Source: Chitinispirillaceae bacterium (GTDB lineage: Bacteria > Fibrobacterota > Chitinivibrionia > Chitinivibrionales > Chitinispirillaceae). From it: a stretch of 64,000 nucleotides of DNA. The translations under genes were made by a program, and so were the position numbers. Every line of letters begins with the position of its first letter. Positions within the stretch are counted from its first letter, which is position 1. Location of the stretch: the NCBI GenBank assembly GCA_016929595.1, contig JAFGIN010000213.1, positions 1 to 64,000 of the forward strand, given 5' to 3'. The notes below the pieces were generated by a model. The model worked only from the letters and a program-made list of their open reading frames with translations, did no database searches and was not told where the DNA came from. This document shows, in pieces, positions 1-64,000 of the stretch.

Positions 1-483
1 GCCAGCTTTGCTGGTTCTTGCACGGGAAATTCAGCGACTGTTACAAATGGAGTTTATACAAGCGGTTCATACGCAAATCCAGCATGGATCAGTGAGCTAT
101 CTGGATCAAAAATTACAGGAAGAGCTGATAGCGCAAGATCTGCAGCCATTGCTGACACTGTTAAAAAAATGCCTGGACAAGAATGGAATGGAACAACCCT
201 TTCATTTATATGCGATGTCGAATTTCAACATAAAATACAGTATAACAGAATACTCACAATATTGGACGGCGCAGCAACAACAATAGACGTTGATGATTTC
301 CCAGCTGTAAATATATCATACTCATCAACAACAAACTGGACGCTTGGTACTGGAGCAAGTGGGCAAAGAATATGTATAGTAAACACATCAGGAGTAACGC
401 ACAATGTAAACGGACACGCTTTAAATACTGGTTTGTTTATGGATTTCATAAGAATTGGTACTGTGTGGTATAGAGAATTTTAG
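1..483 (+). CDS. Phage tail-fibre-like protein, C-terminal part (5' end outside window)
   Basis: The frame is open from base 1 to a TAG at 481-483, so the gene starts left of the window. About 160 residues are visible. The beginning contains a GNSATVTNG-type segment followed by a Ser/Ala-rich helix-like stretch, and the end is a beta-rich Gly/Thr/Asn domain; both are usual at the tips of tail fibres. It is followed 24 bp later by a tail/baseplate gene in the same direction, with a lysozyme further on, which places it in the late structural module of a prophage. An overlapping frame starting at base 8 has no phage features and I regard it as a shadow. The tail-fibre role rests on composition and neighbours, not on a precise family match. 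Confidence 0.65.
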   Translation, partial: ASFAGSCTGNSATVTNGVYTSGSYANPAWISELSGSKITGRADSARSAAIADTVKKMPGQEWNGTTLSFICDVEFQHKIQYNRILTILDGAATTIDVDDFPAVNISYSSTTNWTLGTGASGQRICIVNTSGVTHNVNGHALNTGLFMDFIRIGTVWYREF

Positions 484-507
484 AAATACTAAAAGTTAAG
501 GTCAACA

Positions 508-1188
508 ATGTCATATTTAATAACAGATGATGATTATTATCAAAAAAATCAGCCTGCAAAGTCTGAAGAAATTGCTAATATAATAGAGGTTTATACACAG
601 CCGTTATCATCATCAGAAATTCAGGAGTTATACAAATCAACGGACGCTATAAGAATTATTCCGTATAGTACAAAAATGGTCGAAATTGTATTTGATAAAA
701 AACCCGTAACTGAAGCGGAGATTTCGTTGGAATCAACGACAGCAATTGTTATTGCTGAGAGTACAATTTACGCCTGGGGTGCAACAGTAATTCTCGAAAA
801 TCCATCCGGAACACTCGATTCAGCAATCATATCTGCTAATGGGAGGCTATTAGTTGTAAGTGGTGAAGAATTAATAACAAGAAGAGATGAATTGAGCATC
901 AGAGAATATGGTGAACAAAAGTACACTCTTCCCAAAAATCATTTAATACAAACGAGGGAACAGGCTGAAAGGATTGCCGAAGAATTGTTGCAATCGTATA
1001 AAACTGTACATAAAGATATAGAAATTGACTGGAGGGGAAACCCGGCACTCGAATTAACGGACGAAATCGAAGTCCATGTTTATAAAAGTAAAGCTTTTGA
1101 AAACAGGGGTACTTTTTATATAACAAAAAATACATTTGAATTTGACGGAACTTTGAAACAGCAAACAAACGGGAGAAAAACACAATGA
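508..1188 (+). CDS. Probable phage tail/baseplate structural protein
   Basis: This is a 226-residue protein with an AAGG-type ribosome site 7 bp before its ATG. The C-terminal half (about residues 150-220) has an EQAERIAEELLQSY helix. After it come a strand with an xxNPALELTDEIEVH pattern and a final strand ending in FEFDGTLKQQ. This order (helix, 'GxPxLxxGDxIxV' strand, closing strand) is seen in tail-hub and baseplate proteins of siphoviruses. There is no signal peptide or membrane segment. Its stop codon overlaps the start of the next gene in ATGA, so the two are probably translationally coupled. The tail-hub assignment is inferred from pattern and context; the exact family is not recognised. 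Confidence 0.55.
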   Translation: MSYLITDDDYYQKNQPAKSEEIANIIEVYTQPLSSSEIQELYKSTDAIRIIPYSTKMVEIVFDKKPVTEAEISLESTTAIVIAESTIYAWGATVILENPSGTLDSAIISANGRLLVVSGEELITRRDELSIREYGEQKYTLPKNHLIQTREQAERIAEELLQSYKTVHKDIEIDWRGNPALELTDEIEVHVYKSKAFENRGTFYITKNTFEFDGTLKQQTNGRKTQ

Positions 1189-1877
1189 GTACGGCTCCGA
1201 GCGGATGGGAGACACCTGTAACTGATTATGCCATCGATGATGGTTTATTGGCAAGTGATTTAAATCGCATTGAAAATAATATTAACAGAATAGAAAATGA
1301 AAATAGAACACTAAACCCGGCAAGTGCACCACTTAATAATACTGCAACATTACGAGAATTGCTTGATATGTTTGCGCATCAAATCGGAAAAATGATGGGT
1401 GACGATTGGTATAGCACTGTAAAAGCAAATGTAAAAGATAGCTTTTGGCTTGACGGTACATTGCCAGGAGGTTTTATAATTCCTGCAAGTCCTGCCGCTC
1501 CTCTTGTTTTTGCAGCAACATTTACAATTGTTCCACCAGGAAAAAAACTTATTTTATCACAAATAAAATTTCATGCAAGTAATATCGGTTCAACTACAGG
1601 GCCCACAGGACATATTTACAGTGTATTTTTTTCAAATACATATCCCGATGCGGCTAGTGAATTTTATTGGTATCATGCATCAAGATCGGGCCTTGAATCG
1701 TTAGATTGGTACCAAATGGATGAAGATTTGGACGTTATAGTTTATACAAATAACACTGAAAACGATAAAACGATTTTAATTGAATTGGTCGTTGGTCAAG
1801 GTCCAAGTGATTACACTACACAAACCAGTTATATTTCAAGTCAAGTTAAAGTCAGATTTGATTTAATGGATATTTAA
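1185..1877 (+). CDS. Phage tail protein with NRIENNI-type N-terminal segment
   Basis: This is a 230-residue protein overlapping the upstream gene by 4 bp. Its N-terminus carries a WETPVTDYAIDDGLLASDLNRIENNI-like arrangement, that is W, then a spacer, then 'LNRIE'. This is followed by an LRELLDMFAHQIGKMMG helix and a WY pair, an order found at the start of many phage tail-tip and fibre proteins. The remainder (about 90-230) is a beta-rich domain with no motif I recognise. It probably decorates the tail tip or host-contact region. The following HNH gene begins 10 bp downstream. I am confident that it is a phage structural gene and less sure of its position in the virion. Confidence 0.6.
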   Translation: MSTAPSGWETPVTDYAIDDGLLASDLNRIENNINRIENENRTLNPASAPLNNTATLRELLDMFAHQIGKMMGDDWYSTVKANVKDSFWLDGTLPGGFIIPASPAAPLVFAATFTIVPPGKKLILSQIKFHASNIGSTTGPTGHIYSVFFSNTYPDAASEFYWYHASRSGLESLDWYQMDEDLDVIVYTNNTENDKTILIELVVGQGPSDYTTQTSYISSQVKVRFDLMDI

Positions 1878-1887
1878 CGGGTCGAAC

Positions 1888-2283
1888 ATGCAACGTGGCT
1901 TTAGAATGTGTAAACATCCGGGATGTCCAAAGTTAGTAGAGAATGCTGGCTATTGTGAAAAACACATGGTTCAACACAAAAACGATTCCCGGCAAAACTT
2001 TAAAGCTCTGGATACAAAAAAAACTCCAGAGCAAAAGAAGTTTTATAGTTCTGCAGCCTGGACTGCAGCCAGTCTCTACCACCGCCAGATAGAACCACTC
2101 TGTAGGAGATGCAAAGCTCAGGGCAAAATTGAATTTAGAAATTTGGCAGTACATCACAATCCATCTTATGATTTTTTAGTTAGTAACGGATTAAATCCGC
2201 TTTCCGACAAATATTTAGAAACAATATGTGTGAAACACCATATGGAAGAATTGCGTAAAAAAAATCTAAAAAAGGTTACTTAA
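1888..2283 (+). CDS. Phage HNH endonuclease
   Basis: This is a 131-residue protein. An N-terminal zinc-binding cluster is visible (C8, C13, C23, H26). It is followed by a KFYSSAAWTAASLYHR helix, a CxxC pair (LCRRC), the HNH-type VHHNP histidine pair and a C-terminal ICVKHH. This order is that of small phage HNH nucleases, which nick DNA during packaging or act as homing enzymes. Such genes usually sit beside the terminase; here it lies between tail and lysis genes. Its TAA stop directly abuts the ATG of the lysozyme gene. The nuclease fold is well supported, but its role in this phage is inferred. Confidence 0.8.
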   Translation: MQRGFRMCKHPGCPKLVENAGYCEKHMVQHKNDSRQNFKALDTKKTPEQKKFYSSAAWTAASLYHRQIEPLCRRCKAQGKIEFRNLAVHHNPSYDFLVSNGLNPLSDKYLETICVKHHMEELRKKNLKKVT

Positions 2284-2754
2284 ATGTTTGAAAAAGCTGT
2301 TAATTTAATTTTAAAGTATGAAGGTGCGTATGTGAATGATCCAAAGGATCCCGGTGGTGAAACAAAATTTGGGATTAGTAAAAAATCGTATCCTACTCTT
2401 GATATTAAAAACCTTTCTATAGCTGACGCAAAAAGTATTTACTACCGGGATTACTGGTTACCCTGTCGCTGTGACGAGGTAGATTACAAAATTGCATTAA
2501 TTATTTTTGACACTGCTGTTAATATGGGTGTGGTTCTTGCAGTTGAATTACTTCAGAAATCGTGTAGTGTAAAAACAGATGGAATTTTTGGTTCACAGAC
2601 TATGGCAAAAGTGGCCGTAATGGATCCACTCTTTTTGATTACTACTTATTGTTCTTATAGGATGATGGAATATGTAAAAATGAAAAATTTTCGGTATTAT
2701 GGACATGGATGGACCAAACGCACCATTGAAACTGCAATTATGGCCTGCAAATAG
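2284..2754 (+). CDS. GH108-type phage lysozyme (endolysin)
   Basis: This 156-residue protein opens with the GH108 signature: a helix ending in KYEGAYVND, then DPGGETKFGIS. E13 is the expected catalytic glutamate. A later FDTAVNMG segment and the DGIFGSQT peptidoglycan-binding-like motif are also typical of the ZliS/lysozyme family. The enzyme cuts the glycan strands of peptidoglycan to release phage progeny. No signal peptide is visible and I see no holin gene beside it, so a holin may lie outside the window. The length is slightly below the usual 160-190 residues and the ORF ends in an ordinary TAG. It is the last intact prophage gene before the tRNA-derived repeat at 2854. Confidence 0.82.
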   Translation: MFEKAVNLILKYEGAYVNDPKDPGGETKFGISKKSYPTLDIKNLSIADAKSIYYRDYWLPCRCDEVDYKIALIIFDTAVNMGVVLAVELLQKSCSVKTDGIFGSQTMAKVAVMDPLFLITTYCSYRMMEYVKMKNFRYYGHGWTKRTIETAIMACK

Positions 2755-2853
2755 ATTGAAAAGAGGTGACTAATCTGGTGTCGATACCACATTACAACTG
2801 TTACGTTTTTTTATTGTTTTAATCGCTAAAATTACACACATTACAGTAACGAC
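2755..2853. other. Prophage right-end spacer
   Basis: This is AT-rich sequence between the lysozyme stop and the first tRNA-derived repeat. No gene is visible. It probably represents the phage arm next to the attachment core. Confidence 0.4.
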
Positions 2854-2903
2854 GTTGGCTCATAACCCAAAGGTCGTACGTTCAAATCGTGCCCCCGCTA
2901 CCA
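2854..2903 (+). repeat. tRNA-fMet 3' fragment, copy 1 (attachment-site-like)
   Basis: The sequence reads as the 3' half of an initiator-like tRNA. It has an anticodon loop CTCATAA (anticodon CAT), 3' stem CCCAA, a T-arm GTACG/TTCAAAT/CGTGC that pairs fully, the acceptor strand CCCCGCT, and A plus an encoded CCA. The 5' half is absent and one G is missing from the 5' side of the anticodon stem. tRNA 3' ends are common phage attachment cores. Its place just after the lysozyme suggests that it is the attR of the prophage on the left. A strong hairpin terminator follows. Confidence 0.75.
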
Positions 2904-2907
2904 ATAT

Positions 2908-2953
2908 AAACCCTTCAAAATAGCCAATTCGGTGTATTTTGGAGGGTTTTTTT
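2908..2953 (+). terminator. Rho-independent terminator after tRNA fragment 1
   Basis: AACCCTTCAAAATA and TATTTTGGAGGGTT form a 14-bp stem with one G-T pair, followed by TTTTTTT. It lies directly behind the CCA end, as it would behind a functional tRNA gene. Confidence 0.8.
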
Positions 2954-3014
2954 ATTTTAAGCCTATTCTTCTATTCCCCGTTCAATATACGTTTACTACC
3001 CTGTAAAAGTGTAC

Positions 3015-3047
3015 TTATAGTCCACTAAGTGGACTATAAAGTGGACT
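3015..3047. promoter_or_regulatory. 12-bp inverted repeat plus third half-site
   Basis: TTATAGTCCACT and AGTGGACTATAA flank a single A, making a perfect 12-bp dyad at 3015-3039. AGTGGACT is repeated once more at 3040-3047. The layout is that of a repressor operator or a recombinase-binding site. It lies between tRNA fragment 1 and the broken HNH gene. Confidence 0.45.
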
Positions 3048-3111
3048 CATTTTTCACCGGTTACCATTGGCATGTCTTCAGGGCAATACATAAAAATCAA
3101 ATAAATCTTAC

Positions 3112-3612
3112 TTGCTATCAGCTCCAAACAATATTTTAAACGCAATCCAATTAGCCTCGTTAATGGGATATCCCAGATTTAACTCTGTTAATCCAATAAT
3201 AGGCTCCATTGGCAGGAAAATTAGTGAAAATTATATGGTTCAGCCAGATGAATGGGATAAAAATGATCCCAATTGGTGGTCTGTAATTGCAGACGGTAAA
3301 CGTGAAGGCTTTTTTTATTGGAGACTCAAATCTCAAATTGTTAAATCGCTTCAGAAATCAGACGAATTTAAGGAAAATGGGTTAAAATTCGAACCAGACG
3401 AAATTGTATCGATTCCTGATGGGAATGAAGAAAGTGCAAGGATTAGTGTCCTTGTGAATATCTATGAAAGAGATGCCGGAAATCGAAAAGCGTGCATTGA
3501 ATACCATGGCTGCAAATGTGCAATATGTGGCTTTGATTTTGAACACTTACGCCGATCCGTTCGGAAAGCTGCGAATGAAAACAGAATAGATCAATGTTTG
3601 CAGGGCTTTTAA
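3112..3612 (+). pseudogene. Broken HNH (McrA-like) endonuclease
   Basis: The frame is open from a TTG at 3112 with no ribosome site and an in-frame stop a few codons upstream, so the N-terminus is probably lost. Residues around 125-150 read RKACIEYHGCKCAICGFDFEH, which matches the start of the HNH domain of 5-methylcytosine-type restriction nucleases (the CxxCGFDF zinc knuckle). The expected continuation with the HVHH catalytic histidines is missing. Instead the frame runs into an unrelated Arg/Ala-rich tail and stops 15 bp before tRNA fragment 2. It is therefore truncated at both ends and almost certainly inactive. It lies between two attachment-like repeats, which suggests that it is cargo of a decayed integrated element. 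Confidence 0.6.
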
Positions 3613-3627
3613 TGTCTGACCTTTTCT

Positions 3628-3669
3628 CTCATAACCCAAAGATCGTACGTTAAAATCGTGCCCCCGCTA
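3628..3669 (+). repeat. tRNA-fMet 3' fragment, copy 2
   Basis: This is the same 3' tRNA segment as at 2854. The anticodon loop CTCATAA, CCCAAAGATCGTACG and the acceptor strand are present, with two base changes and no CCA after the discriminator A. It begins exactly at the anticodon loop, and upstream similarity stops there. Confidence 0.7.
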
Positions 3670-3706
3670 ATGTTAAGTTATCGAAATGTAGTTTATTGAA
3701 TTTCAT

Positions 3707-3746
3707 TCTCCAATATTGCGCTTTATATAAAGCGCAATATTGGAGA
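3707..3746. repeat. Perfect 40-bp palindrome
   Basis: Two 19-base arms (3707-3725 and 3728-3746) are perfectly complementary around a TA centre. The arms contain the core CAATATTGCGC. It lies just beyond the end of the CARDB lipoprotein gene, so it may end its transcript, but neither side has a clear T-run. Confidence 0.7.
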
Positions 3747-3766
3747 TGGAGATTTATTCTGCAATA

Positions 3767-4588
3767 TTACGGAATGGGGATGATTTTCACGTTATTGCCT
3801 TCTTTGATTTCCATTACTTTATTGGAATTATCAATTACCATGATAAGATATTTTTTACCAGCTTTTTTGGGTGCAGAAAAAGTGAACGTATGTGTTGCTT
3901 TTGAACCAAGTGATTTGTGTACTAACATTTTTGTACCGCCAGAAGCCACATCGTCACTGTTTCCGTATACTGCGTCCCCTGATTCATATGTCTGTGCAAT
4001 GATTTCATAGATATCTGGTATTGTTGTGTAACCGTCGTTTTTAATTGTTGCAGTGTATTTGATGGTAGTGCTTGTCATACTGGTAATTTTAAACGAAGAA
4101 ACGATTACGTCAGGAAGTATGAGTTTAAAGTAAGTGTTGTTGTTTTCATTTGATTCATTTATACTGTTCGAATTGTCGATAACGGGCACCAGATATTTAT
4201 ATGATGACGACCAGTTTGACTCATACGTATAGTAGGTAAATGAGAATGATTCTCCAGGCTTTAATGTAATATTCTTGCCCAGTATCCTTCCACCAGCTGC
4301 TTTATCATCGGCATCGCCTATAATTGTGTTTTTTGACAAGTAGTTCTGAAGTACGACATTGTAAAGGTTTGGTGTTGTTGCTGTTCCCCTATTTTTAATG
4401 GTGATCGTGTAAGTTAGCTTCCCGCCAACATTTGATACATACGAAAATGAAGTGATGTCCAGATCCGGCAATGCAGCAGCGTTGATTGCGACATCATTTT
4501 GAGCTACGGATAACGGATTATCGGTACAACCGACAATGAACATACCTGTTGAAACTGCTGCTGCAAATAGTAACTTCTTCAATGTCAT
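3767..4588 (-). CDS. Lipoprotein with two CARDB domains
   Basis: This is a 273-residue exported lipoprotein. KKLLFAAAVSTGMFIVGC is a clear SPase II signal with the lipid-modified Cys at 21. Two similar beta-sandwich units follow (about 40-155 and 160-270). Each begins PDLDI/PDVIV, contains a TYTITIKN/KYTATIKN strand, and ends in VIDNSN....E..NN, the CARDB adhesion-domain hallmark. A GGAG ribosome site precedes the ATG. It is a single-gene unit, read toward the palindrome at 3707 and enclosed by tRNA fragments 2 and 3. It probably mediates carbohydrate or surface adhesion from the outer membrane. It could have arrived as cargo of an integrated element, since the phage-like and mobile debris lies on both sides. 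Confidence 0.75.
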   Translation of the reverse strand: MTLKKLLFAAAVSTGMFIVGCTDNPLSVAQNDVAINAAALPDLDITSFSYVSNVGGKLTYTITIKNRGTATTPNLYNVVLQNYLSKNTIIGDADDKAAGGRILGKNITLKPGESFSFTYYTYESNWSSSYKYLVPVIDNSNSINESNENNNTYFKLILPDVIVSSFKITSMTSTTIKYTATIKNDGYTTIPDIYEIIAQTYESGDAVYGNSDDVASGGTKMLVHKSLGSKATHTFTFSAPKKAGKKYLIMVIDNSNKVMEIKEGNNVKIIPIP

Positions 4589-4870
4589 AAGACACTCCTT
4601 TAGATGTTAAACAGATGATAAAATGGGGCTGATTCGTGAAATGCCCCTGTTCGATTTCATTCCTGTGATGTATACGTTCATTAACATACTTTATATATTT
4701 GATTAGAATGATAAAAATGATACGAAACCCTCAAAATTGGTAATGAACTGTCAAAATTCAGTAATGAAACAGTAATTACTCTCTCATTGTACGACAAAAC
4801 GGTAACATACATTGTTGTATATTGTATTGCATAAGTATAACTATATTCCGTTGCAATTAGTATAGCGCAA
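4589..4870. other. Intergenic, probable promoter region of the CARDB gene
   Basis: This is AT-rich sequence with no gene visible. The promoter for the minus-strand lipoprotein gene must lie here, but I cannot fix its -10 and -35 boxes. Confidence 0.3.
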
Positions 4871-5169
4871 ATGGAAATAACAGTAACAAAAGAAATGATA
4901 GCAACAGTTAATGAAAGTGATCCAATGCATGATGATACATTGCCGATTATCCGCCAGCCTTGTCAAACGTAATACTTAGAAGCGGTTGTTATACTTGAAA
5001 GACTTAGTTTGTATAACAATGGTAAACCCCGTGGAGCTGTAGCACTACGACGGCAATTACAGTATATGGGATTAGTACAATTTTCATCAGTTAGTACGAT
5101 TAATCGAATTTTATCAAAGAATTTTCTGACTAACAGAAGAACCGGATACTATCCGGAAGATTATTGCTG
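4871..5169 (+). pseudogene. Transposase remnant with in-frame stop
   Basis: From the ATG at 4871 the frame gives 33 residues, then TAA at 4970-4972, then stays open in the same frame to a TGA at 5167-5169. The second part contains RGAVALRRQLQ, followed by VSTINRILSKNFLTNRRTGYYPED. This looks like the helix-turn-helix and linker that precede the DDE core in integrase-type transposases. No DDE core follows. It is read as a nonsense-interrupted, C-terminally deleted insertion-sequence gene. The family assignment is by pattern only. Confidence 0.5.
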
Positions 5170-5240
5170 ATAAATCCCTGAAAAATGGGTAAAAGAAAAA
5201 ACTGTTTAAAAGGGCGGATCGGCATTAAAAAATTACTAAA

Positions 5241-5315
5241 TAGCTCGCTGGGCTCATAATCCCGCCTTCGAAGACTTTGGCGGGATCGTACGTTCAAATC
5301 GTGCCCCCGCTACCA
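5241..5315 (+). repeat. tRNA-fMet 3' fragment, copy 3, with internal hairpin insertion
   Basis: Similarity to an initiator-like tRNA begins in the D-arm (TAGCTCG) and runs through CTGGG and the CTCATAA anticodon loop to the encoded CCA. In place of the normal CCCAAAGG after the loop there is TCCCGCC, a 12-base loop and GGCGGGA, a 7-bp hairpin. The T-arm and acceptor strand are intact. The 5' acceptor strand is absent, so this is not a working tRNA gene. Confidence 0.7.
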
Positions 5316-5322
5316 ATACAGA

Positions 5323-5358
5323 AAAAGGCTTCGGTTGTACCGGAGCCTTTTTTCTTTT
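5323..5358 (+). terminator. Rho-independent terminator after tRNA fragment 3
   Basis: GGCTTCGG and CCGGAGCC pair across a TTGTA loop and are followed by TTTTTTCTTTT. It differs in sequence from the terminator behind copy 1. Confidence 0.75.
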
Positions 5359-5374
5359 AACAGCAAAACCTGAA

Positions 5375-5479
5375 ATGTATTTCGTTTATATAATCAGACC
5401 AGAGGCAGGTCGTTATCATTATTACATCGGATCAGCAGAGGATATTCCCTCTCGTTTGTAACACCATGATGAAAAGCTT
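5375..5479 (+). pseudogene. GIY-YIG endonuclease remnant
   Basis: An ATG at 5375 starts MYFVYIIRPEAGRYHYYIG, the N-terminal beta-strand pair of small UvrC-like GIY-YIG nucleases, continuing SAEDIPSRL. A TAA at 5459-5461 then interrupts the frame. The next in-frame codons read HHDEKL, where intact members have an xHNxGK motif. The remainder of the domain is missing because the Fic gene end lies 30 bp further on. It is a short decayed fragment. Confidence 0.6.
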
Positions 5480-5509
5480 ATAGTATTCGATTTACATCAA
5501 ATACTTTTT

Positions 5510-6682
5510 TCATGCTCCCTCTGGCGCCTCCGTTCCCTCGTTCAGTATCTCTATATACCCGGTATAACTGAAAAACCGGTTACGCTTTCTGGCAGTCACT
5601 TCACGCACAATTCCAAGCTGTTCAAGATGCACGAGCGACTTATTGACAGTTGCAGGTGTGATACCAGTCGTCTTTACCAACCAGTTCGACGTGGCAACAG
5701 GATGCTCCATAAGAACCCTGTGAACATGCAATGTTGATTCCGCTGCCCTACCCAGACCACTTACTTTAAGCTTGTCGGTTTCAGATAAACGAAGAAGCTT
5801 TTGTGCTGTCTCCACTGCCTGAGTGGCAACGGCAATCACCGCCTCGGCAAAGAAGTCAAGCCAGGACTCCCAGTCTCCTGTTGTGCGCACCTTGTTCAGC
5901 AACTCATAATAGTACTGCCGGTGCGTTTTAAAATAAAGACTGAGGTACAGCATCGGTTCCCTGAGAACCTTCTGTTCACAAAGCAGCAGGGTGATTAGCA
6001 ATCGCCCAAGTCTTCCGTTTCCATCAAGAAACGGATGAATGGTTTCAAACTGAACGTGCATTAATGCTGCCTTGAGGAGTACCGGCGTAGGCTCCGGCAT
6101 ATCATGGAAGAACAGTTCAAATTTACACATGCATTCTATAAGATCCTCTACCGGTGGAGGAACAAATACAGCATTGCCAGGGCGGGTTCCCCCTATCCAA
6201 TTCTGTGATTTCCGGAATTCACCGGGAGTACAGGCACTGCCGCGTCCTTTTGACAGTAACACATTATGCATCTCTTTAATCAGCCGTAATGAAAGAGGCA
6301 AACCTTCTTCCAGGAGGTGAAGACCATGGTACAGTGCTGCAACATAATTACTTACTTCCTGTGCATCATCAAGAGGAACGCCAGGCTCCTCTTCCATCTC
6401 AAACAGGAGCAGATCAGAAAGAGAAGATTGGGTCCCTTCAATCATCGAAGAGAGTACCGCCTCTTTCCGCACATACATGTAAAGAAAAAGCATTGTATCC
6501 GGAAGGAGTTTAGATACACTGTCGAGGCGCCCAAGTGTAATATGTGCCAGATCAAACTTTTCACGTAGCCCTGGAGTCCATTCAATCGGCGGAACTGGCG
6601 GAAGTGGTGCCGGGACAAATGCCTTTACCGCCTCACCGACAGTTGAAATAGTTTTATAATGTCCTTGAAGGTCCCGTTGCAT
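5510..6682 (-). CDS. Fic-family AMPylase with N-terminal inhibitory helix
   Basis: This 390-residue Fic enzyme transfers AMP (or another nucleotide part) onto hydroxyl side chains of target proteins. The catalytic loop HPFLDGNGRLGR starts at H216. The auto-inhibitory motif SSMIEG is at about 78-83, with E82 expected to block ATP binding, which makes it a class II (N-terminally inhibited) Fic protein. The last ~90 residues look like a winged-helix DNA-binding domain (TSNWLVKTTGITPATVNKSLVHLEQLG). The ATG has an AGGGGA ribosome site 5 bp upstream. A 16-base operator-like repeat touches this ribosome site and two more lie upstream, so autoregulation through the winged helix is likely. No antitoxin gene is adjacent, which fits an intramolecular inhibitor. 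Confidence 0.9.
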   Translation of the reverse strand: MQRDLQGHYKTISTVGEAVKAFVPAPLPPVPPIEWTPGLREKFDLAHITLGRLDSVSKLLPDTMLFLYMYVRKEAVLSSMIEGTQSSLSDLLLFEMEEEPGVPLDDAQEVSNYVAALYHGLHLLEEGLPLSLRLIKEMHNVLLSKGRGSACTPGEFRKSQNWIGGTRPGNAVFVPPPVEDLIECMCKFELFFHDMPEPTPVLLKAALMHVQFETIHPFLDGNGRLGRLLITLLLCEQKVLREPMLYLSLYFKTHRQYYYELLNKVRTTGDWESWLDFFAEAVIAVATQAVETAQKLLRLSETDKLKVSGLGRAAESTLHVHRVLMEHPVATSNWLVKTTGITPATVNKSLVHLEQLGIVREVTARKRNRFFSYTGYIEILNEGTEAPEGA

Positions 6683-6690
6683 GAATTCCC

Positions 6691-6706
6691 CTTATCCTAA
6701 AATAAG
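6691..6706. promoter_or_regulatory. Operator-like repeat 1 (Fic upstream)
   Basis: CTTATCCTAAAATAAG lies 9 bp from the Fic start, next to its ribosome site on the minus strand. The ends CTTAT/ATAAG form a short dyad. It shares CTTATCCTAAAATA with repeat 2. Confidence 0.6.
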
Positions 6707-6731
6707 ACGGTTCGTTATTTTACTATAAACA

Positions 6732-6747
6732 CTTATCCTAAAATAGC
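6732..6747. promoter_or_regulatory. Operator-like repeat 2 (Fic upstream)
   Basis: CTTATCCTAAAATAGC is a direct repeat of the element at 6691, displaced by 41 bp, close to four helical turns, so both would face the same side of the DNA. Confidence 0.6.
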
Positions 6748-6753
6748 AGTGAG

Positions 6754-6769
6754 TATTATTTTAGGCAAG
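6754..6769. promoter_or_regulatory. Operator-like repeat 3, inverted (Fic upstream)
   Basis: TATTATTTTAGGCAAG is the inverse of CTTGCCTAAAATAATA, sharing CCTAAAATA with repeats 1 and 2. Together with repeat 2 it forms an imperfect inverted pair. Confidence 0.55.
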
Positions 6770-6936
6770 TAATTTAGTTCATCTCCACAGTTGTCTGAAT
6801 CAACGGATTCAATGAACTTTGAATACTGTTCCCGCATTGCCTGCACCACTTTTAATGGTGCTTTTGACTTTAACCTGATATTAACAATACTTTAGATTGA
6901 ATCACTTTTTTTTATAGGCATACAATTTCTCTTATA

Positions 6937-7611
6937 TCATACCCAGCCATTGGCCTCCCAATGACTCTTATCAACTGGATTCCAGGTATTGCGTTTCTGC
7001 ATCAAGCGCATCATTGCAAACATGAACCTGCTTTTTAGACCGGGTTTAATCTTTCCTGACTTTGCGATAATATTCCGTGCGGTTTTATCGACTTTGCGGC
7101 GGATATGTTCTTTTTTTGTCGCTGATACTTCATCCCAGCTCATTGCCTGTATGCTGAATGCAAGCCGGAAAGTAAACGGAATTCCCAGGTAGAAAAAGTG
7201 CAGAGCTATATCTTTTGTAACCTTGCCCGCACCCATGCCGGCAGCGGTTGATATTGCTACAGCGATTTTAGAGAACATTAACGGATGTGGTCGATGACTC
7301 ATCCATCGGTAGCACAGATGATCCAGAAAACATTTCAATTGTCCGGACATTCCCATGCCGTAGCAGGGCGAATCAATCAAGACTATATCCGCGCTCTCGA
7401 TTGACTCGATTATTGGTACATTTTCGAGTCGATGCGGGCATTGTTTTTCATCTTTTGTAAAGCACCTGAAACAACCAATACACGGAGAGGCACTCTGAAC
7501 CGAAAATTCGGTTACTTCTGCGCCCTTTTTTTCCAGCTCATCCAGTAAGAGTCGCGCTATAGAAAAGGTGCTACCTTTTGATCCACGACTGTGTATTGCG
7601 GTTATTTTCAT
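6937..7611 (-). CDS. Flavodoxin-fold NAD(P)H-dependent oxidoreductase
   Basis: This is a protein of about 224 residues of the NADPH-dependent FMN reductase/flavodoxin-like family. It begins KITAIHSRGSKGSTFSIARLL, the FMN phosphate-binding loop. It contains a Cys cluster CIGCFRCF (about 48-55) and, later, SPCYGMGMSGQLKCFLDH, which is typical of iron-sulfur-flavoprotein-like members. I chose the ATG at 7611; an in-frame TTG at 7650 adds 13 residues but starts before the natural beta-strand 1. It is a soluble cytoplasmic protein. The C-terminal third is basic and extends past the flavodoxin core. No partner gene is adjacent: it stands alone between the Fic gene and a divergent Nudix-like gene. 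The substrate is unknown. Confidence 0.75.
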   Translation of the reverse strand: MKITAIHSRGSKGSTFSIARLLLDELEKKGAEVTEFSVQSASPCIGCFRCFTKDEKQCPHRLENVPIIESIESADIVLIDSPCYGMGMSGQLKCFLDHLCYRWMSHRPHPLMFSKIAVAISTAAGMGAGKVTKDIALHFFYLGIPFTFRLAFSIQAMSWDEVSATKKEHIRRKVDKTARNIIAKSGKIKPGLKSRFMFAMMRLMQKRNTWNPVDKSHWEANGWV

Positions 7612-7902
7612 CTTGAGGCACCAGCTTTTTAAAATGGGTATTCTGTTCAAACTTCAGAAGAATCTGGAACTACACATTACCCGACGTATTTATTTCCCAT
7701 CACATAATTAAATCTATTTCACGAATATTTTTATTACAATACTCAGAAGGTTCTTTTACAAAATATTAACATGCCACTATACTGGATTGTTTTACCAGAC
7801 TCCATGTCATAAATATCGCAGTTTGTCACAGTATTGATAATGTATTTGATTCTTTCTTATTTTTATTAAATCAGCATCTGCAATCTTTTGAAAGTAATAA
7901 AA

Positions 7903-8487
7903 ATGAATGCCAGAATACACGCAATAGACTTTGATGCGTACAAAAAAACCATCGGAATCCGCCCATTTGTTGCCTTGCCACAGGAAGAAATCGATCGTTT
8001 ATATGCATCACTTGAAATTGATTCGCTGGATATGAGCGAGGCCGATGCAGATAAAAAAAAATTGCCGCTTTCCATTTTCACCGTCATCCATTTCAATTAT
8101 TCATGGTTCACCTTTAAAAGCACTAATAATAATGAAGGTCACCTTCGTTCATTGGGTCTTATCGATCTGATCAAACCCGGCAATTTCAATGGGTTATTTC
8201 TCGACGAAACACTCTCTTATGAAGCAAGGCGGATTATAGGGGAAAATATCACTATGAAAGCCGATTATACCATTCGTTTATCCGGCCTTCTCTATCGTGA
8301 ATCAACTCCACCCGTCAGGGCGCAAGTGGCCATTCTCTATGTTGTCAGGCTTCATCAGGCCAACGCAGTGATTGCCGGGCAAAATATGCATGATGTTATT
8401 TACTATAGCAGCGGAGAATTGCAGCAGGACAGGGATCAGTTTGATTCGTGGAGCAGAATAATAATTGGCCACTTAACCGCATTATAA
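7903..8487 (+). CDS. Nudix-like protein with degenerate Nudix box
   Basis: This is a protein of about 194 residues (ATG at 7903; an in-frame TTG at 7888 would add five). Its middle resembles a group of Nudix-superfamily proteins. After a HLRSLGLIDLIKPG strand region comes DETLSYEARRIIGENI where the helix of the Nudix box should be, then a LSGLLYRESTPPVRAQVAILYVVRL strand pair typical of that group. The catalytic REUxEE is replaced by RIIGEN, so metal-dependent hydrolysis may be lost. There is no signal peptide. It is monocistronic, with a divergent neighbour. The fold assignment is tentative; treat it as a conserved protein of unknown function if the Nudix link fails. Confidence 0.5.
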   Translation: MNARIHAIDFDAYKKTIGIRPFVALPQEEIDRLYASLEIDSLDMSEADADKKKLPLSIFTVIHFNYSWFTFKSTNNNEGHLRSLGLIDLIKPGNFNGLFLDETLSYEARRIIGENITMKADYTIRLSGLLYRESTPPVRAQVAILYVVRLHQANAVIAGQNMHDVIYYSSGELQQDRDQFDSWSRIIIGHLTAL

Positions 8488-8694
8488 CCCGAATTCTGTA
8501 TACCAGAGTACCAGCAAAATTATTATCAAATCGTCTTGAAAAAAAACTAATGAACATTTCTTCATTCAAAACAACTAATTTAGCGATATATTAGAGATAT
8601 GCCAGCTCTCAGTATTAATTTAAGGGTGCACAATACTGAAGCTCTATCCCAAATATAAAAAAGATGTACATAAACTCCAGTGCAGGATAAAAAC

Positions 8695-10953
8695 ATGAAA
8701 AGATTGTTCAGAATTGTACTTCCAGCTTCTGTTTTCGTCTTCTCTTCAGTTATAAGTGGTTTTTCGGACCAGATCAATCTCAAAGGCAAGGTTATCGATG
8801 AATATGGCCAACCGGTAAAAGATGCATCAGTGACTCTCATCAAAAATTCCTGCAATGTTGTCACCGATAACAATGGTATGTATGAGATTACAAAAGCCAA
8901 TTCCGATGTGAACAACAGGTTAAAAAAGTCACCAGCGGCGATCGGTATCAATAAAAAGTTTCTTGAACTGGGAGATTATTTCCATGCAACCGTACAGGTA
9001 CTCTCAATAAAAGGTGAGGTTTTTAATCAGCTCACCATAAAAAACCAGAACAGGGTACCAATTGAGCAGCTTGTCCCTCCCGCAATACAGTCTCAAGCGC
9101 TGATTTTTTCTATAAAAACCGCCAACAGTACGGTGAATATCAAATCAGTACGGTGCGGATCCCAGTGGCTGTGGAATGATAAACACATTATAGAAAGCTC
9201 CCGAAGTTACATCAACAACCGAAGCGCATCAGCGGCACTGGATTCTCTGACAGTTAAAAAGGATGGGAAGGTAACCGTATCTCTGCCGGTAACCAGCCTG
9301 ATTGCAACACTGAATGATGTTATTCTCCGCGACATCACAGACCCTTCCAGTAACAGCATGATTGGTGATGTCTCGTTTTCCGAACCTTCACGAACATTTA
9401 AAAGTAGCCTCTCTGTAAAGATGAGTACATCAATCCCCGATGCAGAAATACGGTATACAACGGACGGATTATTACCAGATGCATCTTCAATTCTTTACAC
9501 TGGAAATCCTGTTGCAATCAGTCAAACAACACAACTCCGGGCTGCCGCATTTAAAAGCGGTAATCTGGCCGGCCATGTCAGTACTGCAATTTATATTACC
9601 CGGAATTTTGATTATACATCAGAAATTCCAATCATTATCATGGATGGATACGGCAAGGGAAAACCTGAGGACAAATACAACTTTATCGACCTTGCCTTTA
9701 TGACATTTGAACCTGTCAATGGAGTTGCATCACTTGACGATACACCCACGCTGTCTACCCGGGCGGGATACCATCTTCGCGGACAATCATCCATGTCCTT
9801 TAAACAGGCCCCTTATCGAATTGAGCTTTGGGATAATGAAGACTGTGACGCCGATTATCCGGTCCTTGGAATGCCCGGAGGTTCCGACTGGGCCCTGATT
9901 TCTCCCTGTACTGATAACACACTTATAAGAAATGTGCTGGCGTTTGACCTTGGAAAAGCCATGGGTCTTGATGCAGTACAATATCGTTTTGCGGAAATTT
10001 TTATCAATCAGGATGGCGGAGCTCTGGAGAAGCTGGACTATGAAGGTATATACGCTCTCATTCAACCAATTAAAAACCGTAAGAATACACTTGACCTTAA
10101 AAAACTTAAACCTGAAGTGACAGACCCGGCAAAACTCTCTGGCGGATATATTTTCAAGTTCGACCAGGCTGTCAGAGACAGTGGAATGATCTTTCTTGAA
10201 TGTACAGGTGCAAAAAAATTTTCTGAAGCAGGCGGTGGCATGTTCGGATCTCATAAAAAGTACGATAGTACCGCGACCTGCTGGAGTGATCTTGAGCTCG
10301 TTGATCCATCAGAACCTAATCCGCAACAGAAGGAGTGGATAACCGGGTATATTCAGAAGTTCCATGATGCTCTTCATGCAAAACCGGCAGGTGACTGGAA
10401 ATCATACGTTGATCTCAACTCATTTGTAAACAACCACCTGCTTAATGAAGTAACACGAAATGTGGATGCCTGGATACGAAGTCATTTTATGTATAAAGAT
10501 CGAGATCAGCCCATTACTGCCGGTCCAGTGTGGGATTATAACTTTGCACTAGGTAACATGACCGATGGATTTGGATGGGGATCTTCTTCGACTGCCACAG
10601 GATGGCATGTCCTTGACAACAGAACCGGCAGCGGAGACTGGCATACCATGATGTGGAATCAGCCAGAATATAAAAAAGCTGTAAAACTGCGCTATCTTGA
10701 GCTTCGTAACAGTGTACTTTCTGATAATAGCATGATACAACTTATCGATGATGTGCGAAAACCAATCATGAATGTTGCGCAGCGTAATTTTGAGGCATGG
10801 CCTATGGGAAAATGCATGGGTTCAGGTGGCATGTTTGGATCGGGAAGCAGTAAAGTCACTGATACTACATGGACCGGTCAGATCGATTCACTTAAAACCT
10901 GGACAAAAAAACGGCTAAAAACGCTGGACTCTCTGATGCAGACGTTGCCATGA
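8695..10953 (+). CDS. Exported CotH-kinase-domain protein with regulatory and CHB_HEX-like domains
   Basis: This is an exported protein of about 752 residues with signal peptide KRLFRIVLPASVFVFSSVISGFS. It then has a carboxypeptidase-regulatory-like domain (LKGKVIDEYGQPVKDASVTL, about 25-75). Next is a chitobiase/hexosaminidase C-terminal-like strand set (IRYTTDGLLPDASSILYTG, about 255-305), and from about 310 a CotH domain. In CotH the LRGQSSMSF.K.PYRIEL and GPVWDYNFALGN segments are the characteristic ATP- and metal-binding regions. CotH proteins phosphorylate surface or spore-coat proteins in Bacillus; in exported bacterial forms the target is unknown. ATG 8695 has an AGGAT site; the in-frame GTG at 8680 is less likely. 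The second half is rich in Gly/Met near the end (MGKCMGSGGMFGSG). A terminator follows. Confidence 0.85.
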   Translation: MKRLFRIVLPASVFVFSSVISGFSDQINLKGKVIDEYGQPVKDASVTLIKNSCNVVTDNNGMYEITKANSDVNNRLKKSPAAIGINKKFLELGDYFHATVQVLSIKGEVFNQLTIKNQNRVPIEQLVPPAIQSQALIFSIKTANSTVNIKSVRCGSQWLWNDKHIIESSRSYINNRSASAALDSLTVKKDGKVTVSLPVTSLIATLNDVILRDITDPSSNSMIGDVSFSEPSRTFKSSLSVKMSTSIPDAEIRYTTDGLLPDASSILYTGNPVAISQTTQLRAAAFKSGNLAGHVSTAIYITRNFDYTSEIPIIIMDGYGKGKPEDKYNFIDLAFMTFEPVNGVASLDDTPTLSTRAGYHLRGQSSMSFKQAPYRIELWDNEDCDADYPVLGMPGGSDWALISPCTDNTLIRNVLAFDLGKAMGLDAVQYRFAEIFINQDGGALEKLDYEGIYALIQPIKNRKNTLDLKKLKPEVTDPAKLSGGYIFKFDQAVRDSGMIFLECTGAKKFSEAGGGMFGSHKKYDSTATCWSDLELVDPSEPNPQQKEWITGYIQKFHDALHAKPAGDWKSYVDLNSFVNNHLLNEVTRNVDAWIRSHFMYKDRDQPITAGPVWDYNFALGNMTDGFGWGSSSTATGWHVLDNRTGSGDWHTMMWNQPEYKKAVKLRYLELRNSVLSDNSMIQLIDDVRKPIMNVAQRNFEAWPMGKCMGSGGMFGSGSSKVTDTTWTGQIDSLKTWTKKRLKTLDSLMQTLP

Positions 10954-11259
10954 GTTGACTTTATATCCCTTACACGCATAGGGCAATCCCCCTTTATTAA
11001 AAGGGGATTTTATTCCTGTTTATCTCCGTCCCCTGTGTGAATTGCAACTATAAAGGGTGATCACACTCAATCTCGCATTATCTCTTTTTTGAACTAAGAA
11101 TGACGATCAGCGAACAGCAAACCGGAATTTTTTTCCTTCACCTTTTGCTCATCATCATTCAATTCAATACTTAATTTGATGCAATAAAAACTATCATATC
11201 TCAATTTCATAACGCAATTTGAACAAAATGCCAAAGACAAGTATGATGACGTGTCAGTA
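10954..11259. other. Intergenic region between convergent genes
   Basis: A terminator lies at 10985-11012. The rest is AT-rich and I see no gene in it. Confidence 0.4.
10985..11012 (+). terminator. Terminator after the CotH gene
   Basis: AATCCCC and GGGGATT, extended by CTTTA/TAAAAG, form a compact hairpin followed by TTTATT. It is placed 32 bp after the stop codon. Confidence 0.7.
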
Positions 11260-11922
11260 TTATCTCTTCACCACAGCTATCCCCATTACATCCTTGCCTC
11301 TGGACTCCCAGATATTTCTATACCAGGTAGATATACCTGAGCTGTCAAAATCAAGACTGAAAAGGTTGTAATTAAGCTCTTTCGTAATAATTATTTCCAT
11401 GCATTTGAAAAAATCAACTGAGTCTGTCGCGAAAACGAGGCGACCATCCTTTACCAGAGATGAATACAGCGTTTCAAGAAAACGTTTTCTTCCGGTGTTT
11501 GCTCTCTGGTGGAAGTAATCATGCGGAGGGTTTGGGAAGAGATAGTAAGCGGTGCTTACCGTTTCTGATTTAAGAAGTGGCAGCAGTGCGTTAAAATTAC
11601 CTCTGACAAACTTTATATTGTCAAGGCCTCTGTGGTGAGCATCGTTAATTGCACAAAAAAGCGGCTTCTGAGATACATCTATTCCAAGTACATTGATTGC
11701 GGGTGACTGTTGTGCACGATTGCATGATAAAACCCCCATTCCGCATCCGAAATCGATTTCAAGAGGATTGCAATTACCGAAGAGATCCGGTGATGTCAGA
11801 CCGGGGAATCTGTCCGGTTCACGAATAATATCTCCCCCATACCAGTACCGCAGGTATTTTTTTGCGACCTGAGGTTCTGGTGGATCGATATACAGTCGTG
11901 ATGGATGTCTTCCCCGTGCCAT
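11260..11922 (-). CDS. trmB: TrmB-like tRNA (guanine-N7)-methyltransferase
   Basis: This 220-residue SAM-dependent methyltransferase shows motif I LEIDFGCGMG (about 54-63) and the TrmB FPNPP motif (about 129), followed by a basic segment (HQRANTGRKRFLETL). TrmB normally has FPDPWPKKRHHKRR here; the pattern is kept but the lysine-rich part is weaker. TrmB makes m7G46 in tRNA using S-adenosylmethionine in the cytoplasm. It is the last gene of a minus-strand run: radical SAM, Mug, deaminase, then this gene after 37 bp. No strong ribosome site is visible, which fits coupling to upstream translation. It could instead be a TrmB-like enzyme of other specificity. Confidence 0.75.
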   Translation of the reverse strand: MARGRHPSRLYIDPPEPQVAKKYLRYWYGGDIIREPDRFPGLTSPDLFGNCNPLEIDFGCGMGVLSCNRAQQSPAINVLGIDVSQKPLFCAINDAHHRGLDNIKFVRGNFNALLPLLKSETVSTAYYLFPNPPHDYFHQRANTGRKRFLETLYSSLVKDGRLVFATDSVDFFKCMEIIITKELNYNLFSLDFDSSGISTWYRNIWESRGKDVMGIAVVKR

Positions 11923-11959
11923 TTATGGAAAATAAATCAAGCTGATATTGCAGGTCGTA

Positions 11960-12574
11960 CTATTTTGCTCCAACACCGTGATCAGAGGATCGGCTATTGT
12001 AAATAATTCCGTCTTGCGATGCATAATATGTCAGCACTGAAGCCGCTTCTTCACGGCATACATCAGTAAGAACTTCGATTCCCCGCGTACCAAGCTGCGC
12101 AATCCAGTCAGTTACTTTGGCACCCTCATCGAACCCCACCCTCCTGGCATCCTCATCCCGGGCACCGCATACCAGACGGGTAACTCCCGACCAGGGAATT
12201 GCTCCAAGGCACATTGCGCATGGAGCAGTACTGGTTACCAGTTCATACTTTGCCCTCCCCCCATCACTGAGATCAAACCTCGAGAGCGTCTTCTGTGCGC
12301 AGCTTAAAGCAACAATCTCCGCATGAGCGCTCGAACAGCACTGTGTAGTTACCAGGTTCACTCCAGGTGCAACAAGAGCGTTTGTGTAACAATCAAATAC
12401 CGCTGCAGCAAAAGGTCCTCCGCTTTTGCACGAAATGGATTTTTTGGCACAGGCAATAACAAAGCGCATTCTCTTTTCTGTTGTTTCGAAACCATCGATC
12501 CATGATTTTACAAATTCATCGATCCATTCGGGAAGAGAAATGGTTATTGAATGGCTGAATGGTGCACAATTCAC
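11960..12574 (-). CDS. Nucleoside/nucleobase deaminase (CDA fold)
   Basis: This is a zinc-dependent deaminase of about 204 residues. It shows the SSAHAEIVAL motif (zinc ligand His and proton-shuttle Glu) and TSTAPCAMCLGAIPWSG (the two Cys ligands). This is the arrangement of guanine/tRNA-adenosine/cytosine deaminases. Length and the CxMCxGAIxWSGVxRLVCG strand favour a guanine-deaminase-like or other free-base deaminase. The best start is GTG at 12574, with an AGAGGAGA ribosome site in front and a GTGA overlap with the stop of mug, so translation is coupled. A GTG at 12595 would lie before that site. The pairing with a mismatch glycosylase suggests nucleotide hygiene. The exact substrate is not determined by the sequence. 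Confidence 0.8.
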   Translation of the reverse strand: MNCAPFSHSITISLPEWIDEFVKSWIDGFETTEKRMRFVIACAKKSISCKSGGPFAAAVFDCYTNALVAPGVNLVTTQCCSSAHAEIVALSCAQKTLSRFDLSDGGRAKYELVTSTAPCAMCLGAIPWSGVTRLVCGARDEDARRVGFDEGAKVTDWIAQLGTRGIEVLTDVCREEAASVLTYYASQDGIIYNSRSSDHGVGAK

Positions 12575-13167
12575 TTTTTCTCTCCTCTGATCCACTTGTA
12601 AAGTTCATTATACAATGCAATGAGTGAATCGATCTGATATGAGGCATTCAAACCGCTGGGATTGGGTAGAACCCAGATCCAGGTTGTTCCGATCCTTTCT
12701 TTCTGCAAACCGACCTGAGCTTTTGGTCTGTTAAACGCAATTCTGTACGCCCCCAGACCAAGTACTGCGAGTGTAAATGGTGTCTTCTCTATTATTTTCT
12801 CCTCAAGGACTTTCCTACCGGTTTCAAGTTCCCTGATTGTCAGATCGGCGGCTTGTGCAGTAGCAATATTTACAATATTGGTGATTCCGATTTTGTATTC
12901 CAGAAGCAACTTTTCCTCAAAAGGAGAAAAAAGACGGGGAGTAAAGCCGGCTCTGTGGAGTGTACTCCAGAAACGGTTTCCCGGACGCGCGAAATGGTGT
13001 CCAACTGCGGCAGTGTACAATCCCGGATTTATTCCACAGAACAGCACTTCAAGATTCTTTTCAATGACATCAGAAACGGTTTTACCTTCAGCCTCAATAA
13101 GTTGAGCACGCGAAGGCTTCAAGACTTTTGAACCGTCAGCAATTTCAGTTTTGGTAGTAGTGTTCAT
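12571..13167 (-). CDS. mug: G/U(T) mismatch-specific DNA glycosylase Mug
   Basis: This 198-residue member of the Mug/TDG group of uracil-DNA glycosylases removes uracil or ethenocytosine from mispairs. It shows the active-site segment LFCGINPGLYTAAVGHHFARPGNRFW as two pieces: GINPG (the Asn activates water) and the GNRFW stretch. Near the C-terminus is VLPNPSGLNA, the loop that wedges into the helix. The family's usual length is 165-200, so it is complete. Its start overlaps the end of the radical SAM gene by 23 bp, and its stop overlaps the deaminase start in GTGA. It is the middle gene of a tightly packed operon. Confidence in family is high. Confidence 0.88.
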   Translation of the reverse strand: MNTTTKTEIADGSKVLKPSRAQLIEAEGKTVSDVIEKNLEVLFCGINPGLYTAAVGHHFARPGNRFWSTLHRAGFTPRLFSPFEEKLLLEYKIGITNIVNIATAQAADLTIRELETGRKVLEEKIIEKTPFTLAVLGLGAYRIAFNRPKAQVGLQKERIGTTWIWVLPNPSGLNASYQIDSLIALYNELYKWIRGEKK

Positions 13168-14134
13168 AAGGCCTCAGTTCGGGTGATAAAATTTTCTCTG
13201 TATTGATAAGGAAAGAGCGTATTTCGTAACAAAGATCGCACTTGGAAAGGTAGACAGGCTTTGCAGGCTCAAACCCGTAAACATCCCGCACAAAATCAAA
13301 CAACCCACCGATACCCTCATTTCGTAATGTTGTAAGCACCGGATAATCCTGCCTCGAAAGAACTTTACCGATATCTTCCATTCGAATCGACAAACCAGCA
13401 CAAAGTCCTGGAATGTAATTTCCAAAAAGATCGATATGGAAATGGCTGGTATCCTCCAGTTCCAGGCACCCTCCCCTATTTTTAGACAATATCGATTGTA
13501 TTGTCATTCCCCGCTCAAATGAAGAAAAAAAGTTAAGAGCTCTGCCACCCTGTTTGAGATTATACTTCCTGGCTAACTGATATATATACCCATCTCCAAA
13601 TGTCGCTTCATACTCATCGAGAGAATGCGATACCTGATCATCAAATATATCAATATCACCAAAAGAATCCCACAGCCACCCGCTGATACTTATGCTGCAC
13701 GATGTACAGGCACTCAGCAGCCCCTTTACTTTTTTAAATGGAACATACTCATTATGGAAGGGACTCATCGAAATCAGAAGCCGGGATACATCGAGTTTCC
13801 TGATCTCTTCAAGCAGTTTTATATTTTCATTGCTTCCATTAAACCATGATGAGTTCGTCTCTATATATTCGATTTTGAAAGCATGTTCTTTAGCACATTT
13901 TAAAACTTCAATCAGTCCATCCGGATTAAGAAATGGCTCCCCACCGCCAATATGGACCGATGCACACCCTGCCCTGTATAACGTTTTGTAAATTTGAACA
14001 GCCCTGTTGGGATTGCAATAACTTTTGGGCCAGTAAGGACTGCATTTATACAGGCAATGCCTGCAGTTTGAGCTGCAGTAATAATTGGTGATTATACCAC
14101 CGGATGAAAGTTGGTTAATACAAAAGTCACTCAT
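13145..14134 (-). CDS. Radical SAM protein
   Basis: This 329-residue radical SAM enzyme has the cluster motif C20-x3-C24-x2-C27 in NYYCSSNCRHCLYKC, then GGGEPFLNPDG for SAM binding. A C-terminal LSKCDLCYEIR pair may bind a further Fe-S cluster (SPASM-like but incomplete). Such enzymes reductively cleave SAM to a 5'-deoxyadenosyl radical. I cannot tell the substrate. It heads the operon with mug, the deaminase and trmB, with 23-bp overlap to mug. No peptide precursor gene is visible beside it, so a RiPP role has no support. There is no strong ribosome site in front of the ATG. Confidence 0.8.
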   Translation of the reverse strand: MSDFCINQLSSGGIITNYYCSSNCRHCLYKCSPYWPKSYCNPNRAVQIYKTLYRAGCASVHIGGGEPFLNPDGLIEVLKCAKEHAFKIEYIETNSSWFNGSNENIKLLEEIRKLDVSRLLISMSPFHNEYVPFKKVKGLLSACTSCSISISGWLWDSFGDIDIFDDQVSHSLDEYEATFGDGYIYQLARKYNLKQGGRALNFFSSFERGMTIQSILSKNRGGCLELEDTSHFHIDLFGNYIPGLCAGLSIRMEDIGKVLSRQDYPVLTTLRNEGIGGLFDFVRDVYGFEPAKPVYLSKCDLCYEIRSFLINTEKILSPELRPYEHYYQN

Positions 14135-14764
14135 ATAATGTGCTTATCCAGATATAGTTTACCTAAAACAGACAATTTCTTACGCACAGACTGCGCGGCG
14201 AACCGTATCTCTGACATTCCATAGCTTGCAGCTGCTTGTACATCCCCATAAAAACCGTAACATTCCTTCCCTTCCGCTACCTCCTTGCAGCAATCGTCCA
14301 GATCAGGTAATATAAAAGGTTGTTATCGAGGGAAAAAGACGTGTTCATCTTTTTTTTCACTTCAAAAACATTAAAGGTAAATGTTTGGAATATGTAAGTT
14401 GTTTAAAATTAAAAAGTTATTACTCATTTTATCAAAAAAATGTACAGGACCGCTCATGTTGATCCCATTTGCGGGAGAAACATGGGCGTTTTCCGCACTT
14501 TGCCCACCCTTCGATCCCAGGCTCTGGATGAATTTTGAATTCTGACTCCTGAGCAGTAACAAATTATTATACTTCAAAACTCGCTGAGTAGCGCTCTTTA
14601 ATCCCGCATACCTGATAAAACTGGCTTAGATCTAACGATACGAGACAGCAGTAGATGCGTCAGTGAAGAATCCGGGAGTCTTGATGGCAAAACGATAGTT
14701 CGATTTACCCATATTTCAGATTCAGCCGCCGCCATTTGCAGTATCAGCTCACAGCGTCAGTGAA
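14135..14764. other. Non-coding stretch upstream of the radical SAM operon
   Basis: About 630 bp with no convincing gene. The operon promoter is expected near 14135-14350. A 68-codon minus-strand frame at 14371-14577 lacks a ribosome site and any motif. Confidence 0.35.
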
Positions 14765-14917
14765 ATGACCTTCACAATTTGCAAAGACACATTATCGAAC
14801 TTGTTTCCAATAAAGAAAAAAGAGAAACTATGGGAGCATCAGGAAGAACTTTTGTCTTTTATACATTCAGTCCGAGAGCACTGGCCCTGCGTCATGAATA
14901 ACTTTACAGAGAGCTAA
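14765..14917 (+). CDS. Possible small or remnant ORF (50 aa)
   Basis: ATG 14765 to TAA 14917, with the same frame open back to a stop at about 14695. The residues are basic and aromatic-rich (KKKEKLWEHQEELL, then HSVREHWP) and look protein-like. The frame ends 2 bp before the convergent phosphoribosyltransferase stop. There is no ribosome site. It is possibly the C-terminal scrap of a lost gene; I do not recognise it. Confidence 0.25.
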   Translation: MTFTICKDTLSNLFPIKKKEKLWEHQEELLSFIHSVREHWPCVMNNFTES

Positions 14918-14919
14918 TT

Positions 14920-15561
14920 TCACGGTCCAGGTGTTCTGTTTAACATCTGTAACACCTCATCATCAGTAATTTGATTAAAATCATCATACCATGCACCTAC
15001 TGCAATAAAGTTTTCCGGTTCTATTACATGTATTTCCTGATCAACCATTCCTTTGAGTAATTCAAGTGCTTCCTTTGATACGACCGGCGCTGCCACAATA
15101 ATTTTCTTTGGTCTATAATTACGAACAGATCCTGCAGCAGCATATATCGTTGCTCCGGTAGCAACACCATCATCCACTATGATAACATCCCTGCCTGCAA
15201 TGTCTGCTCGTAACAGTGCCCCCCGATACATAAATATTCGCTCCTTGATTTCAAGCGTCGTCTTTTCCACTATTGCATTTAAGCTGCTTTCAGAAATCCC
15301 CATACTTTCAATAACTTCTGTGTTCAGATAGATATACCCGTCTTCAGCCATCGCTCCAATTGCAAATTCAGATTGCCAGGGTACACCAATTTTCCGAACT
15401 ATCCATATATCGAAAGGAATGGAGAGTGATTTTGAGATTGCACAGGCTACCGGTATACCACCTCTGAGCAGCCCAAGTATAAGCGGGTTTTCAAATTGAT
15501 ACCTGCCAAGTTCTCCCGCCAGCATCTTCCCAGCACTCTGCCGATCAGCAAATTTTTCCAT
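14920..15561 (-). CDS. Phosphoribosyltransferase-family protein
   Basis: This is a 213-residue type I phosphoribosyltransferase. The PRPP-binding motif VIIVDDGVATGAT (about 124-136) and an N-terminal LGLLRGGIPVA loop are clear. The length and the C-terminal GAWYDDFNQITDDEV segment match the group of 'predicted phosphoribosyltransferases' often found with dienelactone-hydrolase or stress genes rather than the classic Hpt/Apt enzymes. The substrate base is unknown. An AAGGAG ribosome site lies 8 bp before the ATG. It appears monocistronic, convergent with the small frame at 14765 and divergent from the PAC2 gene. Confidence 0.8.
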   Translation of the reverse strand: MEKFADRQSAGKMLAGELGRYQFENPLILGLLRGGIPVACAISKSLSIPFDIWIVRKIGVPWQSEFAIGAMAEDGYIYLNTEVIESMGISESSLNAIVEKTTLEIKERIFMYRGALLRADIAGRDVIIVDDGVATGATIYAAAGSVRNYRPKKIIVAAPVVSKEALELLKGMVDQEIHVIEPENFIAVGAWYDDFNQITDDEVLQMLNRTPGP

Positions 15562-15877
15562 GTAAAAAGCTCCTTCTGTTACAATCTTAAACCAGAAAAC
15601 ACCCTGTTTTACCTGCTTTCTGCATCAAGCCACCGACGTTTTCAGGTCTAAAACGGCACAATTCATGCCAATATCTTTGACTCCAGGTATAGCCAAAAAA
15701 TTGCACTATGGCCGGGAGAACGTCCTAAAACTGCATTTCCGGGTAAGGATTAGAAACATGGCAGGTGATTCGGATAGTATATTTCTAAAAGATCTTTTTC
15801 GAACCGATTCTCCAGAGAAGCAAATTTCTGTTCCTTCTTCAGGGTAAGTTTAAACAACGCGAGGTGATACGTATTGC
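15562..15877. other. Divergent intergenic region
   Basis: This lies between the phosphoribosyltransferase (minus) and the PAC2 gene (plus). Promoters for both must be here. A 60-codon plus-strand frame at 15665 has no ribosome site or motif and I do not call it. Confidence 0.35.
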
Positions 15878-16768
15878 ATGGCTGTAGAAAATTTAATTAT
15901 TGATAAACCGTTTTCACTAAGTAACGGAACATTAGTTGTGGGCTTTTCGGGTTGGATGGATGGCGGAGAGGCATCAAGCGGCTCCATTAACTACCTGATC
16001 GAGTTTTTTAAGGCCACCCAATGTGCGATGATTGCACCTGAAGGGTTTTATGTCTATAATTTTCATGGTGATATGGAAGTTTCAAACATTTCAAGACCGT
16101 TCACCCGGATAGCGAACGGACTCATTGAAGAATTCAAATTTCCGGAAAACGCCTTTTTCTGTAGCCAGCAGCACAATCTTGCTTTTTTTCTTGGTAAAGA
16201 GCCAGACCTCGAATGGGATTATTTCGGTGATTGCATTTACGATTTCTGTAAAGAGTTCGGGATAACTACAGTATATTGTTGCGGCAGCGTTGCAGGCCTT
16301 ACGCCCCATACCCGTGAACCACGAATTGGATTTGTTGCATCAGGTCAGGAGTTCCGTGATCAACTACAACAGATGGGATTGCGCCCAAGCAATTATGAAG
16401 GGCCAGCAGGAATCATGACATACCTTATCAACAGAGCATCATTCGAATCTATTCAAACCGCCAATGTGATTGCTGAGATTCCAGCGTATGTTCAGGGATA
16501 TAATCCGCGTTCGATTGAAACGGTTGTCAAACTGTTTGCAAGAATTCTCGACCTAAAAGTAGATCTTGATGAAATTCACAAAGCATCAATGGAGTTCGAA
16601 GAGAAGATAAGCGAGCTTGTCAGCCAGCAAGACGAACTTCCTGAAAAGGTAGCAGAACTCGAGCGGGATTACGACCGGGAAGCATTTGACCGTGAGATGG
16701 GAGAAATGAAAAACTGGCTTGGACGCCAGGGGCTTCGTTTTGATAAAAACGAGAAGGATGAACAGTAA
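15878..16768 (+). CDS. PAC2-family protein
   Basis: This 296-residue protein of the PAC2 (proteasome-assembly-chaperone-like) family has VVGFSGWMDGGEASSGSINYL near the N-terminus and VYCCGSVAGLTPHTREPRIG in the middle, as two separate conserved blocks. A GPAGIMTYL loop and an IAEIPAYVQGYNPRSIETVVKLF strand-helix follow. The last ~60 residues are charged and probably coiled coil (EKISELVSQQDELPEKVAELER). Bacterial PAC2 proteins occur as ATP-grasp-like folds of unknown role; eukaryotic relatives help build proteasomes. A GAGGTGAT ribosome site lies 11 bp before the ATG. It is cytoplasmic. It is followed 135 bp later by a ferritin-like gene, possibly independently transcribed. Confidence 0.82.
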   Translation: MAVENLIIDKPFSLSNGTLVVGFSGWMDGGEASSGSINYLIEFFKATQCAMIAPEGFYVYNFHGDMEVSNISRPFTRIANGLIEEFKFPENAFFCSQQHNLAFFLGKEPDLEWDYFGDCIYDFCKEFGITTVYCCGSVAGLTPHTREPRIGFVASGQEFRDQLQQMGLRPSNYEGPAGIMTYLINRASFESIQTANVIAEIPAYVQGYNPRSIETVVKLFARILDLKVDLDEIHKASMEFEEKISELVSQQDELPEKVAELERDYDREAFDREMGEMKNWLGRQGLRFDKNEKDEQ

Positions 16769-16903
16769 CTATTGCCAAAGTAAAAACAGATGCTGTTTTG
16801 CTTTGAGTCTGGTGCACAAGTGAGATATCAGATTCCTGATTTCAGCCATGACAAAAAATTGTGTATTTAACCGTTCTAATTACATATTCAGAGGAGAACC
16901 ACG

Positions 16904-17401
16904 ATGGCTGTCGCATTCAATGCCGATGAAATTTTCAAAATCGGTGTTCAGATTGAGAAAAACGGACACGAATTCTATTCAGTTGCAGCTCAAAAGACTG
17001 AAAACCCCGACATTAAAAAACTCCTTGAAGAGCTTGCTCATTGGGAAGAACGTCACATAGTAATCTTCGAGAACCTGAGGAAAGAGCTTTCCGCACTTCC
17101 CGATGCCATGGATGAGTTCGATCCGGACAACATGACTCATCTTTATCTTAAATCAATTGCTGACAGCAAGATCTTTGTAAAAGGTCAGAAAATGGACGAT
17201 GAGTTAAACAAGTGCGAATCACCTGCCGATATACTTGCTGCAGCACTTGCATTCGAAAAGGACTCTGTTATATTTTATTCCTCAATTAAAGAAGCGGTAC
17301 GAAGTGATTTGGGTAAAGCCAATATTGATAAGCTGATTCGTGAGGAACTGCTCCATGTCGGAGTCATTACTCAGGAATTGAATAAATTAGGTGTATGCTG
17401 A
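16904..17401 (+). CDS. Ferritin-like (rubrerythrin-type) diiron protein
   Basis: This 165-residue four-helix protein carries the diiron ligand pattern: E18 in IEKNGHEFY, E48-x2-H51 in HWEERH, and later AAALAFEKDSVIFY plus REELLHVGVITQEL for the second pair of helices. This is the rubrerythrin/ferritin-like family without the C-terminal rubredoxin domain (there is no CxxC pair; the only terminal Cys is at the end). It probably handles peroxide or stores iron in anaerobic cytoplasm. GAGGAG precedes the ATG. An insertion between the helix pairs (LSALPDAMDEFDPDNM) is usual for this subgroup. Confidence 0.85.
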   Translation: MAVAFNADEIFKIGVQIEKNGHEFYSVAAQKTENPDIKKLLEELAHWEERHIVIFENLRKELSALPDAMDEFDPDNMTHLYLKSIADSKIFVKGQKMDDELNKCESPADILAAALAFEKDSVIFYSSIKEAVRSDLGKANIDKLIREELLHVGVITQELNKLGVC

Positions 17402-17599
17402 AAGACACTATTCTACTTTTCAATTGACAACATTTCCAGTAGTAAATATTTTTTTTACAACGTAAGGTGCTCAGCTATAAACAGTCCGATCCATTATAAG
17501 GTTACTCAGTTTACAGCTGCACCGATAGCTGTCAGCATCGGCGGGGTTATAATAACGCTATAGTGCGTCACAATTAATTCTTCAGTTTTTATAAAGCAA

Positions 17600-18577
17600 A
17601 TGACATCGCCTCTTTTTTCTATACTTGTTCTCAATTGGAATGGTGAGCATTTTCTCAGGCCATGTATTGATTCCTTACTTAAAACCCGGTACACAAATTT
17701 TGAAATTATCATTATTGATAATGCCTCAACCGATTCATCTGTTGAGATTATTAAATCATTTTCAAAGTCCGTTAAATATGTTTTGAATGGTAAGAATCTC
17801 GGTTTTGCAGCAGGGATGAACTCCGGATTCAAAGCTGCAAGGGGCAAGTATATTGTAACTTTGAACAATGATATGACCGTTGAACCTTCCTGGCTTAACC
17901 GCCCGGTTGAGATTTTTGAGAATAATAGCAGAATCGGTATTGTCTGTTGCAGACAAATGCAGAGTTTGAAACCAGACATCATTGATGGTCTTTATCATCA
18001 AATCAATCCAGACCTGACTATTACTCCTGTCGGTGCTGGTGAGCTGTTCAACCCTGTAAATCCAGCGCATGCCAGAGAAGGATATATCCTTAGTGCAAAT
18101 GGAGGTTCATCTATTATACGAAAACAGCTTATTGAGCAGATTGGTGGTTTTGATGAGAACTTCTTTGCCTATCTGGACGAAGTCGATTTATGTTTCAGAG
18201 CCTTTTTAAAAGGCTGGAAAATGTATTATTGCTCTTCATCGGTTGTGTACCACTTCGGAAGTGCAAGTTTTTCTAAGATCTTACATATGAAATATTACTA
18301 CAGAGAAAAAAACAGAGTTTTATTTCTTTATAAAAATCTGCCATATTCTCTTTTATTGAGAAGACTGCCTTTGCTGCTATTATGGGAATTGAGAACGTTC
18401 AGGGTTTTTTCGTTTAAGTGTAAAAAGCCGCAACTCTACTTCAAATCAAAAATCGACTCTATAATGACCCTAAACAATTACAGGAACATCCGGAAAACAA
18501 ATTTAATATTATTAAAAGAAAAAGGTATACTTTTTAAAAGATTTCTAAAAAGACCTCTCATTTACGATCTGGAATGA
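17600..18577 (+). CDS. Glycosyltransferase family 2
   Basis: This is a 325-residue GT2 enzyme. It has the N-terminal SILVLNWNGEHFLRPCIDSLL, the NDP-binding IIIDNASTDSS, and GKNLGFAAGMNSGFKAARGKYIVTLNNDM, whose NND/DXD-like motif binds the metal-nucleotide. A later GGFDENFFAYLDEVDLCFRAFLKGW is characteristic of rhamnosyltransferase-like GT2 enzymes. It transfers a sugar onto lipopolysaccharide or another surface glycan on the cytoplasmic side. The C-terminus is basic and amphipathic, so it may sit on the membrane. The ribosome site is weak (AAGCAA). It ends 3 bp from the stop of a convergent truncated GT4 gene. No other polysaccharide genes are adjacent, so this is a small glycan island remnant. 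Confidence 0.85.
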   Translation: MTSPLFSILVLNWNGEHFLRPCIDSLLKTRYTNFEIIIIDNASTDSSVEIIKSFSKSVKYVLNGKNLGFAAGMNSGFKAARGKYIVTLNNDMTVEPSWLNRPVEIFENNSRIGIVCCRQMQSLKPDIIDGLYHQINPDLTITPVGAGELFNPVNPAHAREGYILSANGGSSIIRKQLIEQIGGFDENFFAYLDEVDLCFRAFLKGWKMYYCSSSVVYHFGSASFSKILHMKYYYREKNRVLFLYKNLPYSLLLRRLPLLLLWELRTFRVFSFKCKKPQLYFKSKIDSIMTLNNYRNIRKTNLILLKEKGILFKRFLKRPLIYDLE

Positions 18578-18580
18578 CCA

Positions 18581-19069
18581 TCAGATTGACTCAAAAAGTT
18601 GTTTTAATTGGCAGGCAGATTGTCCCCAGTTAAACTTTTCTTTAAAGGCTGCGTAATTCCCGTTGATCTTTTGTAATTTTCTCTCGTAATCCCCTAATAA
18701 ATCATTTATTGACGAAGCAATACTTTCATGCGAGAAGGGATCAAAATAGATAGCTGCATCACCAGCGATCTCTGCCATCACTGTTCCCTTTGATGTAAGA
18801 ACCGGACAGTTCATATTGAGCGCTTCAAGAACCGGGATCCCAAAGCCTTCGTAAAGCGATGGATACACCATAGCTTTACAATGAAGGTAATGGTATCTCA
18901 ACTCACCGTCGGTAACAAAACCTTTTATTTCAATTCTGTTTTTTTTGCTGCTTGATTGCGAAGAATATAAAATATGAGTCCACTCTAAACAGCTGATACG
19001 ATTTAAACCAAATATCTTTTTTCCTGATAATTTTCTGTTTGAACACGAATTGATTGTATAAAAGATCAT
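18581..19069 (-). pseudogene. Truncated GT4 glycosyltransferase (C-terminal part only)
   Basis: The 162-residue frame contains the C-terminal Rossmann half of GT4 enzymes: RIEIKGFVTDGELRYHYLHC, then AMVYPSLYEGFGIPVLEALN, the donor-binding EX7E region. The final helix is EKFNWGQSACQLKQLF. The first ~45 residues match nothing in the family. The N-terminal acceptor domain, about 200 residues, is missing, since the neighbouring gene begins only 54 bp away. Start and ribosome site are unconvincing. It is best read as a decayed gene. It lies convergent to the GT2 gene. Confidence 0.7.
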
Positions 19070-19123
19070 TATTTTCTATTTTACTCCAGATTGATTGAAT
19101 CACAACAGAGAATCGTTGTTACC

Positions 19124-20032
19124 ATGAAAATTGTACTATTTTTATTACTTTTCACATTTTCAAGCGCTGGTGCGCTCCTGAAGTTTTCCGGGAATATGCC
19201 TCCAGAGGTTAAATCCGACTATCTTGAGCAACAATTTCAACGAATCCTTAATACTCTTGATTCAACACATACTCAACCTCACTATTTACCAGTTCACATT
19301 CTCTTCCTGGATCGTGTAACGCAGAGGAATCTTGGCATCCATCTTCCAGAATGGGGTGGTGGTGGCGCGATAGGAACTGACACGGTAGTCATCCCCACCG
19401 ATAAAAACTCGGCATTTCATAGCCGCAATATCAATAAAATTATAGTTCATGAACTGGTACACATCGCTATTGCGCGACATTTTGGAAGGATCAGGGTGCC
19501 GAGGTGGTTTCATGAAGGTACAGCGATGACACTTTCAGGTGAAATATCATTCGACGAACAGGCAATTTTATCCTGCGCCATTATAACGGGAAAACTGATA
19601 CCGCTTGATAGCATAGAATTTCTCAACCGGTTCAGCCAATCGAAAGCAAGTCTTGCTTACAGCCAATCACATGCAGTATTAGCCTTTTTAATTGACACAT
19701 ATGGAATAGAACTCATTCCGGAACTTATAGCCGCATCACGAAAAACAAGAAAATTCGAAGATGCATGTATTCAAACTTTTGGATTATCAATTAAAGAAAT
19801 CGAGGTCCTATTTGTCAGGTATCTACAGAAACGCTATCCTTTGCTCATTGTTGCATTCAGTTTTTCTTTGTTCTGGTTTCTGATACTTGTCCTGTCCATA
19901 ATTGCATGGTTTATCATCTATGTGCGCAAAATCAGAAAACTCAACATAATGGGATCAGAGGAATCTCTCCGGGATGAACAGGATGCCGGAAATGAGCTTG
20001 CTGATGCCCCCCCGGAGATCAATGAGACCTGA
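19124..20032 (+). CDS. Membrane-anchored peptidase-MA-type metalloprotease
   Basis: This 302-residue protein has an N-terminal signal (KIVLFLLLFTFSSAGA) and a C-terminal transmembrane helix (about 244-268, LLIVAFSFSLFWFLILVLSIIAW in part). It is then exported with a short acidic cytoplasmic tail. The zinc motif H109-E-L-V-H113 is followed by WFHEGTAMTLSGE, in which the Glu is the expected third ligand, as in the peptidase MA/gluzincin group. The extracytoplasmic domain therefore probably hydrolyses envelope proteins. ATG 19124 gives the natural signal peptide; a TTG at 19091 would extend it by 11 residues. It is monocistronic. Confidence 0.75.
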   Translation: MKIVLFLLLFTFSSAGALLKFSGNMPPEVKSDYLEQQFQRILNTLDSTHTQPHYLPVHILFLDRVTQRNLGIHLPEWGGGGAIGTDTVVIPTDKNSAFHSRNINKIIVHELVHIAIARHFGRIRVPRWFHEGTAMTLSGEISFDEQAILSCAIITGKLIPLDSIEFLNRFSQSKASLAYSQSHAVLAFLIDTYGIELIPELIAASRKTRKFEDACIQTFGLSIKEIEVLFVRYLQKRYPLLIVAFSFSLFWFLILVLSIIAWFIIYVRKIRKLNIMGSEESLRDEQDAGNELADAPPEINET

Positions 20033-20412
20033 ATGTTTACAGTTTCCGATCAGAATGCCTGGAACACAGCTTATTTGTGAATCTCTACTCCGTCCTCCTT
20101 TATTAACGATAGATAATACCAAAAATGAATAGGGAACTATAACAATTGTAAAATATGCAATACATCTGAAAGTTCACAATTGAAACGTAGTCGGAACATC
20201 CAAATGGCTAATAAAAAATTATGGTTTTTCTCAAGTAAGTAACGTTTCACCCGGATTATCCTCTGGCTCCCTTCCAAAATATATACAATCCATAAAACAG
20301 TATTTATTGCTTCAATATGAAAAGTGCTTACAGAAAAATATTGTAATTTTGTCCGCCAGAGTTTATATAAAGGCTTAAAAAAAAATAACGAATGTGTTTT
20401 TTGAGGAATTAT
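20033..20412. other. Intergenic region upstream of the C25 peptidase gene
   Basis: This is about 380 bp of AT-rich sequence. No gene is visible. The promoter for the peptidase gene is expected in its right part but cannot be fixed. Confidence 0.35.
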
Positions 20413-20442
20413 ATGTCTAAATTTTTTACCAGTTTTCTTTGA
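20413..20442 (+). CDS. Possible 9-codon leader ORF
   Basis: ATG 20413 to TGA 20442, in frame with the large gene and preceded by TTGAGGAAT, a better ribosome site than that of the large gene. The stop lies 9 bp before the ATG of the peptidase, so ribosomes could re-initiate. The product would be MSKFFTSFL. Confidence 0.3.
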   Translation: MSKFFTSFL

Positions 20443-20451
20443 AAGGTTTAA

Positions 20452-23400
20452 ATGATTTCAAGAATTTTATCTACAGTAGCGATTACTCTTGCATTAACCA
20501 CCCAACAGAGTGATGGACAATATAATGTCAAGCTTCCACATCGGGATGTATCAGTTGAATATTCAGAAAATATCACTGTTTTCAAAGGGGCTCCTGTATA
20601 CGGAGAACCGGGACAACCGCTCTTACCAGGGTATAAAGTTACCTTCCTTTTACCACAGGGTATTAATTTCGAAGACATAACCATACAAATTGAAAATCCG
20701 GTTGAACAGCTCATACGAGGTACTTTTGATATACAGCCGGCACAGCCTCCGAGTGTTCGAGGAGAAAAAAACTGGCCTTCCGGTAAAAATATCATAAACG
20801 GCATGGATATGGACGTCTATGGTCATGATGCATTTTTCCCTGCGGATTACAAAAGTGCCGTATCCTTTGGAAAATTGAGGCAGTATCAGCTTGTTGATGT
20901 AACTATAAGCCCGTTCAGATATAATCCCCTAACACGTCAACTCAAGCAGATTACCGGTGGAACATTACGATTGGTATTTCCCGAAGGTGTTGTAGTACCC
21001 AGGAAAAATGCTCCTGCCGATAAGATTAAACGAAAAAAACGCAGCGGTAGAATGGAAAAACATCTTCTTAAAAAAGCGATAAACCCGGAAGCTATCGAAA
21101 GCTATGATGACGTGACCATCGGCACATTATCGAAAACATCATCATTACCGCAACTAACATCCTCATCGATACCATCACCATCAGCAACGACGCGGTCGCT
21201 CAACGATGGTGACGGGTATGCGATAATAACCACAAATCAGACAGCTTCTTCATCAACAATGTTGCAAAATTTTATTGATCATAAAAGTGCACTGGGATAC
21301 AACGTTATCCTGGCTACCGAAAACATCTGGGGAGGCGGCACTGGAGATGGTGCTGCGGAAAACATGCGGAACTGGCTCAGAAATAATTATCTTTCAAGCG
21401 ACATTCAGTATGCTCTGCTTATCGGTAATCCCGATCCTGCAAGTGGTGATGTACCTATGAAAATGTGCTGGCCACGTTTTCATGAAACTGTGGAAACAGA
21501 AAAAAAGCAGGCTCCTACAGATTTTTATTATGCAGAACTGAGCGGAGACTGGGATATAAATAATGATGGATATTCTGGTGTGGATGGTGATGATTTCGGT
21601 CAGCCTGGTGGCCCGGATCTTTATGCGGAAGTATCTGTTGGTCGTATTCCTTTTTACGGTTCAATTGCCGATCTCGACAAAATACTTGCCAAATCGATCG
21701 CCTATACTAATGAGACATCACGGGGGTGGAGAAAATCAGCGCTGCTACCAATGATTCCTTTGGACATCCAGACTCCCGGTTACAATTTTGGTGAAAGTAT
21801 CAGAAATGATATCCTTTCTGAAAATAACTGGAAATCATTCAGACTGTATAACAAACAAAATTTCGCGTTGGGTCGCCCGGTACTTATACCAGAAGTGCTT
21901 AAACTCAATCCTGCAGTTGACCACGCACCATGCGATATGGATGCAGTTGGTAGAACATGGAAGACGAATCCGTTCGGATTGGTAACCTGGGCAACCCATG
22001 GAAATGCTACTCTTGCAGAGTATGTATTAAATTCTTCACGAACGGCCAACCTTAATAATAATCATCCATCAATGGTATTTCAGGTAAGTTGCCTTAATGG
22101 CTATCCTGAAAATCAAAATAATCTTGCATATTCGCTTCTGAAGAACGGTGCAATTACAACTGTTGCTGCAAGCAGAGTTACCCTATATGAATATGATGAA
22201 ACCGACTTTTTGAACTCCGGAACAGGTCTCGGAATGGGTTATACTTATAGTTTGTATGTAACCAGAGACAATATGACCGCAGCGGATGCGTTAAACGCTT
22301 TAAAAGCTGATGTGGTCAGTTATCTTTTCTGGATGAATCATCTGGTGCTCAATGTTTACGGTTGTCCAGATATTGCTCTTGACATTGATGACACTGCGCC
22401 GACTGAATGCAGAACTCAAGCTCTATCAGATTCACGGATCAGAATCACCTGGACTGACAACTCCGATATCGAAGTTGGTTATCGAATTGAACGTGCTGCT
22501 GATCATGGTGATTTTGAAGAAATCGCTACAGTTGCACCCAATGTTACCACGTATACAGACAATGGACTCTGGCAAAGCTACAAATACCACTATCGCGTTC
22601 GGGCATATTTCGCGAATGGAACATCAGATTATTCAAATATCGATTCCACGTCAACCTACACCAATCTCGCTGCAGGAAAGATGTACTATGCCAGTTCCTC
22701 GCAAAGCGGGTATAGCGCAGAATATGCCGTTGATAATAAAATCTTTACACGGTGGGCATCATCTACCAACCAGTGGCCACAGTGGTATAAAGTCGATCTC
22801 GGCGGAGTGTATGATCTGAGCGGTTGTGAAATGCTCTTTGAGCAACCAGGTACACCCGGTGACTGCTATGATTACGTGATTGCAGTATCGTCTGACAATG
22901 TCACCTGGCAGAATAAGTTCAGTGCGCGGCCCAATGCGAACCAGTCACGTACCCAGTCTTGTTTTTTTGAAACGGCTGCCCGTTTTGTCCGGATCACTTT
23001 TTATAGAGCACCATACTACTTCAAAGCAAGTACATATGAATTCAGGGTGTTCGGACAATCTGTCCCCACAAATCCCAGCTGGAATGCTCCGATATATAAT
23101 CCGCAAACAGAGCAGATGCAGCTTTCATGGTCGGTATCCAAGGGTGCAGCGAGCTATACCATTTACCAGTCGCAACCGGGACTGCCGCGATTCGCTATAG
23201 CAACGGGACTCACAAGCAGAACATACACCACGAGTGGTCTTATTGGAGGTAAAGATTACATCTTTACGGTTGTTGCTTCTAATGCTGCCGGACACAGTGA
23301 CGAAATGAAACCAGGGGTTTCACTGGAGGTCACGGCACCGGAGTTACCGCCGGAGACTCCTGTCCAATTAAATATTGCACAGATAAACATGATACCGGGT

Positions 23401-24867
23401 CTTCTGCTTACCTGGTCAAACGATACGATTTTTACTGATGGCATCGAGGTAGAGCGACGGGTTATAAATACCTCGTCCTGGACGGTAATCGGAACAGCTG
23501 CAGCTGGATCTCTACAGTACCTGGATGTAACATTTGATCATAATTATTCATACGAATACCGTATCCGAGCCTTTAATACTGGTGGTTATTCTGCATACAG
23601 CGAGATTAAAAATACGTTACTTCCACCACCCCGTCCGACCACTATCTATGCCAGTTATAATGCTGGTAATTCCACTATTTCATTAAACTGGAGTTACGGT
23701 AATTCAACGCACACGGGTTTCAGGCTTGAACGGTCAATAGGTAATGGTTCACAAGAAATAATTGCTACACTTGATCCATCCGCATCAAGTTACCTGGAAA
23801 CCGGAATTGCTGATAATTATACATATAGATATTATCTATGTGCATTTAACAACTATGGTACATCTAACTATGCGGAAGTTGCCGTAGCTACTCCTCCAAC
23901 CGCGCCGACGGATCTGATTGCAACTCTTGACAATCCAACACAGGTAACACTGAGATGGACAGACAACTCTTTTTCGGAATCCGGTTTCAAGATTGAGCAG
24001 GCAATCGGTAACGGAGCGTTTACTGAAATTGGTGAAAACTATCCACTGGTACCGATGTCAACCCCAATCACACTCTTACCTTCAACCACATACCATTTTC
24101 GTGTTTTTGCATACAGTAATTGGACAGCATCCGGATATATAACATCGGAATATTCGAATATCGTGACCCTTACAACTGCGCCGCCTTCGGCTCCGGAAGC
24201 ACCATCCAGTCTTTCTGCAACTGCTAATCTGCCCAATAAAATAACCCTTACCTGGACTGATAATTCGTCTAATGAGAGTGGCTTTTACATAGAACGCGCA
24301 ACTTCATCAACTGGTCCATTCAACCGTATCGCCACCGTTAGTGCTAATGTGAGAACCTATGCAAGTACTGGACTTTCTTCGGCTACCAGGTATTGGTATC
24401 GTGTTCGTGGCTACAATGATGGAGGGAATTCAACCTATTCAAACATTGCAACAGCACAGACGCATATAAATCTTTCACCTGCCGCAACCGTAAGCGCATC
24501 CAGTCAGCAGTCAGGGCACTATGCAACTGATGCTAAAGACTACAATTACACAACACGATGGGCGGCATCGAGCGCCACCATGCCTCAATGGTGGAAAATT
24601 GACTTTGGAAGTGTCAAGACAATCAGTCTTGTTCAAATCATGTTTGAACGCGCCGGATCTACAGGCGACTGTAATGATTTCAGAATCGAAACATCTTCTG
24701 ACAACATAAACTGGACAACTCGTGTTAATCGTTCGAGTAACACTAACACCGCTCAAACACAGTCTTGCTATTTCAATACCAGCGCCCGATATGTTCAAGT
24801 CAGAATTTATGATGCTCCAGGTAATTATTACGCAAGTATGTATGAATGTAAAGTATACGGAAACTGA
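20452..24867 (+). CDS. Exported gingipain-type C25 cysteine peptidase with FN3 and F5/8C domains
   Basis: This is a 1,471-residue secreted protease. A signal peptide (ISRILSTVAITLALTTQQSDG) is followed by a propeptide-like beta region (about 25-240) and a C25 catalytic domain (about 250-640). Its dyad is visible as H516 in TWATHGNA and C547 in QVSCLNG, 31 apart, as in gingipains. From about 650 there are five or six FN3-like units (repeats of ITWTDNS/LRWTDNS and Y.YRVRAYN). An F5/8C (discoidin) domain sits at about 740-865 and another ends the protein (about 1,345-1,471), both with RWASS..MPQWWKIDFG-type sequences that bind glycans. The aspartate-rich DINNDGYSGVDGDDFG loop probably binds Ca2+. 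No FlgD/T9SS-type sorting tail is seen. An AAGG site precedes the ATG and a terminator follows. Confidence 0.88.
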   Translation: MISRILSTVAITLALTTQQSDGQYNVKLPHRDVSVEYSENITVFKGAPVYGEPGQPLLPGYKVTFLLPQGINFEDITIQIENPVEQLIRGTFDIQPAQPPSVRGEKNWPSGKNIINGMDMDVYGHDAFFPADYKSAVSFGKLRQYQLVDVTISPFRYNPLTRQLKQITGGTLRLVFPEGVVVPRKNAPADKIKRKKRSGRMEKHLLKKAINPEAIESYDDVTIGTLSKTSSLPQLTSSSIPSPSATTRSLNDGDGYAIITTNQTASSSTMLQNFIDHKSALGYNVILATENIWGGGTGDGAAENMRNWLRNNYLSSDIQYALLIGNPDPASGDVPMKMCWPRFHETVETEKKQAPTDFYYAELSGDWDINNDGYSGVDGDDFGQPGGPDLYAEVSVGRIPFYGSIADLDKILAKSIAYTNETSRGWRKSALLPMIPLDIQTPGYNFGESIRNDILSENNWKSFRLYNKQNFALGRPVLIPEVLKLNPAVDHAPCDMDAVGRTWKTNPFGLVTWATHGNATLAEYVLNSSRTANLNNNHPSMVFQVSCLNGYPENQNNLAYSLLKNGAITTVAASRVTLYEYDETDFLNSGTGLGMGYTYSLYVTRDNMTAADALNALKADVVSYLFWMNHLVLNVYGCPDIALDIDDTAPTECRTQALSDSRIRITWTDNSDIEVGYRIERAADHGDFEEIATVAPNVTTYTDNGLWQSYKYHYRVRAYFANGTSDYSNIDSTSTYTNLAAGKMYYASSSQSGYSAEYAVDNKIFTRWASSTNQWPQWYKVDLGGVYDLSGCEMLFEQPGTPGDCYDYVIAVSSDNVTWQNKFSARPNANQSRTQSCFFETAARFVRITFYRAPYYFKASTYEFRVFGQSVPTNPSWNAPIYNPQTEQMQLSWSVSKGAASYTIYQSQPGLPRFAIATGLTSRTYTTSGLIGGKDYIFTVVASNAAGHSDEMKPGVSLEVTAPELPPETPVQLNIAQINMIPGLLLTWSNDTIFTDGIEVERRVINTSSWTVIGTAAAGSLQYLDVTFDHNYSYEYRIRAFNTGGYSAYSEIKNTLLPPPRPTTIYASYNAGNSTISLNWSYGNSTHTGFRLERSIGNGSQEIIATLDPSASSYLETGIADNYTYRYYLCAFNNYGTSNYAEVAVATPPTAPTDLIATLDNPTQVTLRWTDNSFSESGFKIEQAIGNGAFTEIGENYPLVPMSTPITLLPSTTYHFRVFAYSNWTASGYITSEYSNIVTLTTAPPSAPEAPSSLSATANLPNKITLTWTDNSSNESGFYIERATSSTGPFNRIATVSANVRTYASTGLSSATRYWYRVRGYNDGGNSTYSNIATAQTHINLSPAATVSASSQQSGHYATDAKDYNYTTRWAASSATMPQWWKIDFGSVKTISLVQIMFERAGSTGDCNDFRIETSSDNINWTTRVNRSSNTNTAQTQSCYFNTSARYVQVRIYDAPGNYYASMYECKVYGN

Positions 24868-24878
24868 ATACAGTAAAG

Positions 24879-24918
24879 GATGAGGGAGAGATCTGATACT
24901 CTTCCTCATCTATTTTGT
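24879..24918. terminator. Bidirectional terminator between convergent genes
   Basis: GATGAGGGAGAG and CTCTTCCTCATC pair over 12 bp with one G-T, followed by TATTTT on the plus strand. It lies 11 bp after the C25 stop codon. Confidence 0.7.
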
Positions 24919-25054
24919 AAAAAGTGACCTGACTGCGAAAACCTTTTGTCAATAGATAGTAATACCCACACGACAAATGATAACTACTGCTACCCGCGCA
25001 ATTTTCTTTGGGAGCTCCTCTTTAACGGAACGCATGCAATTTGAACCCAATATT

Positions 25055-28000
25055 TTACCTTATCCGGTACAGTTGCACATTTTTGACAAACGATCCACTT
25101 TCAAATCGTAATATGTACACTCCGGATCCCACTTGAATCCCCCTATCAGATTTTCCATCCCAGGATATGGTATGCCTTCCTGATTGGATTGTCGATTTCA
25201 CGAGGGTCTTTACGACTCTTCCGGAAAGATCAAAAAGTTGTATCGAAACATCCTGCCCATTATCTCCTGTTCGCATACCATTTTCGGCCCATTGATACGG
25301 CAATACAAATTCCACAACAACGCGTCCTTTTGAAGGATTGGGATAGGGTGCTCTTATCATAAATTTTGCAGAATACAAGGACAGGGAAAGTGGATTTGCA
25401 GTTGCTGCCAGATACCCATACATTACCTTCGGGGATGAATCGACACTAAATACCGGATTGCTGCGAAGATTAACAATTGTTCCTTTGTATATCCAGTAAA
25501 TACCCAGATCTGATGGGCATTGATCGATTCCCGATACAGTAATAATTGACGGTCCACCGGGTGAATGTATTGCAACAGGCCATTCAACCTTTTCAACAGG
25601 TACCGCTTCCGATTCGATATACCTGTAGGATAGTTTTTTTAGTGATGCACTGCTTCCGCTACTGTCGTTTTTTAAAAAATAAAGATAATTTCCTCCAAAA
25701 GATTCAGGTGGTTCCGGAATTTCACCACCAAAGGAGAGCATGGATGCAGATGAGACCACTCCACAAACGTTTTCGGGATCTATCCCCGAACGGCTCTTAA
25801 GAGACAATAAAAGCTCCCATGCTGAATGAGCACTGCGTTTTGTAAGCTTTGACATAGAAGAGACATTGTTGTTGCCACTGTTAATCATAAACGCAGTGTC
25901 TATGTCGGTATAAACCCAGTAACCTTTCCATGGCTCCATAATTGAAACACGTTTATACCCTGATGAATCAGCAATCCACTCCCATAGTACATATTTTGAT
26001 GGAAGGGCAGGATTTACCTTGTGGGGAAAAGGTGATGCTATCTGGTTCCATCCATTACCACCTTTTAAAATTCTGCATTGTAATGTATCCTGTACTTGTA
26101 CAAGTCGTTGAGGTTCGTTTACCGAAACAGTAATGATTGTATCTTTCAGAGATTTCAGCCAGTACCCGTTCCCGGGGACCATTTTCGTTACAGCAGCATA
26201 GTGTGAGAGAAGTTTGTCTGCAGTTTTCTGGGGATCCCACTGATAAATTTTAACATTGGTGTTGGCGCTGAAATCAATGACTGACTGTCCCCAGGGACTG
26301 ATCATCATCCAACGATCGGCTTTCACCGGTATGGTATAATTAAACGTATTTGTAAGATAATCTCTTATTGGTTTTGATGCAGGCATGCGGACAGAACTCT
26401 CATTACCGTATTGATCCACAGCACAAACAGCGTATAGATATGGTTGTCCGGGTACAACTGTCGAATCTATAAAAAACAACTTTTCAGTAGAAAAGGTATC
26501 GAGTTCTTCCGGAATCTCGTTATTCTCTGAAGAGACAAGATCCCAGAGCGAATCTGAGTTAACATAAAACAATGAGGGATTCCCCGGAACACGATATATG
26601 CGATACCGTACAATACTGTCGGTACCGGGTGCTGCACTCCAGGTCAACTCCACTTTGTTAACTGACCGATTAAATATCGTCAGATTTGAAATACCGGTAA
26701 GCTCCTTTTTCTCTTCGTCCCCATCGTTATAAGAAATTCCATATCCGATTTCCAACACAGACAATTTTGATGAGTCATTATACAAGTAGTATTCCTGATC
26801 CCTGAACAAGGGGTCTGACACAACGATATCTCCGTTGATTTTGACAGCATCAGAACCTGCCTGGACTGGAGTTTGCCAGGCTGCACAATTTTCGAGCCAT
26901 ACATTGGATAATGTACCAGAAGTGCTTATCGGTAGTGTACTGCTCCCTCCAATAGAACCATAGTAGGAAAACAATGATTTATGAATACCAGAACCGGCAC
27001 TACAGTTTTTAAGTGGGAACAGCAGCTGCCGATCATATGTCCAGTCTGCACCTACCAGAGTTGAAGACGACTGCACACTCACCGCTATCGCCTGAAGCTT
27101 CGATGCTATGAATGTACAATGATCGATATTTACCTGAGCACCTTTTTCCAGAAATGGATTCCCCGGAAGTGCAGATGCAAGCGCACTGCTGTCGGGAATC
27201 ACTTTTACTGCTTTTATGGTTTTTGAAAACAGGCACCGGTCTATATGTACATTTGTCTGAGCTAGAACGCCTGTTGAAGCATTAGTTATTTTGAACCCAC
27301 TTATCTCAATCCACCCGTCATAACCGGACTGGGTTGTAAATGGTATGGTAACTGCGGTTCCCCCTGATGCATCAATTACCGGAGGATAACCATTGTTCCA
27401 GTCACCATGCAGGTTCAGTTTCTTTCCTTTGAGGTTTATCTGTTCAGGATACAAACCTGATGCTACGGTAATGTAATCATTGTCCCCGGCTACATCAATT
27501 GCACGCTGAATTGAGGTATAGTTCTGACCTGGTCCCACCCTGATCTCTTTTGAAAGCAGTTTGTAAAATGAATTATCGAGGGTTATGGATTTTACAGCTG
27601 ACCGTAACCCCATTGATGGTATTTCTATATAATACTCAAATGTCTTTAATGAATCCGCTTTACTCCAATTCCAATCATTCAGGTAAGTTTCCCTGGCGCT
27701 TCTTGAAAGATGTCGCACATAACTTCCACCAACAGCACGTTTAAAGAGCACGACGCTGTCTGATTCGTTAATGTTACCGGTATCTGCAAGTCCCCATTCA
27801 ATAGATATCCCCCACCTTGAACCGGAAACATCGATCCATAAATCGCCCTTTGCTACCAATTTCTGACGCAGATCGTAACGTTGGATATCGGAACGAACGA
27901 TCATCGAAGCGTTGCATCCTGTTACACAATATTCATTCCATCCATTCAAAATTCTATTGTCAACATATTCATAGATTGTCACTCCAGAGCTTGATGGAAC

Positions 28001-31000
28001 TGTTGCAAGTAGTTGTTTCGCAGTTGTATTACTTCTTGTATAAACAAAAAAGGTGTCTAACTGTACTGTTGACGGAACAACCCATTTTATTTTGACTGCA
28101 CCGTTTGAATCTAACGGCTGAAGAAGTGTAATATACTGACTCATGTCAAAACTACTTCCATCCGGCGTTTTTGAAATTTGTAATTGTAACTTTCCGGTGG
28201 TAATGTTTAATACTGTTGGCTCAGCTGGATAAGTGGTATTTTTACCAATAGCAGACCAGTATTGATCAGGATACCCATCTGCCCACAATTCGTAAATATA
28301 GTTCTCACCATTAATCAGTCCGGGGACTTCAAATGTGCCATTACCAGGAAGGTGGGATGATGCTACCCACAACAGTGTTGTACCATCTTTTTTATACACA
28401 TTTACATGGTAATTATTTACATTTACATTCGTCGCACTATCTGGAAGCAACACACCAAAAACAGAAACTCCCTCTCGTAATTCAAGAACGTTATTCCTGC
28501 TGGTATCTCCTGCGGTAATGGTAATTGTTGATGCAGATGAGTAAGATGTATCTCCGTTCAGAAATGTATACGCCAGATTCCTTTTATAGTCGGTACTTGT
28601 CTGTTCAGATGAGTTCATCCAGCTTACGGGATTGGGGGCAAAAGCTACTTTGTAAATTCCTGGTGGACATACTGATGAAACAAACCCTTTCGTTGTGTTA
28701 TCAGAAGAATTACTTGAAAACTGAACGCCGGTACGATACACAGGATACAACAGTGTTCCGTTTTTATTAACATTTGGGAACAGTACAATTTCTCCATGTC
28801 CGCGCCAGAGTAACGTATCTGTCAGCTTAATATTCTTTAGGGCTATCAAACCCTGCACCAATCCCCCTCTTACCAACCGAATGGGATCCAGCACAGTTGT
28901 CTGTCCTTCAGTAATTTGAACAACCTTTTTTGAATTTCCTGATTCGATAAACAGATCACTACTGACAAAATAATTATATTCACCGGACGGCAGACCAACG
29001 ATCTCCCATGAACCATCAGAACGACTTTTAACTTCAAAATGTCTTCCGTTAACTACATTTTCGTGTATATTTATACGCGCCCCTTCGATTACACTTTCTG
29101 TCGAACTGTCAATAATTGTACCTTTGAGAATTCCGCCTGTTCGCAATGAAAATGTTATTCCGGTAAGACTGGCGTTATCGACGCTTAAAGGAGATGCATT
29201 ATTTGGATAATCTGCACTTTTATAAAATTGTGACACATAGTTCAGAGTATCTGCAACAGCTGCGGCCAGATAATTTCCTGATGGAAATCCGGTTATCAGG
29301 TAATTTCCGGTGCTGTCAGTTATGGTTACAAAATTAGACCATAGATGCAGCGGTGAAAAGCCATTGAGGAAAGTACCGTTATCCTCAACCAGAAGTACCC
29401 TTGCACCAGTTATCGGACCGCTACTGCTTTTTACTATTCCACTTATCTGATTTTTTAACGTATTTGCATCCTGATATACTGATGGATTCAGTGTCACTTT
29501 CATATCAGCTACCATCGTTGTCATTGTCGGAACTGAGAAATAATTGATCGTCGAGATACCTGATGTGAGTATGCTGCCAGATGGTACCCAATACTGAGGT
29601 GGATACCCCGGCGCATCAACTCTTAAGTACATTAGTTCATTCTGTACCCGAAACGGCTTGAATTCCCCCAGAGAATCGGTAATGGTACTGGATATCACAA
29701 CTCCACTTTTCTCGAAAATCATGACAGAAACGCCATTAAGTACTCCAGCAGAATCTCTTACCGATCCACTAACGTAACCGTAATTTACAGTCAACATATC
29801 AATGAAGCTTCTCTTCAGACTTGTCTGAACCATAAGTGTTTCATTTTTACCAAGCATGAACTGATACGAGTCCTGCGCCGTATTACCATTCGGGTTGTAA
29901 AATTGATACGGATAACCGGGTATACTGAAACCAAGTCCGTATAACCCCTCTGCAACAGGGGGACTCACATACATTCCTGTTGCGCTGTCAATCATAATAG
30001 TTGTATAGTGTTGTGAAGGAATCGCTACCAGAGCTGCTTTTCCATATGTTTTTTCAACGGTTCCCTCAGGCGAATACGCTATTATTTTAACTACGGATCC
30101 TGGTAAATTATTTAATGGTATTGCAGTCACAAAAATTTTCATAGTATCCATTGTAGCTATCGGTGATGGCCAAACCGGATCGTCCGGGTAAAGAACAGTG
30201 CATCCTCTCTGTCGTGAGTACCACTGGGAAGGATAATTTTCGTCTTGAATTTTTAAATAATAGTTTTCACTCAGGATACCATCGAAACTGAAATCACCTG
30301 CATCACTTGTAGTATCCCTGTAAAGAACTGAAAGCGTATCTTTTATCCGATACAACGATATCACTAATCCAGATGCAGGAAGTGATGTTTCATTATAACA
30401 TTTTCCCCTGATCTGACCATTTCCTGCCGGCAGCATAGTCATCATTACAGAAATTGTCTTCTGTTCATTTAATGCGACCGGAAAAAAATAATCGGCGTAC
30501 GAACTGTTCCAGAGGGTATCGTAATACTGGCGGGGATACGGAGATGCATTGACACATACGGTATACTGTCCGGGCTGAATATTTGCAAAACTGACAGTAT
30601 TTCCGGTATCATTATAAATGTAGCCAACTTGTCTCATGTCAGAACAAAGCAGTTCTACACCCGTATTCTTTAAAATCTTCCCTGATGAATCCACAACCTG
30701 AACAAGCACGGAACTTGTCGGAGGATTATCTGTTGGAGTCATAGTGACGGAAACCTTCAATGTATCATACTGCATTGCTGGTCCGATCCATAGTGTATAT
30801 TGTGCATAACGTGTATTTTCTGAAGATGCAAACCACTGTTCAGGAATGGAATCATACGCTGGAATTTTCAGTTTATATTCTCCATCAGCAATACTGTCAA
30901 CCCTGAATATACCTTTGGTATCAGCATCAACTCGTTTGATAAGTGTATCCATTTTTGCAGAATAAAATTCGAGACTGATATTTGGTTGCGGTTGATAAAG

Positions 31001-31153
31001 ATCGTTCGTGATTTTTCCTGTCAATGATACAGCAAAGGTAGTATTCAGAAAAAAAACAGTTATTAACGTTATAAATACCGGAATGAAAGAAGGTATTCGA
31101 ATCTGTCCCTTCCGTCTTTGGTCATACTGCACTATCAATGAAGTCAAACTCAT
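25055..31153 (-). CDS. Giant multidomain surface protein with FlgD/T9SS-like C-terminus
   Basis: This is a protein of about 2,032 residues. I use the ATG at 31153 because AGGAGA stands 5 bp before it; a frame extension to 31243 has no such site. The signal segment is IPSFIPVFITLITVFFLNTTFA. Then come seven or more carboxypeptidase-regulatory-like beta units (about 45-1,080). Each ends in a Y-P-x-Q-aromatic-aromatic signature (for example YPRQYY, YPSQWY, YPPQYW, YPDQYW). An FN3-like pair follows, then a right-handed beta-helix (about 1,270-1,450, IQRAIDVAGDNDYITVASG) and another FN3 (about 1,510-1,610). The C-terminus (YPNPSKGRVVVEF, then GIQVGSGVYIL) is a FlgD-like Ig fold of the T9SS type A sort. 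It probably displays binding domains on the cell surface. A CRP-like site lies upstream. It is convergent with the C25 gene. Confidence 0.85.
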   Translation of the reverse strand: MSLTSLIVQYDQRRKGQIRIPSFIPVFITLITVFFLNTTFAVSLTGKITNDLYQPQPNISLEFYSAKMDTLIKRVDADTKGIFRVDSIADGEYKLKIPAYDSIPEQWFASSENTRYAQYTLWIGPAMQYDTLKVSVTMTPTDNPPTSSVLVQVVDSSGKILKNTGVELLCSDMRQVGYIYNDTGNTVSFANIQPGQYTVCVNASPYPRQYYDTLWNSSYADYFFPVALNEQKTISVMMTMLPAGNGQIRGKCYNETSLPASGLVISLYRIKDTLSVLYRDTTSDAGDFSFDGILSENYYLKIQDENYPSQWYSRQRGCTVLYPDDPVWPSPIATMDTMKIFVTAIPLNNLPGSVVKIIAYSPEGTVEKTYGKAALVAIPSQHYTTIMIDSATGMYVSPPVAEGLYGLGFSIPGYPYQFYNPNGNTAQDSYQFMLGKNETLMVQTSLKRSFIDMLTVNYGYVSGSVRDSAGVLNGVSVMIFEKSGVVISSTITDSLGEFKPFRVQNELMYLRVDAPGYPPQYWVPSGSILTSGISTINYFSVPTMTTMVADMKVTLNPSVYQDANTLKNQISGIVKSSSGPITGARVLLVEDNGTFLNGFSPLHLWSNFVTITDSTGNYLITGFPSGNYLAAAVADTLNYVSQFYKSADYPNNASPLSVDNASLTGITFSLRTGGILKGTIIDSSTESVIEGARINIHENVVNGRHFEVKSRSDGSWEIVGLPSGEYNYFVSSDLFIESGNSKKVVQITEGQTTVLDPIRLVRGGLVQGLIALKNIKLTDTLLWRGHGEIVLFPNVNKNGTLLYPVYRTGVQFSSNSSDNTTKGFVSSVCPPGIYKVAFAPNPVSWMNSSEQTSTDYKRNLAYTFLNGDTSYSSASTITITAGDTSRNNVLELREGVSVFGVLLPDSATNVNVNNYHVNVYKKDGTTLLWVASSHLPGNGTFEVPGLINGENYIYELWADGYPDQYWSAIGKNTTYPAEPTVLNITTGKLQLQISKTPDGSSFDMSQYITLLQPLDSNGAVKIKWVVPSTVQLDTFFVYTRSNTTAKQLLATVPSSSGVTIYEYVDNRILNGWNEYCVTGCNASMIVRSDIQRYDLRQKLVAKGDLWIDVSGSRWGISIEWGLADTGNINESDSVVLFKRAVGGSYVRHLSRSARETYLNDWNWSKADSLKTFEYYIEIPSMGLRSAVKSITLDNSFYKLLSKEIRVGPGQNYTSIQRAIDVAGDNDYITVASGLYPEQINLKGKKLNLHGDWNNGYPPVIDASGGTAVTIPFTTQSGYDGWIEISGFKITNASTGVLAQTNVHIDRCLFSKTIKAVKVIPDSSALASALPGNPFLEKGAQVNIDHCTFIASKLQAIAVSVQSSSTLVGADWTYDRQLLFPLKNCSAGSGIHKSLFSYYGSIGGSSTLPISTSGTLSNVWLENCAAWQTPVQAGSDAVKINGDIVVSDPLFRDQEYYLYNDSSKLSVLEIGYGISYNDGDEEKKELTGISNLTIFNRSVNKVELTWSAAPGTDSIVRYRIYRVPGNPSLFYVNSDSLWDLVSSENNEIPEELDTFSTEKLFFIDSTVVPGQPYLYAVCAVDQYGNESSVRMPASKPIRDYLTNTFNYTIPVKADRWMMISPWGQSVIDFSANTNVKIYQWDPQKTADKLLSHYAAVTKMVPGNGYWLKSLKDTIITVSVNEPQRLVQVQDTLQCRILKGGNGWNQIASPFPHKVNPALPSKYVLWEWIADSSGYKRVSIMEPWKGYWVYTDIDTAFMINSGNNNVSSMSKLTKRSAHSAWELLLSLKSRSGIDPENVCGVVSSASMLSFGGEIPEPPESFGGNYLYFLKNDSSGSSASLKKLSYRYIESEAVPVEKVEWPVAIHSPGGPSIITVSGIDQCPSDLGIYWIYKGTIVNLRSNPVFSVDSSPKVMYGYLAATANPLSLSLYSAKFMIRAPYPNPSKGRVVVEFVLPYQWAENGMRTGDNGQDVSIQLFDLSGRVVKTLVKSTIQSGRHTISWDGKSDRGIQVGSGVYILRFESGSFVKNVQLYRIR

Positions 31154-31244
31154 TACAATCTCCTGTACAATGAGGCATATCAAAGTTTTTTTACGTTTAA
31201 AGGTTTTTATCTGATAAATTGTACACTCAGATCGAATATCCATC

Positions 31245-31260
31245 TGTGATCATGATCACA
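31245..31260. promoter_or_regulatory. Perfect CRP/FNR-type palindrome
   Basis: TGTGATCATGATCACA fits TGTGA-N6-TCACA with no mismatch. It lies between the giant surface-protein gene (start 31153, minus) and trxB (start 31428, plus), about 92 and 168 bp from the two start codons. Confidence 0.6.
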
Positions 31261-31427
31261 TTTTCCAGAAAAGGATATCTTTTTTTTAAAATTGAAACCT
31301 ATTATGATATTGAATAGATTCGTGGATTTTACCATTTTATGATGATGAGTATATTATACAATGAATAGTCACTCATGACAATCTGATGAAACGCCGTAAA
31401 GTACTAATTGTATGTAATGGAGGAATT

Positions 31428-32363
31428 ATGACAGAAAAAGTAATCATTATCGGTTCGGGTCCTGCTGGTTTGACTGCAGCGATCTATATAGCTCGTTCTA
31501 ATCTTCAACCATTGCTCTTTGAAGGGTTCCAGAGCGGTGGAATACCAGGGGGACAATTGATGATTACCAACGAGGTCGAAAATTTCCCCGGTTTCCCGGA
31601 AGGTATTCTCGGACCACAACTTATGGCTAACATGCGTGAACAGGCGATAAAACATGGTACCAGAATGGTTATGGAAGATATTGCCAATACGGACTTTTCC
31701 AGCCGCCCTTTTAAAATTACTACAACATCCGGTGAAGTATATGAGGCTGATTCCATTATAATTGCATCGGGTGCAACTGCCCGAAGATTACCGCTGGATT
31801 CCGAAAAAAGGCTCTGGGGTCGGGGTATTTCTGCCTGCGCAACCTGTGATGGTGCCCTGCCAGTATTCAGAAATAAAGAATTGGCGGTGCTTGGAGGTGG
31901 GGACACCGCAGTTGAGGAAGCTGTACACCTGACTCAATTCGCATCTAAAGTGTATCTGATCCATCGGCGGGACGAACTGCGTGCAAGCAAAATTATGCAG
32001 AAAAGAGCATTGGAACATCCAAAAATCGAAATTCTCTGGAATAAGACTGTAGAAGAGTTTCTTGGCGAGCTGAAAGTGGAAGCGCTCAGCCTTCGTGATG
32101 TAACAACCGGAGAATTATCCCGGCTACCGATAGCTGGTGTTTTTGAAGCGATCGGCCATGTCCCCAATGTTTCATTTCTCAAAGGACAGATAACCACCGA
32201 TGAACTGGGGTATATTAAAACAATTCCCGGCACTCCCCGGACCAATATTGATGGAGTCTTTGCTGCAGGCGACGTTCAGGATCATACGTATCGTCAGGCG
32301 ATTTCTGCTGCCGGCAGTGGTTGCATGGCTGCAATCGAAGTCGAGCGATGGCTTCAGAAATAG
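31428..32363 (+). CDS. trxB: Thioredoxin reductase
   Basis: This is a 311-residue flavoprotein. It has GSGPAGLTAAIYIAR for FAD binding, the redox pair C137-A-T-C140 in CATCDG, GGGDTAVEEA for NADPH binding, and GVFAAGDVQDHTYRQAISAAGSG for the second FAD contact. It reduces thioredoxin with NADPH in the cytoplasm. GGAGG stands 6 bp before ATG 31428; an in-frame ATG at 31386 would add 14 unrelated residues. The family's length is about 310-320, so it is complete. It is divergent from the surface-protein gene, with a CRP-type palindrome in between. No thioredoxin gene is nearby. Confidence in function is high. Confidence 0.95.
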   Translation: MTEKVIIIGSGPAGLTAAIYIARSNLQPLLFEGFQSGGIPGGQLMITNEVENFPGFPEGILGPQLMANMREQAIKHGTRMVMEDIANTDFSSRPFKITTTSGEVYEADSIIIASGATARRLPLDSEKRLWGRGISACATCDGALPVFRNKELAVLGGGDTAVEEAVHLTQFASKVYLIHRRDELRASKIMQKRALEHPKIEILWNKTVEEFLGELKVEALSLRDVTTGELSRLPIAGVFEAIGHVPNVSFLKGQITTDELGYIKTIPGTPRTNIDGVFAAGDVQDHTYRQAISAAGSGCMAAIEVERWLQK

Positions 32364-32479
32364 TGGTTAAAATTCGTTTTGGAAGAAATTTTGCCAGAAA
32401 TTGATTGACACATCCTGACCTAAATTAATTTCACAGGTTCTTCTGGAACAGGTATTGCTTGAGAAATGGCAGTTATAAA

Positions 32480-32493
32480 AATATTGTTTAAAC
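32480..32493. promoter_or_regulatory. 14-bp palindrome upstream of the nuclease gene
   Basis: ATTGTTTAAACAAT is a perfect palindrome 35 bp before the ATG of the RecB-like gene, followed by TTGAACAA, which repeats one half. It could be an operator or chance in AT-rich DNA. Confidence 0.3.
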
Positions 32494-32528
32494 AATTTGA
32501 ACAAATAAATGAAAGCTAATCTGAATTA

Positions 32529-33470
32529 ATGGAACTTAAATACGAAAAATACCCGTTTACTCCCATATTAGGCTGGTCAATTTCCCGGTTCGAAGAATTC
32601 GACAAATGCAAACGGCGATACTTTTACTCCTACTACCCGAAATTCGTACCGGATATACCTTCATATAAGGTACAACAGCTCAAAGGTTTGACTACCGTTG
32701 CGCTCGAAACGGGAAATGTTATTCATGATATTCTGGAGGCATTTCTGCGACGGATGCAAAAAAGTAAATCCGATATCGATGAGCAGCGTTTTTTCTCTTA
32801 TGCCCGTGCACTTGTCGATCGGTATTTTTCAGAAAAAACATTTCTCGAAGTCTATTACAAGTATACGGATTCAATCGAAAAAAATGCCGTTTATTCAAAA
32901 GTCCAGACCTGCCTCGAAAACTTTCTGGGTAGTCCCTGCTACAGCTGGATTTATATGTCTGCACTCAGAAATCGGGAGAACTGGATGATTGAACCACAAG
33001 GATACGGCGAAACCAGGCTTAACGGGCTTAAAGCATACTGCAAGATGGATTTTCTCATCCCGGTAGAAAACAATGTATACATTCTTGACTGGAAAACTGG
33101 GCAGAAAGATCCATTTAAACATCGCAGCCAGCTTCTTGGCTATGCTGCAGCGGCTCATCACAATTTTAATATTCCATGGAATACTATCTTTCCAAAAATC
33201 ATTTACCTGTCACCTAAGTACGATGAGTTTGAGATTGAAATAAAAGAAAATGATCTAAAAAGTTTTTTTGATACGATCAAAGCCCAGACAGAACAGATGC
33301 AACAGTTTTGCAGTTCAGTTGAAGAGAACCGGCCACATCCAATTGATTCTTTTCCAAAGACTCCCTCACCGGGTATGTGCCGTCAATGCAAATACCAGGA
33401 GCTCTGCTTTCCTCAGGGCATAACAGCCACATCAGAAAATGAACACGCATCAGTCTCTGTGGACTGGTAA
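32529..33470 (+). CDS. PD-(D/E)XK nuclease of the RecB/Cas4-like group with 4Fe-4S cysteines
   Basis: This 313-residue protein shows the nuclease core: GNVIHDILEAFL (the His motif, about 62-73) and YILDWKTGQKD (D187 and K189). Four cysteines are set as in AddB/Cas4: C27 in FDKCKRRY near the N-terminus, then C284-x2-C287-x5-C293 near the end, predicted to hold an Fe-S cluster. Such enzymes trim DNA ends in repair or CRISPR adaptation. There is no CRISPR array, cas gene or AddA/RecB helicase here, so this is probably a solitary repair nuclease. There is no clear ribosome site before the ATG. The C-terminal 20 residues are Ser/Thr-rich. The fold is well supported. Confidence 0.8.
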   Translation: MELKYEKYPFTPILGWSISRFEEFDKCKRRYFYSYYPKFVPDIPSYKVQQLKGLTTVALETGNVIHDILEAFLRRMQKSKSDIDEQRFFSYARALVDRYFSEKTFLEVYYKYTDSIEKNAVYSKVQTCLENFLGSPCYSWIYMSALRNRENWMIEPQGYGETRLNGLKAYCKMDFLIPVENNVYILDWKTGQKDPFKHRSQLLGYAAAAHHNFNIPWNTIFPKIIYLSPKYDEFEIEIKENDLKSFFDTIKAQTEQMQQFCSSVEENRPHPIDSFPKTPSPGMCRQCKYQELCFPQGITATSENEHASVSVDW

Positions 33471-33703
33471 TACCGGTATGATCGGAATTTATAGTTTTTA
33501 AAATCAATCTCATATGCAGGCTTTACCTGCAGTTTTCCCTTTTATTCTCTAGTTTCCCGACTTTGTATTTTCTATAAAATTTTTCTTCCTTTTTCAATTT
33601 CATTAATTGTACAATTCAAAATACCTGAACAAATAATTCGGGTTAAGCAATTACGTTAATCAATTTCAATATTCTTTTAAAGCATTAAAGGAGCTTACAA
33701 CAG

Positions 33704-34006
33704 ATGAAATCAACAGCACTCGAAATCGCCACCAGATGCACTAATGATTATAGTGCAATCGACTCGTTCATCAACTTTCTGGATATAAAAACCGGCGTTT
33801 TAACACGTAAGAGCGACCTGATAACCATCCTTCATCAGGCACAGCGCATTTATGGGTACCTGCCACTGGACGTTCAGGAACACATCGCAGAAAAACTCGA
33901 TCTCGACCTCAATGATATCACCAGCATCATCCACTTTTACAGTTTTTTTAATACTGAACCTCAGCCTCAACGATACACAACATTTACATCAGTTGTTTTC
34001 TCCTGA
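33704..34006 (+). pseudogene. Truncated NuoE/HndA-like 2Fe-2S subunit
   Basis: This 100-residue frame matches the N-terminal helical half of NuoE/HndA (24-kDa) proteins: DLITILHQAQRIYGYLPLDVQEHIAEKLDLDLNDI, broken here for length, then IIHFYSFFNTEP, the segment just before the thioredoxin fold. The frame ends where the first CxxxxC of the 2Fe-2S site should begin, so none of the four cluster cysteines is present. AGGAG stands 10 bp before the ATG, so it may still be translated. A run of ten C residues begins 29 bp after the stop. It is either a decayed hydrogenase/dehydrogenase subunit or a stand-alone helical domain; the absence of partner genes favours decay. Confidence 0.6.
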
Positions 34007-34305
34007 ACGGAGAAAAGATCAGAAACCTATGATCACCCCCCCCCCGGTAAGTATAATTCTATTTATACCACTACCCCGGAGTGATCAACAGGGTTGATGA
34101 TTGTTTACCCGCTTCGTTTCGAATTCAATCAATGTTTTTACCACCGTTGAATCAATATAGCAAATTATCCTGATTATCACTCTTTAACAATAAACTTCAA
34201 TCCCGATTTGTATCTCTGTATAATGATGGAGTATATTTTTCAGTCTGAATCAGGGACTTATAAAACAACATTTTCTTACAGAATCGTAATTTCACATTTC
34301 TGCAG
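34007..34305. other. Intergenic region with C10 tract
   Basis: A run of ten C lies at 34035-34044. I see no gene. The promoter for the outer-membrane protein gene should be in the right half. Confidence 0.35.
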
Positions 34306-37300
34306 ATGGTCACAAAGAATCAATTACTGTTGCTTTTAATGTTTTCATTTCTGCTACATGCAGATACTGACACAACCATTATCAGTAACGGCGGTCCCGG
34401 TCCGTACTGTATCAGTACCCGTTTTATCGATTCAGCCTCCATAAGGGTTCGTTTGAAAGATTCCACCCGAACCCCACCCTGGAACTGGATCAGAGACCTT
34501 AACAGTATCCTGTTCCTCTCCTCGATCGATTCCGGAATACCAATTTCAGTTTCTTTCAAAACTGATTATTATGGTCTTCCCAAAGTCTATTCGCTTTTTA
34601 GTAAGCAGTTCTATTCCCCCTCAGATACGGGGCAACTCTCATTAAAACAAAAAAAAAGACAATTTTCTCTAAGTGATGATGATCAGCTTAAAATAAGCGG
34701 CTATAAGAGCGTTGGGGTTTCGATTGGTTCTTTTGGTCAAATAAACATTGCACAGGGTCTTGATGTTCAGATTGGTGGTGAAATCCGCCCGGGTACAGAA
34801 ATCAGCGCGCATTTATCCGATGAAGGATCATCACTCGAAGGGAACACGCGGGAGATCAGTGATTTTGATATGATCTATATAAAACTCAAGGACCCCCTTT
34901 TTGATGTAACAGCTGGTGATCAGTATCTTTCCTGGCTTCCGGGAGGAATTTTAAGCGGCAGCAAAAAAATAAAAGGACTTTCGTTAAATGTTCATAAAGA
35001 ACTCTGGCATTTCGGAGCTTTTGGTGCAATGAGCGGTGGTAAATATGCCTTTGAACAACTCAGAGCTGTTACCGGCATTCAGGGACCCTACACACTGAAA
35101 GGAAATGGTGAACGGGGATTTATCTATCCGGTAAGCGGGACAGTAAAGTGCAGGCTTAACGGTGTGGTGCTCAGTGAAGGCATCGATAATGATTTTACAG
35201 TTGACTACGACCTGGGAACTGTCACCTTTACATCGAAAACAATTATTACTGATGATGATATTATTAAAATAGAATACGAATACAAACTGTTTGACTATCA
35301 GCGTGCAGTAGTGGGAGGATCAGCAGGATTTCGTACTCCGGATTCATCGATCAGTGTAGAAGGGGTGCTCTGGTCAGAGTTTGACAATAAAAACAACCCC
35401 ATAGATCTTTCCTTTTCAAACGAGGAGCTACGGATTCTTAAACAGACAGGTGACAATCCTCCGCAGGGAGGTGCTTTAAATTCGGAACCGGTTCATCCCA
35501 ATGATGTAGCTAAGGAAGATGCAATCCGACCTCTTTACAAAATACTGAAAGACAGCGAAGGCGCAAGCTATTTTGAGCACATCCGTTTTAACAGACTCAA
35601 GCCCGACAGTAATTCCGGTTTTTTCAATGTGTGGTTTTCAAGTGCAGGTGATAAAAAGGGAGAATATGAACGTACCTATTCTTCTTCTTATAAGGACTAC
35701 ATCTACTACTACACTGGCTTTGGTAAAGGGTCGTACACACCGCGCATTTCTCTTACAGCCCCAAAAAGACTGACCTCCGGTGAATTAGGAATCTGCCTGA
35801 ACTATCCGATGCTCAAAGCTGATATTGCAATTGCCGGACAGGAACACGACAAAAACCTCTTTTCATCAAAGAATGATAAAAACAATCTCAGTTCCTCAGG
35901 AAAAATCAATCTTATTGCGGGACGAAAATCATTCGACAAAAGGTCCTTGTGGTTTACCGGAAATTTCTCCGGAACGTCACGGCGCTTTGAAGGAGAACTG
36001 GTTTCGGCCTGGGACCGGTACTCACGATGGAATGACCGTACATTGACTTCAACACCAAAGCAATTGCTGTTGTGGGAAACAGGATCTGGTGTAACAATCA
36101 TTCCCGGTCTCTGGACACAGTTATTGTATGGCCAGCACCGCCAGGAGACATCGATCGCTACAGATAAACTGAATAACACAACCAGCTACACCATTAATAA
36201 ATTTCTTCAGCTTACCTATAATGGAAACTATTTCAGACATAATCCTCAAAACAGCAGTGATTATAGCCATACGCAACAGCTCACATCAAAAAGTACTTTC
36301 ACCAATCACGAAATTACCACAAGTCTTGAAGAGGAGTGGCGTGAAGATTCCCTTCACAACGGAAATGGCATGATAACCGCTGCGCTTGGCTATTCATATA
36401 CACCATGGGCTCTGAAACACCAGATCACGTTTGACAAACTCAAAAGTGGAAAAGGTGAGATTTTCTCATCAAGCGATTCCGGCTGGCAGTTTTTGTGGGA
36501 TCAGTCGCTGCAGCACACTTTTTTCTCAATCTGGAAACTTGATGCAACATCCCACTTTTATCAGCAGATACTTAATCATACCGCTAAAACAACCTCTCTT
36601 CTGATAAATATGAAAGGAGAACTTGAAACAGAATCAAAACGGTTCTCGACACAACACGCCTACCAATCAAGTTCTGAACGATCAACGTCCTACATAACTG
36701 TCCCGATTTATGCAGGAAAAGGACTTGGCACGCACATCATCGATACGTCAAAAATTCAGGGTGACACAACCGTAGACTATTTTATTCCCCACACATTGGG
36801 CGACTGGATTATCGAACGGCGTGAGGTTTCTGACCAACAATCAAATGTCAGGATGAAAAAAACACTGCTTACCCTCTCCTGGGCACTGGAACCACCCGAA
36901 AAAGTAAACGGCATCCTGGGAGATCTTCGCTGGGAAGGAAATCTTGCATGTGAAGAATATAACTCATCTGAAAAAGATAATATCTCTTCATGGTTGCCCG
37001 GTTTCAAATCACTGCAGCTGAGTTCAAAGAAGCAGTGGTCATCAGTAATACAGTACTGTGATCTGAGCTACCGCCAGGATATCGACTGGACTCACCCATC
37101 GAAGAATACCTTTACCGCAACACTTAATGCCGAGCCGTTTCTTAAACAGATGCTTTCTTACAGGGAAAGTGGTTTTGAATCAGGTCTAACATTCCGTACC
37201 ATTTCAAAAAAAAGTAAATTCACTTATAACCTGCGCTACACCTCTCTTTTCCATGATGACAGTACCTCCATCGACTATGATATGTATGATTTTGGTATGG

Positions 37301-37716
37301 AGTTTTCACAGCGGTTCGAACTCAAACACGGATTTGGTGTATATCTACAGGAGAATACCGGTATAGGGAGGGAAAAACGCCATGATGAAACGACTGTAAA
37401 GGAACCATTTAATGTATCAAAACAGTTCTATCTGCAGATTAATCCGGGTATGACATTCCGGCTCAATAATGTTGGATGGGCTGAATTTTCCTACATATTT
37501 TCACAGGTAGCGATTCCCGGAGAATACGATTACCGTATCGCCCGGGGACATCTTTCAGGCCTATCCCACGTCCTGTCTTTCACTGCAGACGTTCGTGTCG
37601 GGAAATACTTTTCGGTACGAGGAATGTACCGGGGAGAGTTCAGGAAAAACAGCACACAGAAAGCATTTGACAAAAGAGACAACATCTTCTCTATGGAGAT
37701 GAAAGCGTTTTTGTAG
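34306..37716 (+). CDS. Large outer-membrane beta-barrel-type protein
   Basis: This is a 1,136-residue exported protein with a short signal peptide (KNQLLLLLMFSFLLHA). Residues about 125-350 contain GSFGQINIAQGLDVQIGGEIRPG and FDMIYIKLKDPLFDVTAGDQYL, then GPYTLKGNGERGFIYPVSGT and LNGVVLSEGIDNDFTVDYDLGTVTFT. This chain of strands recurs in large surface/outer-membrane proteins of Fibrobacterota and related phyla. From about 470 to the end the sequence is a long series of amphipathic strands alternating aromatic and polar residues, finishing in FSMEMKAFL. A terminal Phe/Leu strand is usual for barrels inserted by BamA. The function is unknown. It lies at the end of a plus-strand stretch and is convergent with the GH15 gene. 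Confidence 0.65.
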   Translation: MVTKNQLLLLLMFSFLLHADTDTTIISNGGPGPYCISTRFIDSASIRVRLKDSTRTPPWNWIRDLNSILFLSSIDSGIPISVSFKTDYYGLPKVYSLFSKQFYSPSDTGQLSLKQKKRQFSLSDDDQLKISGYKSVGVSIGSFGQINIAQGLDVQIGGEIRPGTEISAHLSDEGSSLEGNTREISDFDMIYIKLKDPLFDVTAGDQYLSWLPGGILSGSKKIKGLSLNVHKELWHFGAFGAMSGGKYAFEQLRAVTGIQGPYTLKGNGERGFIYPVSGTVKCRLNGVVLSEGIDNDFTVDYDLGTVTFTSKTIITDDDIIKIEYEYKLFDYQRAVVGGSAGFRTPDSSISVEGVLWSEFDNKNNPIDLSFSNEELRILKQTGDNPPQGGALNSEPVHPNDVAKEDAIRPLYKILKDSEGASYFEHIRFNRLKPDSNSGFFNVWFSSAGDKKGEYERTYSSSYKDYIYYYTGFGKGSYTPRISLTAPKRLTSGELGICLNYPMLKADIAIAGQEHDKNLFSSKNDKNNLSSSGKINLIAGRKSFDKRSLWFTGNFSGTSRRFEGELVSAWDRYSRWNDRTLTSTPKQLLLWETGSGVTIIPGLWTQLLYGQHRQETSIATDKLNNTTSYTINKFLQLTYNGNYFRHNPQNSSDYSHTQQLTSKSTFTNHEITTSLEEEWREDSLHNGNGMITAALGYSYTPWALKHQITFDKLKSGKGEIFSSSDSGWQFLWDQSLQHTFFSIWKLDATSHFYQQILNHTAKTTSLLINMKGELETESKRFSTQHAYQSSSERSTSYITVPIYAGKGLGTHIIDTSKIQGDTTVDYFIPHTLGDWIIERREVSDQQSNVRMKKTLLTLSWALEPPEKVNGILGDLRWEGNLACEEYNSSEKDNISSWLPGFKSLQLSSKKQWSSVIQYCDLSYRQDIDWTHPSKNTFTATLNAEPFLKQMLSYRESGFESGLTFRTISKKSKFTYNLRYTSLFHDDSTSIDYDMYDFGMEFSQRFELKHGFGVYLQENTGIGREKRHDETTVKEPFNVSKQFYLQINPGMTFRLNNVGWAEFSYIFSQVAIPGEYDYRIARGHLSGLSHVLSFTADVRVGKYFSVRGMYRGEFRKNSTQKAFDKRDNIFSMEMKAFL

Positions 37717-37767
37717 CAGTCTGGATTTTGCTTGGACTGTAGCGGCAAGACCCATTTTTTGGTGTTG

Positions 37768-37799
37768 GACCGATTATCTCCCCGCAGCTAGGGTTTATA
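37768..37799. repeat. Imperfect direct repeat, left copy
   Basis: The core CTCCCCGCAGCTAGGGTT resembles CTCCCCGGCAGCTACGGTT near 47,820. The pair flanks the trehalose operon and the membrane-protein gene. Confidence 0.3.
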
Positions 37800-37903
37800 C
37801 CTCGACAGGCTCGGCGCATCGCCTATCAGAGCTATTACAGGTACAATTTAACTTGAAAATCGAGTCGTAGCTGCAATCTCCAAGGTAGTAGATTTGACCC
37901 ATT

Positions 37904-39694
37904 TCAAACGTCCACCACCAGTTTCTCTTCTGCCACCTCTTGTCCGCTAAGAAGTACCGCTGTGTTTATCAATGCCAGATGGCTGTAACCCTGCGGAAAG
38001 TTTCCTGTCAATTCTTTTGTTTCAAAATTAATACCTTCACTGTATAATCCAAGATGGTTGCTGTATTTGAGTACCTGGTCGAAAAGCTGCTGTGCAAGCT
38101 CATGCTCTCCGACTTTGTTCAAACTGTCAATCATCCAGAACGTACAAATAGTAAACGATGTGCCGGGCAATCCAAAATCGTCTTCATTACGGTAGCGATA
38201 CAGAAGGCCATTGCGGCATAGACTCTCGTATGTTTTAAGAACGGTCATTTTGTATTTCGGATCGTCTGCTTCTAAAAAGCCATATTGCTCCATCAGCAAA
38301 TTTGCAGCATCTAAGTATTGGCTCCCATAAAATTGCGTAAATGCACTCAGCTCAGAATTCCAGCCTTTTTCAAGGATTTCATTTTTAATTACATCTCTAA
38401 GCCTTATCCATTGTACGGCATAACTTTTCATCCCGAAAACATCCGCGATTTTCACCGCTCTGTCTGCAGCTACCCAGCACAATACTTTAGAGAATACGAA
38501 ATGTTCTTTCATACTGCGATATTCCCAGATTCCCTTATCCGGAAGCGCCCAGTTTTTTTCCACAACCCTCATGAGAGTTCTTACAATCGTCCAGATATCT
38601 TCTGAATTGACATCAGAAGAATGAAAGATATTGAAGCTTTTGTACAAAACATCGAGGAGAACCCCATAAATATCATTTTGTTTTTGTTTAAATGCAGAAT
38701 TTCCTATTCTGACCGGCTTTGATTGCTTATAACCGCTTAAATGACCCAGTATTTTCTCGGTTAGTTCGGTTTGTCCATTTATTCCATACATTATCTGCAC
38801 TTTATTATGTTTGTAAGGGATAACATTTACAATAAAGTCAAGATATCGTTTTGCTGCGTTATAGTGGCCGAGTGATGTTAACGTATCGATAATCATCGAT
38901 GCATCACGAACCCAGCAGAATCGATAATCCCAATTTCGCACTTCTCCTGCTTTTTCGGGCAGTGATGTTGTAACAGCAGCCAGAATCGCACCAGATTTCT
39001 GATAGGCAAGTAATTTCAATGCCAGAGCAGATCGCGAAATGACATCGTTGTATTTTGCGAATTTTTTTGTTCGTGAACTCCAATCAAGCCAGTAGTCTTT
39101 TGTCCGGGACATTTCAAAATGAGCGGTCTCAAGATCAGGTTTGTTGATTTTCTGATTGTAACTTATCCAGAAATAGCAATCATCACTCAATGTAATCTTA
39201 TTTTTCTGTTCTATAAGTGACAGATCGATATTGGAATACAAATACACTGATTCATAGGGTCCCTTTTTTGTATAATTTTTAAGATAAAGATCAGTACGCA
39301 TTGAAAATGTTCTGGTTGCAGCATAACAGAGTTGAGGATCATAATTGATTGTTACTACAGGAGTACCCTTCAATACCTTAACGTATCTGATGATATCAGG
39401 TGGGCAATGATAAGTTTCACGACTAGTTTTATAACGAGGCATGAAATCATAGATTTCCAGCTCAGAGGAACTACATTCGAACTTTGTAACAAGAATATTG
39501 GTATCTTTCATGTAGTATTGATTTGTTTTTTCAAGCCCGTCAGGATCAATTGAAAAGGAACCCCCTTTTTCCGTATCAAGAATTTTGGCAAACACAGAAA
39601 ATGAGTCGTAATCCGGCAGGCAAGCCCATTCGATTTCACCTTTTATAGAAACAAGTGCAGCACTCCTGCAATTACCGATTAATCCATAATGCAT
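37904..39694 (-). CDS. GH15-family glycoside hydrolase (glucoamylase/trehalase-like)
   Basis: This 596-residue protein begins GLIGNCRSAALVSIKGEIEWACLPDYDS, the N-terminal signature of bacterial GH15 enzymes. Next is EVRNWDYRFCWVRDAS, the substrate-binding region. DKGIWEYR follows, with E391 as the likely general acid. Near the end is ELTGNFPQGYSHLALI. GH15 enzymes release glucose from alpha-1,4-glucans or split trehalose. There is no signal peptide, so it is cytoplasmic. It lies 111 bp downstream of treY on the same strand, and the operon context favours a role in turning over glycogen or trehalose. The usual SEE before the second catalytic region reads SEG here, so activity should be tested. 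AGGGA precedes the ATG. Confidence 0.85.
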   Translation of the reverse strand: MHYGLIGNCRSAALVSIKGEIEWACLPDYDSFSVFAKILDTEKGGSFSIDPDGLEKTNQYYMKDTNILVTKFECSSSELEIYDFMPRYKTSRETYHCPPDIIRYVKVLKGTPVVTINYDPQLCYAATRTFSMRTDLYLKNYTKKGPYESVYLYSNIDLSLIEQKNKITLSDDCYFWISYNQKINKPDLETAHFEMSRTKDYWLDWSSRTKKFAKYNDVISRSALALKLLAYQKSGAILAAVTTSLPEKAGEVRNWDYRFCWVRDASMIIDTLTSLGHYNAAKRYLDFIVNVIPYKHNKVQIMYGINGQTELTEKILGHLSGYKQSKPVRIGNSAFKQKQNDIYGVLLDVLYKSFNIFHSSDVNSEDIWTIVRTLMRVVEKNWALPDKGIWEYRSMKEHFVFSKVLCWVAADRAVKIADVFGMKSYAVQWIRLRDVIKNEILEKGWNSELSAFTQFYGSQYLDAANLLMEQYGFLEADDPKYKMTVLKTYESLCRNGLLYRYRNEDDFGLPGTSFTICTFWMIDSLNKVGEHELAQQLFDQVLKYSNHLGLYSEGINFETKELTGNFPQGYSHLALINTAVLLSGQEVAEEKLVVDV

Positions 39695-39805
39695 AAAAGA
39701 AATCCCTGTAATGATATGAAAAGTAATTTCTGATTCTACTGTGCTATAGTTACTTACCCGATCGTTGAGCCGTTGATGCTATTTCGGTATTCCAACACAA
39801 TAATA

Positions 39806-42568
39806 TTAATTAGTAACAATTAAAACAGCAAATGGATACGTTTCAAAGATATCGCCAACCAAAGTACTATCAGAAACGACATGTTCTTTACTTGTAAAAT
39901 AATTTCTCATAATCGATTCCTTAAACATATTCGGAAAACAGATTCTGGTATCCTGCCATATAAGACGCCCTGTTGGCAGTTGCCCGGCCTTTGACACATC
40001 TGTTGTAAACCTTGCAATTACAATGATAATTGTCTGTCCGTTAAAGCTCCTTACAAAACCAACAATTTTACTTTTATAGACTCCTTTAACTGTAAGCGGT
40101 TGGTAACTGCCATACCTGAACAGGTCCCTGTATTGACTGCGACAATCAAGACAGCGTTTGGTCAAAAAAGCTTTATTATTTTCATTATAATAATCGGTAA
40201 GGAGGCTATCCAGCCCTGTTGTCTGCCCATTTTCAAGGCAGGCCATTCTCTTTTTATAATCAACAGGTCGTCGGTTATCCGGATCGACAAGACTGAAATC
40301 CCAGAATTCAGTGCCTTGATAGAAATCCGGTAATCCCGGTAAAGTCACTTTAAGAATAACTTGTGAAAGTGAATTGAGTATACCGTGCCAGGTTATCTTT
40401 TTGCAGAATATGCGAAGTGAATCAAGGAACAGAGGACTTTTTTCATTATCCAGAACAGCATCAACAAACCCGATAACATTTTTTTCATATACTTCATCCG
40501 GCTTTATCCAGGCTGTATGTACTTTCGCTTCACGAATCGCTTTGAGCATATACTCCTTCACACGATTTTTATAAACATTGTCAATATCCGCATTGACCGG
40601 AAAAGTCCCGGTCAGAGTCTGATACAAAAGATATTCATCATTGCTGTCCGGTTGTGGTTTCCCATTATGTTTTATGATATGTGGCGTATTGTATTTCCTC
40701 CACAAAGTAACTTGTTTTGCCCATTCGGCTGGAATTTCGGAAAGCACCTGCAATCGTGCTCTTGTATCTTCGCCTCGTTTTGTATCATGGGTAGCCGTTG
40801 CATTCATAGCGAATGGATGAAGTGAGCGGCGCTTGCTTATGAACAGGTGAAAATCAGTGGCGGTTATTCCGAAATGAAGCGGCCACCCTCCGACTTCATT
40901 CAGTGCGACATGTCGATTGTAAATATAAAAAACCGTATCCTCGAACCCCTTTGCCATCAGAGGCCCGGTAAACTGCTGAAAACGCATCACAGCTTTTTTC
41001 CACTCATCATCAAACCGTTTCTCGAGATCCGAACCACCCTGCATCATCAGAAAGCGTTCGATAAACATAAATACCGATTCCTGTTCCGGCATTGTTTCCC
41101 GTGCACAGGAAAGGGCTTTCGTGATATATACGGCATCATGATTGTTAAATGTTACCGGAGTGATGTACGTTCGATATACAGGGAAATGAACAAGAACTTC
41201 AACAAGAGCTCTACGAAGCGCATAGAGTGTAATATCTCTACCCATTAAATCAATGTCTGAAATTCTTAGAATAAGGTTCGCAAGATTATCGATATCGCCC
41301 GCCATATGTTTACCGATAATCAATCTTTTTTTCTGTTGCAGAAGGTCCTGAACATCATGACGGGTATGAGTAACCTTCTCATAGAAATTGGTGAATTTTT
41401 TTTCAGATCTGGTATCGCAATAAAGATATCCAAGGTGATTAAGAAAATCGTAACCGGTCGTACCCTGTACTGGCCAGTGTGACGGGAGCATTTCATGTTT
41501 GTCGAGTATTTTTTCGACAACAATGAAACAGTCAGGAACCCTTGATCTCAATTGTTCAAGATAGGCGAATGGATTGAAAAGGCCATCGATATGATCTATC
41601 CTGAGTCCATTTATCAAATTCTTTTTTACAAAATCCAAAATTAATGAATGCGTCAGTTCAAAGGTCTGTTCATTCTCCGGTTTTATACATATAAGATCAC
41701 TGACAGTAAAAAATCTCCGGTAATTCAGCTCTTCTGTCGCAATCTTCCAATAGGCAAGTCTGAAATTCTGCTGTTGCATAAGTTTATCAAAACAATTGTT
41801 ACCGTAAGCATTCCCCGTCTGAAATGTATCGATACGATTATCTATTATTACTTGTATCTCTGAATCTTTTGTATATAAATCATAAATTGTTTCACGCATA
41901 TGTGCATGCACAGCAACGGCCGGGGGACTGACACCACTATTGAGACCATTTAATGCATTTATGAGGTTTCTATTCCAACTACCAGGATATGATGAGTCTG
42001 TGCCTTCCGGAGAATCACCCAATACTGTCCTGTATGAGAAAGGCGATAAGGGATATCGTTGATCATAATATGCGACCCATAGTCGTTTGAACTCATATAC
42101 CAGTTTAAGATCACCATCAGCAATACATTGTCCGTAAGGTTTTCCCAGAAATGGCGCAAGCAGCCGATTACGCATACTTTCATACTGATGATTCCAGGTA
42201 ATATCAAAAAAATCGGCATATTTTGACGATATACCATATTCCAGAACATCGACTAAATAGGGATTCTGATGGGAATAGGCCATATGATTTGGTACAATAT
42301 CCTGAATCCAGCCCATATTTTGTTTTTTGACAAAATTCAATAATTTTTCAAACTCTTCGATCGTTCCAAGTTCAGGATTAATTTCGTTGTGATCACAGAC
42401 ATCATACCCATGGGTGCTTCCCCTCCGGGAACGGGTCACAGGAGAAGCATAAATATGACTGATACCGAGCTTGCGCAAATACGTCACAATCTCAAATACA
42501 TCTCTGAAACCGAATTGAGGCGTAAACTGGATCCGGTACGTAGCATCCGGTACAATTGTCGCTTTCAT
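39806..42568 (-). CDS. treY: Maltooligosyl trehalose synthase
   Basis: This 920-residue GH13 enzyme turns the reducing-end glucose of a maltooligosaccharide into an alpha,alpha-1,1 (trehalose) unit by an intramolecular move. It begins VPDATYRIQFTPQFGFRDVFEIVTYLRKLGISHIYASPV, given here in part. Visible GH13 motifs are GLRIDHIDGL (nucleophile D325), the acid VEKIL, and ATHDTKRGED near 600. TDFYQGTEFW-like DFYQGTEFWDFSLVDPDNRRPVDY is the TreY-specific C-terminal block. The typical length is 700-950. GAAAGG precedes the ATG. It lies 24 bp after the treZ stop, the third gene of treX-treZ-treY. It is cytoplasmic. The product is cut by TreZ to give free trehalose. Confidence 0.95.
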   Translation of the reverse strand: MKATIVPDATYRIQFTPQFGFRDVFEIVTYLRKLGISHIYASPVTRSRRGSTHGYDVCDHNEINPELGTIEEFEKLLNFVKKQNMGWIQDIVPNHMAYSHQNPYLVDVLEYGISSKYADFFDITWNHQYESMRNRLLAPFLGKPYGQCIADGDLKLVYEFKRLWVAYYDQRYPLSPFSYRTVLGDSPEGTDSSYPGSWNRNLINALNGLNSGVSPPAVAVHAHMRETIYDLYTKDSEIQVIIDNRIDTFQTGNAYGNNCFDKLMQQQNFRLAYWKIATEELNYRRFFTVSDLICIKPENEQTFELTHSLILDFVKKNLINGLRIDHIDGLFNPFAYLEQLRSRVPDCFIVVEKILDKHEMLPSHWPVQGTTGYDFLNHLGYLYCDTRSEKKFTNFYEKVTHTRHDVQDLLQQKKRLIIGKHMAGDIDNLANLILRISDIDLMGRDITLYALRRALVEVLVHFPVYRTYITPVTFNNHDAVYITKALSCARETMPEQESVFMFIERFLMMQGGSDLEKRFDDEWKKAVMRFQQFTGPLMAKGFEDTVFYIYNRHVALNEVGGWPLHFGITATDFHLFISKRRSLHPFAMNATATHDTKRGEDTRARLQVLSEIPAEWAKQVTLWRKYNTPHIIKHNGKPQPDSNDEYLLYQTLTGTFPVNADIDNVYKNRVKEYMLKAIREAKVHTAWIKPDEVYEKNVIGFVDAVLDNEKSPLFLDSLRIFCKKITWHGILNSLSQVILKVTLPGLPDFYQGTEFWDFSLVDPDNRRPVDYKKRMACLENGQTTGLDSLLTDYYNENNKAFLTKRCLDCRSQYRDLFRYGSYQPLTVKGVYKSKIVGFVRSFNGQTIIIVIARFTTDVSKAGQLPTGRLIWQDTRICFPNMFKESIMRNYFTSKEHVVSDSTLVGDIFETYPFAVLIVTN

Positions 42569-42592
42569 TTTAAAAAACCTTTCAATTGATTT

Positions 42593-44425
42593 TTATACCT
42601 GCGGAGATTTCAGTTCGTATACAACAAAACCGTATTGTGCAATGTTTAGGATGGTTTCTCCGGTTTCAATTACAACCTGCACTTTGTTTTCATCACAACT
42701 TGTTACCACCTCTGAATCCAGCTTTTTTATCCAGGTTCCGGGCAGACCAAATTCGATTGAAGAACAGTTTTTTCCCAGATTGAAAAAGCATGCAACGTGA
42801 TTGGAACCATATTTATAATGAATTAAAATACATTCGGTTCCTGCATTTCGACTGATACTAATTTGATCACGTCTGCAGGAACGCAATGCAGGCATTTCCC
42901 TTCGAATCTTTATCAACGATTGGTATAACAAAAACATTGCGGAACCCTTTTTACTTCCTCGTTTGCTCCAGTCAATTTTTGATTTGTTAAATGTTTCAAT
43001 TGAAAATGGATCCAGCGGTTTACCTATATCTTGGAAATCGGCAAATTCGTTTGTGCGACCTTTGCGTACAGCATCTTTCAATCCTTCATCTGAATGATCT
43101 GCAAAATAAAGGAAAGGGTTCTCTTCTGCGTGTTCTTCACCCATGAACAATAGTGGGATAAATGGTGAAAGGATTACCAGAGCTGCAGCAAGTCGGGCAC
43201 GCTCGATATCGGTAATTGACAGGAGCCGTTCACCAAGCATCCGGTTTCCGATCTGATCATGATTTTGAGAACATACAACAAACTTATCAGTATTAAATGA
43301 CGAAACATCATTCCCATGCGTTCTTTTGCGATGAATTGAGTATTGCCCACTATAACAGAAATTTGAGGTAAGAACACGAATAAGATGATCGACATTACCA
43401 AAATCAAAATAGTACCCACGACATTCTCCGGTAAGAACCGAGTGAAGCGAATGGTGAAAATCATCATTCCATTGAGCATGAAGACCGAAGCCCCCGCAAT
43501 CTCTTTTGTTTAATATACGGGAATCATTTAAATCACTTTCAGCGATAAGATATCTTTGTTGCTCAGACTGATTAAATTCTGTGTCAATTACCTTTGAAAG
43601 GCGCTGAAGGAAAGGACGGGCACCCATATCGCAAATCGCATGCACAGCATCCAGTCTCAATGCATCGATATTGAACAGTTTCATCCAGTAAAGTGCATTT
43701 TCTATAAAATAATCACTTACATGATCACTATAGGGACCGTCATAATTAAGGCTTTCTCCCCAGGGTGTTTTGTACCTGTCGGTAAAATATGGTCCAAAAT
43801 CACGGAGGTAATTCCCTTCAGGGCCTAAATGATTATATACAACATCAAGTATAACGGCGATGTTCCAGCGATGGCATTCATTGACAAACATTTTCAATTC
43901 ATTTACACCGCCATAAGAATCCTGAACAGCAAACGGGTACACGCCATCATATCCCCAGTTCATTGTACCAGGGAACTGTGCAACCGGCATGATCTCGATA
44001 GCAGTTATACCTAAAGATGCGAGGAAAGGAATTTTTTCAATAGCAGCTGCGAACGTACCTTCTTCTGTATAAGTACCTATATGCAGTTCATAGATAATGT
44101 AATCTTTTAATTCCGGTAATCGTGTGGTGCATCTGTTCCAAAGGAAATTGCCATGATCGACTACCATCGATGGGCCGTGCACCCCATCAGGCTGTGACTG
44201 TGAAGCGGGATCGGGACGGGTCAAATTATCATCCAGTAGATACAAGTAACGGGTTCCTCCTGAAATTCCATTTACTGTAGCAGTCCAGTATCCCTCACTG
44301 TCGCATTCCATCGGGACCACCTCCTTTGTGGAATTAAAGATCTGCACCGACACTTTTTTTTTCAAAGGCGCCCAGACCCTGAACGAACACGATTTACCAT
44401 CTGTAATGGCACCAATCCAGCTCAT
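42593..44425 (-). CDS. treZ: Malto-oligosyltrehalose trehalohydrolase
   Basis: This 610-residue GH13 enzyme cuts maltooligosyl trehalose, freeing trehalose and leaving a shorter glucan for TreY. It has an N-terminal CBM48-like domain (CSFRVWAPLKKKVSVQI), then the barrel. Catalytic residues seen are nucleophile D259 in RLDAVHAICD, acid E296 in LIAESDLND, and D390 in SQNHDQIGNR. Near the C-terminus LLFMGEEHAEENPF is a TreZ hallmark. Its ATG overlaps the treX stop in ATGA, so the two are translationally coupled, and treY follows 24 bp later. The typical length is 550-610, so it is complete. It acts in the cytoplasm. Confidence 0.95.
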   Translation of the reverse strand: MSWIGAITDGKSCSFRVWAPLKKKVSVQIFNSTKEVVPMECDSEGYWTATVNGISGGTRYLYLLDDNLTRPDPASQSQPDGVHGPSMVVDHGNFLWNRCTTRLPELKDYIIYELHIGTYTEEGTFAAAIEKIPFLASLGITAIEIMPVAQFPGTMNWGYDGVYPFAVQDSYGGVNELKMFVNECHRWNIAVILDVVYNHLGPEGNYLRDFGPYFTDRYKTPWGESLNYDGPYSDHVSDYFIENALYWMKLFNIDALRLDAVHAICDMGARPFLQRLSKVIDTEFNQSEQQRYLIAESDLNDSRILNKRDCGGFGLHAQWNDDFHHSLHSVLTGECRGYYFDFGNVDHLIRVLTSNFCYSGQYSIHRKRTHGNDVSSFNTDKFVVCSQNHDQIGNRMLGERLLSITDIERARLAAALVILSPFIPLLFMGEEHAEENPFLYFADHSDEGLKDAVRKGRTNEFADFQDIGKPLDPFSIETFNKSKIDWSKRGSKKGSAMFLLYQSLIKIRREMPALRSCRRDQISISRNAGTECILIHYKYGSNHVACFFNLGKNCSSIEFGLPGTWIKKLDSEVVTSCDENKVQVVIETGETILNIAQYGFVVYELKSPQV

Positions 44426-46563
44426 ATCTCATCCTTTCTTTTTGCTCTTAACACAACCATTGAGCGCGCACCAAGCGGGAATTGAAATGGTACAGCTTCT
44501 ATATTTGATGAGCTACCCATACCGTCAAAAGTATTTACCACCAGACACCATTTCCCATGGGAAGACTTAGGTAACACAAAAAGTACTGTTTCCCAATGTG
44601 CGTTCAGGAGTATTAAAAACGTATCGTCTATAATTTTTTCACCTTCAGCGTTGACATCAGGTATAGCATCACCGGTGAGCAGCATCCCCAATGATTTCGC
44701 GAATGAATGGTCCCATTCTTTTATCCGCATTTCCTTTCCATCCGGTTTGTACCAGTGTATATCTTTAATACCTCTTCCGGAAAGTTTACGTCCCTGAAAA
44801 AAGGTCTTTCTTCGGAAAACCGGATGTTTTTTACGAATGTCGATTACTTTACGTGTAAATTCAAGCAGTTCCATTCCTTCCTCATCTATATTCCAGTCAA
44901 TCCATGAAAGCTCGTTATCCTGACAGTACGTATTGTTGTTACCCTGTTTTGTTTTCCCGAATTCATCACCACCAAAGAGCATTGGAGTGCCTTGAGAAAA
45001 AAACAGTGTCGCAAGAAAATTTTTCATTTGCCTGACCCTGAGTGCTTTTATTTCCGATTTGTCAGTCGGCCCCTCTGCCCCACAATTCCAGCTTTCGTTT
45101 TCGTTGGTTCCGTCGCGGTTGTCTTCACCATTTGCTTCGTTATGTTTTCCGCCATAAGAAACAAGATCGCGCAAAGTGAACCCATCATGGCATGTGATAA
45201 AATTGATACTGGCATGCGGGTTACGGTTTGAATGTTTATACAGGTCACTTGAACCTGTCAGTCGATAGCCGAGCTGCGCAAGTAATCCTTCATCAGATTT
45301 CCAGAACTTTCGCACGATATCCCGGTATTTTCCATTCCACTCTGTCCAAAGCTCGGGAAAGTTACCCACCTGGTACCCCCCGGGACCAAGATCCCACGGT
45401 TCTGCGATAAGTTTCACCTGTGACAATACCGGATCCTGACAGATAACATCAAAGAAGGTTGTCAATCTATCGGCTTCATAAAATCCTCTTGCAAGGGTTG
45501 CTGCAAGATCGAAACGGAATCCATCAACGTGCATATCAAGTACCCAGTATCTGAGACTATCCATGATAAATTGCAGCACTCTGGGATGACTCATGTTAAA
45601 ACAACCACCACAGCCGGAGTAATCCATATAATAACGATGATCTTTCCGATTCAGAAAGTAATATGATTTGTTATCTATTCCCCTGAAACACAGTGTCGGT
45701 CCGAACCGGTTTCCTTCGGCAGTATGATTGTAAACAACATCCATAATTACTTCGATTCCAGCCTTATGCAATGCTTTTACCATGGCCTTAAACTCGTTAA
45801 CCTGCTCACCCTGTCCCCGCGATGCATATCTGAATTCAGGAGCAAAAAAACCTATTGTGTTGTAACCCCAGTAATTGCTGCGGCCTCTGTCCTGCAAGGC
45901 CCGATCATTAATATGCTGCTGAATGGGAAGTAATTCGATTGCAGTAATCCCCAGAGATGTCAGGTGTCTGATCACTGGCTCACTGCCAACAGCCGCGAAT
46001 GTACCTTGCAGAAGTTCCGGAATTTCCGGATGCAGCATGGTCAATCCCTTTACATGCACTTCGTAAATAATCGTTTCATTCCATGGAATTCGTGGTTGAC
46101 TATCGCCATCCCAGTCGAATGATTGATCAACTACAATTGACTTGGGTATAAACGGTCCTGAATTTTGATCGTCAAACGACAGATCTTCGGCAGGATCACC
46201 AATTTTGTAGCCAAACAGTGAGTCATCCCACTCCAGTCCACCGGATAATGCCTTTGCGTATGGATCAATCAGAACTTTGTTCGGATTGAATCGATGTCCA
46301 CGATGGGGATCATATGGTCCATAAACACGATATGCGTAATGCTGCCCAGGACCTATCCCCGGAAGATAGCAATGCCATGTCGATGCAGATTTTTCGTAAA
46401 CAGTAACGACTTCACGTGGTTCATTCAGATCACTGAAATCATAGAGAAGAATTTCTACTTTCTGAGCATTTTCAGAAAATAGTGAAAAATTTGTGCCATT
46501 ACCATCCCAGTTTGCACCGCGAGGATAAGGCTTTCCAGGAAGTACACGAACTCTTTGATTCAT
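44422..46563 (-). CDS. treX: Glycogen debranching enzyme (isoamylase/TreX type)
   Basis: This 713-residue GH13_11 enzyme hydrolyses alpha-1,6 branches of glycogen to release linear maltooligosaccharides for TreY and TreZ. I use ATG 46563, with GGAG 9 bp upstream; an in-frame TTG at 46611 adds 16 residues. It has an N-terminal CBM48-like domain (PRGANWDGNGTNFSLFSENA), then the barrel with YEVHVKGLT. Catalytic residues are nucleophile D352 in DGFRFDLA, acid E388 in LIAEPWD, and D460 in TCHDGFTL. FGGDEFGKTKQGNNNTYCQD near the end is the GlgX/TreX signature. It is the first gene of the operon treX-treZ-treY-GH15. The name treX follows from the neighbours; glgX is the alternative. Confidence 0.93.
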   Translation of the reverse strand: MNQRVRVLPGKPYPRGANWDGNGTNFSLFSENAQKVEILLYDFSDLNEPREVVTVYEKSASTWHCYLPGIGPGQHYAYRVYGPYDPHRGHRFNPNKVLIDPYAKALSGGLEWDDSLFGYKIGDPAEDLSFDDQNSGPFIPKSIVVDQSFDWDGDSQPRIPWNETIIYEVHVKGLTMLHPEIPELLQGTFAAVGSEPVIRHLTSLGITAIELLPIQQHINDRALQDRGRSNYWGYNTIGFFAPEFRYASRGQGEQVNEFKAMVKALHKAGIEVIMDVVYNHTAEGNRFGPTLCFRGIDNKSYYFLNRKDHRYYMDYSGCGGCFNMSHPRVLQFIMDSLRYWVLDMHVDGFRFDLAATLARGFYEADRLTTFFDVICQDPVLSQVKLIAEPWDLGPGGYQVGNFPELWTEWNGKYRDIVRKFWKSDEGLLAQLGYRLTGSSDLYKHSNRNPHASINFITCHDGFTLRDLVSYGGKHNEANGEDNRDGTNENESWNCGAEGPTDKSEIKALRVRQMKNFLATLFFSQGTPMLFGGDEFGKTKQGNNNTYCQDNELSWIDWNIDEEGMELLEFTRKVIDIRKKHPVFRRKTFFQGRKLSGRGIKDIHWYKPDGKEMRIKEWDHSFAKSLGMLLTGDAIPDVNAEGEKIIDDTFLILLNAHWETVLFVLPKSSHGKWCLVVNTFDGMGSSSNIEAVPFQFPLGARSMVVLRAKRKDEI

Positions 46564-46819
46564 AGTAATTTTCTCCGGATATTGTACTTTTTCTTCAAAA
46601 TCACGTTCCAATAAAGTATACGCCCAGTGGAACCTGGTGGCACACTAATTTCTTTGGCAGATTCAGTTTTTTCAAGAGACGAATCTGAACCGTTAACCGG
46701 AGCAATGAAAAAGGATGCTTAACAAGAGGGTTTGTACAATTGACTTCCCCCATCTGTTCTTCAAAATTGATAATGGCCAGATAACTGGATCTATATTTTA
46801 ATCTGCTTCAATCTTACCA

Positions 46820-47545
46820 TCAGGAATCTCTTCTGGATTGAGAACAATAATAATTTTCATCTGTTTCCAGATAGCGAAACACAAGAAGACTTTTAACCAA
46901 TCGATGATACATCCTCATACGAATCCTGTTAGTTCTATTTTTAATAGTTAAGCTCGCAATTGCTTCCCAGAGAAATACCCATGAACCGATTGAAAAACCT
47001 TCTTTTATGGTCTTTAAAAATACCGTGCTGATGTGTATATCTGTTGCTTCGAGTGTAAATATTGTGATTGAAATAGCCAGAAAGACAATAATATAAAGTA
47101 ATGCGTTGATGATGCTTTCCCGGCTGTTTTTTTTATAAATAGCTAAGATATAAAGAAAATAATTTCTGATACCTTTTCGTGTTCTTTCCTCAACATCTTC
47201 GTTTTTTTTCTCTTTTTTAATTGTTATTTCAATCTTAATATTAGCCGCTTCTGGTATATCACTGGAACAATCCTCAATGTAATTAATTACATTTTGATTA
47301 ATATCTCTCTTTCGTATTGGATAGTAATCGAGGTTATTAAAAATATCCAGATATTTTTCCGGAGATAGTTTAATGATAAAAGACTTATCAACGTGATCAT
47401 AGTCATAGAGTTCCAGAATGAAATTTTTCGTACCCATATCGGTAATATTGTTTACACAAAACAATACTTTTTTTGATAATAATTGCAATATATTAAAATG
47501 TATCAGTTTTTTGAAAACTTTTATAAAAAAATGTGGAATAGTCAT
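46820..47545 (-). CDS. Conserved membrane protein of unknown function
   Basis: This is a protein of about 241 residues. ATG 47545 has GGAG 6 bp upstream; the frame extends to a TTG at 47563. The first ~115 residues are soluble, with an ELYDYDHVDKSFIIKLSPEKYLDIFNNLDYY pattern, shown in part. A charged stretch KIEITIKKEKKNEDVEERTRKGIRNYF leads into two transmembrane helices (about 150-170 and 180-205). The second lies in an EGFSIGSWVFLWEAI motif, followed by a basic YHRLVKSLLVFRYLET tail. This layout (soluble domain, two helices with a G-W-x-x-L-W-E motif, basic tail) occurs in small uncharacterised membrane proteins of many bacteria. Role unknown. It lies upstream of the tre operon on the same strand, 208 bp from treX, so co-transcription is possible. 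Confidence 0.65.
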   Translation of the reverse strand: MTIPHFFIKVFKKLIHFNILQLLSKKVLFCVNNITDMGTKNFILELYDYDHVDKSFIIKLSPEKYLDIFNNLDYYPIRKRDINQNVINYIEDCSSDIPEAANIKIEITIKKEKKNEDVEERTRKGIRNYFLYILAIYKKNSRESIINALLYIIVFLAISITIFTLEATDIHISTVFLKTIKEGFSIGSWVFLWEAIASLTIKNRTNRIRMRMYHRLVKSLLVFRYLETDENYYCSQSRRDS

Positions 47546-47563
47546 CCGAAGCTCCATATACAA

Positions 47564-47958
47564 GGAATAATAACGTATCTAACAATCGTACTGATGAGAC
47601 CCTGTCATCTTCAATCTCCCGGCAATCTTGAGGACGATTTTTTGTCTTTAATTCAAGAAAAAAGTTTTGCCCCTGATCCCTAATTATATTATTCTGAAAA
47701 GAAGGCATACAGCAGGAATGTTCAGGGGTACTGGAAGCGGATTGAAACGCCGTAAGACAAAAGAAACCATGGCACACACATTAGGATTCATTTTTAGTTT
47801 GAACGGATTGCCTCCCCGGCAGCTACGGTTATCGTAGATTTCGATCCTCTACGAGATACACTACTATCGTACACATTGCTGAATTATTGCTCAATTTTTG
47901 TCGTTTACAACCAAAATATGGCATTTTTAAAAATTCCAAAGTTTCTTAAGTCCCACAG
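47564..47958. other. Intergenic stretch without clear genes
   Basis: Two short opposing frames overlap here (47483-47683 plus; 47493-47777 minus) without ribosome sites or motifs. The right copy of the imperfect direct repeat lies at 47808-47841. Confidence 0.35.
47808..47841. repeat. Imperfect direct repeat, right copy
   Basis: The core CTCCCCGGCAGCTACGGTT resembles the sequence at 37768-37799. The two are about 10.0 kb apart in the same orientation. Confidence 0.3.
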
Positions 47959-48060
47959 ATGAGTAAATACAATTCAGCTGCCAGAAAAAGAGCTCACAAA
48001 GCCAAATCCTGTAATGCTGCTATGAAAAAGGCGCATAAAATGCGCCTTGAAGTATCTTAA
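47959..48060 (+). CDS. Possible small basic protein (33 aa)
   Basis: ATG 47959 to TAA 48060. The sequence starts MSKYNSAARKRAHKAK and ends KKAHKMRLEVS; about a third of the residues are Lys, Arg or His, with Ala-rich spacing that looks like a helical nucleic-acid-binding peptide. There is no good ribosome site, and its 3' part coincides with the xylanase terminator, which could by itself explain the composition. The reading frame may be fortuitous. Confidence 0.3.
   Translation: MSKYNSAARKRAHKAKSCNAAMKKAHKMRLEVS
48024..48048 (-). terminator. Terminator of the xylanase gene
   Basis: On the minus strand AAGGCGCA and TGCGCCTT pair over 8 bp across TTTTA and are followed by TTTC. It lies 28 bp beyond the xylanase stop codon. 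Confidence 0.65.
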
Positions 48061-48075
48061 TATATTAGACAAATA

Positions 48076-49785
48076 TCATTTAACATTCGTACCAACTGCA
48101 GTATGATAGCTCTGCAATTCTGTACCAATATTGAAAACATGGCATCCGCCTGGCAGTTTTTCAATTCTGCATACACCATCATTAAATGATAAAGGAACTC
48201 TGGAGATCAGCCTCCCGGCAAGTGAATACGCGCTTATGAAAAGTTGCCCCTTTTCTGTTGCGGGCAACCTGAACGATACCGGGTGATTATTTACAAATAT
48301 TGTATGTTTCACACCATATACAGCTGCTTTTCTCTCCCGGACGCTTAGTTCTTCATATGCGATTTTTACATCATGAGCACCTGTGCCCGGGGCTAGATAC
48401 GTGTTGACCTCATAAGTCACGCCATCTTTTACGACTGTTATTTTGTATTCACCATGAACACCTGTAAGAGCTACTTTCCCATCATCTCCGGTTGTTTTTA
48501 TCATCTCCTTGGTTGTCCAGCTTTCGATTTTTTCACGCCACATTTTACCCAATGGGGTTTCGTTTAAGCTGGAATCCACTACGAAGCTTTTAAGCTGCTC
48601 ACGCCAGCGGTTACCTTGCCACGGTGTCCACAGAACGATTCCCCCTACTCTCTCATGGTTGAAAAATGTATTCATGAATGTTTCCAGATAGGTTGCTGCT
48701 TTATTTGCATCGGCTGCTTCAAAGTCCATTTCTGTAATCCAGATCTCTGCATTGGGAATTTTACCTGCAATATAGTCGATATTGCTTTTCAACGCTGATT
48801 GAGTAAATTGATTATCCCCAAAAGCTTCACCGAAATGCCCCTCACAACCAATAATATCGACCCTACATCCTTTACTTGTCAAAGCCTTAAAAACTTCTGC
48901 ATATTTGTCAGGTACTTTATCATTTCTGGACCAGCGTGTTATCATATTATAATCATTGAGACAGAATAACGAATTCTTATCTACTTCATCAGCTTTTTTC
49001 AGAATTCGTTCATAGATATCAACATCAGACATATTAGTCAAAGTCTTAAGTGTTCCGTACTTGGCACCCAGCGCTACAAAATTTTCTGCATCGATCTTGA
49101 CAGTATCAACCTGACCATGCACAATTTCGTTAATGACATCCCAGTGAGCGCACTGTCCTTCAAAATGCTTCAAACACTCTTCTGTTCGCTGATCGATCAA
49201 AACTTTTCCAGTATCGAACCAGGTATCTTCGCCTTTCCATGCGTTATATGCAATCGTATCAGCCCAGTCTGGTATCCACCCCATATGCTCATTCCAGAAT
49301 AGGTTGTGCCCCCTGACCTTGATATTGTTTCTTTTTGCAAATGCGACAAGGGAATCTCCCTTATAATAATTGTCAGCACCCCGCTGATACTGAACATCAG
49401 TCCACTTCTGTTCGTTTTCGGGCGTTATCCATTGAAAATACTTCGCGAACGTCGGTCCGTATTTAGCAGCGATGTCACCAAATCTGGCACTATAATCGGT
49501 GTATGAAAGAATGGAATCCTCAGGATTTTTCTTATTGTACTGAGAAAGAAGCGACGTAGTATCAAATGGCCAGTATGCCATCGCTCCACCGAAACCAAAA
49601 TGGTGACGGATCTGCTCCACCTTTACCTCAATTCCCGACTTAGGTGTTGAACCGTCGAGCACAGTGATGGTCATATCTCTTTTGCGAAAACTCGGTACAT
49701 CCTGGGCAATTGACGACGAAACCAAACAGCCCAATGTAAGAAATGATCCAAAGAACATTCTGGACCGGGTCTTATACCTGAACAT
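48076..49785 (-). CDS. GH10 endo-1,4-beta-xylanase
   Basis: This 569-residue secreted enzyme hydrolyses xylan. ATG 49785 has GGAGGT 3 bp upstream; the longer frame to 49857 does not. The signal peptide RMFFGSFLTLGCLVSSSIAQ is followed by a short beta module (about 35-70), then the barrel (about 80-440). The barrel shows NEQKWTDVQ, GHNLFWNEHMGWIPDW, acid/base E220 in WDVINE, nucleophile E352 in ITEMD, and GGIVLWTPW. After it come a carboxypeptidase-regulatory-like strand (TTGDDGKVALTGVHGEYKI) and a C-terminal beta unit (FRLPATEKGQLFISAYSLAGRLISRV), similar to T9SS-type tails. It is probably exported and attached or released at the surface. Monocistronic, with its own terminator. Confidence 0.93.
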   Translation of the reverse strand: MFRYKTRSRMFFGSFLTLGCLVSSSIAQDVPSFRKRDMTITVLDGSTPKSGIEVKVEQIRHHFGFGGAMAYWPFDTTSLLSQYNKKNPEDSILSYTDYSARFGDIAAKYGPTFAKYFQWITPENEQKWTDVQYQRGADNYYKGDSLVAFAKRNNIKVRGHNLFWNEHMGWIPDWADTIAYNAWKGEDTWFDTGKVLIDQRTEECLKHFEGQCAHWDVINEIVHGQVDTVKIDAENFVALGAKYGTLKTLTNMSDVDIYERILKKADEVDKNSLFCLNDYNMITRWSRNDKVPDKYAEVFKALTSKGCRVDIIGCEGHFGEAFGDNQFTQSALKSNIDYIAGKIPNAEIWITEMDFEAADANKAATYLETFMNTFFNHERVGGIVLWTPWQGNRWREQLKSFVVDSSLNETPLGKMWREKIESWTTKEMIKTTGDDGKVALTGVHGEYKITVVKDGVTYEVNTYLAPGTGAHDVKIAYEELSVRERKAAVYGVKHTIFVNNHPVSFRLPATEKGQLFISAYSLAGRLISRVPLSFNDGVCRIEKLPGGCHVFNIGTELQSYHTAVGTNVK

Positions 49786-50059
49786 ACTACCTCCATTACA
49801 AATAGTTGAATTTTTCAGTTTAAATCGAAGCAGGTTTCCTCCGATTGCAAAAAACATTATTCAACATTTTGATACATTTTGAATAACTCTTATTAATATA
49901 GTTTTGAGTTAAAGTAGATGTTTAACTTATTTCTTTAAAGCTCAAGTCCACTCAACAATGAAGTATAACAGCAGCGGTGACATGTAAGCAGAACATTTCA
50001 GGGCCTTTCATAGCACCCTGAAATAGAGAACAATCAACGAACTTTTTGATTTACACTAT

Positions 50060-51646
50060 CTATCGTGAAACCTTTATCTCTTCAACCCATCTTCCTGAAG
50101 GGTAACTCTGAAGATACCGGTTTTTTGCACGAAGATGTTCTTTTCGAAGCCGCAACGAATGACTGAGGTCAACGGTCCAATACATGGCATCTTCCAGATA
50201 TGCCCCACGTGGGTGATTCAGAATATACATTTCGTAGGCATCAAGTGCCTCAACCTTATCGCCATGCTCCCTGAGCATCGTCGCATACGTATAACGCCAG
50301 TAATCACCGTGAGAACTCTTCGGGTACTTTTTAAGCAGAAACTCAAGACATTCTATCGTTTCATGATATAAACCAAGTTTTGTAAGAATTGCCGCCTCTT
50401 CAGCACCCATATCTTCATTAAAAGTACCATCAACAAACGTTTCCCGATGTATGCGGACCAGAGCAAGAAGTGTTGCCGGAGGGGTCCTGAGATATTTTTT
50501 ATGAAGAAGCAACAATGCAGCTGACGCAGCCTCACGTTTTCGCACAGAAAACAGATCACAATTTGCCATTCTTGAACGAAGTTGCTCTTCTTCACTATAG
50601 TGCATTTTCATGTGTTTTCGATCAGCAGCACTGAGCATAATATCATAAATCGTATCAGCATAACTCCGGTCGAGCGTAACCATCAGCAGTGAGTCCAACA
50701 CAGTGTAACAGCTTTCGGAAATTGCATTCCTTACCTGGTCGACAACAAACAATTCAGACACCTCTGCAGATTCCTCTCTGCGTCTTTTACCTTTATTTCC
50801 TTTAGTCACGGAGTCGGACGACTGTATTTTATAATCCAGGTTCCAATCTACCGGTTCCTTAAATTTGTTGGCTTCAAAAACATTTGCAAGATGTTCGACC
50901 TCGGCTACCGACCGCGTAAGATTTGTGACAACACCAGCATTGGTGCTCCGCCATACAGAACCGGCATGAATCAGATACGCATTTCCTTCACGATCTGTTG
51001 CTCTGACAGTGCCCGAAAAAACTTCAACTCCCGCTCCATGAACCGAATCGGCAAAAACTGAAAAACGGGTCCCTACGTTAGTAAAATTCGCATACGGTGT
51101 AATAATGGTAATACTGTCATCTTTTGTATTTTTTTTAACATCAACAGCTATCATCCCATGGTCAATTTTAACTGCAGCTGTCGAAATATTGACACGTAAA
51201 ACCTTCAGGGTGGTTTTTTCAAAAATTACAGTTCTGGTTCGCGATCCGATACCGAGTAATAACTGTGATTGATCTGTTGTTGAATAGACGTTTTCTCTAC
51301 CACAGGCTGTCGTATCAAAATTGCTGGTTGTGGAAGCGATTACAGCAACAGAATTATCAACTGGAATTGTTGATATTACCGACGATTTAATATCCGGTTC
51401 ATTCATATGTCTGATAAAAACAGTAACAGCAGTTGCTGCTATCAGTAGTGATGCAGCAATTGCATACAAGTGTCTCAGTTTAAATGATACGACATTACGG
51501 CATTTTGACACATTCTGTTTCATCGCGCGGAGAAGAATTTTTTCAGTTGCATCAGCAATACATTCATCATCTATCGGCAACCTGCCAAACCCCCTGTTTA
51601 ACAGCCTGTCCATTTCAGATTCATCATCATAATCATACAAGCGCAT
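50060..51646 (-). CDS. FecR-domain anti-sigma/sensor protein with TPR-like tail
   Basis: This protein has about 528 residues. ATG 51646 overlaps the sigma-factor stop by 14 bp, so translation is coupled; a TTG at 51670 would start earlier. The N-terminus (~1-75) is cytoplasmic and acidic and could hold the sigma factor. One transmembrane helix (HLYAIAASLLIAATAVTVFI, about 59-78) follows. The FecR domain (about 125-235) reads GMIAVDVKKNTKDDSITIITPYANFTNVGTRFSVF (in part) and GVEVFSGTVRATDREG. The periplasmic C-terminus (about 370-528) has helical repeats resembling TPR units. FecR proteins pass a periplasmic signal to the ECF sigma factor. Usual FecR proteins are about 320-380 residues; the TPR-like extension is extra. 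Confidence 0.8.
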   Translation of the reverse strand: MRLYDYDDESEMDRLLNRGFGRLPIDDECIADATEKILLRAMKQNVSKCRNVVSFKLRHLYAIAASLLIAATAVTVFIRHMNEPDIKSSVISTIPVDNSVAVIASTTSNFDTTACGRENVYSTTDQSQLLLGIGSRTRTVIFEKTTLKVLRVNISTAAVKIDHGMIAVDVKKNTKDDSITIITPYANFTNVGTRFSVFADSVHGAGVEVFSGTVRATDREGNAYLIHAGSVWRSTNAGVVTNLTRSVAEVEHLANVFEANKFKEPVDWNLDYKIQSSDSVTKGNKGKRRREESAEVSELFVVDQVRNAISESCYTVLDSLLMVTLDRSYADTIYDIMLSAADRKHMKMHYSEEEQLRSRMANCDLFSVRKREAASAALLLLHKKYLRTPPATLLALVRIHRETFVDGTFNEDMGAEEAAILTKLGLYHETIECLEFLLKKYPKSSHGDYWRYTYATMLREHGDKVEALDAYEMYILNHPRGAYLEDAMYWTVDLSHSLRLRKEHLRAKNRYLQSYPSGRWVEEIKVSR

Positions 51647-52265
51647 ACTTTTCCAACCTTTGCTGTGCAAGTTGTTTTCTCATGGCTTCTTCACTTCTAT
51701 TGACAAGTCGACGAACAGAATACTCCGGAAGATTCATTATAGCCGCAATTTCACTTGTTGGTAATTCAGCAATATATGTCAAAATAAGAGACATTCGTTC
51801 CTTCGGCGATAGTTTTTGTAATGTATTATTTACATGAAATATCGCATCACGGTCCTCCTGCCCCCGGTCTGTATTTTCATAAGCGGAATGCCAGAAATCT
51901 ATTTTTTTTTCATCAAGTGCCCTGGATTCAGATGCCTGTCTGCGATACCACGAACGACAGGTATTTGTCGTTATTCTGCAAAGCCAGTTAATAAAGGGTT
52001 GTTTACCCACAGATACACGCTCAAGTGTATTATGCACTTTCAGAAAAACCTCCTGTGCCATATCTTCTGCGATCTGTCGATCAGAAAAAAAACGAAATCC
52101 GATATTCACGACAAGAGCATAATGTCGTTTAATCAGTTCCGAAAGGCATCTATTCCTGTTTTCGGGGGTTGTGCGCAACATTTTAACAATATCCCAATCA
52201 TCCATACTCACCGGAAATAATTCCACCCGTCTTTTATCTCTGCATTGCATCAACGCTGATCTCAT
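51633..52265 (-). CDS. ECF-type RNA polymerase sigma factor
   Basis: This is a 210-residue sigma-70-family factor. Region 2 reads HYALVVNIGFRFFSDRQIAEDMAQEVFLKVH (in part), followed by WLCRITTNTCRSWYRR. Region 4 reads LSPKERMSLILTYIAELPTSEIAAIM then PEYSVRRLVNRSEEAMRKQL. It binds RNA polymerase and recognises a specific promoter. Its stop overlaps the downstream FecR-type gene, the usual sigma/anti-sigma pairing. It lies 76 bp after the formylglycine-enzyme-like gene in the same direction. ATG 52265 is used; ATG 52205 (M21) is possible and would fit the family start more closely. The regulon is not known, but neighbours suggest surface proteins. Confidence 0.88.
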   Translation of the reverse strand: MRSALMQCRDKRRVELFPVSMDDWDIVKMLRTTPENRNRCLSELIKRHYALVVNIGFRFFSDRQIAEDMAQEVFLKVHNTLERVSVGKQPFINWLCRITTNTCRSWYRRQASESRALDEKKIDFWHSAYENTDRGQEDRDAIFHVNNTLQKLSPKERMSLILTYIAELPTSEIAAIMNLPEYSVRRLVNRSEEAMRKQLAQQRLEKYALV

Positions 52266-52341
52266 CTTTTCGTTGTCTGATCGTTCATATATATAACGCG
52301 GCGAGTTAAAAATTTAGACACTTTTTTTACCGGCAAAGGAT

Positions 52342-54087
52342 CTATTTTGGTTTGTAAGCACAACGACAACCAAGATCATCTTTTCCTTCTGATGGATCGA
52401 ACCTGGCCCGATAGGTACTGGTCATCTCTTCAGGGTAATTTTTGAAACTCCCTCCACGGTATGATCGCCAGATACCAAGAGATGCACCAGTAGGATTTAC
52501 TGAATCTGAAGGGAAACTATTTGCATACCAGTCATAACACCACTCACTCACATTTCCGGTCATATCCATAAGCCCAAAGGGTGATGCTCCCGAAGAATAA
52601 TTACCTACGGGAGCAGTATATCGTGCACCATCAAAAGAGTACCCGGAATCATCCATCGAGACAAACCCTGCAACATAATTAGCAAGAAAATAGTCGGGAG
52701 GAGCTTGACGGGAATAAAATGAATTTCCCCATGGGTACAATCGTTCATCAATACCCCGTGCCGCTTTTTCCCACTGCGCTTCAGTAGGAAGTTCCCCTCC
52801 CGCCCATTTACAAAACCTGTCAGCCTGACTCCAGGAAATCCAGGTTACAGGATGATCAATCCGCATGCTGTCAACAATAAACACATTGTTTTTTCTGTAG
52901 ATTCCACACTTTTGTAAACTATCAGAATACCATTCACCATTATAATCATTCAGGAACCGACAGAAATCCCCGACTGTAGTCTCGTATTTATCGATTAAAT
53001 ATGGCGAGAGATAAACTTCATGAGCCGGCTTCTGATTGAGCGGAACACCACTATTTCCGTTTCTTCCCATGGTAAACGTTCCACCTGCAATGAAAATCAA
53101 TTCTTTCTCTACCGCTGTCTGGTTAATCCCCGAAACAATCGGACTCACTGCCGTTCTGCGCCCGGTATCCATGGTCTCAAGATAATAATAATAATGCTGT
53201 GCCGTTTCAGAAAGCGTTGTATCAAGCCAGAATGTGTCAGTAATATTGTCGGTAGAAAATACCGATGCAAAATGGAGTGAATCATCGCTTCGCAGGAGTG
53301 TATATCGACTGAAATCAGATTCTGAATTTTTTGTCCAACGAACTCCCAGATACATGAAAAAATCGGCCGTGATGCCGGTTATTATAGATGGATCAGGAGG
53401 TCTGTTGGGAATCGCTACCGCAAGCTCTCTTCCTGAAGCAATAAAACCATCTGTCGCAATGACATCTACACGATAGCTATACAAATAATTTTCTGATACA
53501 GTAGTGTCGGAATAGAGAGTGTCTGCAGCTGAAAATGAACGTACCAATGTATCAGTAAGAGCTGTCCGTGGATCGGTACGGAGAAGTCGGTAGTAAAAAA
53601 AAGCATCTGATAAACTGCAATTCCAGACCAGGAATGCCATCTTGCCGGTACTTGATGATTGAAGGGTATCCCAGTCAACAGGCCGGATTCGCATATCATG
53701 AAGCATGACTAATGTATCTTTTCCGTCACGTGTAAGAGTTACCGGAAAGCTTTCTCTAACACGATGGGTTGCCGAAAAAACAGCGATTATCTGTGCCATC
53801 AATCTAGCTGATGCACTGTTTTCATAAATAACGATTGATGCTTTAGAACCTGTATCTGTGGTGACTGTATCAAGACAATCTTTGAATCGGTATATGATCG
53901 TTGCATCAGTAACCGGCCCCTGCATTACATCATCATATAAATTTATTGAACAGGAAAATGAGGGTATAACAAAGTGGGGATTGCCAGGATCATATGGATT
54001 ATTCCTCGGCATGCAAGAATACAAGCAGATGCAACAAGCTGTCATCAGCAGTACAATCCTGCAGTTTATTCTAAAAACAGATCTCAT
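52342..54087 (-). CDS. Lipoprotein with FN3 domains and formylglycine-generating-enzyme-like (SUMF1) domain
   Basis: This 581-residue protein has a lipoprotein signal (LLMTACCICLYSC, Cys 25) followed by NPYDPGNP. Two FN3-like domains (about 145-325) precede a SUMF1/FGE-fold domain (about 330-581). The latter shows AGGTFTMGRNG, DKYETTVGDFCRFLND, PVTWISWSQADRFCKWAGGELPTEAQWEKAARG (in part), DMTGNVSEWCYDWY and YRGGSFKNY. FGE-fold proteins oxidise Cys or His or simply bind. This is a periplasm- or outer-membrane-facing form, and the known catalytic Cys pair cannot be assigned with certainty (the end has LGCRCAYKPK). The ATG abuts the stop of the PEGA gene, so they form one operon that probably continues into the sigma/FecR pair. 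Confidence 0.85.
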   Translation of the reverse strand: MRSVFRINCRIVLLMTACCICLYSCMPRNNPYDPGNPHFVIPSFSCSINLYDDVMQGPVTDATIIYRFKDCLDTVTTDTGSKASIVIYENSASARLMAQIIAVFSATHRVRESFPVTLTRDGKDTLVMLHDMRIRPVDWDTLQSSSTGKMAFLVWNCSLSDAFFYYRLLRTDPRTALTDTLVRSFSAADTLYSDTTVSENYLYSYRVDVIATDGFIASGRELAVAIPNRPPDPSIITGITADFFMYLGVRWTKNSESDFSRYTLLRSDDSLHFASVFSTDNITDTFWLDTTLSETAQHYYYYLETMDTGRRTAVSPIVSGINQTAVEKELIFIAGGTFTMGRNGNSGVPLNQKPAHEVYLSPYLIDKYETTVGDFCRFLNDYNGEWYSDSLQKCGIYRKNNVFIVDSMRIDHPVTWISWSQADRFCKWAGGELPTEAQWEKAARGIDERLYPWGNSFYSRQAPPDYFLANYVAGFVSMDDSGYSFDGARYTAPVGNYSSGASPFGLMDMTGNVSEWCYDWYANSFPSDSVNPTGASLGIWRSYRGGSFKNYPEEMTSTYRARFDPSEGKDDLGCRCAYKPK

Positions 54088-55002
54088 TTAAAATACGACC
54101 TTGAAAATCGAAGTACATATTGCCGCTCCACCTGCGGAGAAAAGTGCAATAGTAGTAATATTCCAGGCTACTGAAATCGCATGCAAACGGTCGAAATCAG
54201 AAGGTGGTTTTGCCTTAATGTAACTATCAATAGAGAGTGAACGCATATACGCAGCTCCGGTTCCGGCAACAAAACACAACGATGCTCCCGCAAGCCACCG
54301 CAAAGCACTTCTACGATCCCTGTCAGTTCCGCCACCGGTTAAATTGAAATCGTAGTGGTAACTGGTACCGCTGCTGAATGTAACTGGGATGCGCAATGGA
54401 AGCAAAGGGGTTTTTCTCATTTCCAGAGTATAATTTCCCGGTTGAACCAACCCTTCAAATGGTGTTGTCCCCAAAGGTGCACCATCAAGAAGAAGTGTTA
54501 CTGCCGGAGGCTCAGTCATAACTGTTATATGCGCCATGAGAATGCGCTCTAACCAGAACTGCAGTTTTGACACCACCGCTGATACAACCAACCCCTTTGA
54601 TTCATCACAATCCATCAAAATACGGAAATGAGTGATCCCTCCGGAATTGATATTTTGTACACGAAGATTGATAAGGCATCCTCCGGCAAGTGTATCCGCA
54701 CTCCCCCACACGATATATGCTGCATTGCAATCACGAGCTGATACTACCATACTCTGATCCGGAACTGAATCAATCAGTGAAAAGGTATCAAGAACCGTTC
54801 TGATGCTCACTATCGAAGTTGAAATACGATCATGGATCGCGGTCGACAGATCATTAAATAAAGGCTTGGCGGTATTGTTACGGATATTGCCAAGAAGTAC
54901 CGTATTCTGAGTGTTGTCCTGAGCGTAAACTAACTGTCTATTCGCTATTAACGGTAAAACAAGTAATAATCCTGAAATGATAAAAAAAAGCCGTTTACCC
55001 AT
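54088..55002 (-). CDS. PEGA-domain envelope protein
   Basis: This is a 304-residue exported protein. Signal: KRLFFIISGLLLVLPLIANRQLVYA. The first half (about 30-165) resembles TolB-N/FlgO-like sensors of envelope signals (TVLLGNIRNNTAKPLFNDLSTAIHDRIS, given in part). A PEGA domain follows (about 168-230, ITVMTEPPAVTLLLDGAPLGTTPFEGLV). It then has a helical region with two likely membrane segments (SALRWLAGASLCFVAGTGAAYM and ITTIALFSAGGAAICTSIFKVV). AGGGT stands 7 bp before the ATG. It heads the operon PEGA - SUMF1-like - sigma - FecR. PEGA domains are thought to bind cell-wall or surface structures, so it may be the sensor. This is inference. Confidence 0.75.
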   Translation of the reverse strand: MGKRLFFIISGLLLVLPLIANRQLVYAQDNTQNTVLLGNIRNNTAKPLFNDLSTAIHDRISTSIVSIRTVLDTFSLIDSVPDQSMVVSARDCNAAYIVWGSADTLAGGCLINLRVQNINSGGITHFRILMDCDESKGLVVSAVVSKLQFWLERILMAHITVMTEPPAVTLLLDGAPLGTTPFEGLVQPGNYTLEMRKTPLLPLRIPVTFSSGTSYHYDFNLTGGGTDRDRRSALRWLAGASLCFVAGTGAAYMRSLSIDSYIKAKPPSDFDRLHAISVAWNITTIALFSAGGAAICTSIFKVVF

Positions 55003-55086
55003 GTAATACCCTGATATTGATATTCCGACAATCGGAAAGATAGTTACTGCACAACGAATAGTGCACCTTTTTGTTGCCGCAAAGAG

Positions 55087-55118
55087 AAAACGCCCGACAG
55101 AATTTACTCTGCCGGACG
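55087..55118 (-). terminator. Terminator after the 55.2-kb lipoprotein gene
   Basis: On the minus strand CGTCCGGCAGAG and TTCTGTCGGGCG pair over 12 positions (three G-T) and are followed by TTTT. It lies about 40 bp beyond the lipoprotein stop codon. Confidence 0.75.
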
Positions 55119-55156
55119 AATGAAGAATAATGAATAACGGGGTATCTATAGCGTGA

Positions 55157-55891
55157 TTAAAAAGAAAATGATCGACGAACTAATCCTGTTTCTGCATTTT
55201 TATAAAGAAGTAGCTGTGGTGACGAGGAACGAACATTTCTGCCATTGTTTATTAAACGGCCATTGATATTAAATGCAGCAGCCGGCACTTTAGTATTGGA
55301 CAATTTCTGTCCGCGACACCCTGAATTATCTTTGAAATTTATTCCAGTACTTATCTCAATGCTTTTGGGCGGAAGGTTAATAATGGATGGCCCATCGGCA
55401 CAATCAATTGGATTGAAAGTTCCATCTGAAGTAAGTGCATAGCTGCTATGTACGAGTGTGTCCTGTTTTGTATAAAAAACCATGCTTTTTCCCCATTTTT
55501 TAAATTCATTTTCAATTTTTTCCCTCTTAACCCTGTCCATAGCAACAATACCTGCGTCAACCAGCCAATCAAGCTCAGTTCTAACACAAAGATCATACTG
55601 CATAGTATTAAGATCCGTTTTCGAAGTATCAACCGTAAATTGTAGAGTTCTGCTCCCTGCATCCAGTACAACCATAACAGACGGTTGAAAATGACTCCGA
55701 AATGTGTACCGGGACTTCCCTTCATCCTTAAAATAACTTACATTCAACTCGCCTATTTTTTCAATAGGTGTAACGTCTATCGACTCCGCGTTGTTGAACT
55801 TAATTTCAAATACATTATCTGGTGATTTGCATGCAAAGAGCATGGTTGGTACTACAAAAAGTAGGGTGAGTGTGATAACTTTTTTTAACAT
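55157..55891 (-). CDS. Exported lipoprotein of unknown function
   Basis: This 244-residue protein has a clean SPase II signal (KKVITLTLLFVVPTMLFAC, Cys 21). The mature protein is about 220 residues of alternating beta strands without a domain I recognise (VFEIKFNNAESIDVTPIEKIGELNVSYF, for instance). The last 40 residues carry GRLINNGRNVRSSSPQLLLYKNAETGLVRR, which resembles T9SS-like or FlgD-like tails in a shortened form. GGGAGG precedes the ATG by 5 bp. It is transcribed alone, with its own terminator, upstream of the PEGA-sigma operon and downstream of the second C25 gene on the same strand. Confidence 0.6.
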   Translation of the reverse strand: MLKKVITLTLLFVVPTMLFACKSPDNVFEIKFNNAESIDVTPIEKIGELNVSYFKDEGKSRYTFRSHFQPSVMVVLDAGSRTLQFTVDTSKTDLNTMQYDLCVRTELDWLVDAGIVAMDRVKREKIENEFKKWGKSMVFYTKQDTLVHSSYALTSDGTFNPIDCADGPSIINLPPKSIEISTGINFKDNSGCRGQKLSNTKVPAAAFNINGRLINNGRNVRSSSPQLLLYKNAETGLVRRSFSF

Positions 55892-55966
55892 AAAAACCTC
55901 CCGATTGATTGTGAATTTCTTGTTTCAATGTTATAACGCAGCTGAAATTAAAGATGAACATTTTTT

Positions 55967-56000
55967 TTAAAAAAAAAGCCATCATCAGTTTGATGATGGC
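55967..56000 (-). terminator. Terminator of the second C25 peptidase gene
   Basis: On the minus strand GCCATCATCA and TGATGATGGC form a perfect 10-bp stem with an AAC loop, followed by TTTTTTTTT. It lies about 50 bp after the C25 stop codon. Confidence 0.85.
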
Positions 56001-56048
56001 CTTAGTTACCGGTTTAAGCCGATATGTAAAACATGCCCAATGAGATAA

Positions 56049-58787
56049 TTACGGTACAAACCGCAGATTATCTATGTAATATGGACCTGAATTGGCGTTA
56101 GTATTAAGTGCTATAATAAATTTAAAATCACTATAACTTCCCCTGAGTTTAGAAAGTACCGTAGAAGGCACTGTGAACTGCAGCGTACTGAATGTATTAA
56201 ACGGTTTGCCGGTAAGATTGACAGCTCCAAGGCTTACCCGGTTCAATCCTGCATTTGCTGAATTAACAAAAACCTGAACCTGACCAATCCAGCTAGGATT
56301 TGGTTGTGTTGATCCGATATAAAGATCAACTGCAAGTTTTGATGTCTCATTTACGATTTGTGATGTACTCATGGCAGCACTGGTGATTTCACGATAGTTG
56401 TTACCACCAAAAGTAATTGATGCGCTACCCTGGGTTTTGTTTGTGGTATTGCGTGCAAGTGTTCCACTTCCGCTGGTTATTGTCCATTTTGAAGTATATT
56501 CAAAGCCAAGAGTCTGATAAACGTTCTGACTTACATAAATAACACCTTCATAGGGACGACGATCATATCCGGTAACAGTAACATAGATTATACCGGTTGC
56601 AGTAGGATTGATTGTGAAAGTAGAAGTTGAGCTTGTTGTAACATCAACAAGATGAATATTGTTTGTAGAACTATAGAGACATACCTGACGTTTTCCGCTA
56701 CCGGATGATGTAATTCTTACAGTTTGAGAACCTGTTCCAATCTGTGACGGATGTGTGACGGTACGGGTAACAGGAGTGCGAACATGGATATCGCCTTCTG
56801 GATCACCGAAAACATGGAAAATCTGGAAAGTTTCGGTACGGGCACTGCTGGTTCTTTGCATCATGTAGATTTTGCCATAATTAAGATTCTGACCTAACTT
56901 ACGGGCATTTCCTTCAGTCATACCATGCATGTTGGTGGAAGTAGGAGCTGGGAGATTTTTGTCAAAGTTTGGTGAAGTTGAACTATTAATCCAGGTACGA
57001 TAACTGGGAAGCAAACCCATACCGCAACCATGTGCCATCCAGTCATTTGGCCCGGAGAAGGATACATCGACAGCTGAAATAACCGCATATGCACCACCAT
57101 TTGAATGGAGCAGAAGTGCACGAGTAAAGTTATTGTTTTTATGGTATGAACCTGTCAGGCAATTAAGCGAATAGATTACCGGACGCTTGGTACCATTGGA
57201 GAGTGCGTTTACATTAGTTGTGGAAAAGCTTGGAGAACCCCAACCGGTAGCACTTCCATGATCGCGATGAATAACAAATGATATACCGCCGTTAATGGTA
57301 TTACTGATACGCGAAGTTGCAGTAGTTCCGTTAAGAAAAGTATTGAAGACACGTGTACCAATTGTTGATGTGCTGTTCCAGAGTAGAGAGCTTGACCTCC
57401 ATTTGCAGCTTGATGTAACGTTATCGGGATTTACAAAGCTTCGGGTATTGGTGTAGCTGTTTCCTTCAAAATAACTTGCAAATGCATCTGCAGTTTCACA
57501 GAAATATCTGTCAGCAATATTATTAGGACCAACACTGCTTGGTTCATGATCCTGGATCTGCGCAGCAACAAGAGTTTTCCTGTAGATATTAGTGGTAGGA
57601 GGCGTACGATCCATAGTGGTAACTTTTGAAAGCATGGTTGTCAATTCTGTACTTGTTTTTGCAGGAAGACGACCATAAAATAAATCGGGTACGGGAGTCT
57701 GTCCGGCAACCAGGGGATCACGTTCTGCATAATACAAATCAGAGTAACCACCGTAATTGCTGGTATATGTTTCGACATACCACCCATCGACACCATTGTT
57801 TGCAGTTTCATCACCAATGATAAGCAGGTAAGCAGGATAATTTGCAGCAGACAGACTTAACATGTAATTTCTGATCTGAGCTGAATCTGGTGCACCATTT
57901 GAATTGATCTGTGATGTTTTTACTACGACAACTTTATATCCTTTACGACGTTTCCAGTTAATAAACGTATTAAGTGCAGAATTACCATTAAACTGATCAT
58001 CCATGATAATCATATACCGTTCCGGAGCAGCAACAGCATCAACTCCGGCATCATAACTTTCGGTAAACAGTTCATTGAGAGATCTGCTCGTGACAGGTTT
58101 CTGGTCAAGTGCATTTACGGATGTATTTGCAATATTAACAATCACATCAATGGATGTGGCAACCTGCAGTTCACCAGTTCCCGGGCGTGTACGGGCAAGA
58201 GCCACTTCCACACGCACGAATTGACGATCACGCACAACATATGTCTCAGACTTCAAAATGTAATCGGCCGGATAATACTCCGATCCTGAATATGTTAAAT
58301 CATCAACAGTAATCTTTGGCTGAAACCCGTCTACATCAGGATACGGTATCTGAGCAGGCTCCACATAAATCTTCCGATCGATATACTTATCGGTTACCGG
58401 ACGTGCAGCAACTTTTGCTTCCGACCCGTAAGGCACTTCAAGAGTTATGATGTGCATTGGAACGGCTGGTTTCCCAACTTCGTAAGTATAACCTGTAACA
58501 CCTGGTATTTCAATATGCTGGAATTTTTTTCCGTCCATTTCGACATTGGAAACATCGATTCCAGGTACATCGAGGGTAAGCTTATATTGCCGAATATTAT
58601 CAACCTTCTGAGCGATGTTAACCAGCGATCCGTTAACCGTCGTGGTAACACTCAGTTCTTCCGATTCTGTAGCTTTTTTCTCTGAGCTAAGGTTAATCCA
58701 TTCTCCCGAAACGGAAGTTCCGACAAACAACGAAGCGGCCAACAATGACCCCTTCGTAAAAAAATCAAAATACGATTTGTAATTCAT
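56049..58787 (-). CDS. Exported gingipain-type C25 cysteine peptidase (second copy)
   Basis: This is a 912-residue secreted protease. The signal peptide region is FFTKGSLLAASLFVGTSVSG. A propeptide-like region (about 60-230) precedes the C25 catalytic domain (about 250-630). The dyad is H510 in VIHRDHGSATG and C543 in SLNCLTGS, 33 residues apart. This is the same spacing class as the 20.4-kb homologue (31), but the two are not close copies: the other has F5/8C domains, which this one lacks. The C-terminal part (about 690-912) holds an Ig-like unit and a carbohydrate-binding-type jelly roll ending in YIDNLRFVP. GGAGA stands 4 bp before the ATG. It is divergent from the response-regulator gene, and a 13-bp inverted repeat lies between. 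Confidence 0.88.
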   Translation of the reverse strand: MNYKSYFDFFTKGSLLAASLFVGTSVSGEWINLSSEKKATESEELSVTTTVNGSLVNIAQKVDNIRQYKLTLDVPGIDVSNVEMDGKKFQHIEIPGVTGYTYEVGKPAVPMHIITLEVPYGSEAKVAARPVTDKYIDRKIYVEPAQIPYPDVDGFQPKITVDDLTYSGSEYYPADYILKSETYVVRDRQFVRVEVALARTRPGTGELQVATSIDVIVNIANTSVNALDQKPVTSRSLNELFTESYDAGVDAVAAPERYMIIMDDQFNGNSALNTFINWKRRKGYKVVVVKTSQINSNGAPDSAQIRNYMLSLSAANYPAYLLIIGDETANNGVDGWYVETYTSNYGGYSDLYYAERDPLVAGQTPVPDLFYGRLPAKTSTELTTMLSKVTTMDRTPPTTNIYRKTLVAAQIQDHEPSSVGPNNIADRYFCETADAFASYFEGNSYTNTRSFVNPDNVTSSCKWRSSSLLWNSTSTIGTRVFNTFLNGTTATSRISNTINGGISFVIHRDHGSATGWGSPSFSTTNVNALSNGTKRPVIYSLNCLTGSYHKNNNFTRALLLHSNGGAYAVISAVDVSFSGPNDWMAHGCGMGLLPSYRTWINSSTSPNFDKNLPAPTSTNMHGMTEGNARKLGQNLNYGKIYMMQRTSSARTETFQIFHVFGDPEGDIHVRTPVTRTVTHPSQIGTGSQTVRITSSGSGKRQVCLYSSTNNIHLVDVTTSSTSTFTINPTATGIIYVTVTGYDRRPYEGVIYVSQNVYQTLGFEYTSKWTITSGSGTLARNTTNKTQGSASITFGGNNYREITSAAMSTSQIVNETSKLAVDLYIGSTQPNPSWIGQVQVFVNSANAGLNRVSLGAVNLTGKPFNTFSTLQFTVPSTVLSKLRGSYSDFKFIIALNTNANSGPYYIDNLRFVP

Positions 58788-59220
58788 GTATTCTCCATGG
58801 TTTTGTGTGATTTGTTTTTTTTACAAAATTTGAAACACCCAAACCGTCCTGTTTTTTACCTCTCCTTTCTCAAACGGCTGAATCAGTGTGACAAATAAAA
58901 CATACACATTACCATGTCACTCAAATGCGAACTCCTGTTCGTATTTTCTTTTGAAAGAAAATATTGCCTGAACATAATGCAATTATTATATTATCAATTG
59001 AAAGATATGTTTTATGAGTACAGCTGGTACTCATAAAACTCTAACAAAATTGTAGTTTTTTTAATTTTATTTGCAATACAAGTATAACACAGGTTGAACT
59101 TTTTTAACTTGTAAAAATTGGCATTCACATTTTGAAGGTGTATGGTATATTGTATTTACGCTGTATCAAACTACATTGTCAATTTCCACCATAGTTGTCA
59201 TGATTTCAGGAGCAAATTAC
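58788..59220. other. Divergent promoter region between C25 peptidase and response regulator
   Basis: About 430 bp with no gene. It holds the inverted repeat at 59009-59039. Promoters for both flanking genes are expected here; I cannot place the boxes with confidence. Confidence 0.4.
59009..59039. promoter_or_regulatory. 13-bp inverted repeat in divergent promoter region
   Basis: GTTTTATGAGTAC and GTACTCATAAAAC match perfectly around AGCTG. It lies about 222 bp from the C25 start and 182 bp from the regulator start. It may be an operator for one or both genes; a T-run 17 bp further right makes a terminator less likely but not excluded. Confidence 0.5.
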
Positions 59221-60015
59221 ATGAGCACGCGTGTACTAACAGCAGATAAACGTTTTAATATTCTATTGATACAAAACGATTCATCGATAAAAGAACAGAT
59301 CTCTTCCATGTTGCTTTCACCAATGGTGAGAATCGAATGTGCCACTTCGATAGCTGAAGTACGCAAAAAAGTACTTAAATCAGGTACTGCCTGGCACTGC
59401 TGGATTCTTGACCCCAATATCAACAAATACGAAAATGGAGTTGATCTGATGCGAGAGTTCAACTATTTTCCATTTATCATTGTTCTATCGGGTAATGGTA
59501 CGATGAGGCTTGCCTTCAAGATTACACAATTGGGTGCATTAGACGTTTTCGATCACCTTCCCGATAACAATTTTGATGAATTCATCGATTCGGTGATTCA
59601 TACTACTATACTTGGCTTCCTCCTTGACTCAAAACGTTCTGATTACTTGTCTACTTTTTTAGCACTTAAAAAAAACATTGTACCCAATGTGCCCGACTGG
59701 GCACGTCAGACATTTATCAGCCAGCGGTATTTAGAAAGGATCTGTGAGCAACATTTTGGTCTTCCCCCCCGTTATGTGCTTCCTCTTTACTATCATCTTT
59801 TCAGTAAATTTTATAATACTCTTGCAAATGTCGATAGCCACTGGCTGACTCGACGGTACAATACAAATGAAAGTACGTTTTTTAGAAGCTGCAACGAATT
59901 TGTAAAAAAAAGAATTGCACCCGCAATTTCACTGTATCCGTTTGTGAAAAACAGGTTCAATCTTGAATGGTTGGATACAGATTGTAAGCAGGAGAATACC
60001 CTTATCTGCTGTTGA
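59221..60015 (+). CDS. Degenerate response-regulator protein with AraC-like helix-turn-helix
   Basis: This 264-residue protein starts at ATG 59221, with AGGAG 8 bp upstream; an earlier in-frame codon at 59176 lacks a site. Residues about 12-130 fold as a receiver domain (FNILLIQNDSSIKEQI, then WILDPNINKYENGVDLM). Where receivers have an acidic pair and the phospho-accepting Asp, ILDPN supplies one Asp, but its QND-type start has only one acidic residue. The LSGNG segment gives the Ser/Thr position, and a Lys near 120 is not obvious. The C-terminal part has FISQRYLERICEQHFGLPPRYVLPLYYHLF, an AraC-type second helix-turn-helix arrangement, with the first less clear. It is probably a DNA-binding regulator with atypical or no phosphorylation. 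It may control the divergent C25 gene. Confidence 0.6.
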   Translation: MSTRVLTADKRFNILLIQNDSSIKEQISSMLLSPMVRIECATSIAEVRKKVLKSGTAWHCWILDPNINKYENGVDLMREFNYFPFIIVLSGNGTMRLAFKITQLGALDVFDHLPDNNFDEFIDSVIHTTILGFLLDSKRSDYLSTFLALKKNIVPNVPDWARQTFISQRYLERICEQHFGLPPRYVLPLYYHLFSKFYNTLANVDSHWLTRRYNTNESTFFRSCNEFVKKRIAPAISLYPFVKNRFNLEWLDTDCKQENTLICC

Positions 60016-60145
60016 TCCTTTAACTAAATCGGGAGATAGCAAACCGTCTCCACATCCTTTTGCACAAATCTCTGCTATAGCAAATTCGCTTTCATTTGAT
60101 TATTTTACTCTCTTTTGAAGACTTTTTTACAAGGAGTATTGAAAA

Positions 60146-62062
60146 ATGAAAATATTTGTACCTGGACGAATTTGTCTCTTTGGTGAACACACAGACTGGG
60201 CAGGCGGATACCGCCGGATCAATGGTGGATTGGAGATGGGATATACACTTATCAGCGGAACCAACCAGGGCCTTTTCGCTGATGTAAAGCCTCATCCATC
60301 AAAACTTATTTTCAGGACAACGCTCACCGATGAGGTATTTGAAATCCCCATGACACGTGAAGCACTCCTTGTTGAAGCTCAGAAGGGTGGTATTTTCAGT
60401 TATGTCGCTGGTGTTGCCTATCAGGTTTTAACTCATTATCGTGTACACGGGCTGGAGATCGATAATTACAAAACAGATTTGCCGGTAAAAAAAGGGCTTT
60501 CATCAAGCGCTGCTACAAGTGTTCTGGTAGCACGGGCATTCAACAGAGTGTACGACCTGAAAATGACCATCCGTGGAGAGATGGAATTTGGATATCTGGG
60601 TGAAATAACTACCCCATCACGGTGCGGACGCATGGATCAGGGCTGTGCTTATGGTGACAAACCAATTTTGATGATCTTTGATGGGGATCGGGTTGATGTA
60701 AAAGAGGTTGCAGTTGGAGGTACGCTTAACTTCATAATAGTTGATCTCTGTGCAGGTAAAGATACACGTGAGATTCTCAGCAAATTGAATAAATGCTATC
60801 CCTTCGCAGAAAACGATCTGCAGCGGGGAGTTCAGGAGTACCTCGGCACTATCAGCGCATCATTAACAAAAAGAGCAGTCAAGGCAATAGAAGTCGGTGA
60901 TGCTGCCGCATTGGGTAAGCTAATGGTGGAATCGCAGGCGGCTTTTGATCGTGCATGTATCCCGGCATGCCCAACACAGCTGACCTCACCTGTTTTGCAC
61001 AAACTGCTCTCCTGGCCATCTCTACAACCACTGATTCTGGGTGGCAAGGGCGTTGGATCCCAGGGAGATGGAACAGCACAGCTTCTGGTCAAAGATGAAG
61101 CAACCCGCAACAAAGTTATTGAAATTATCGAATCTGAACTTCAGATGCAGTGCCAGAAACTTACACTTTCACCAGCTAAAAAGGTGCGAAAGGCAGTTAT
61201 TCCGGCAGCAGGTTTCGGCACCCGGCTGTTCCCGGCAACTAAAGCGGTTAAAAAGGAACTCTTTCCTATTATCGGCAGAGATGGTATCGCAAAACCGGTC
61301 ATTCAGGCTATTGTTGAAGAGGCACTCAGTGGTGACATTGAAGAGATCTGCGTTATTGTACAGAAAGGCGATCGGACACTCTTTGAGGATTACTTTCATA
61401 CCCCCCCTCCTATGGATCATTTTGCAAAACTCTCCAAAGATGCTCAAAAAATATCCAATTACATTACAGAAATCGGACATAAAATCACATTCATCGAACA
61501 GCAGACTCAAAACGGATTTGGTGATGCAGTATTCTGCGCAAAAGAGTGGGTCGGAAATGAACCGTTCCTGCTGATGCTTGGTGACCATCTGTATGCATCA
61601 TATACCGACACATCATGTACAAGGCAGCTGCTTGAAGTGTATGAAAAGTATGGACGAAGCGTTGTTGGGCTGATGCTTACACCAGCTGAGCAGATCCGTC
61701 ATTTTGGTACCGTTACCGGAAACTGGGAAGAGAAACAATCGGTCATCTCGATTACAGAATTCGCAGAAAAACCAGATTCTATCTATGCTGCGGAACACCT
61801 GCATATCGAAGATCTTCCGGATGATCAGTACTGCACCGTTTTTGGTCAGTATGTACTCTCACACCGCATTTTTGAATTTCTTGAAGAGAACATCTCAAAA
61901 AACATCAGGGAAAAAGGTGAGTTCCAGCTCACATCATGCCTCGACAAACTTCGTCAGGAAGATGGATTCATGGGGTATCTTGTTCAGGGAAAACGTTTTG
62001 ATATCGGATTACCCCAGGCATATCTTGAAAGTGCCGTTGAATTTGCGAACTGGCGCAACTGA
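60146..62062 (+). CDS. Fusion of GHMP sugar kinase and GalU-type uridylyltransferase
   Basis: This 638-residue protein has two enzyme halves. Residues 1-335 are a GHMP kinase: PGRICLFGEHTDWAGGY (motif 1, galactokinase-like GEHTD), LPVKKGLSSSAATS (motif 2, ATP-binding), and LGGKGVGSQGDGTAQ (motif 3). From about 346 a GalU-type nucleotidyltransferase starts: AVIPAAGFGTRLFPATKAVKKELFP, TQNGFGDAV, MLGDHLY and EFAEKPD. A linker of about 10 residues joins them. The expected reaction is sugar + ATP to sugar-1-phosphate, then + UTP to UDP-sugar, without releasing the intermediate, akin to the fused Fkp fucokinase/pyrophosphorylase. The sugar could be galactose, glucuronate or another hexose; I cannot tell. 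AAGGAG precedes the ATG. No related gene is adjacent. Confidence 0.88.
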   Translation: MKIFVPGRICLFGEHTDWAGGYRRINGGLEMGYTLISGTNQGLFADVKPHPSKLIFRTTLTDEVFEIPMTREALLVEAQKGGIFSYVAGVAYQVLTHYRVHGLEIDNYKTDLPVKKGLSSSAATSVLVARAFNRVYDLKMTIRGEMEFGYLGEITTPSRCGRMDQGCAYGDKPILMIFDGDRVDVKEVAVGGTLNFIIVDLCAGKDTREILSKLNKCYPFAENDLQRGVQEYLGTISASLTKRAVKAIEVGDAAALGKLMVESQAAFDRACIPACPTQLTSPVLHKLLSWPSLQPLILGGKGVGSQGDGTAQLLVKDEATRNKVIEIIESELQMQCQKLTLSPAKKVRKAVIPAAGFGTRLFPATKAVKKELFPIIGRDGIAKPVIQAIVEEALSGDIEEICVIVQKGDRTLFEDYFHTPPPMDHFAKLSKDAQKISNYITEIGHKITFIEQQTQNGFGDAVFCAKEWVGNEPFLLMLGDHLYASYTDTSCTRQLLEVYEKYGRSVVGLMLTPAEQIRHFGTVTGNWEEKQSVISITEFAEKPDSIYAAEHLHIEDLPDDQYCTVFGQYVLSHRIFEFLEENISKNIREKGEFQLTSCLDKLRQEDGFMGYLVQGKRFDIGLPQAYLESAVEFANWRN

Positions 62063-62139
62063 TAAGACATCCATATTCACTTGAATGTATAGGTTTTTGT
62101 CAGGTTAGGACAGCCTCATAAAGATTATAATCCACGCAA

Positions 62140-62171
62140 TCCTGCATTCATCTCACATGATAAATGCAGGA
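62140..62171. terminator. Possible stem-loop after the fusion gene
   Basis: TCCTGCATT and AATGCAGGA form a 9-bp stem around a 14-base loop, 78 bp beyond the stop codon. The T-run that follows is short (AGTCTTTGG), so termination is uncertain. Confidence 0.3.
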
Positions 62172-62287
62172 AGTCTTTGGGCCTTCATCCATTTCCTTAT
62201 TCTAAACAGTGAACCTTATAAAACCCGAAAATCACGAAAAGAGCAGTACTGACCGATTATCGAATTTTCATGGAAAGATTTTTGTTT

Positions 62288-63283
62288 ATGAGATTGAACA
62301 TTATTTCTGTTTTTACCCTTTTCCTGCTGACTGTTGTATCAATAAGCAATGCAGGTACTGCCGCAGATGCAGTTCGCACACTTGAAAAAAACAGCTATTA
62401 CTTTAAACCACTCGCAACAGTTTTCGGTACAATAAACGGCGGAGGCTGGTATCGCTCTGCAGGAGTTAACAAGAATTTCAGTTTTTACGTCGGGTTACCT
62501 GTATCAATCACTTATATCAATAAGAAAGACCGCCTGTACGACTCAACCTATATTGATGAGCCATGCCGGCAGTGTATTGAGCAGAACCGAAACTCCCGTG
62601 GATGTATCCCATCACGAACAATCTCTCTGCCGACAATTTTTGGCATGGACAAACCCCCGGTTATTGATGTCGTCTCTTCACTTGATCACAACAGTAATGT
62701 TAATGGATTCCGGCATCAGTACTTTGCAAATGGTGTTGATGAACTTTCTCAATTTAACTGGATTCCCTACGTAGCACTTCAATCAGGGCTATCATACTTT
62801 TATACATCTGTCCAGCTGAGGTTTATGGCTATTCCTGCAGATGCTTTTACCGTAATACTTCCTGCGTTCTCGCTTCAGCATGATCTTAGATCATTGTTCC
62901 CCAATCTGCCATTTTCTCTTTCGCTGGCAGGTAATGCCTCAATCATGAGTATTAACTGGAAACCAGGTGATGATGTCGAAGGGACTGTAAAATTCAGGGG
63001 CATCTCAAATTTTCTCGGAATACTCGCCGGTTATCGCATTGGTGTATTTGAAGCGTTCCTTCAAACTGGCTGGGAACACTCTTTTTTGAAAACCTCGGGC
63101 ACTGTTACTATCTTACCCGATGAAATAGTCAGGCCATCAGTTAAACTCAATGGCAGAAATGCATTCAGGATTGGATTAAACGTTGCGCTGGATGTTGGAT
63201 ATACAGCCGTAGGTGGACATTCATTCGGTGCTGAAATGAATACAACAGCTAACATTCTCGGTTTCTCGTATCACAAAAAATAA
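62288..63283 (+). CDS. Outer-membrane protein of DUF6588-like type
   Basis: This is an exported protein of about 331 residues. The signal peptide RLNIISVFTLFLLTVVSISNAG fits ATG 62288 best; an in-frame ATG at 62270 adds six residues. The body contains INGGGWYRSAGVNKNFSFYVGLPVSITY near the N-terminus, the order found in a family of bacterial outer-membrane proteins, and repeated amphipathic strands. Two Cys (EPCRQCIEQ) and a Cys near RGCIPSR could form disulfides outside. It ends LGFSYHKK. Predicted barrel-like, role unknown. It lies 226 bp downstream of the fusion gene and 69 bp before the repeat lipoprotein, so the last two may share a transcript. The DUF link is from memory of the motif and is tentative. 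Confidence 0.55.
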   Translation: MRLNIISVFTLFLLTVVSISNAGTAADAVRTLEKNSYYFKPLATVFGTINGGGWYRSAGVNKNFSFYVGLPVSITYINKKDRLYDSTYIDEPCRQCIEQNRNSRGCIPSRTISLPTIFGMDKPPVIDVVSSLDHNSNVNGFRHQYFANGVDELSQFNWIPYVALQSGLSYFYTSVQLRFMAIPADAFTVILPAFSLQHDLRSLFPNLPFSLSLAGNASIMSINWKPGDDVEGTVKFRGISNFLGILAGYRIGVFEAFLQTGWEHSFLKTSGTVTILPDEIVRPSVKLNGRNAFRIGLNVALDVGYTAVGGHSFGAEMNTTANILGFSYHKK

Positions 63284-63352
63284 TTTTCATATAATGACGA
63301 AAAAAGCATAGTATCAGGGAACCAGTACCTACCTTGATTAAGGAGAATTTAA

Positions 63353-64000
63353 TTGGCTATTTACAAAAACCCGCTTAATTTGACTCTCACATTAATTTCA
63401 CTGACCCTGTTTTCAACAGGATGCAGCCCGATCCTTCAAAAGGATGATCAGGATAAGCAGGACAACACGCAACAGCATCTGGACACCGATAATGACGGTA
63501 CACCTGATGTAAACGATAATGATATTGATGGCGATGGGATCGACAACTGGAAAGACCCTGATATCGATGGCGATGGCATTCCCAACACTTCGGATAAAGA
63601 CATCGATGGTGATGACATTGACAATATCGACGACAACGACATCGATGGAGACGGAATACAAAACGAGTTTGATTCCGATATTGACGGAGATGGGATAACT
63701 AACACTTCCGATAACGATATCGATGGTGATGGCATTGACAATATCGACGATAATGATATCGATGGTGATGGGATTAAAAACAATGAAGACCCGGATATTG
63801 ACGGGGATGGCTTAGACAACAATTCAGATTCTGATCTTGACGGTGATGGAATAATCAACAAGGATGATAATGACATCGATGGTGATGGAATAGATAATAA
63901 AGATGATCCAGATATCGACAATGATGGCACTGCCAATACCTCTGATCAGACACCGGGCGGAACGACTGATGCAGGAGATGGGACAGCTGGAACTCAGGGA
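63353..64000 (+). CDS. Lipoprotein with 13-residue Asp-rich (TSP3-like) repeats, 3' end outside window
   Basis: The frame starts at TTG 63353, with AAGGAG 7 bp upstream, and is open to base 64000 (216 codons visible). The signal is LTLTLISLTLFSTGC, with the lipid Cys at about 24. A short Gln/Asp-rich linker follows. Then there are at least eleven consecutive copies of a 13-residue unit of form DIDGDGIxNxxDx, plus one divergent DTDNDG unit before them. DxDxDG units bind Ca2+ in thrombospondin-type-3 repeats. The C-terminal visible part (TPGGTTDAGDGTAGTQG) is a Gly/Thr/Asp linker leading outside the window. Each repeat is 39 bp in DNA. A long complementary-strand frame in the same region is a shadow. 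The start codon TTG is unusual but the ribosome site decides it. Confidence 0.85.
   Translation, partial: MAIYKNPLNLTLTLISLTLFSTGCSPILQKDDQDKQDNTQQHLDTDNDGTPDVNDNDIDGDGIDNWKDPDIDGDGIPNTSDKDIDGDDIDNIDDNDIDGDGIQNEFDSDIDGDGITNTSDNDIDGDGIDNIDDNDIDGDGIKNNEDPDIDGDGLDNNSDSDLDGDGIINKDDNDIDGDGIDNKDDPDIDNDGTANTSDQTPGGTTDAGDGTAGTQG

What the first reader, a model, noticed from the sequence alone, without database searches (positions are those of the whole stretch)
2854..5315. Three spaced 3' fragments of an initiator-like tRNA
The same 3' tRNA segment (anticodon CAT, CTCATAA loop, T-arm and acceptor strand) occurs at 2854, 3628 and 5241. None has a 5' half. Copies 1 and 3 have CCA and terminators of different sequence behind them. 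Phage and island integrases often use tRNA 3' ends. Successive integrations at one site would leave such tandem scars, each enclosing cargo: the HNH remnant between copies 1 and 2, and the CARDB lipoprotein plus transposase remnant between copies 2 and 3. The CAT anticodon and CCCAAAGGTC form suggest tRNA-fMet, which is a risky gene for an integrase to use.
Basis: partly seen in the sequence, partly recalled or inferred. Interest (0 to 1): 0.62.

Follow-up and report, generated by a model that had tools for sequence, protein, structure and literature searches.

The report
Layered invasion scars beside initiator tRNA
A bacterium's start-codon tRNA gene has been invaded again and again: one of the three tRNA scraps marks the end of a virus inserted there, one looks like an older scar of the same sort, and one comes from a different, apparently undescribed kind of small nuclease-gene cassette that settles beside tRNA genes.

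Summary
The three fragments are real. The intact gene is an initiator tRNA-fMet on another contig, C69. Copy 1 (2857-2903) matches its last 47 nt exactly and is the attR of a prophage of about 39 kb, which runs from the tRNA-fMet with a tyrosine integrase beside it (C69), through contig C64 (terminase, portal, capsid, tape measure), into window 1-2856. The C69-C64 overlap is unique in the genome; the C64-C70 junction is not closed. Copy 2 (3628-3669) is a decayed fragment of the same type. Five genera have integrases of two lineages beside fMet or its fragments, and one has a complete 16.7-kb island there. Copy 3 is different: a 26-bp palindrome replaces CCCAAAGG, an ORF tail ending ..NSSLGS* runs into it, and a broken GIY-YIG gene follows. 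Another genus has this arrangement complete and in tandem, and sister cassettes sit at tRNA-Asn, tRNA-Lys and tRNA-Ala. Copy 3 is best read as the scar of a GIY-YIG nuclease cassette. I found no description of such chromosomal cassettes; T-even phage SegB is the nearest analogue.

The parts
1..2856 (+). right end of the prophage: tail-fibre end, tail protein (508-1188), unknown (1185-1877), HNH (1888-2283), GH108 endolysin (2284-2754)
   Evidence: joined to C64 by a 77-bp 97% match
2857..2903 (+). copy 1: prophage attR, fMet 3' 47 nt (anticodon loop to CCA)
   Evidence: 100% to C69:58630-58676
2908..2955 (+). terminator-like imperfect hairpin plus T-run behind copy 1
   Evidence: sequence; not listed by the simple scanner
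3112..3612 (+). truncated ORF between copies 1 and 2; HNH-like ending by eye only
   Evidence: no family at E<=0.001
3628..3669 (+). copy 2: older integrase-type fMet fragment, no CCA
   Evidence: 95% over tRNA positions 33-74
3767..4588 (-). CARDB lipoprotein between copies 2 and 3
   Evidence: PF07705 E 9.5e-20
5185..5259 (+). tail of a GIY-YIG-like ORF (..KKLLNSSLGS*), last codons in the tRNA D-arm/anticodon sequence
   Evidence: frame reading; compare ..FKRLTGSSLGS* in L045; similarity by eye
5241..5259 (+). copy 3, 5' part (tRNA positions 21-39)
5260..5285 (+). palindrome TCCCGCCTTCGAAGACTTTGGCGGGA replacing CCCAAAGG
   Evidence: only one in the genome; same place in G007
5286..5315 (+). 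copy 3, 3' part: T-arm, acceptor, CCA
   Evidence: 100%
5322..5352 (+). terminator behind copy 3
   Evidence: inverted repeat I6
5375..5478 (+). broken start of a GIY-YIG gene (MYFVYII..YYIGSAEDIPSRL*HHDEK)
   Evidence: GIY-YIG profile, domain E 1.8e-8 in a three-frame search

Best explanation
tRNA-fMet is a repeatedly used insertion site in this Fibrobacterota family. (1) Copy 1 is the attR of a resident prophage of about 39 kb. Its tyrosine integrase recombines in or beside the anticodon loop (CTCATAA). The phage attP carries the 3' 47 nt of the tRNA, so the gene is rebuilt at attL and the displaced original 3' end stays as copy 1. (2) Copy 2 is the equivalent fragment left by an earlier integrase-type element that has lost most of its body; the newest insertion lies nearest the intact gene. 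(3) Copy 3 is the oldest by position and of another kind: the 3' end of a GIY-YIG cassette. In complete cassettes elsewhere the order is: intact tRNA, then a small GIY-YIG nuclease ORF whose last codons run into a second copy of the tRNA D-arm, then a perfect palindrome replacing part of the anticodon arm, then the T-arm, acceptor and terminator. The proposed working is homing: the nuclease cuts an uninvaded tRNA gene, and repair from the cassette-bearing copy inserts the ORF while keeping an intact tRNA upstream. The palindrome makes the spare tRNA end inert, either as RNA or as a cleavage site. Shown by sequence: anatomy, att identity, phage contents, recurrence and tandem arrays. Inferred: order of events, exact crossover point, DNA cleavage, homing, and the role of the palindrome.
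For: Intact tRNA-fMet with a convergent integrase 97 bp behind it (phrog_1 E 7.9e-23). Exact 47-nt att repeat. C69 end and C64 start share 74 bp of a 39-bp tandem repeat found nowhere else in the genome. C64 carries terminase, portal, major head and tape-measure genes on one strand and its end is 97% identical over 77 bp to the start of C70. fMet 3' fragments beginning at tRNA positions 28-33 also occur in G003 (two), G008, G013 (two) and G031; G008 has a whole island with integrase and primase between intact gene and fragment. Integrases lie beside fMet or its fragment in G000, G003, G005, G008 and G037. Copy 3: the same motif occurs only in G000 and G007 among 40 class genomes; G007 has a complete GIY-YIG ORF ending in it and a 190-bp tandem array. 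GIY-YIG ORFs flanked by tRNA direct repeats at tRNA-Lys, tRNA-Asn (two in tandem) and tRNA-Ala exceed shuffles.
Against: The C64-C70 junction is not closed: the 77-bp match lies in what looks like a repeated tail-fibre motif and is 97%, not 100%. Segments 1-2 and 2-3 hold no integrase, so those copies could come from partial duplication followed by decay. The GIY-YIG pieces beside copy 3 are short; the upstream tail is similar by eye only. No strictly empty allele was found: no other genome of the same genus was in the sample, and the attempt with the sister of G007 failed. Several GIY-YIG genes behind tRNA or tmRNA have no second RNA fragment. The genome is a metagenome assembly with 3.6% estimated contamination.
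Confidence: 0.8

Rival explanations
1. All three fragments are scars of successive tyrosine-integrase elements at one attB; the palindrome and GIY-YIG pieces at copy 3 came later by chance.
For: Same orientation and same tRNA end; integrases recur at this site across the family.
Against: Copy 3 starts further 5' than integrase-type fragments and has the palindrome at exactly the place seen in G007, where it is joined to a GIY-YIG ORF.
Confidence: 0.15
2. GIY-YIG genes behind tRNA/tmRNA genes are stationary residents or random neighbours; tRNA repeats and palindromes reflect local duplication and decay, not homing.
For: Five tmRNA-adjacent cases lack a second RNA end, and one tRNA-Asn case (G027) has none. 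TCCCGAT palindromes are a dispersed repeat, 56 in G007.
Against: The architecture recurs at four different tRNAs with the ORF end inside the tRNA copy at three of them; chance adjacency is about 0.05 expected in 45 loci against at least 8 seen.
Confidence: 0.3
3. The palindrome-bearing tRNA ends are expressed structured RNAs (decoys or regulators) kept by selection.
For: The G007 fMet and Asn forms fold better than all 200 shuffles; tandem copies carry terminators.
Against: Perfect palindromes alone give that score; the window copy is weaker (z -1.9) and the stems are not shared between tRNA types; no expression data.
Confidence: 0.08

Closest known systems
Genomic islands and prophages in tRNA genes, anticodon-loop type (Islander, PMC4383910)
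   Same: Intact tRNA gene, displaced 3' fragment in the same orientation, tyrosine integrase beside the tRNA, fragment starting at the anticodon loop
   Different: The target is the initiator tRNA, with a single full-length copy in most relatives here; copies 2 and 3 lack integrases; copy 3 does not fit the class
SegB, the free-standing GIY-YIG homing endonuclease of T-even phages (PMC2988022, PMC13096335)
   Same: Small GIY-YIG gene beside tRNA genes; SegB cuts inside tRNA genes; [quoted passage not shown]
   Different: Here on bacterial chromosomes, at single tRNA or tmRNA genes, with the ORF end running into a palindrome-broken copy of the tRNA 3' end; cleavage is not shown
Group I intron with endonuclease in tRNA-fMet (cited in PMC3984707)
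   Same: The fMet anticodon region as a homing target for an endonuclease
   Different: No intron: Rfam finds none in the window and the intact tRNA is uninterrupted
Rickettsia palindromic elements (literature search; details from own knowledge)
   Same: Small palindromes inside genes
   Different: Here a palindrome replaces, rather than splits, a stretch of tRNA-derived sequence

Membership tests
tRNA-gene integrative prophage/island (copy 1) | intact target tRNA gene at one end and displaced 3' fragment in the same orientation at the other | tested here: met
   contigs linked, with one junction not closed
tRNA-gene integrative prophage/island (copy 1) | tyrosine integrase gene adjacent to the tRNA gene | tested here: met
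   L006:3775-4923 (-), phrog_1 E 7.9e-23; HDYRK..GH..Y motif visible
tRNA-gene integrative prophage/island (copy 1) | phage packaging and structural genes between the att sites | tested here: met
   terminase, portal, major head and tape measure on C64; endolysin in the window
tRNA-gene integrative prophage/island (copy 1) | excision to attP and attB | not testable with these tools
   needs reads or wet work
tandem array of islands at one tRNA (copies 1-3) | each member has its own integrase and fragment | tested here: not met
   no integrase between copies 1-2 or 2-3
free-standing GIY-YIG homing endonuclease (copy 3 cassette) | GIY-YIG catalytic domain with conserved Tyr, Tyr, Arg, His, Glu | tested here: met
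   PF01541 in complete relatives; Y5, Y16, R26, H30, E66 invariant; the window itself holds only a broken start
free-standing GIY-YIG homing endonuclease (copy 3 cassette) | gene presence versus absence at the same site in related genomes | tested here: inconclusive
   sister genome G014 could not be aligned across tRNA-Asn
free-standing GIY-YIG homing endonuclease (copy 3 cassette) | cleavage of the target in DNA lacking the gene | not testable with these tools
   biochemistry needed
group I intron in tRNA-fMet | self-splicing intron interrupting the tRNA gene | tested here: not met
   no Rfam intron match in the window; intact tRNA uninterrupted

The most novel reading that the evidence does not exclude
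Fibrobacterota chromosomes carry autonomous GIY-YIG cassettes that home into tRNA genes (fMet, Asn, Lys, Ala), carry their own copy of the tRNA 3' end so that the target gene survives, often blank the spare copy with palindromes, and amplify in tandem. This would be a way of living in tRNA genes that does not use a tyrosine integrase.
Probability: 0.45. Interest if true: 0.72.

Novelty: new variant of a known kind. Interest (0 to 1): 0.55.

Why it matters
The Islander paper states that only tyrosine integrases are known to target tRNA genes (PMC4383910; 2014). A nuclease-based cassette that arrives at the same architecture, with the target gene kept and a spare 3' end left behind, would be a second solution to the same problem and could mislead island finders that rely on tRNA fragments. 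The SegB work (PMC13096335) suggests how such a nuclease could drive tandem amplification beside tRNA genes, as the G007 array shows. The fMet site also shows that an initiator tRNA gene, with a single full-length copy in most of these genomes, can be a repeatedly used docking site.

Tried and rejected
Relatives of the integrase and primase in viral and genome collections: none found. Relatives of the phage endolysin: 26 viral contigs, but none shares the other prophage genes tested. Terminase_6N search for the missing prophage part: none; the portal search found it. Direct C69-C70 overlap: none, because C64 lies between them. Empty site: flank genes are not syntenic at fMet in relatives, and the sister genome of G007 did not align at tRNA-Asn. 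The idea that TCCCGAT..ATCGGGA palindromes are specific to tRNA remnants was rejected: G007 has 56, many elsewhere. The cassette GIY-YIG protein finds nothing in plasmids or phages, and a profile search of viral contigs could not be run. Literature searches found no description of chromosomal GIY-YIG cassettes at tRNA genes; only open-access full text is held, so that absence is weak evidence. In one search the Fisher test is partly circular, because nine of the high-scoring proteins seeded the profile; I rely on the unbiased PF01541 survey and on the unseeded hits (G167 tRNA-Ala; G036 and G004 tmRNA). The fifth sequence folded carried a mistyped 5' prefix and is not used.

Full report
WHERE IT IS. 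The window is the first 64,000 bases of contig C70 of a 6.6-Mb assembly with 224 contigs. Exact matches to the 3' tRNA sequence in named genomes are metagenome-assembled Fibrobacter sp., so the organism belongs to a Fibrobacterota family.

THE OBSERVATION. Copy 1 (2857-2903) is identical to the last 47 nt of the intact gene. Copy 2 (3628-3669) is 95% identical over tRNA positions 33-74 and has no CCA. Copy 3 (5241-5315) is different: it includes more of the 5' side (TAGCTCGCTGGGCTCATAA), then a 26-bp palindrome in place of CCCAAAGG, then the unaltered T-arm, acceptor and CCA. No complete tRNA lies in the window.

THE INTACT GENE. It is at C69:58600-58676 and is called tRNA-Met by ARAGORN. It has the marks of an initiator: C1 opposite U72, three G-C pairs next to the anticodon loop, and A11-U24 (read from the sequence; that these mark initiators is established knowledge). 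The same 77 nt occur unchanged in two relatives, so insertion has not altered the product. Nearly all relatives with a match show one full-length copy. G000 has a second, 86%-identical gene on the 7.4-kb contig C212, which may be acquired or contaminant DNA.

THE PROPHAGE. Right behind the tRNA lies a convergent tyrosine integrase (L006:3775-4923), then an excisionase-sized DNA-binding protein, then ParB-like, primase and anti-repressor genes. C69 ends in a 39-bp tandem repeat that occurs elsewhere in the genome only at the start of C64, with 74 bp of exact overlap. C64 (22 kb) encodes the large terminase, portal, major head and tape-measure proteins. Its end is 97% identical over 77 bp to the start of C70, in what looks like a repeated tail-fibre motif, and the window continues with tail, HNH and endolysin genes up to copy 1. 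The whole is about 39 kb. Base composition agrees: 36-38% G+C on the three phage pieces against 42% in host DNA. The C64-C70 junction itself is not closed.

THE SITE ACROSS THE FAMILY. fMet 3' fragments starting at positions 28-33 occur in G003 (two), G008, G013 (two) and G031. G008 holds a complete 16.7-kb element between intact gene and fragment, with its own integrase and primase. Integrases lie beside fMet or a fragment in five genera and form two lineages that do not match each other by BLASTP. In G005 one fragment is bordered by integrases of both lineages. Copies 1 and 2 therefore fit the known anticodon-loop class of tRNA-gene integration (PMC4383910). That paper counts 125 tandems of two or more and four of three or more in 2168 genomes.

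COPY 3 IS ANOTHER THING. The motif CTCATAA-TCCCGCC..GGCGGGA-TCG occurs in only two of 40 class genomes, G000 and G007. In G007 a complete GIY-YIG gene (PF01541) ends ..FKRLTGSSLGS*, its last codons being GGTAGCTCGTTGGGCTCATAA of the tRNA; the palindrome, T-arm, acceptor, CCA and terminator follow. Next to the intact fMet of G007 there are three tandem units of 190 bp in which the GIY-YIG gene is cut down to its tail. The window shows the same order in ruins: an ORF tail ending ..KKLLNSSLGS*, the palindrome, the tRNA end, the terminator, and then the broken start of a GIY-YIG gene. The upstream tail is matched by eye only.

THE CASSETTE CLASS. A survey of PF01541 in the class, followed by tRNA finding around the small GIY-YIG genes, shows such genes directly 3' of tRNA-Asn (G007, two in tandem; G027), tRNA-Lys (G003) and tmRNA (G004, G028, G030, G035, G036). 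About 0.05 loci within 200 bp on the same strand would be expected by chance in 45 loci. A phylum search added tRNA-Ala in a genome of another family. Direct repeats of tRNA sequence on both sides of the ORF exceed shuffles for Lys, Asn and Ala; in G036 the repeat is 72 bp of spacer behind tmRNA. In the Lys, Asn and fMet cases a perfect palindrome replaces part of the anticodon-arm region of the second copy, and in Asn a second palindrome replaces part of the T-arm. At Ala there is no palindrome. Catalytic-type Tyr, Tyr, Arg, His and Glu positions are invariant in the alignment.

MECHANISM. For copy 1 the mechanism is ordinary site-specific recombination. For the cassette, the best analogue is SegB: a free-standing GIY-YIG homing endonuclease between phage tRNA genes (PMC2988022) that cuts inside tRNA genes and whose locus amplifies in tandem with truncated segB, with tRNA/segB microhomology (PMC13096335). 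The motif reported there, RAWTSGAAC, is the reverse complement of a T-loop-like sequence (own reading). I infer that the cassette nuclease cuts tRNA genes, that repair copies the cassette, and that palindromes silence the spare tRNA end. None of this is tested.

VERDICT. Layered invasion of one initiator tRNA gene is confirmed. One layer is a mapped prophage, one an older integrase-type scar, and one a probable GIY-YIG cassette, which is the unexpected part.

Noticed in passing
L006:3494-3590 (C69, directly upstream of intact tRNA-fMet); L042 upstream of its fMet: A second, broken tRNA-fMet copy with palindromes (CGCGGGGTGGAG-TCCCGAT..ATCGGGA-..) lies upstream of the intact gene in two genera, G000 and G008; it is not an integrase-type fragment and is unexplained.
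   Followed up: partly
window 3708-3745: Perfect 38-bp palindrome CTCCAATATTGCGCTTTATATAAAGCGCAATATTGGAG shortly behind copy 2; Rfam gives only sub-threshold hairpin matches.
   Followed up: no
G000:C212:5421-5495 (L007): A second initiator-like tRNA gene, 86% identical, on a 7.4-kb contig; nearly all relatives have only one. Acquired gene or contaminant.
   Followed up: partly
L092, L107, L111, L112, L117: Small GIY-YIG genes directly 3' of tmRNA in five genomes, mostly without a second RNA fragment; may be a standing neighbourhood rather than a mobile cassette.
   Followed up: partly
G007 (56 places), G000 (7 places): Dispersed palindromes TCCCGATN2-10ATCGGGA, never seen in the reversed control; probably a small repeat family.
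   Followed up: partly
L006:17700-17789 and L200:1-87: 39-bp tandem repeat inside the prophage, absent elsewhere in the genome.
   Followed up: partly
L006:6191-6964: The prophage carries a class 3 lipase-like gene near its integrase end (PF01764, E 3.8e-16).
   Followed up: no

Follow-up and report, generated by a model that had tools for sequence, protein, structure and literature searches.

The locus described here raises the question of whether one bacterial polypeptide may turn a free sugar into a UDP-sugar and, if so, which sugar this would be. It lies in a 64,000-nucleotide stretch of contig JAFGIN010000213.1 from a Chitinispirillaceae bacterium (this whole stretch is called the window below). 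According to the original prediction, one 638-residue chain in the window carries a complete GHMP sugar kinase and a complete GalU-type nucleotidyltransferase. The motifs, domains and folds of both halves were all found, and the fusion family is real and conserved, apparently uncharacterised and probably bifunctional.

Architecture of the fusion and its proposed mechanism

The ORF extent listed in Table 1 is exact, begins with ATG and includes the stop codon. Besides the motifs in the table, the translated ORF contains GEHTD at residues 13-17, GFGTRLFPATK at residues 356-366 and KELFP at residues 370-374. The first half belongs to the GHMP kinase superfamily by its match to the Pfam family GHMP_kinases_N (38.6 bits against a gathering score of 22.3, residues 86-169); GalKase_gal_bdg also matches it, at residues 4-22 (23.6 bits against 23.1). 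The second half belongs to the GalU-type superfamily by its match to NTP_transferase (85.8 bits against 21.2, residues 349-631). Thus the Pfam matches put the kinase at the N-terminus, which bears out the predicted domain order, opposite to that of Fkp. At E 0.001, none of the 22 NCBIfam models listed reaches its own cut-off on the fusion protein. GalU (TIGR01099) is the top model for the second half with 194.2 bits, below its cut-off of 326.8; the galactokinase models give 22-47 bits on the first half, and the FKP model NF009948 is absent among the 22 families matched.

The structure model of the protein has a mean pLDDT of 90.3 and a pTM of 0.86, and is weakest at residues 116-118 (pLDDT below 50). 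In the VIA comparison, residues 1-342 of the model match the Pyrococcus galactokinase 1s4e (Z 34.4, rmsd 2.2, 312 aligned residues, 18% identity), and residues 345-636 match GalU 5j49 (Z 33.4, rmsd 2.1, 268 aligned residues, 34% identity). The transferase half is 26-36% identical to the GalU chains among the VIA matches listed. No HddA or FKP chain is among the 50 VIA structure matches listed, which is no evidence either way.

The sequence motifs and the predicted fold make it likely that the fusion is a bifunctional UDP-sugar salvage enzyme. Its GHMP kinase, at the N-terminus, would use ATP to phosphorylate a free sugar at the C1 hydroxyl. In this reaction the phosphates would be held by R8 and the GLSSSAA loop and sugar hydroxyls by D17, with D164 as the general base. 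The C-terminal GalU-type domain would couple the resulting sugar-1-phosphate to UMP from UTP, with release of pyrophosphate. This UTP step is suggested by the fold and by the GxGTR, GDH, EKP and FDIG motifs, the use of UTP itself being presumed by analogy with the nearest family. We also infer both activities and a free sugar as the substrate. R8, D17 and D164 align with Arg592, Asp601 and Asp762 of FKP (the pairing was made here from motif and alignment), which are described as the stabilising arginine, the sugar-binding aspartate and the general base, respectively (PMC11982464). Several points tell against the salvage reading: the P-loop, which is PVKKGLSSS in the fusion kinase and mostly PIGAGLSSS in the galactokinases compared, the weakness of the structure model at this loop, the two inserts of the transferase half, the R360 changes in some members and the rarity of nucleotide-sugar genes beside the fusion.

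Table 1. Features of the fusion gene and its protein, other features of the window, and related gene pairs at other loci
Feature	Location	Strand	Basis or remark
Fusion gene, 638 aa, GHMP sugar kinase - GalU-type nucleotidyltransferase	60146..62062	+	ORF, domain models, predicted fold
Likely ribosome-binding site AAGGAG	60131..60136	+	last base 9 bases 5' of ATG
Kinase half, residues 1-342	60146..61171	+	domain models, alignments, structure match
Kinase-half key residues	R8, E14, H15, D17, K116, GLSSSAA 117-123, D164, K205, GGKGVGSQGDG 299-309	+	
Nucleotidyltransferase half as aligned, residues 343-638	61172..62059	+	domain models, alignments, structure match
Transferase-half key motifs	GFGTR 356-360, K370-E371, GDH 479-481, EKP 541-543, FDIG 618-621	+	
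Domain junction, residues 343-345, almost no linker	61172..61180	+	predicted structure, structure match, alignment
Start of Asp-rich DGDGI-type repeat protein, calcium-binding-like	window 63353-64000		by eye; cut by window end
912-aa protein, peptidase family C25 (gingipain-type) + propeptide	window 56049-58787	-	
Phage-tail-like ORFs, possibly prophage end	window 1-3600		by eye
Endolysin-like ORF	window 2284-2754		by eye
Glucuronokinase-like/GalU-type pairs	L178:4650-5645, L179:5029-6928, L180:5957-7845, L181:245-2122, L182:3601-5483, L165:8137-10065		

Occurrence in bacteria and separation of the two halves

The search for other proteins of the same domain order, proposed as a check on the prediction, found the fusion in many bacterial genomes. 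Among 60 related genomes, the window's own included, 14 carry it, 12 in one piece and 2 cut into contig pieces. A scan of named genomes gave 156 relatives, of which 80 loci were kept; identity to the window protein is 52-90% (best segment). In 77 of the 80 the fusion is one uninterrupted ORF; the exceptions are L026 and L100, both truncated at a contig end, and L090, which is split into two adjacent ORFs. Because the fusion recurs intact in many genomes, chance or misassembly is excluded as its source. In a sample of 387 genomes from the phylum of L043, 39 have the fusion at E 1e-100; in one of these (G367) the match covers residues 3-348 only.

Judged by record titles, fourteen phylum labels carry the fusion, with 17 of the 72 tree rows unlabelled. 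These include Fibrobacterota, Poribacteria, Verrucomicrobiota, Lentisphaerota, Kiritimatiellota and Planctomycetota, as well as Chloroflexota (with Anaerolinea thermolimosa strain IMO-1 among its holders), Cyanobacteriota, Goldiibacteriota, Spirochaetota, Gemmatimonadota and others. The 72-sequence alignment consists of the window protein and 71 of the 80 loci. L026, L100 (cut) and L090 (split) were left out by hand, as were L023, L025, L027, L052, L064 and L088, which are near relatives of others or were simply not taken; further alignments of 28, 27 and 46 sequences were picked for spread. In the phylogenetic tree of the 72 proteins, Chloroflexota and Cyanobacteriota form one well-supported group each; the single group of Fibrobacterota is weakly supported (76). 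The labels Verrucomicrobiota, Lentisphaerota, Kiritimatiellota and Planctomycetota are intermixed. This mixing suggests, rather than proves, horizontal gene transfer, since bins are at times mislabelled. The fusion of L080, labelled Akkermansia muciniphila, groups with that of the Lentisphaerae bin L096 and has the same FKP neighbour; its label is doubtful.

The domain junction is the site of an insertion or a split in some cyanobacterial relatives. In the bin of L090, two stops at the junction, in the same frame, divide the gene into ORFs of 346 and 303 residues. In its relative L097 the frame is open, and the junction insert (approximately 9040-9225) contains a unit of some 20 residues twice (TPEIYRRDACSTQIEERKDA), probably because a repeat element entered the gene in frame.

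The plasmids of four Nostoc strains carry the kinase half alone (348-367 aa, 59.7-61.1% identical, annotated merely as GHMP kinase). R8, E14, H15, D17, R23, R162 and D164 are retained in all four of these stand-alone kinases, and R159 is replaced by leucine in all four. Drawn with a midpoint root, the tree places them among the fusions, as sisters to the cyanobacterial ones, a position that agrees with their having lost the transferase half. The kinase of Sphaerospermopsis is without its first ~150 residues, and a gene of its own encodes the transferase. The Nostoc and Sphaerospermopsis arrangements thus indicate that the two halves can be encoded apart.

Candidate sugars and alternative readings

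Neighbouring genes were considered as a guide to the sugar and rejected. They were counted on the same strand within 2.5 kb, with at least half coverage and set identity limits, and 119 loci were merged to 110. In 94 of the 110 loci (some of which are short) the fusion has no neighbour of the six nucleotide-sugar gene types looked for, and none adjoins it in the window itself, whose neighbours are uninformative on the sugar. A UDP-xylose synthase (UXS) gene adjoins the fusion in 7 loci (six downstream, one upstream), a UDP-glucuronate 4-epimerase-like gene in 3, a nucleotide-sugar dehydrogenase gene in 4, and an FKP gene lies directly beside it in 4 (three upstream, one downstream); jointly these neighbours touch 16 of the 110 loci. 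The UXS, epimerase-like and dehydrogenase genes speak for the UDP-glucuronate/UDP-xylose pool. The loci with a UXS neighbour are bins of one broad group (Kiritimatiellota, Lentisphaerota, related or unlabelled bins), and the UXS of L043 scores 367 bits with UDP-glucuronic acid decarboxylase 1. The epimerase-like gene of L065, which we take from its nearest family to be a UDP-glucuronate 4-epimerase, has its best solved relative deposited as a dTDP-glucose 4,6-dehydratase. Co-occurrence of UXS was also set aside as a clue: with UXS in 341 of the 387 genomes of the L043 phylum sample, it has no power.

The residues of the kinase half provide two hints. The galactokinase equivalents of E14 and H15 presumably contact the C6 side of galactose, and their retention would favour a hexose substrate. 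The arginines at 23 and 162 would favour an anionic substrate. These hints pull apart, so the sugar is left undecided. Our tentative first choice is a uronate or pentose feeding the UDP-glucuronate/UDP-xylose pool. Another hexose or an N-acetylhexosamine is a weaker candidate, galactose is somewhat weaker again, and a phosphorylated sugar is improbable.

It is rather unlikely that the fusion is a galactose enzyme, that is, a galactokinase joined to a UDP-galactose-forming GalU that provides the pyrophosphorylase route in one chain. Its kinase does have the fold and the E-H-x-D sugar motif of galactokinase. Moreover, among the 60 relatives, a separate GalK over the cut-off is present in 10 of the 14 holders versus 2 of the 46 non-holders, and GalT in 11 versus 4. 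Such an association may reflect a link to galactose or a saccharolytic life style that the holders have in common. The window's own genome (G000) has neither GalT nor a GalK over the cut-off, which is in keeping with a galactose role. It gave no UDPGP hit either, and its GalU-like matches are the fusion and one RmlA-like protein only; these absences may be bin gaps. On the other hand, a dedicated GalK is usually present too (also in 31 of 46 other holders), and the fusion would therefore seldom be the sole galactokinase. It scores 38 bits with the galactokinase model TIGR00131, for which the curated cut-off is 226.65, and the arginines at positions 23 (71 of 72 fusions) and 162 (72 of 72) align with a valine and an isoleucine that are invariant in six GalK.

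Two replacement roles were rejected as well. Holders usually have GalK and GalT, so that replacement of either by the fusion does not hold generally. Replacement of the UDP-glucose pyrophosphorylase was dismissed because 12 of the 14 holders have another GalU-like (E 1e-20) or UDPGP (E 1e-100) match; the two without one, G000 and G011, are incomplete bins.

Glucuronate as a rule was likewise rejected: L165 has its own pair of a GalU-like gene and a glucuronokinase-like gene downstream of the fusion. The latter carries the GNPSD motif, which we take to be the mark of glucuronokinase. Glucuronokinase-like kinases are also found beside GalU-like matches in the holders G001, G017, G027 and G032. 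Therefore galactose and glucuronate, both on the sugar panel first suggested, have become less likely, given the separate GalK and glucuronokinase-like genes in holders.

In heptose pathways a phosphatase acts between the kinase and the transferase. Analogously, the fusion kinase might make a sugar bisphosphate, from which a separate HAD phosphatase would trim the distal phosphate before the transferase forms a UDP-sugar, for example UDP-heptose. This HldE-like scheme is improbable. In 15 of 110 loci a GmhB/histidinol-phosphatase-like HAD gene does directly precede the fusion on its strand, at several of them less than 30 bases away or overlapping by 3, and the substrate region contains arginines 23, 159 and 162, none of which is present in the galactokinases compared. 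However, the HAD neighbour occurs only in Verrucomicrobiota, Lentisphaerota, Kiritimatiellota, PVC or unlabelled bins, and R159 is the residue replaced in the Nostoc kinases. In addition, a GmhA-like match is found in 45 of 55 holders but exceeds the family cut-off in 1 of 55, with none at E 1e-10 in 10 of 55. Given these GmhA counts, a heptose-type role is unlikely as the general function, but may hold in the lineage with the HAD neighbour. More improbable still is that the fusion works twice around its GmhB-like partner, with a sugar bisphosphate being made, trimmed and converted into UDP-heptose or a similar UDP-sugar. If true, the ADP-heptose (HldE) pathway would have a UDP counterpart built on a kinase of a different family.

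A TIGR03790-like gene lies upstream of the fusion in 16 of 110 loci. The order TIGR03790-like gene, GmhB-like HAD gene, fusion is seen in L036, L038, L043, L048, L050, L054, L139, L154 and others, in Verrucomicrobiota, Lentisphaerota, Kiritimatiellota and unlabelled bins.

Returning to the preferred reading of a bifunctional salvage enzyme, both halves are probably functional. The window protein retains the catalytic residues in both halves, which answers the earlier concern that one of them might lack these. Constant in all 72 fusions are R8, E14, H15, D17, K116, S119-S121, R159, R162, D164 and K205 of the kinase, and P353, G356, E371, G479-D480-H481, E541-K542-P543 and D619 of the transferase. 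R360, the arginine of GxGTR, is altered to N, G or A in three fusions (L060, L087 and L094), which are perhaps kinase-only members. T359 differs in three others (L055, L069, L071), G358 is replaced by serine in 6 of 72, K370 by arginine in L094 and G621 by aspartate in L101. Members with any of these changes may have inactive transferases or bin sequence errors.

Relative to L022, a 90% relative, dN/dS is 0.034 for the kinase and 0.029 for the transferase, with synonymous sites near saturation. L022 is the only comparison that gave values for both halves: L023 gave 0.045 for the kinase half only, and the others were saturated (pN/pS 0.10-0.12). The pairwise distances of the two halves correlate (r 0.75, 72 sequences). 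Given the conserved residues, the low dN/dS and the correlated distances, both halves are under similar purifying selection and neither resembles a relic in the window's lineage. That only one half is active, the other being a relic or regulator, is thus very unlikely. In its favour are the stand-alone Nostoc kinases, altered R360 in 3 of 72 fusions and a related free transferase in L176 and L177, whose lost motif residues show that loss occurs in the wider family. Against it, selection is alike on both halves, the other catalytic positions checked, except G358 and T359, are retained in 71 or 72 of 72, and the window protein has the entire GxGTR motif.

Comparison with known systems

HldE also has a kinase and a nucleotidyltransferase in one chain, kinase first; its kinase is of another family and it makes ADP-heptose. 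The fusion resembles HldE in this one-chain order, and the HddA/GmhB/HddC set in the GmhB-like HAD gene that is sometimes adjacent. It differs in that only 1 of 55 holders has a GmhA over the cut-off.

With GalK, the fusion kinase shares the fold, the GEH[ST]D motif and the catalytic Arg and Asp, whereas it is far under the family cut-off and has extra arginines, an altered P-loop and a joined transferase. The transferase half has the fold and catalytic motifs of GalU but is under its cut-off. It contains two inserts, after KELFP and after EKP, that are not present in the GalU genes compared, and both are found in the unfused GalU-like protein of L103. At this locus (L103:1468-4902), a GalE-like gene, an arabinokinase-like gene (RLDVMGGIADYSG), which we take to be an arabinokinase, and the GalU-like gene stand in a row. 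This one locus suggests that there may be a GalU subfamily devoted to kinase partners.

A second, different fusion is present at L176:3240-7695 and L177:4223-8450, encoding a protein of 1109 or 1130 aa. In L176 it begins with an FKP-type kinase region (matching the FKP model at 613-952) and ends with a UDPGP domain. At both loci it is preceded by the GalU-like protein with lost motif residues.

DrGKUP of zebrafish consists of a glucuronokinase and a putative UDP-GlcA pyrophosphorylase, transferase first, with very low transferase activity (PMC3938481). The fusion is similar in joining a GHMP sugar-1-kinase to a bacterial-type short nucleotidyltransferase; the domain order is reversed, which sets it apart from DrGKUP. 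The logic of a kinase with a UTP-type partner, as originally proposed, fits the fusion, but is not new in itself given this precedent. Bacterial glucuronokinase-like proteins (GNPSD) align to the fusion kinase over 170 columns only and are separate genes in fusion holders, for example those of L165 and L178-L181. Where such a gene adjoins a GalU-type gene (Table 1), the pair is the unfused counterpart of the zebrafish enzyme; some of these loci add a UDP-GlcA 4-epimerase-like gene, Gmd or sulfate-activation genes.

The enzyme had been called under-described, and no account of this fusion was found in the openly licensed literature. In the passages seen, the main text of a 2025 FKP phylogeny contains no word starting with 'uridyl' or 'glucuronokinase'. 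If our reading is true, a single enzyme of this family would take a free sugar to its UDP form, which glycan synthesis could exploit, and its presence would indicate which free sugar these mostly uncultured bacteria recycle. Named strains make it testable: Anaerolinea thermolimosa for the fusion and the four Nostoc strains for the free kinase.

FKP of Bacteroides fragilis is described as a 949-residue protein with the pyrophosphorylase first, a beta-helix in the pyrophosphorylase part and a GDP product (PMC11982464). Both FKP and the fusion combine a GHMP sugar-1-kinase and a sugar-1-phosphate nucleotidyltransferase in one chain, following a salvage logic, and the general base and arginine of the two kinases correspond. 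In contrast to FKP, the fusion has its kinase at the N-terminus and does not match the FKP model, and in 4 loci FKP is a separate gene beside it. If read correctly, the fusion would join FKP and the animal glucuronokinase fusion as another natural type in which a sugar-1-kinase and a pyrophosphorylase share one chain, one that is kinase-first, has a GalU-type partner and occurs under 14 phylum labels, yet brings no listed NCBIfam model to its cut-off.
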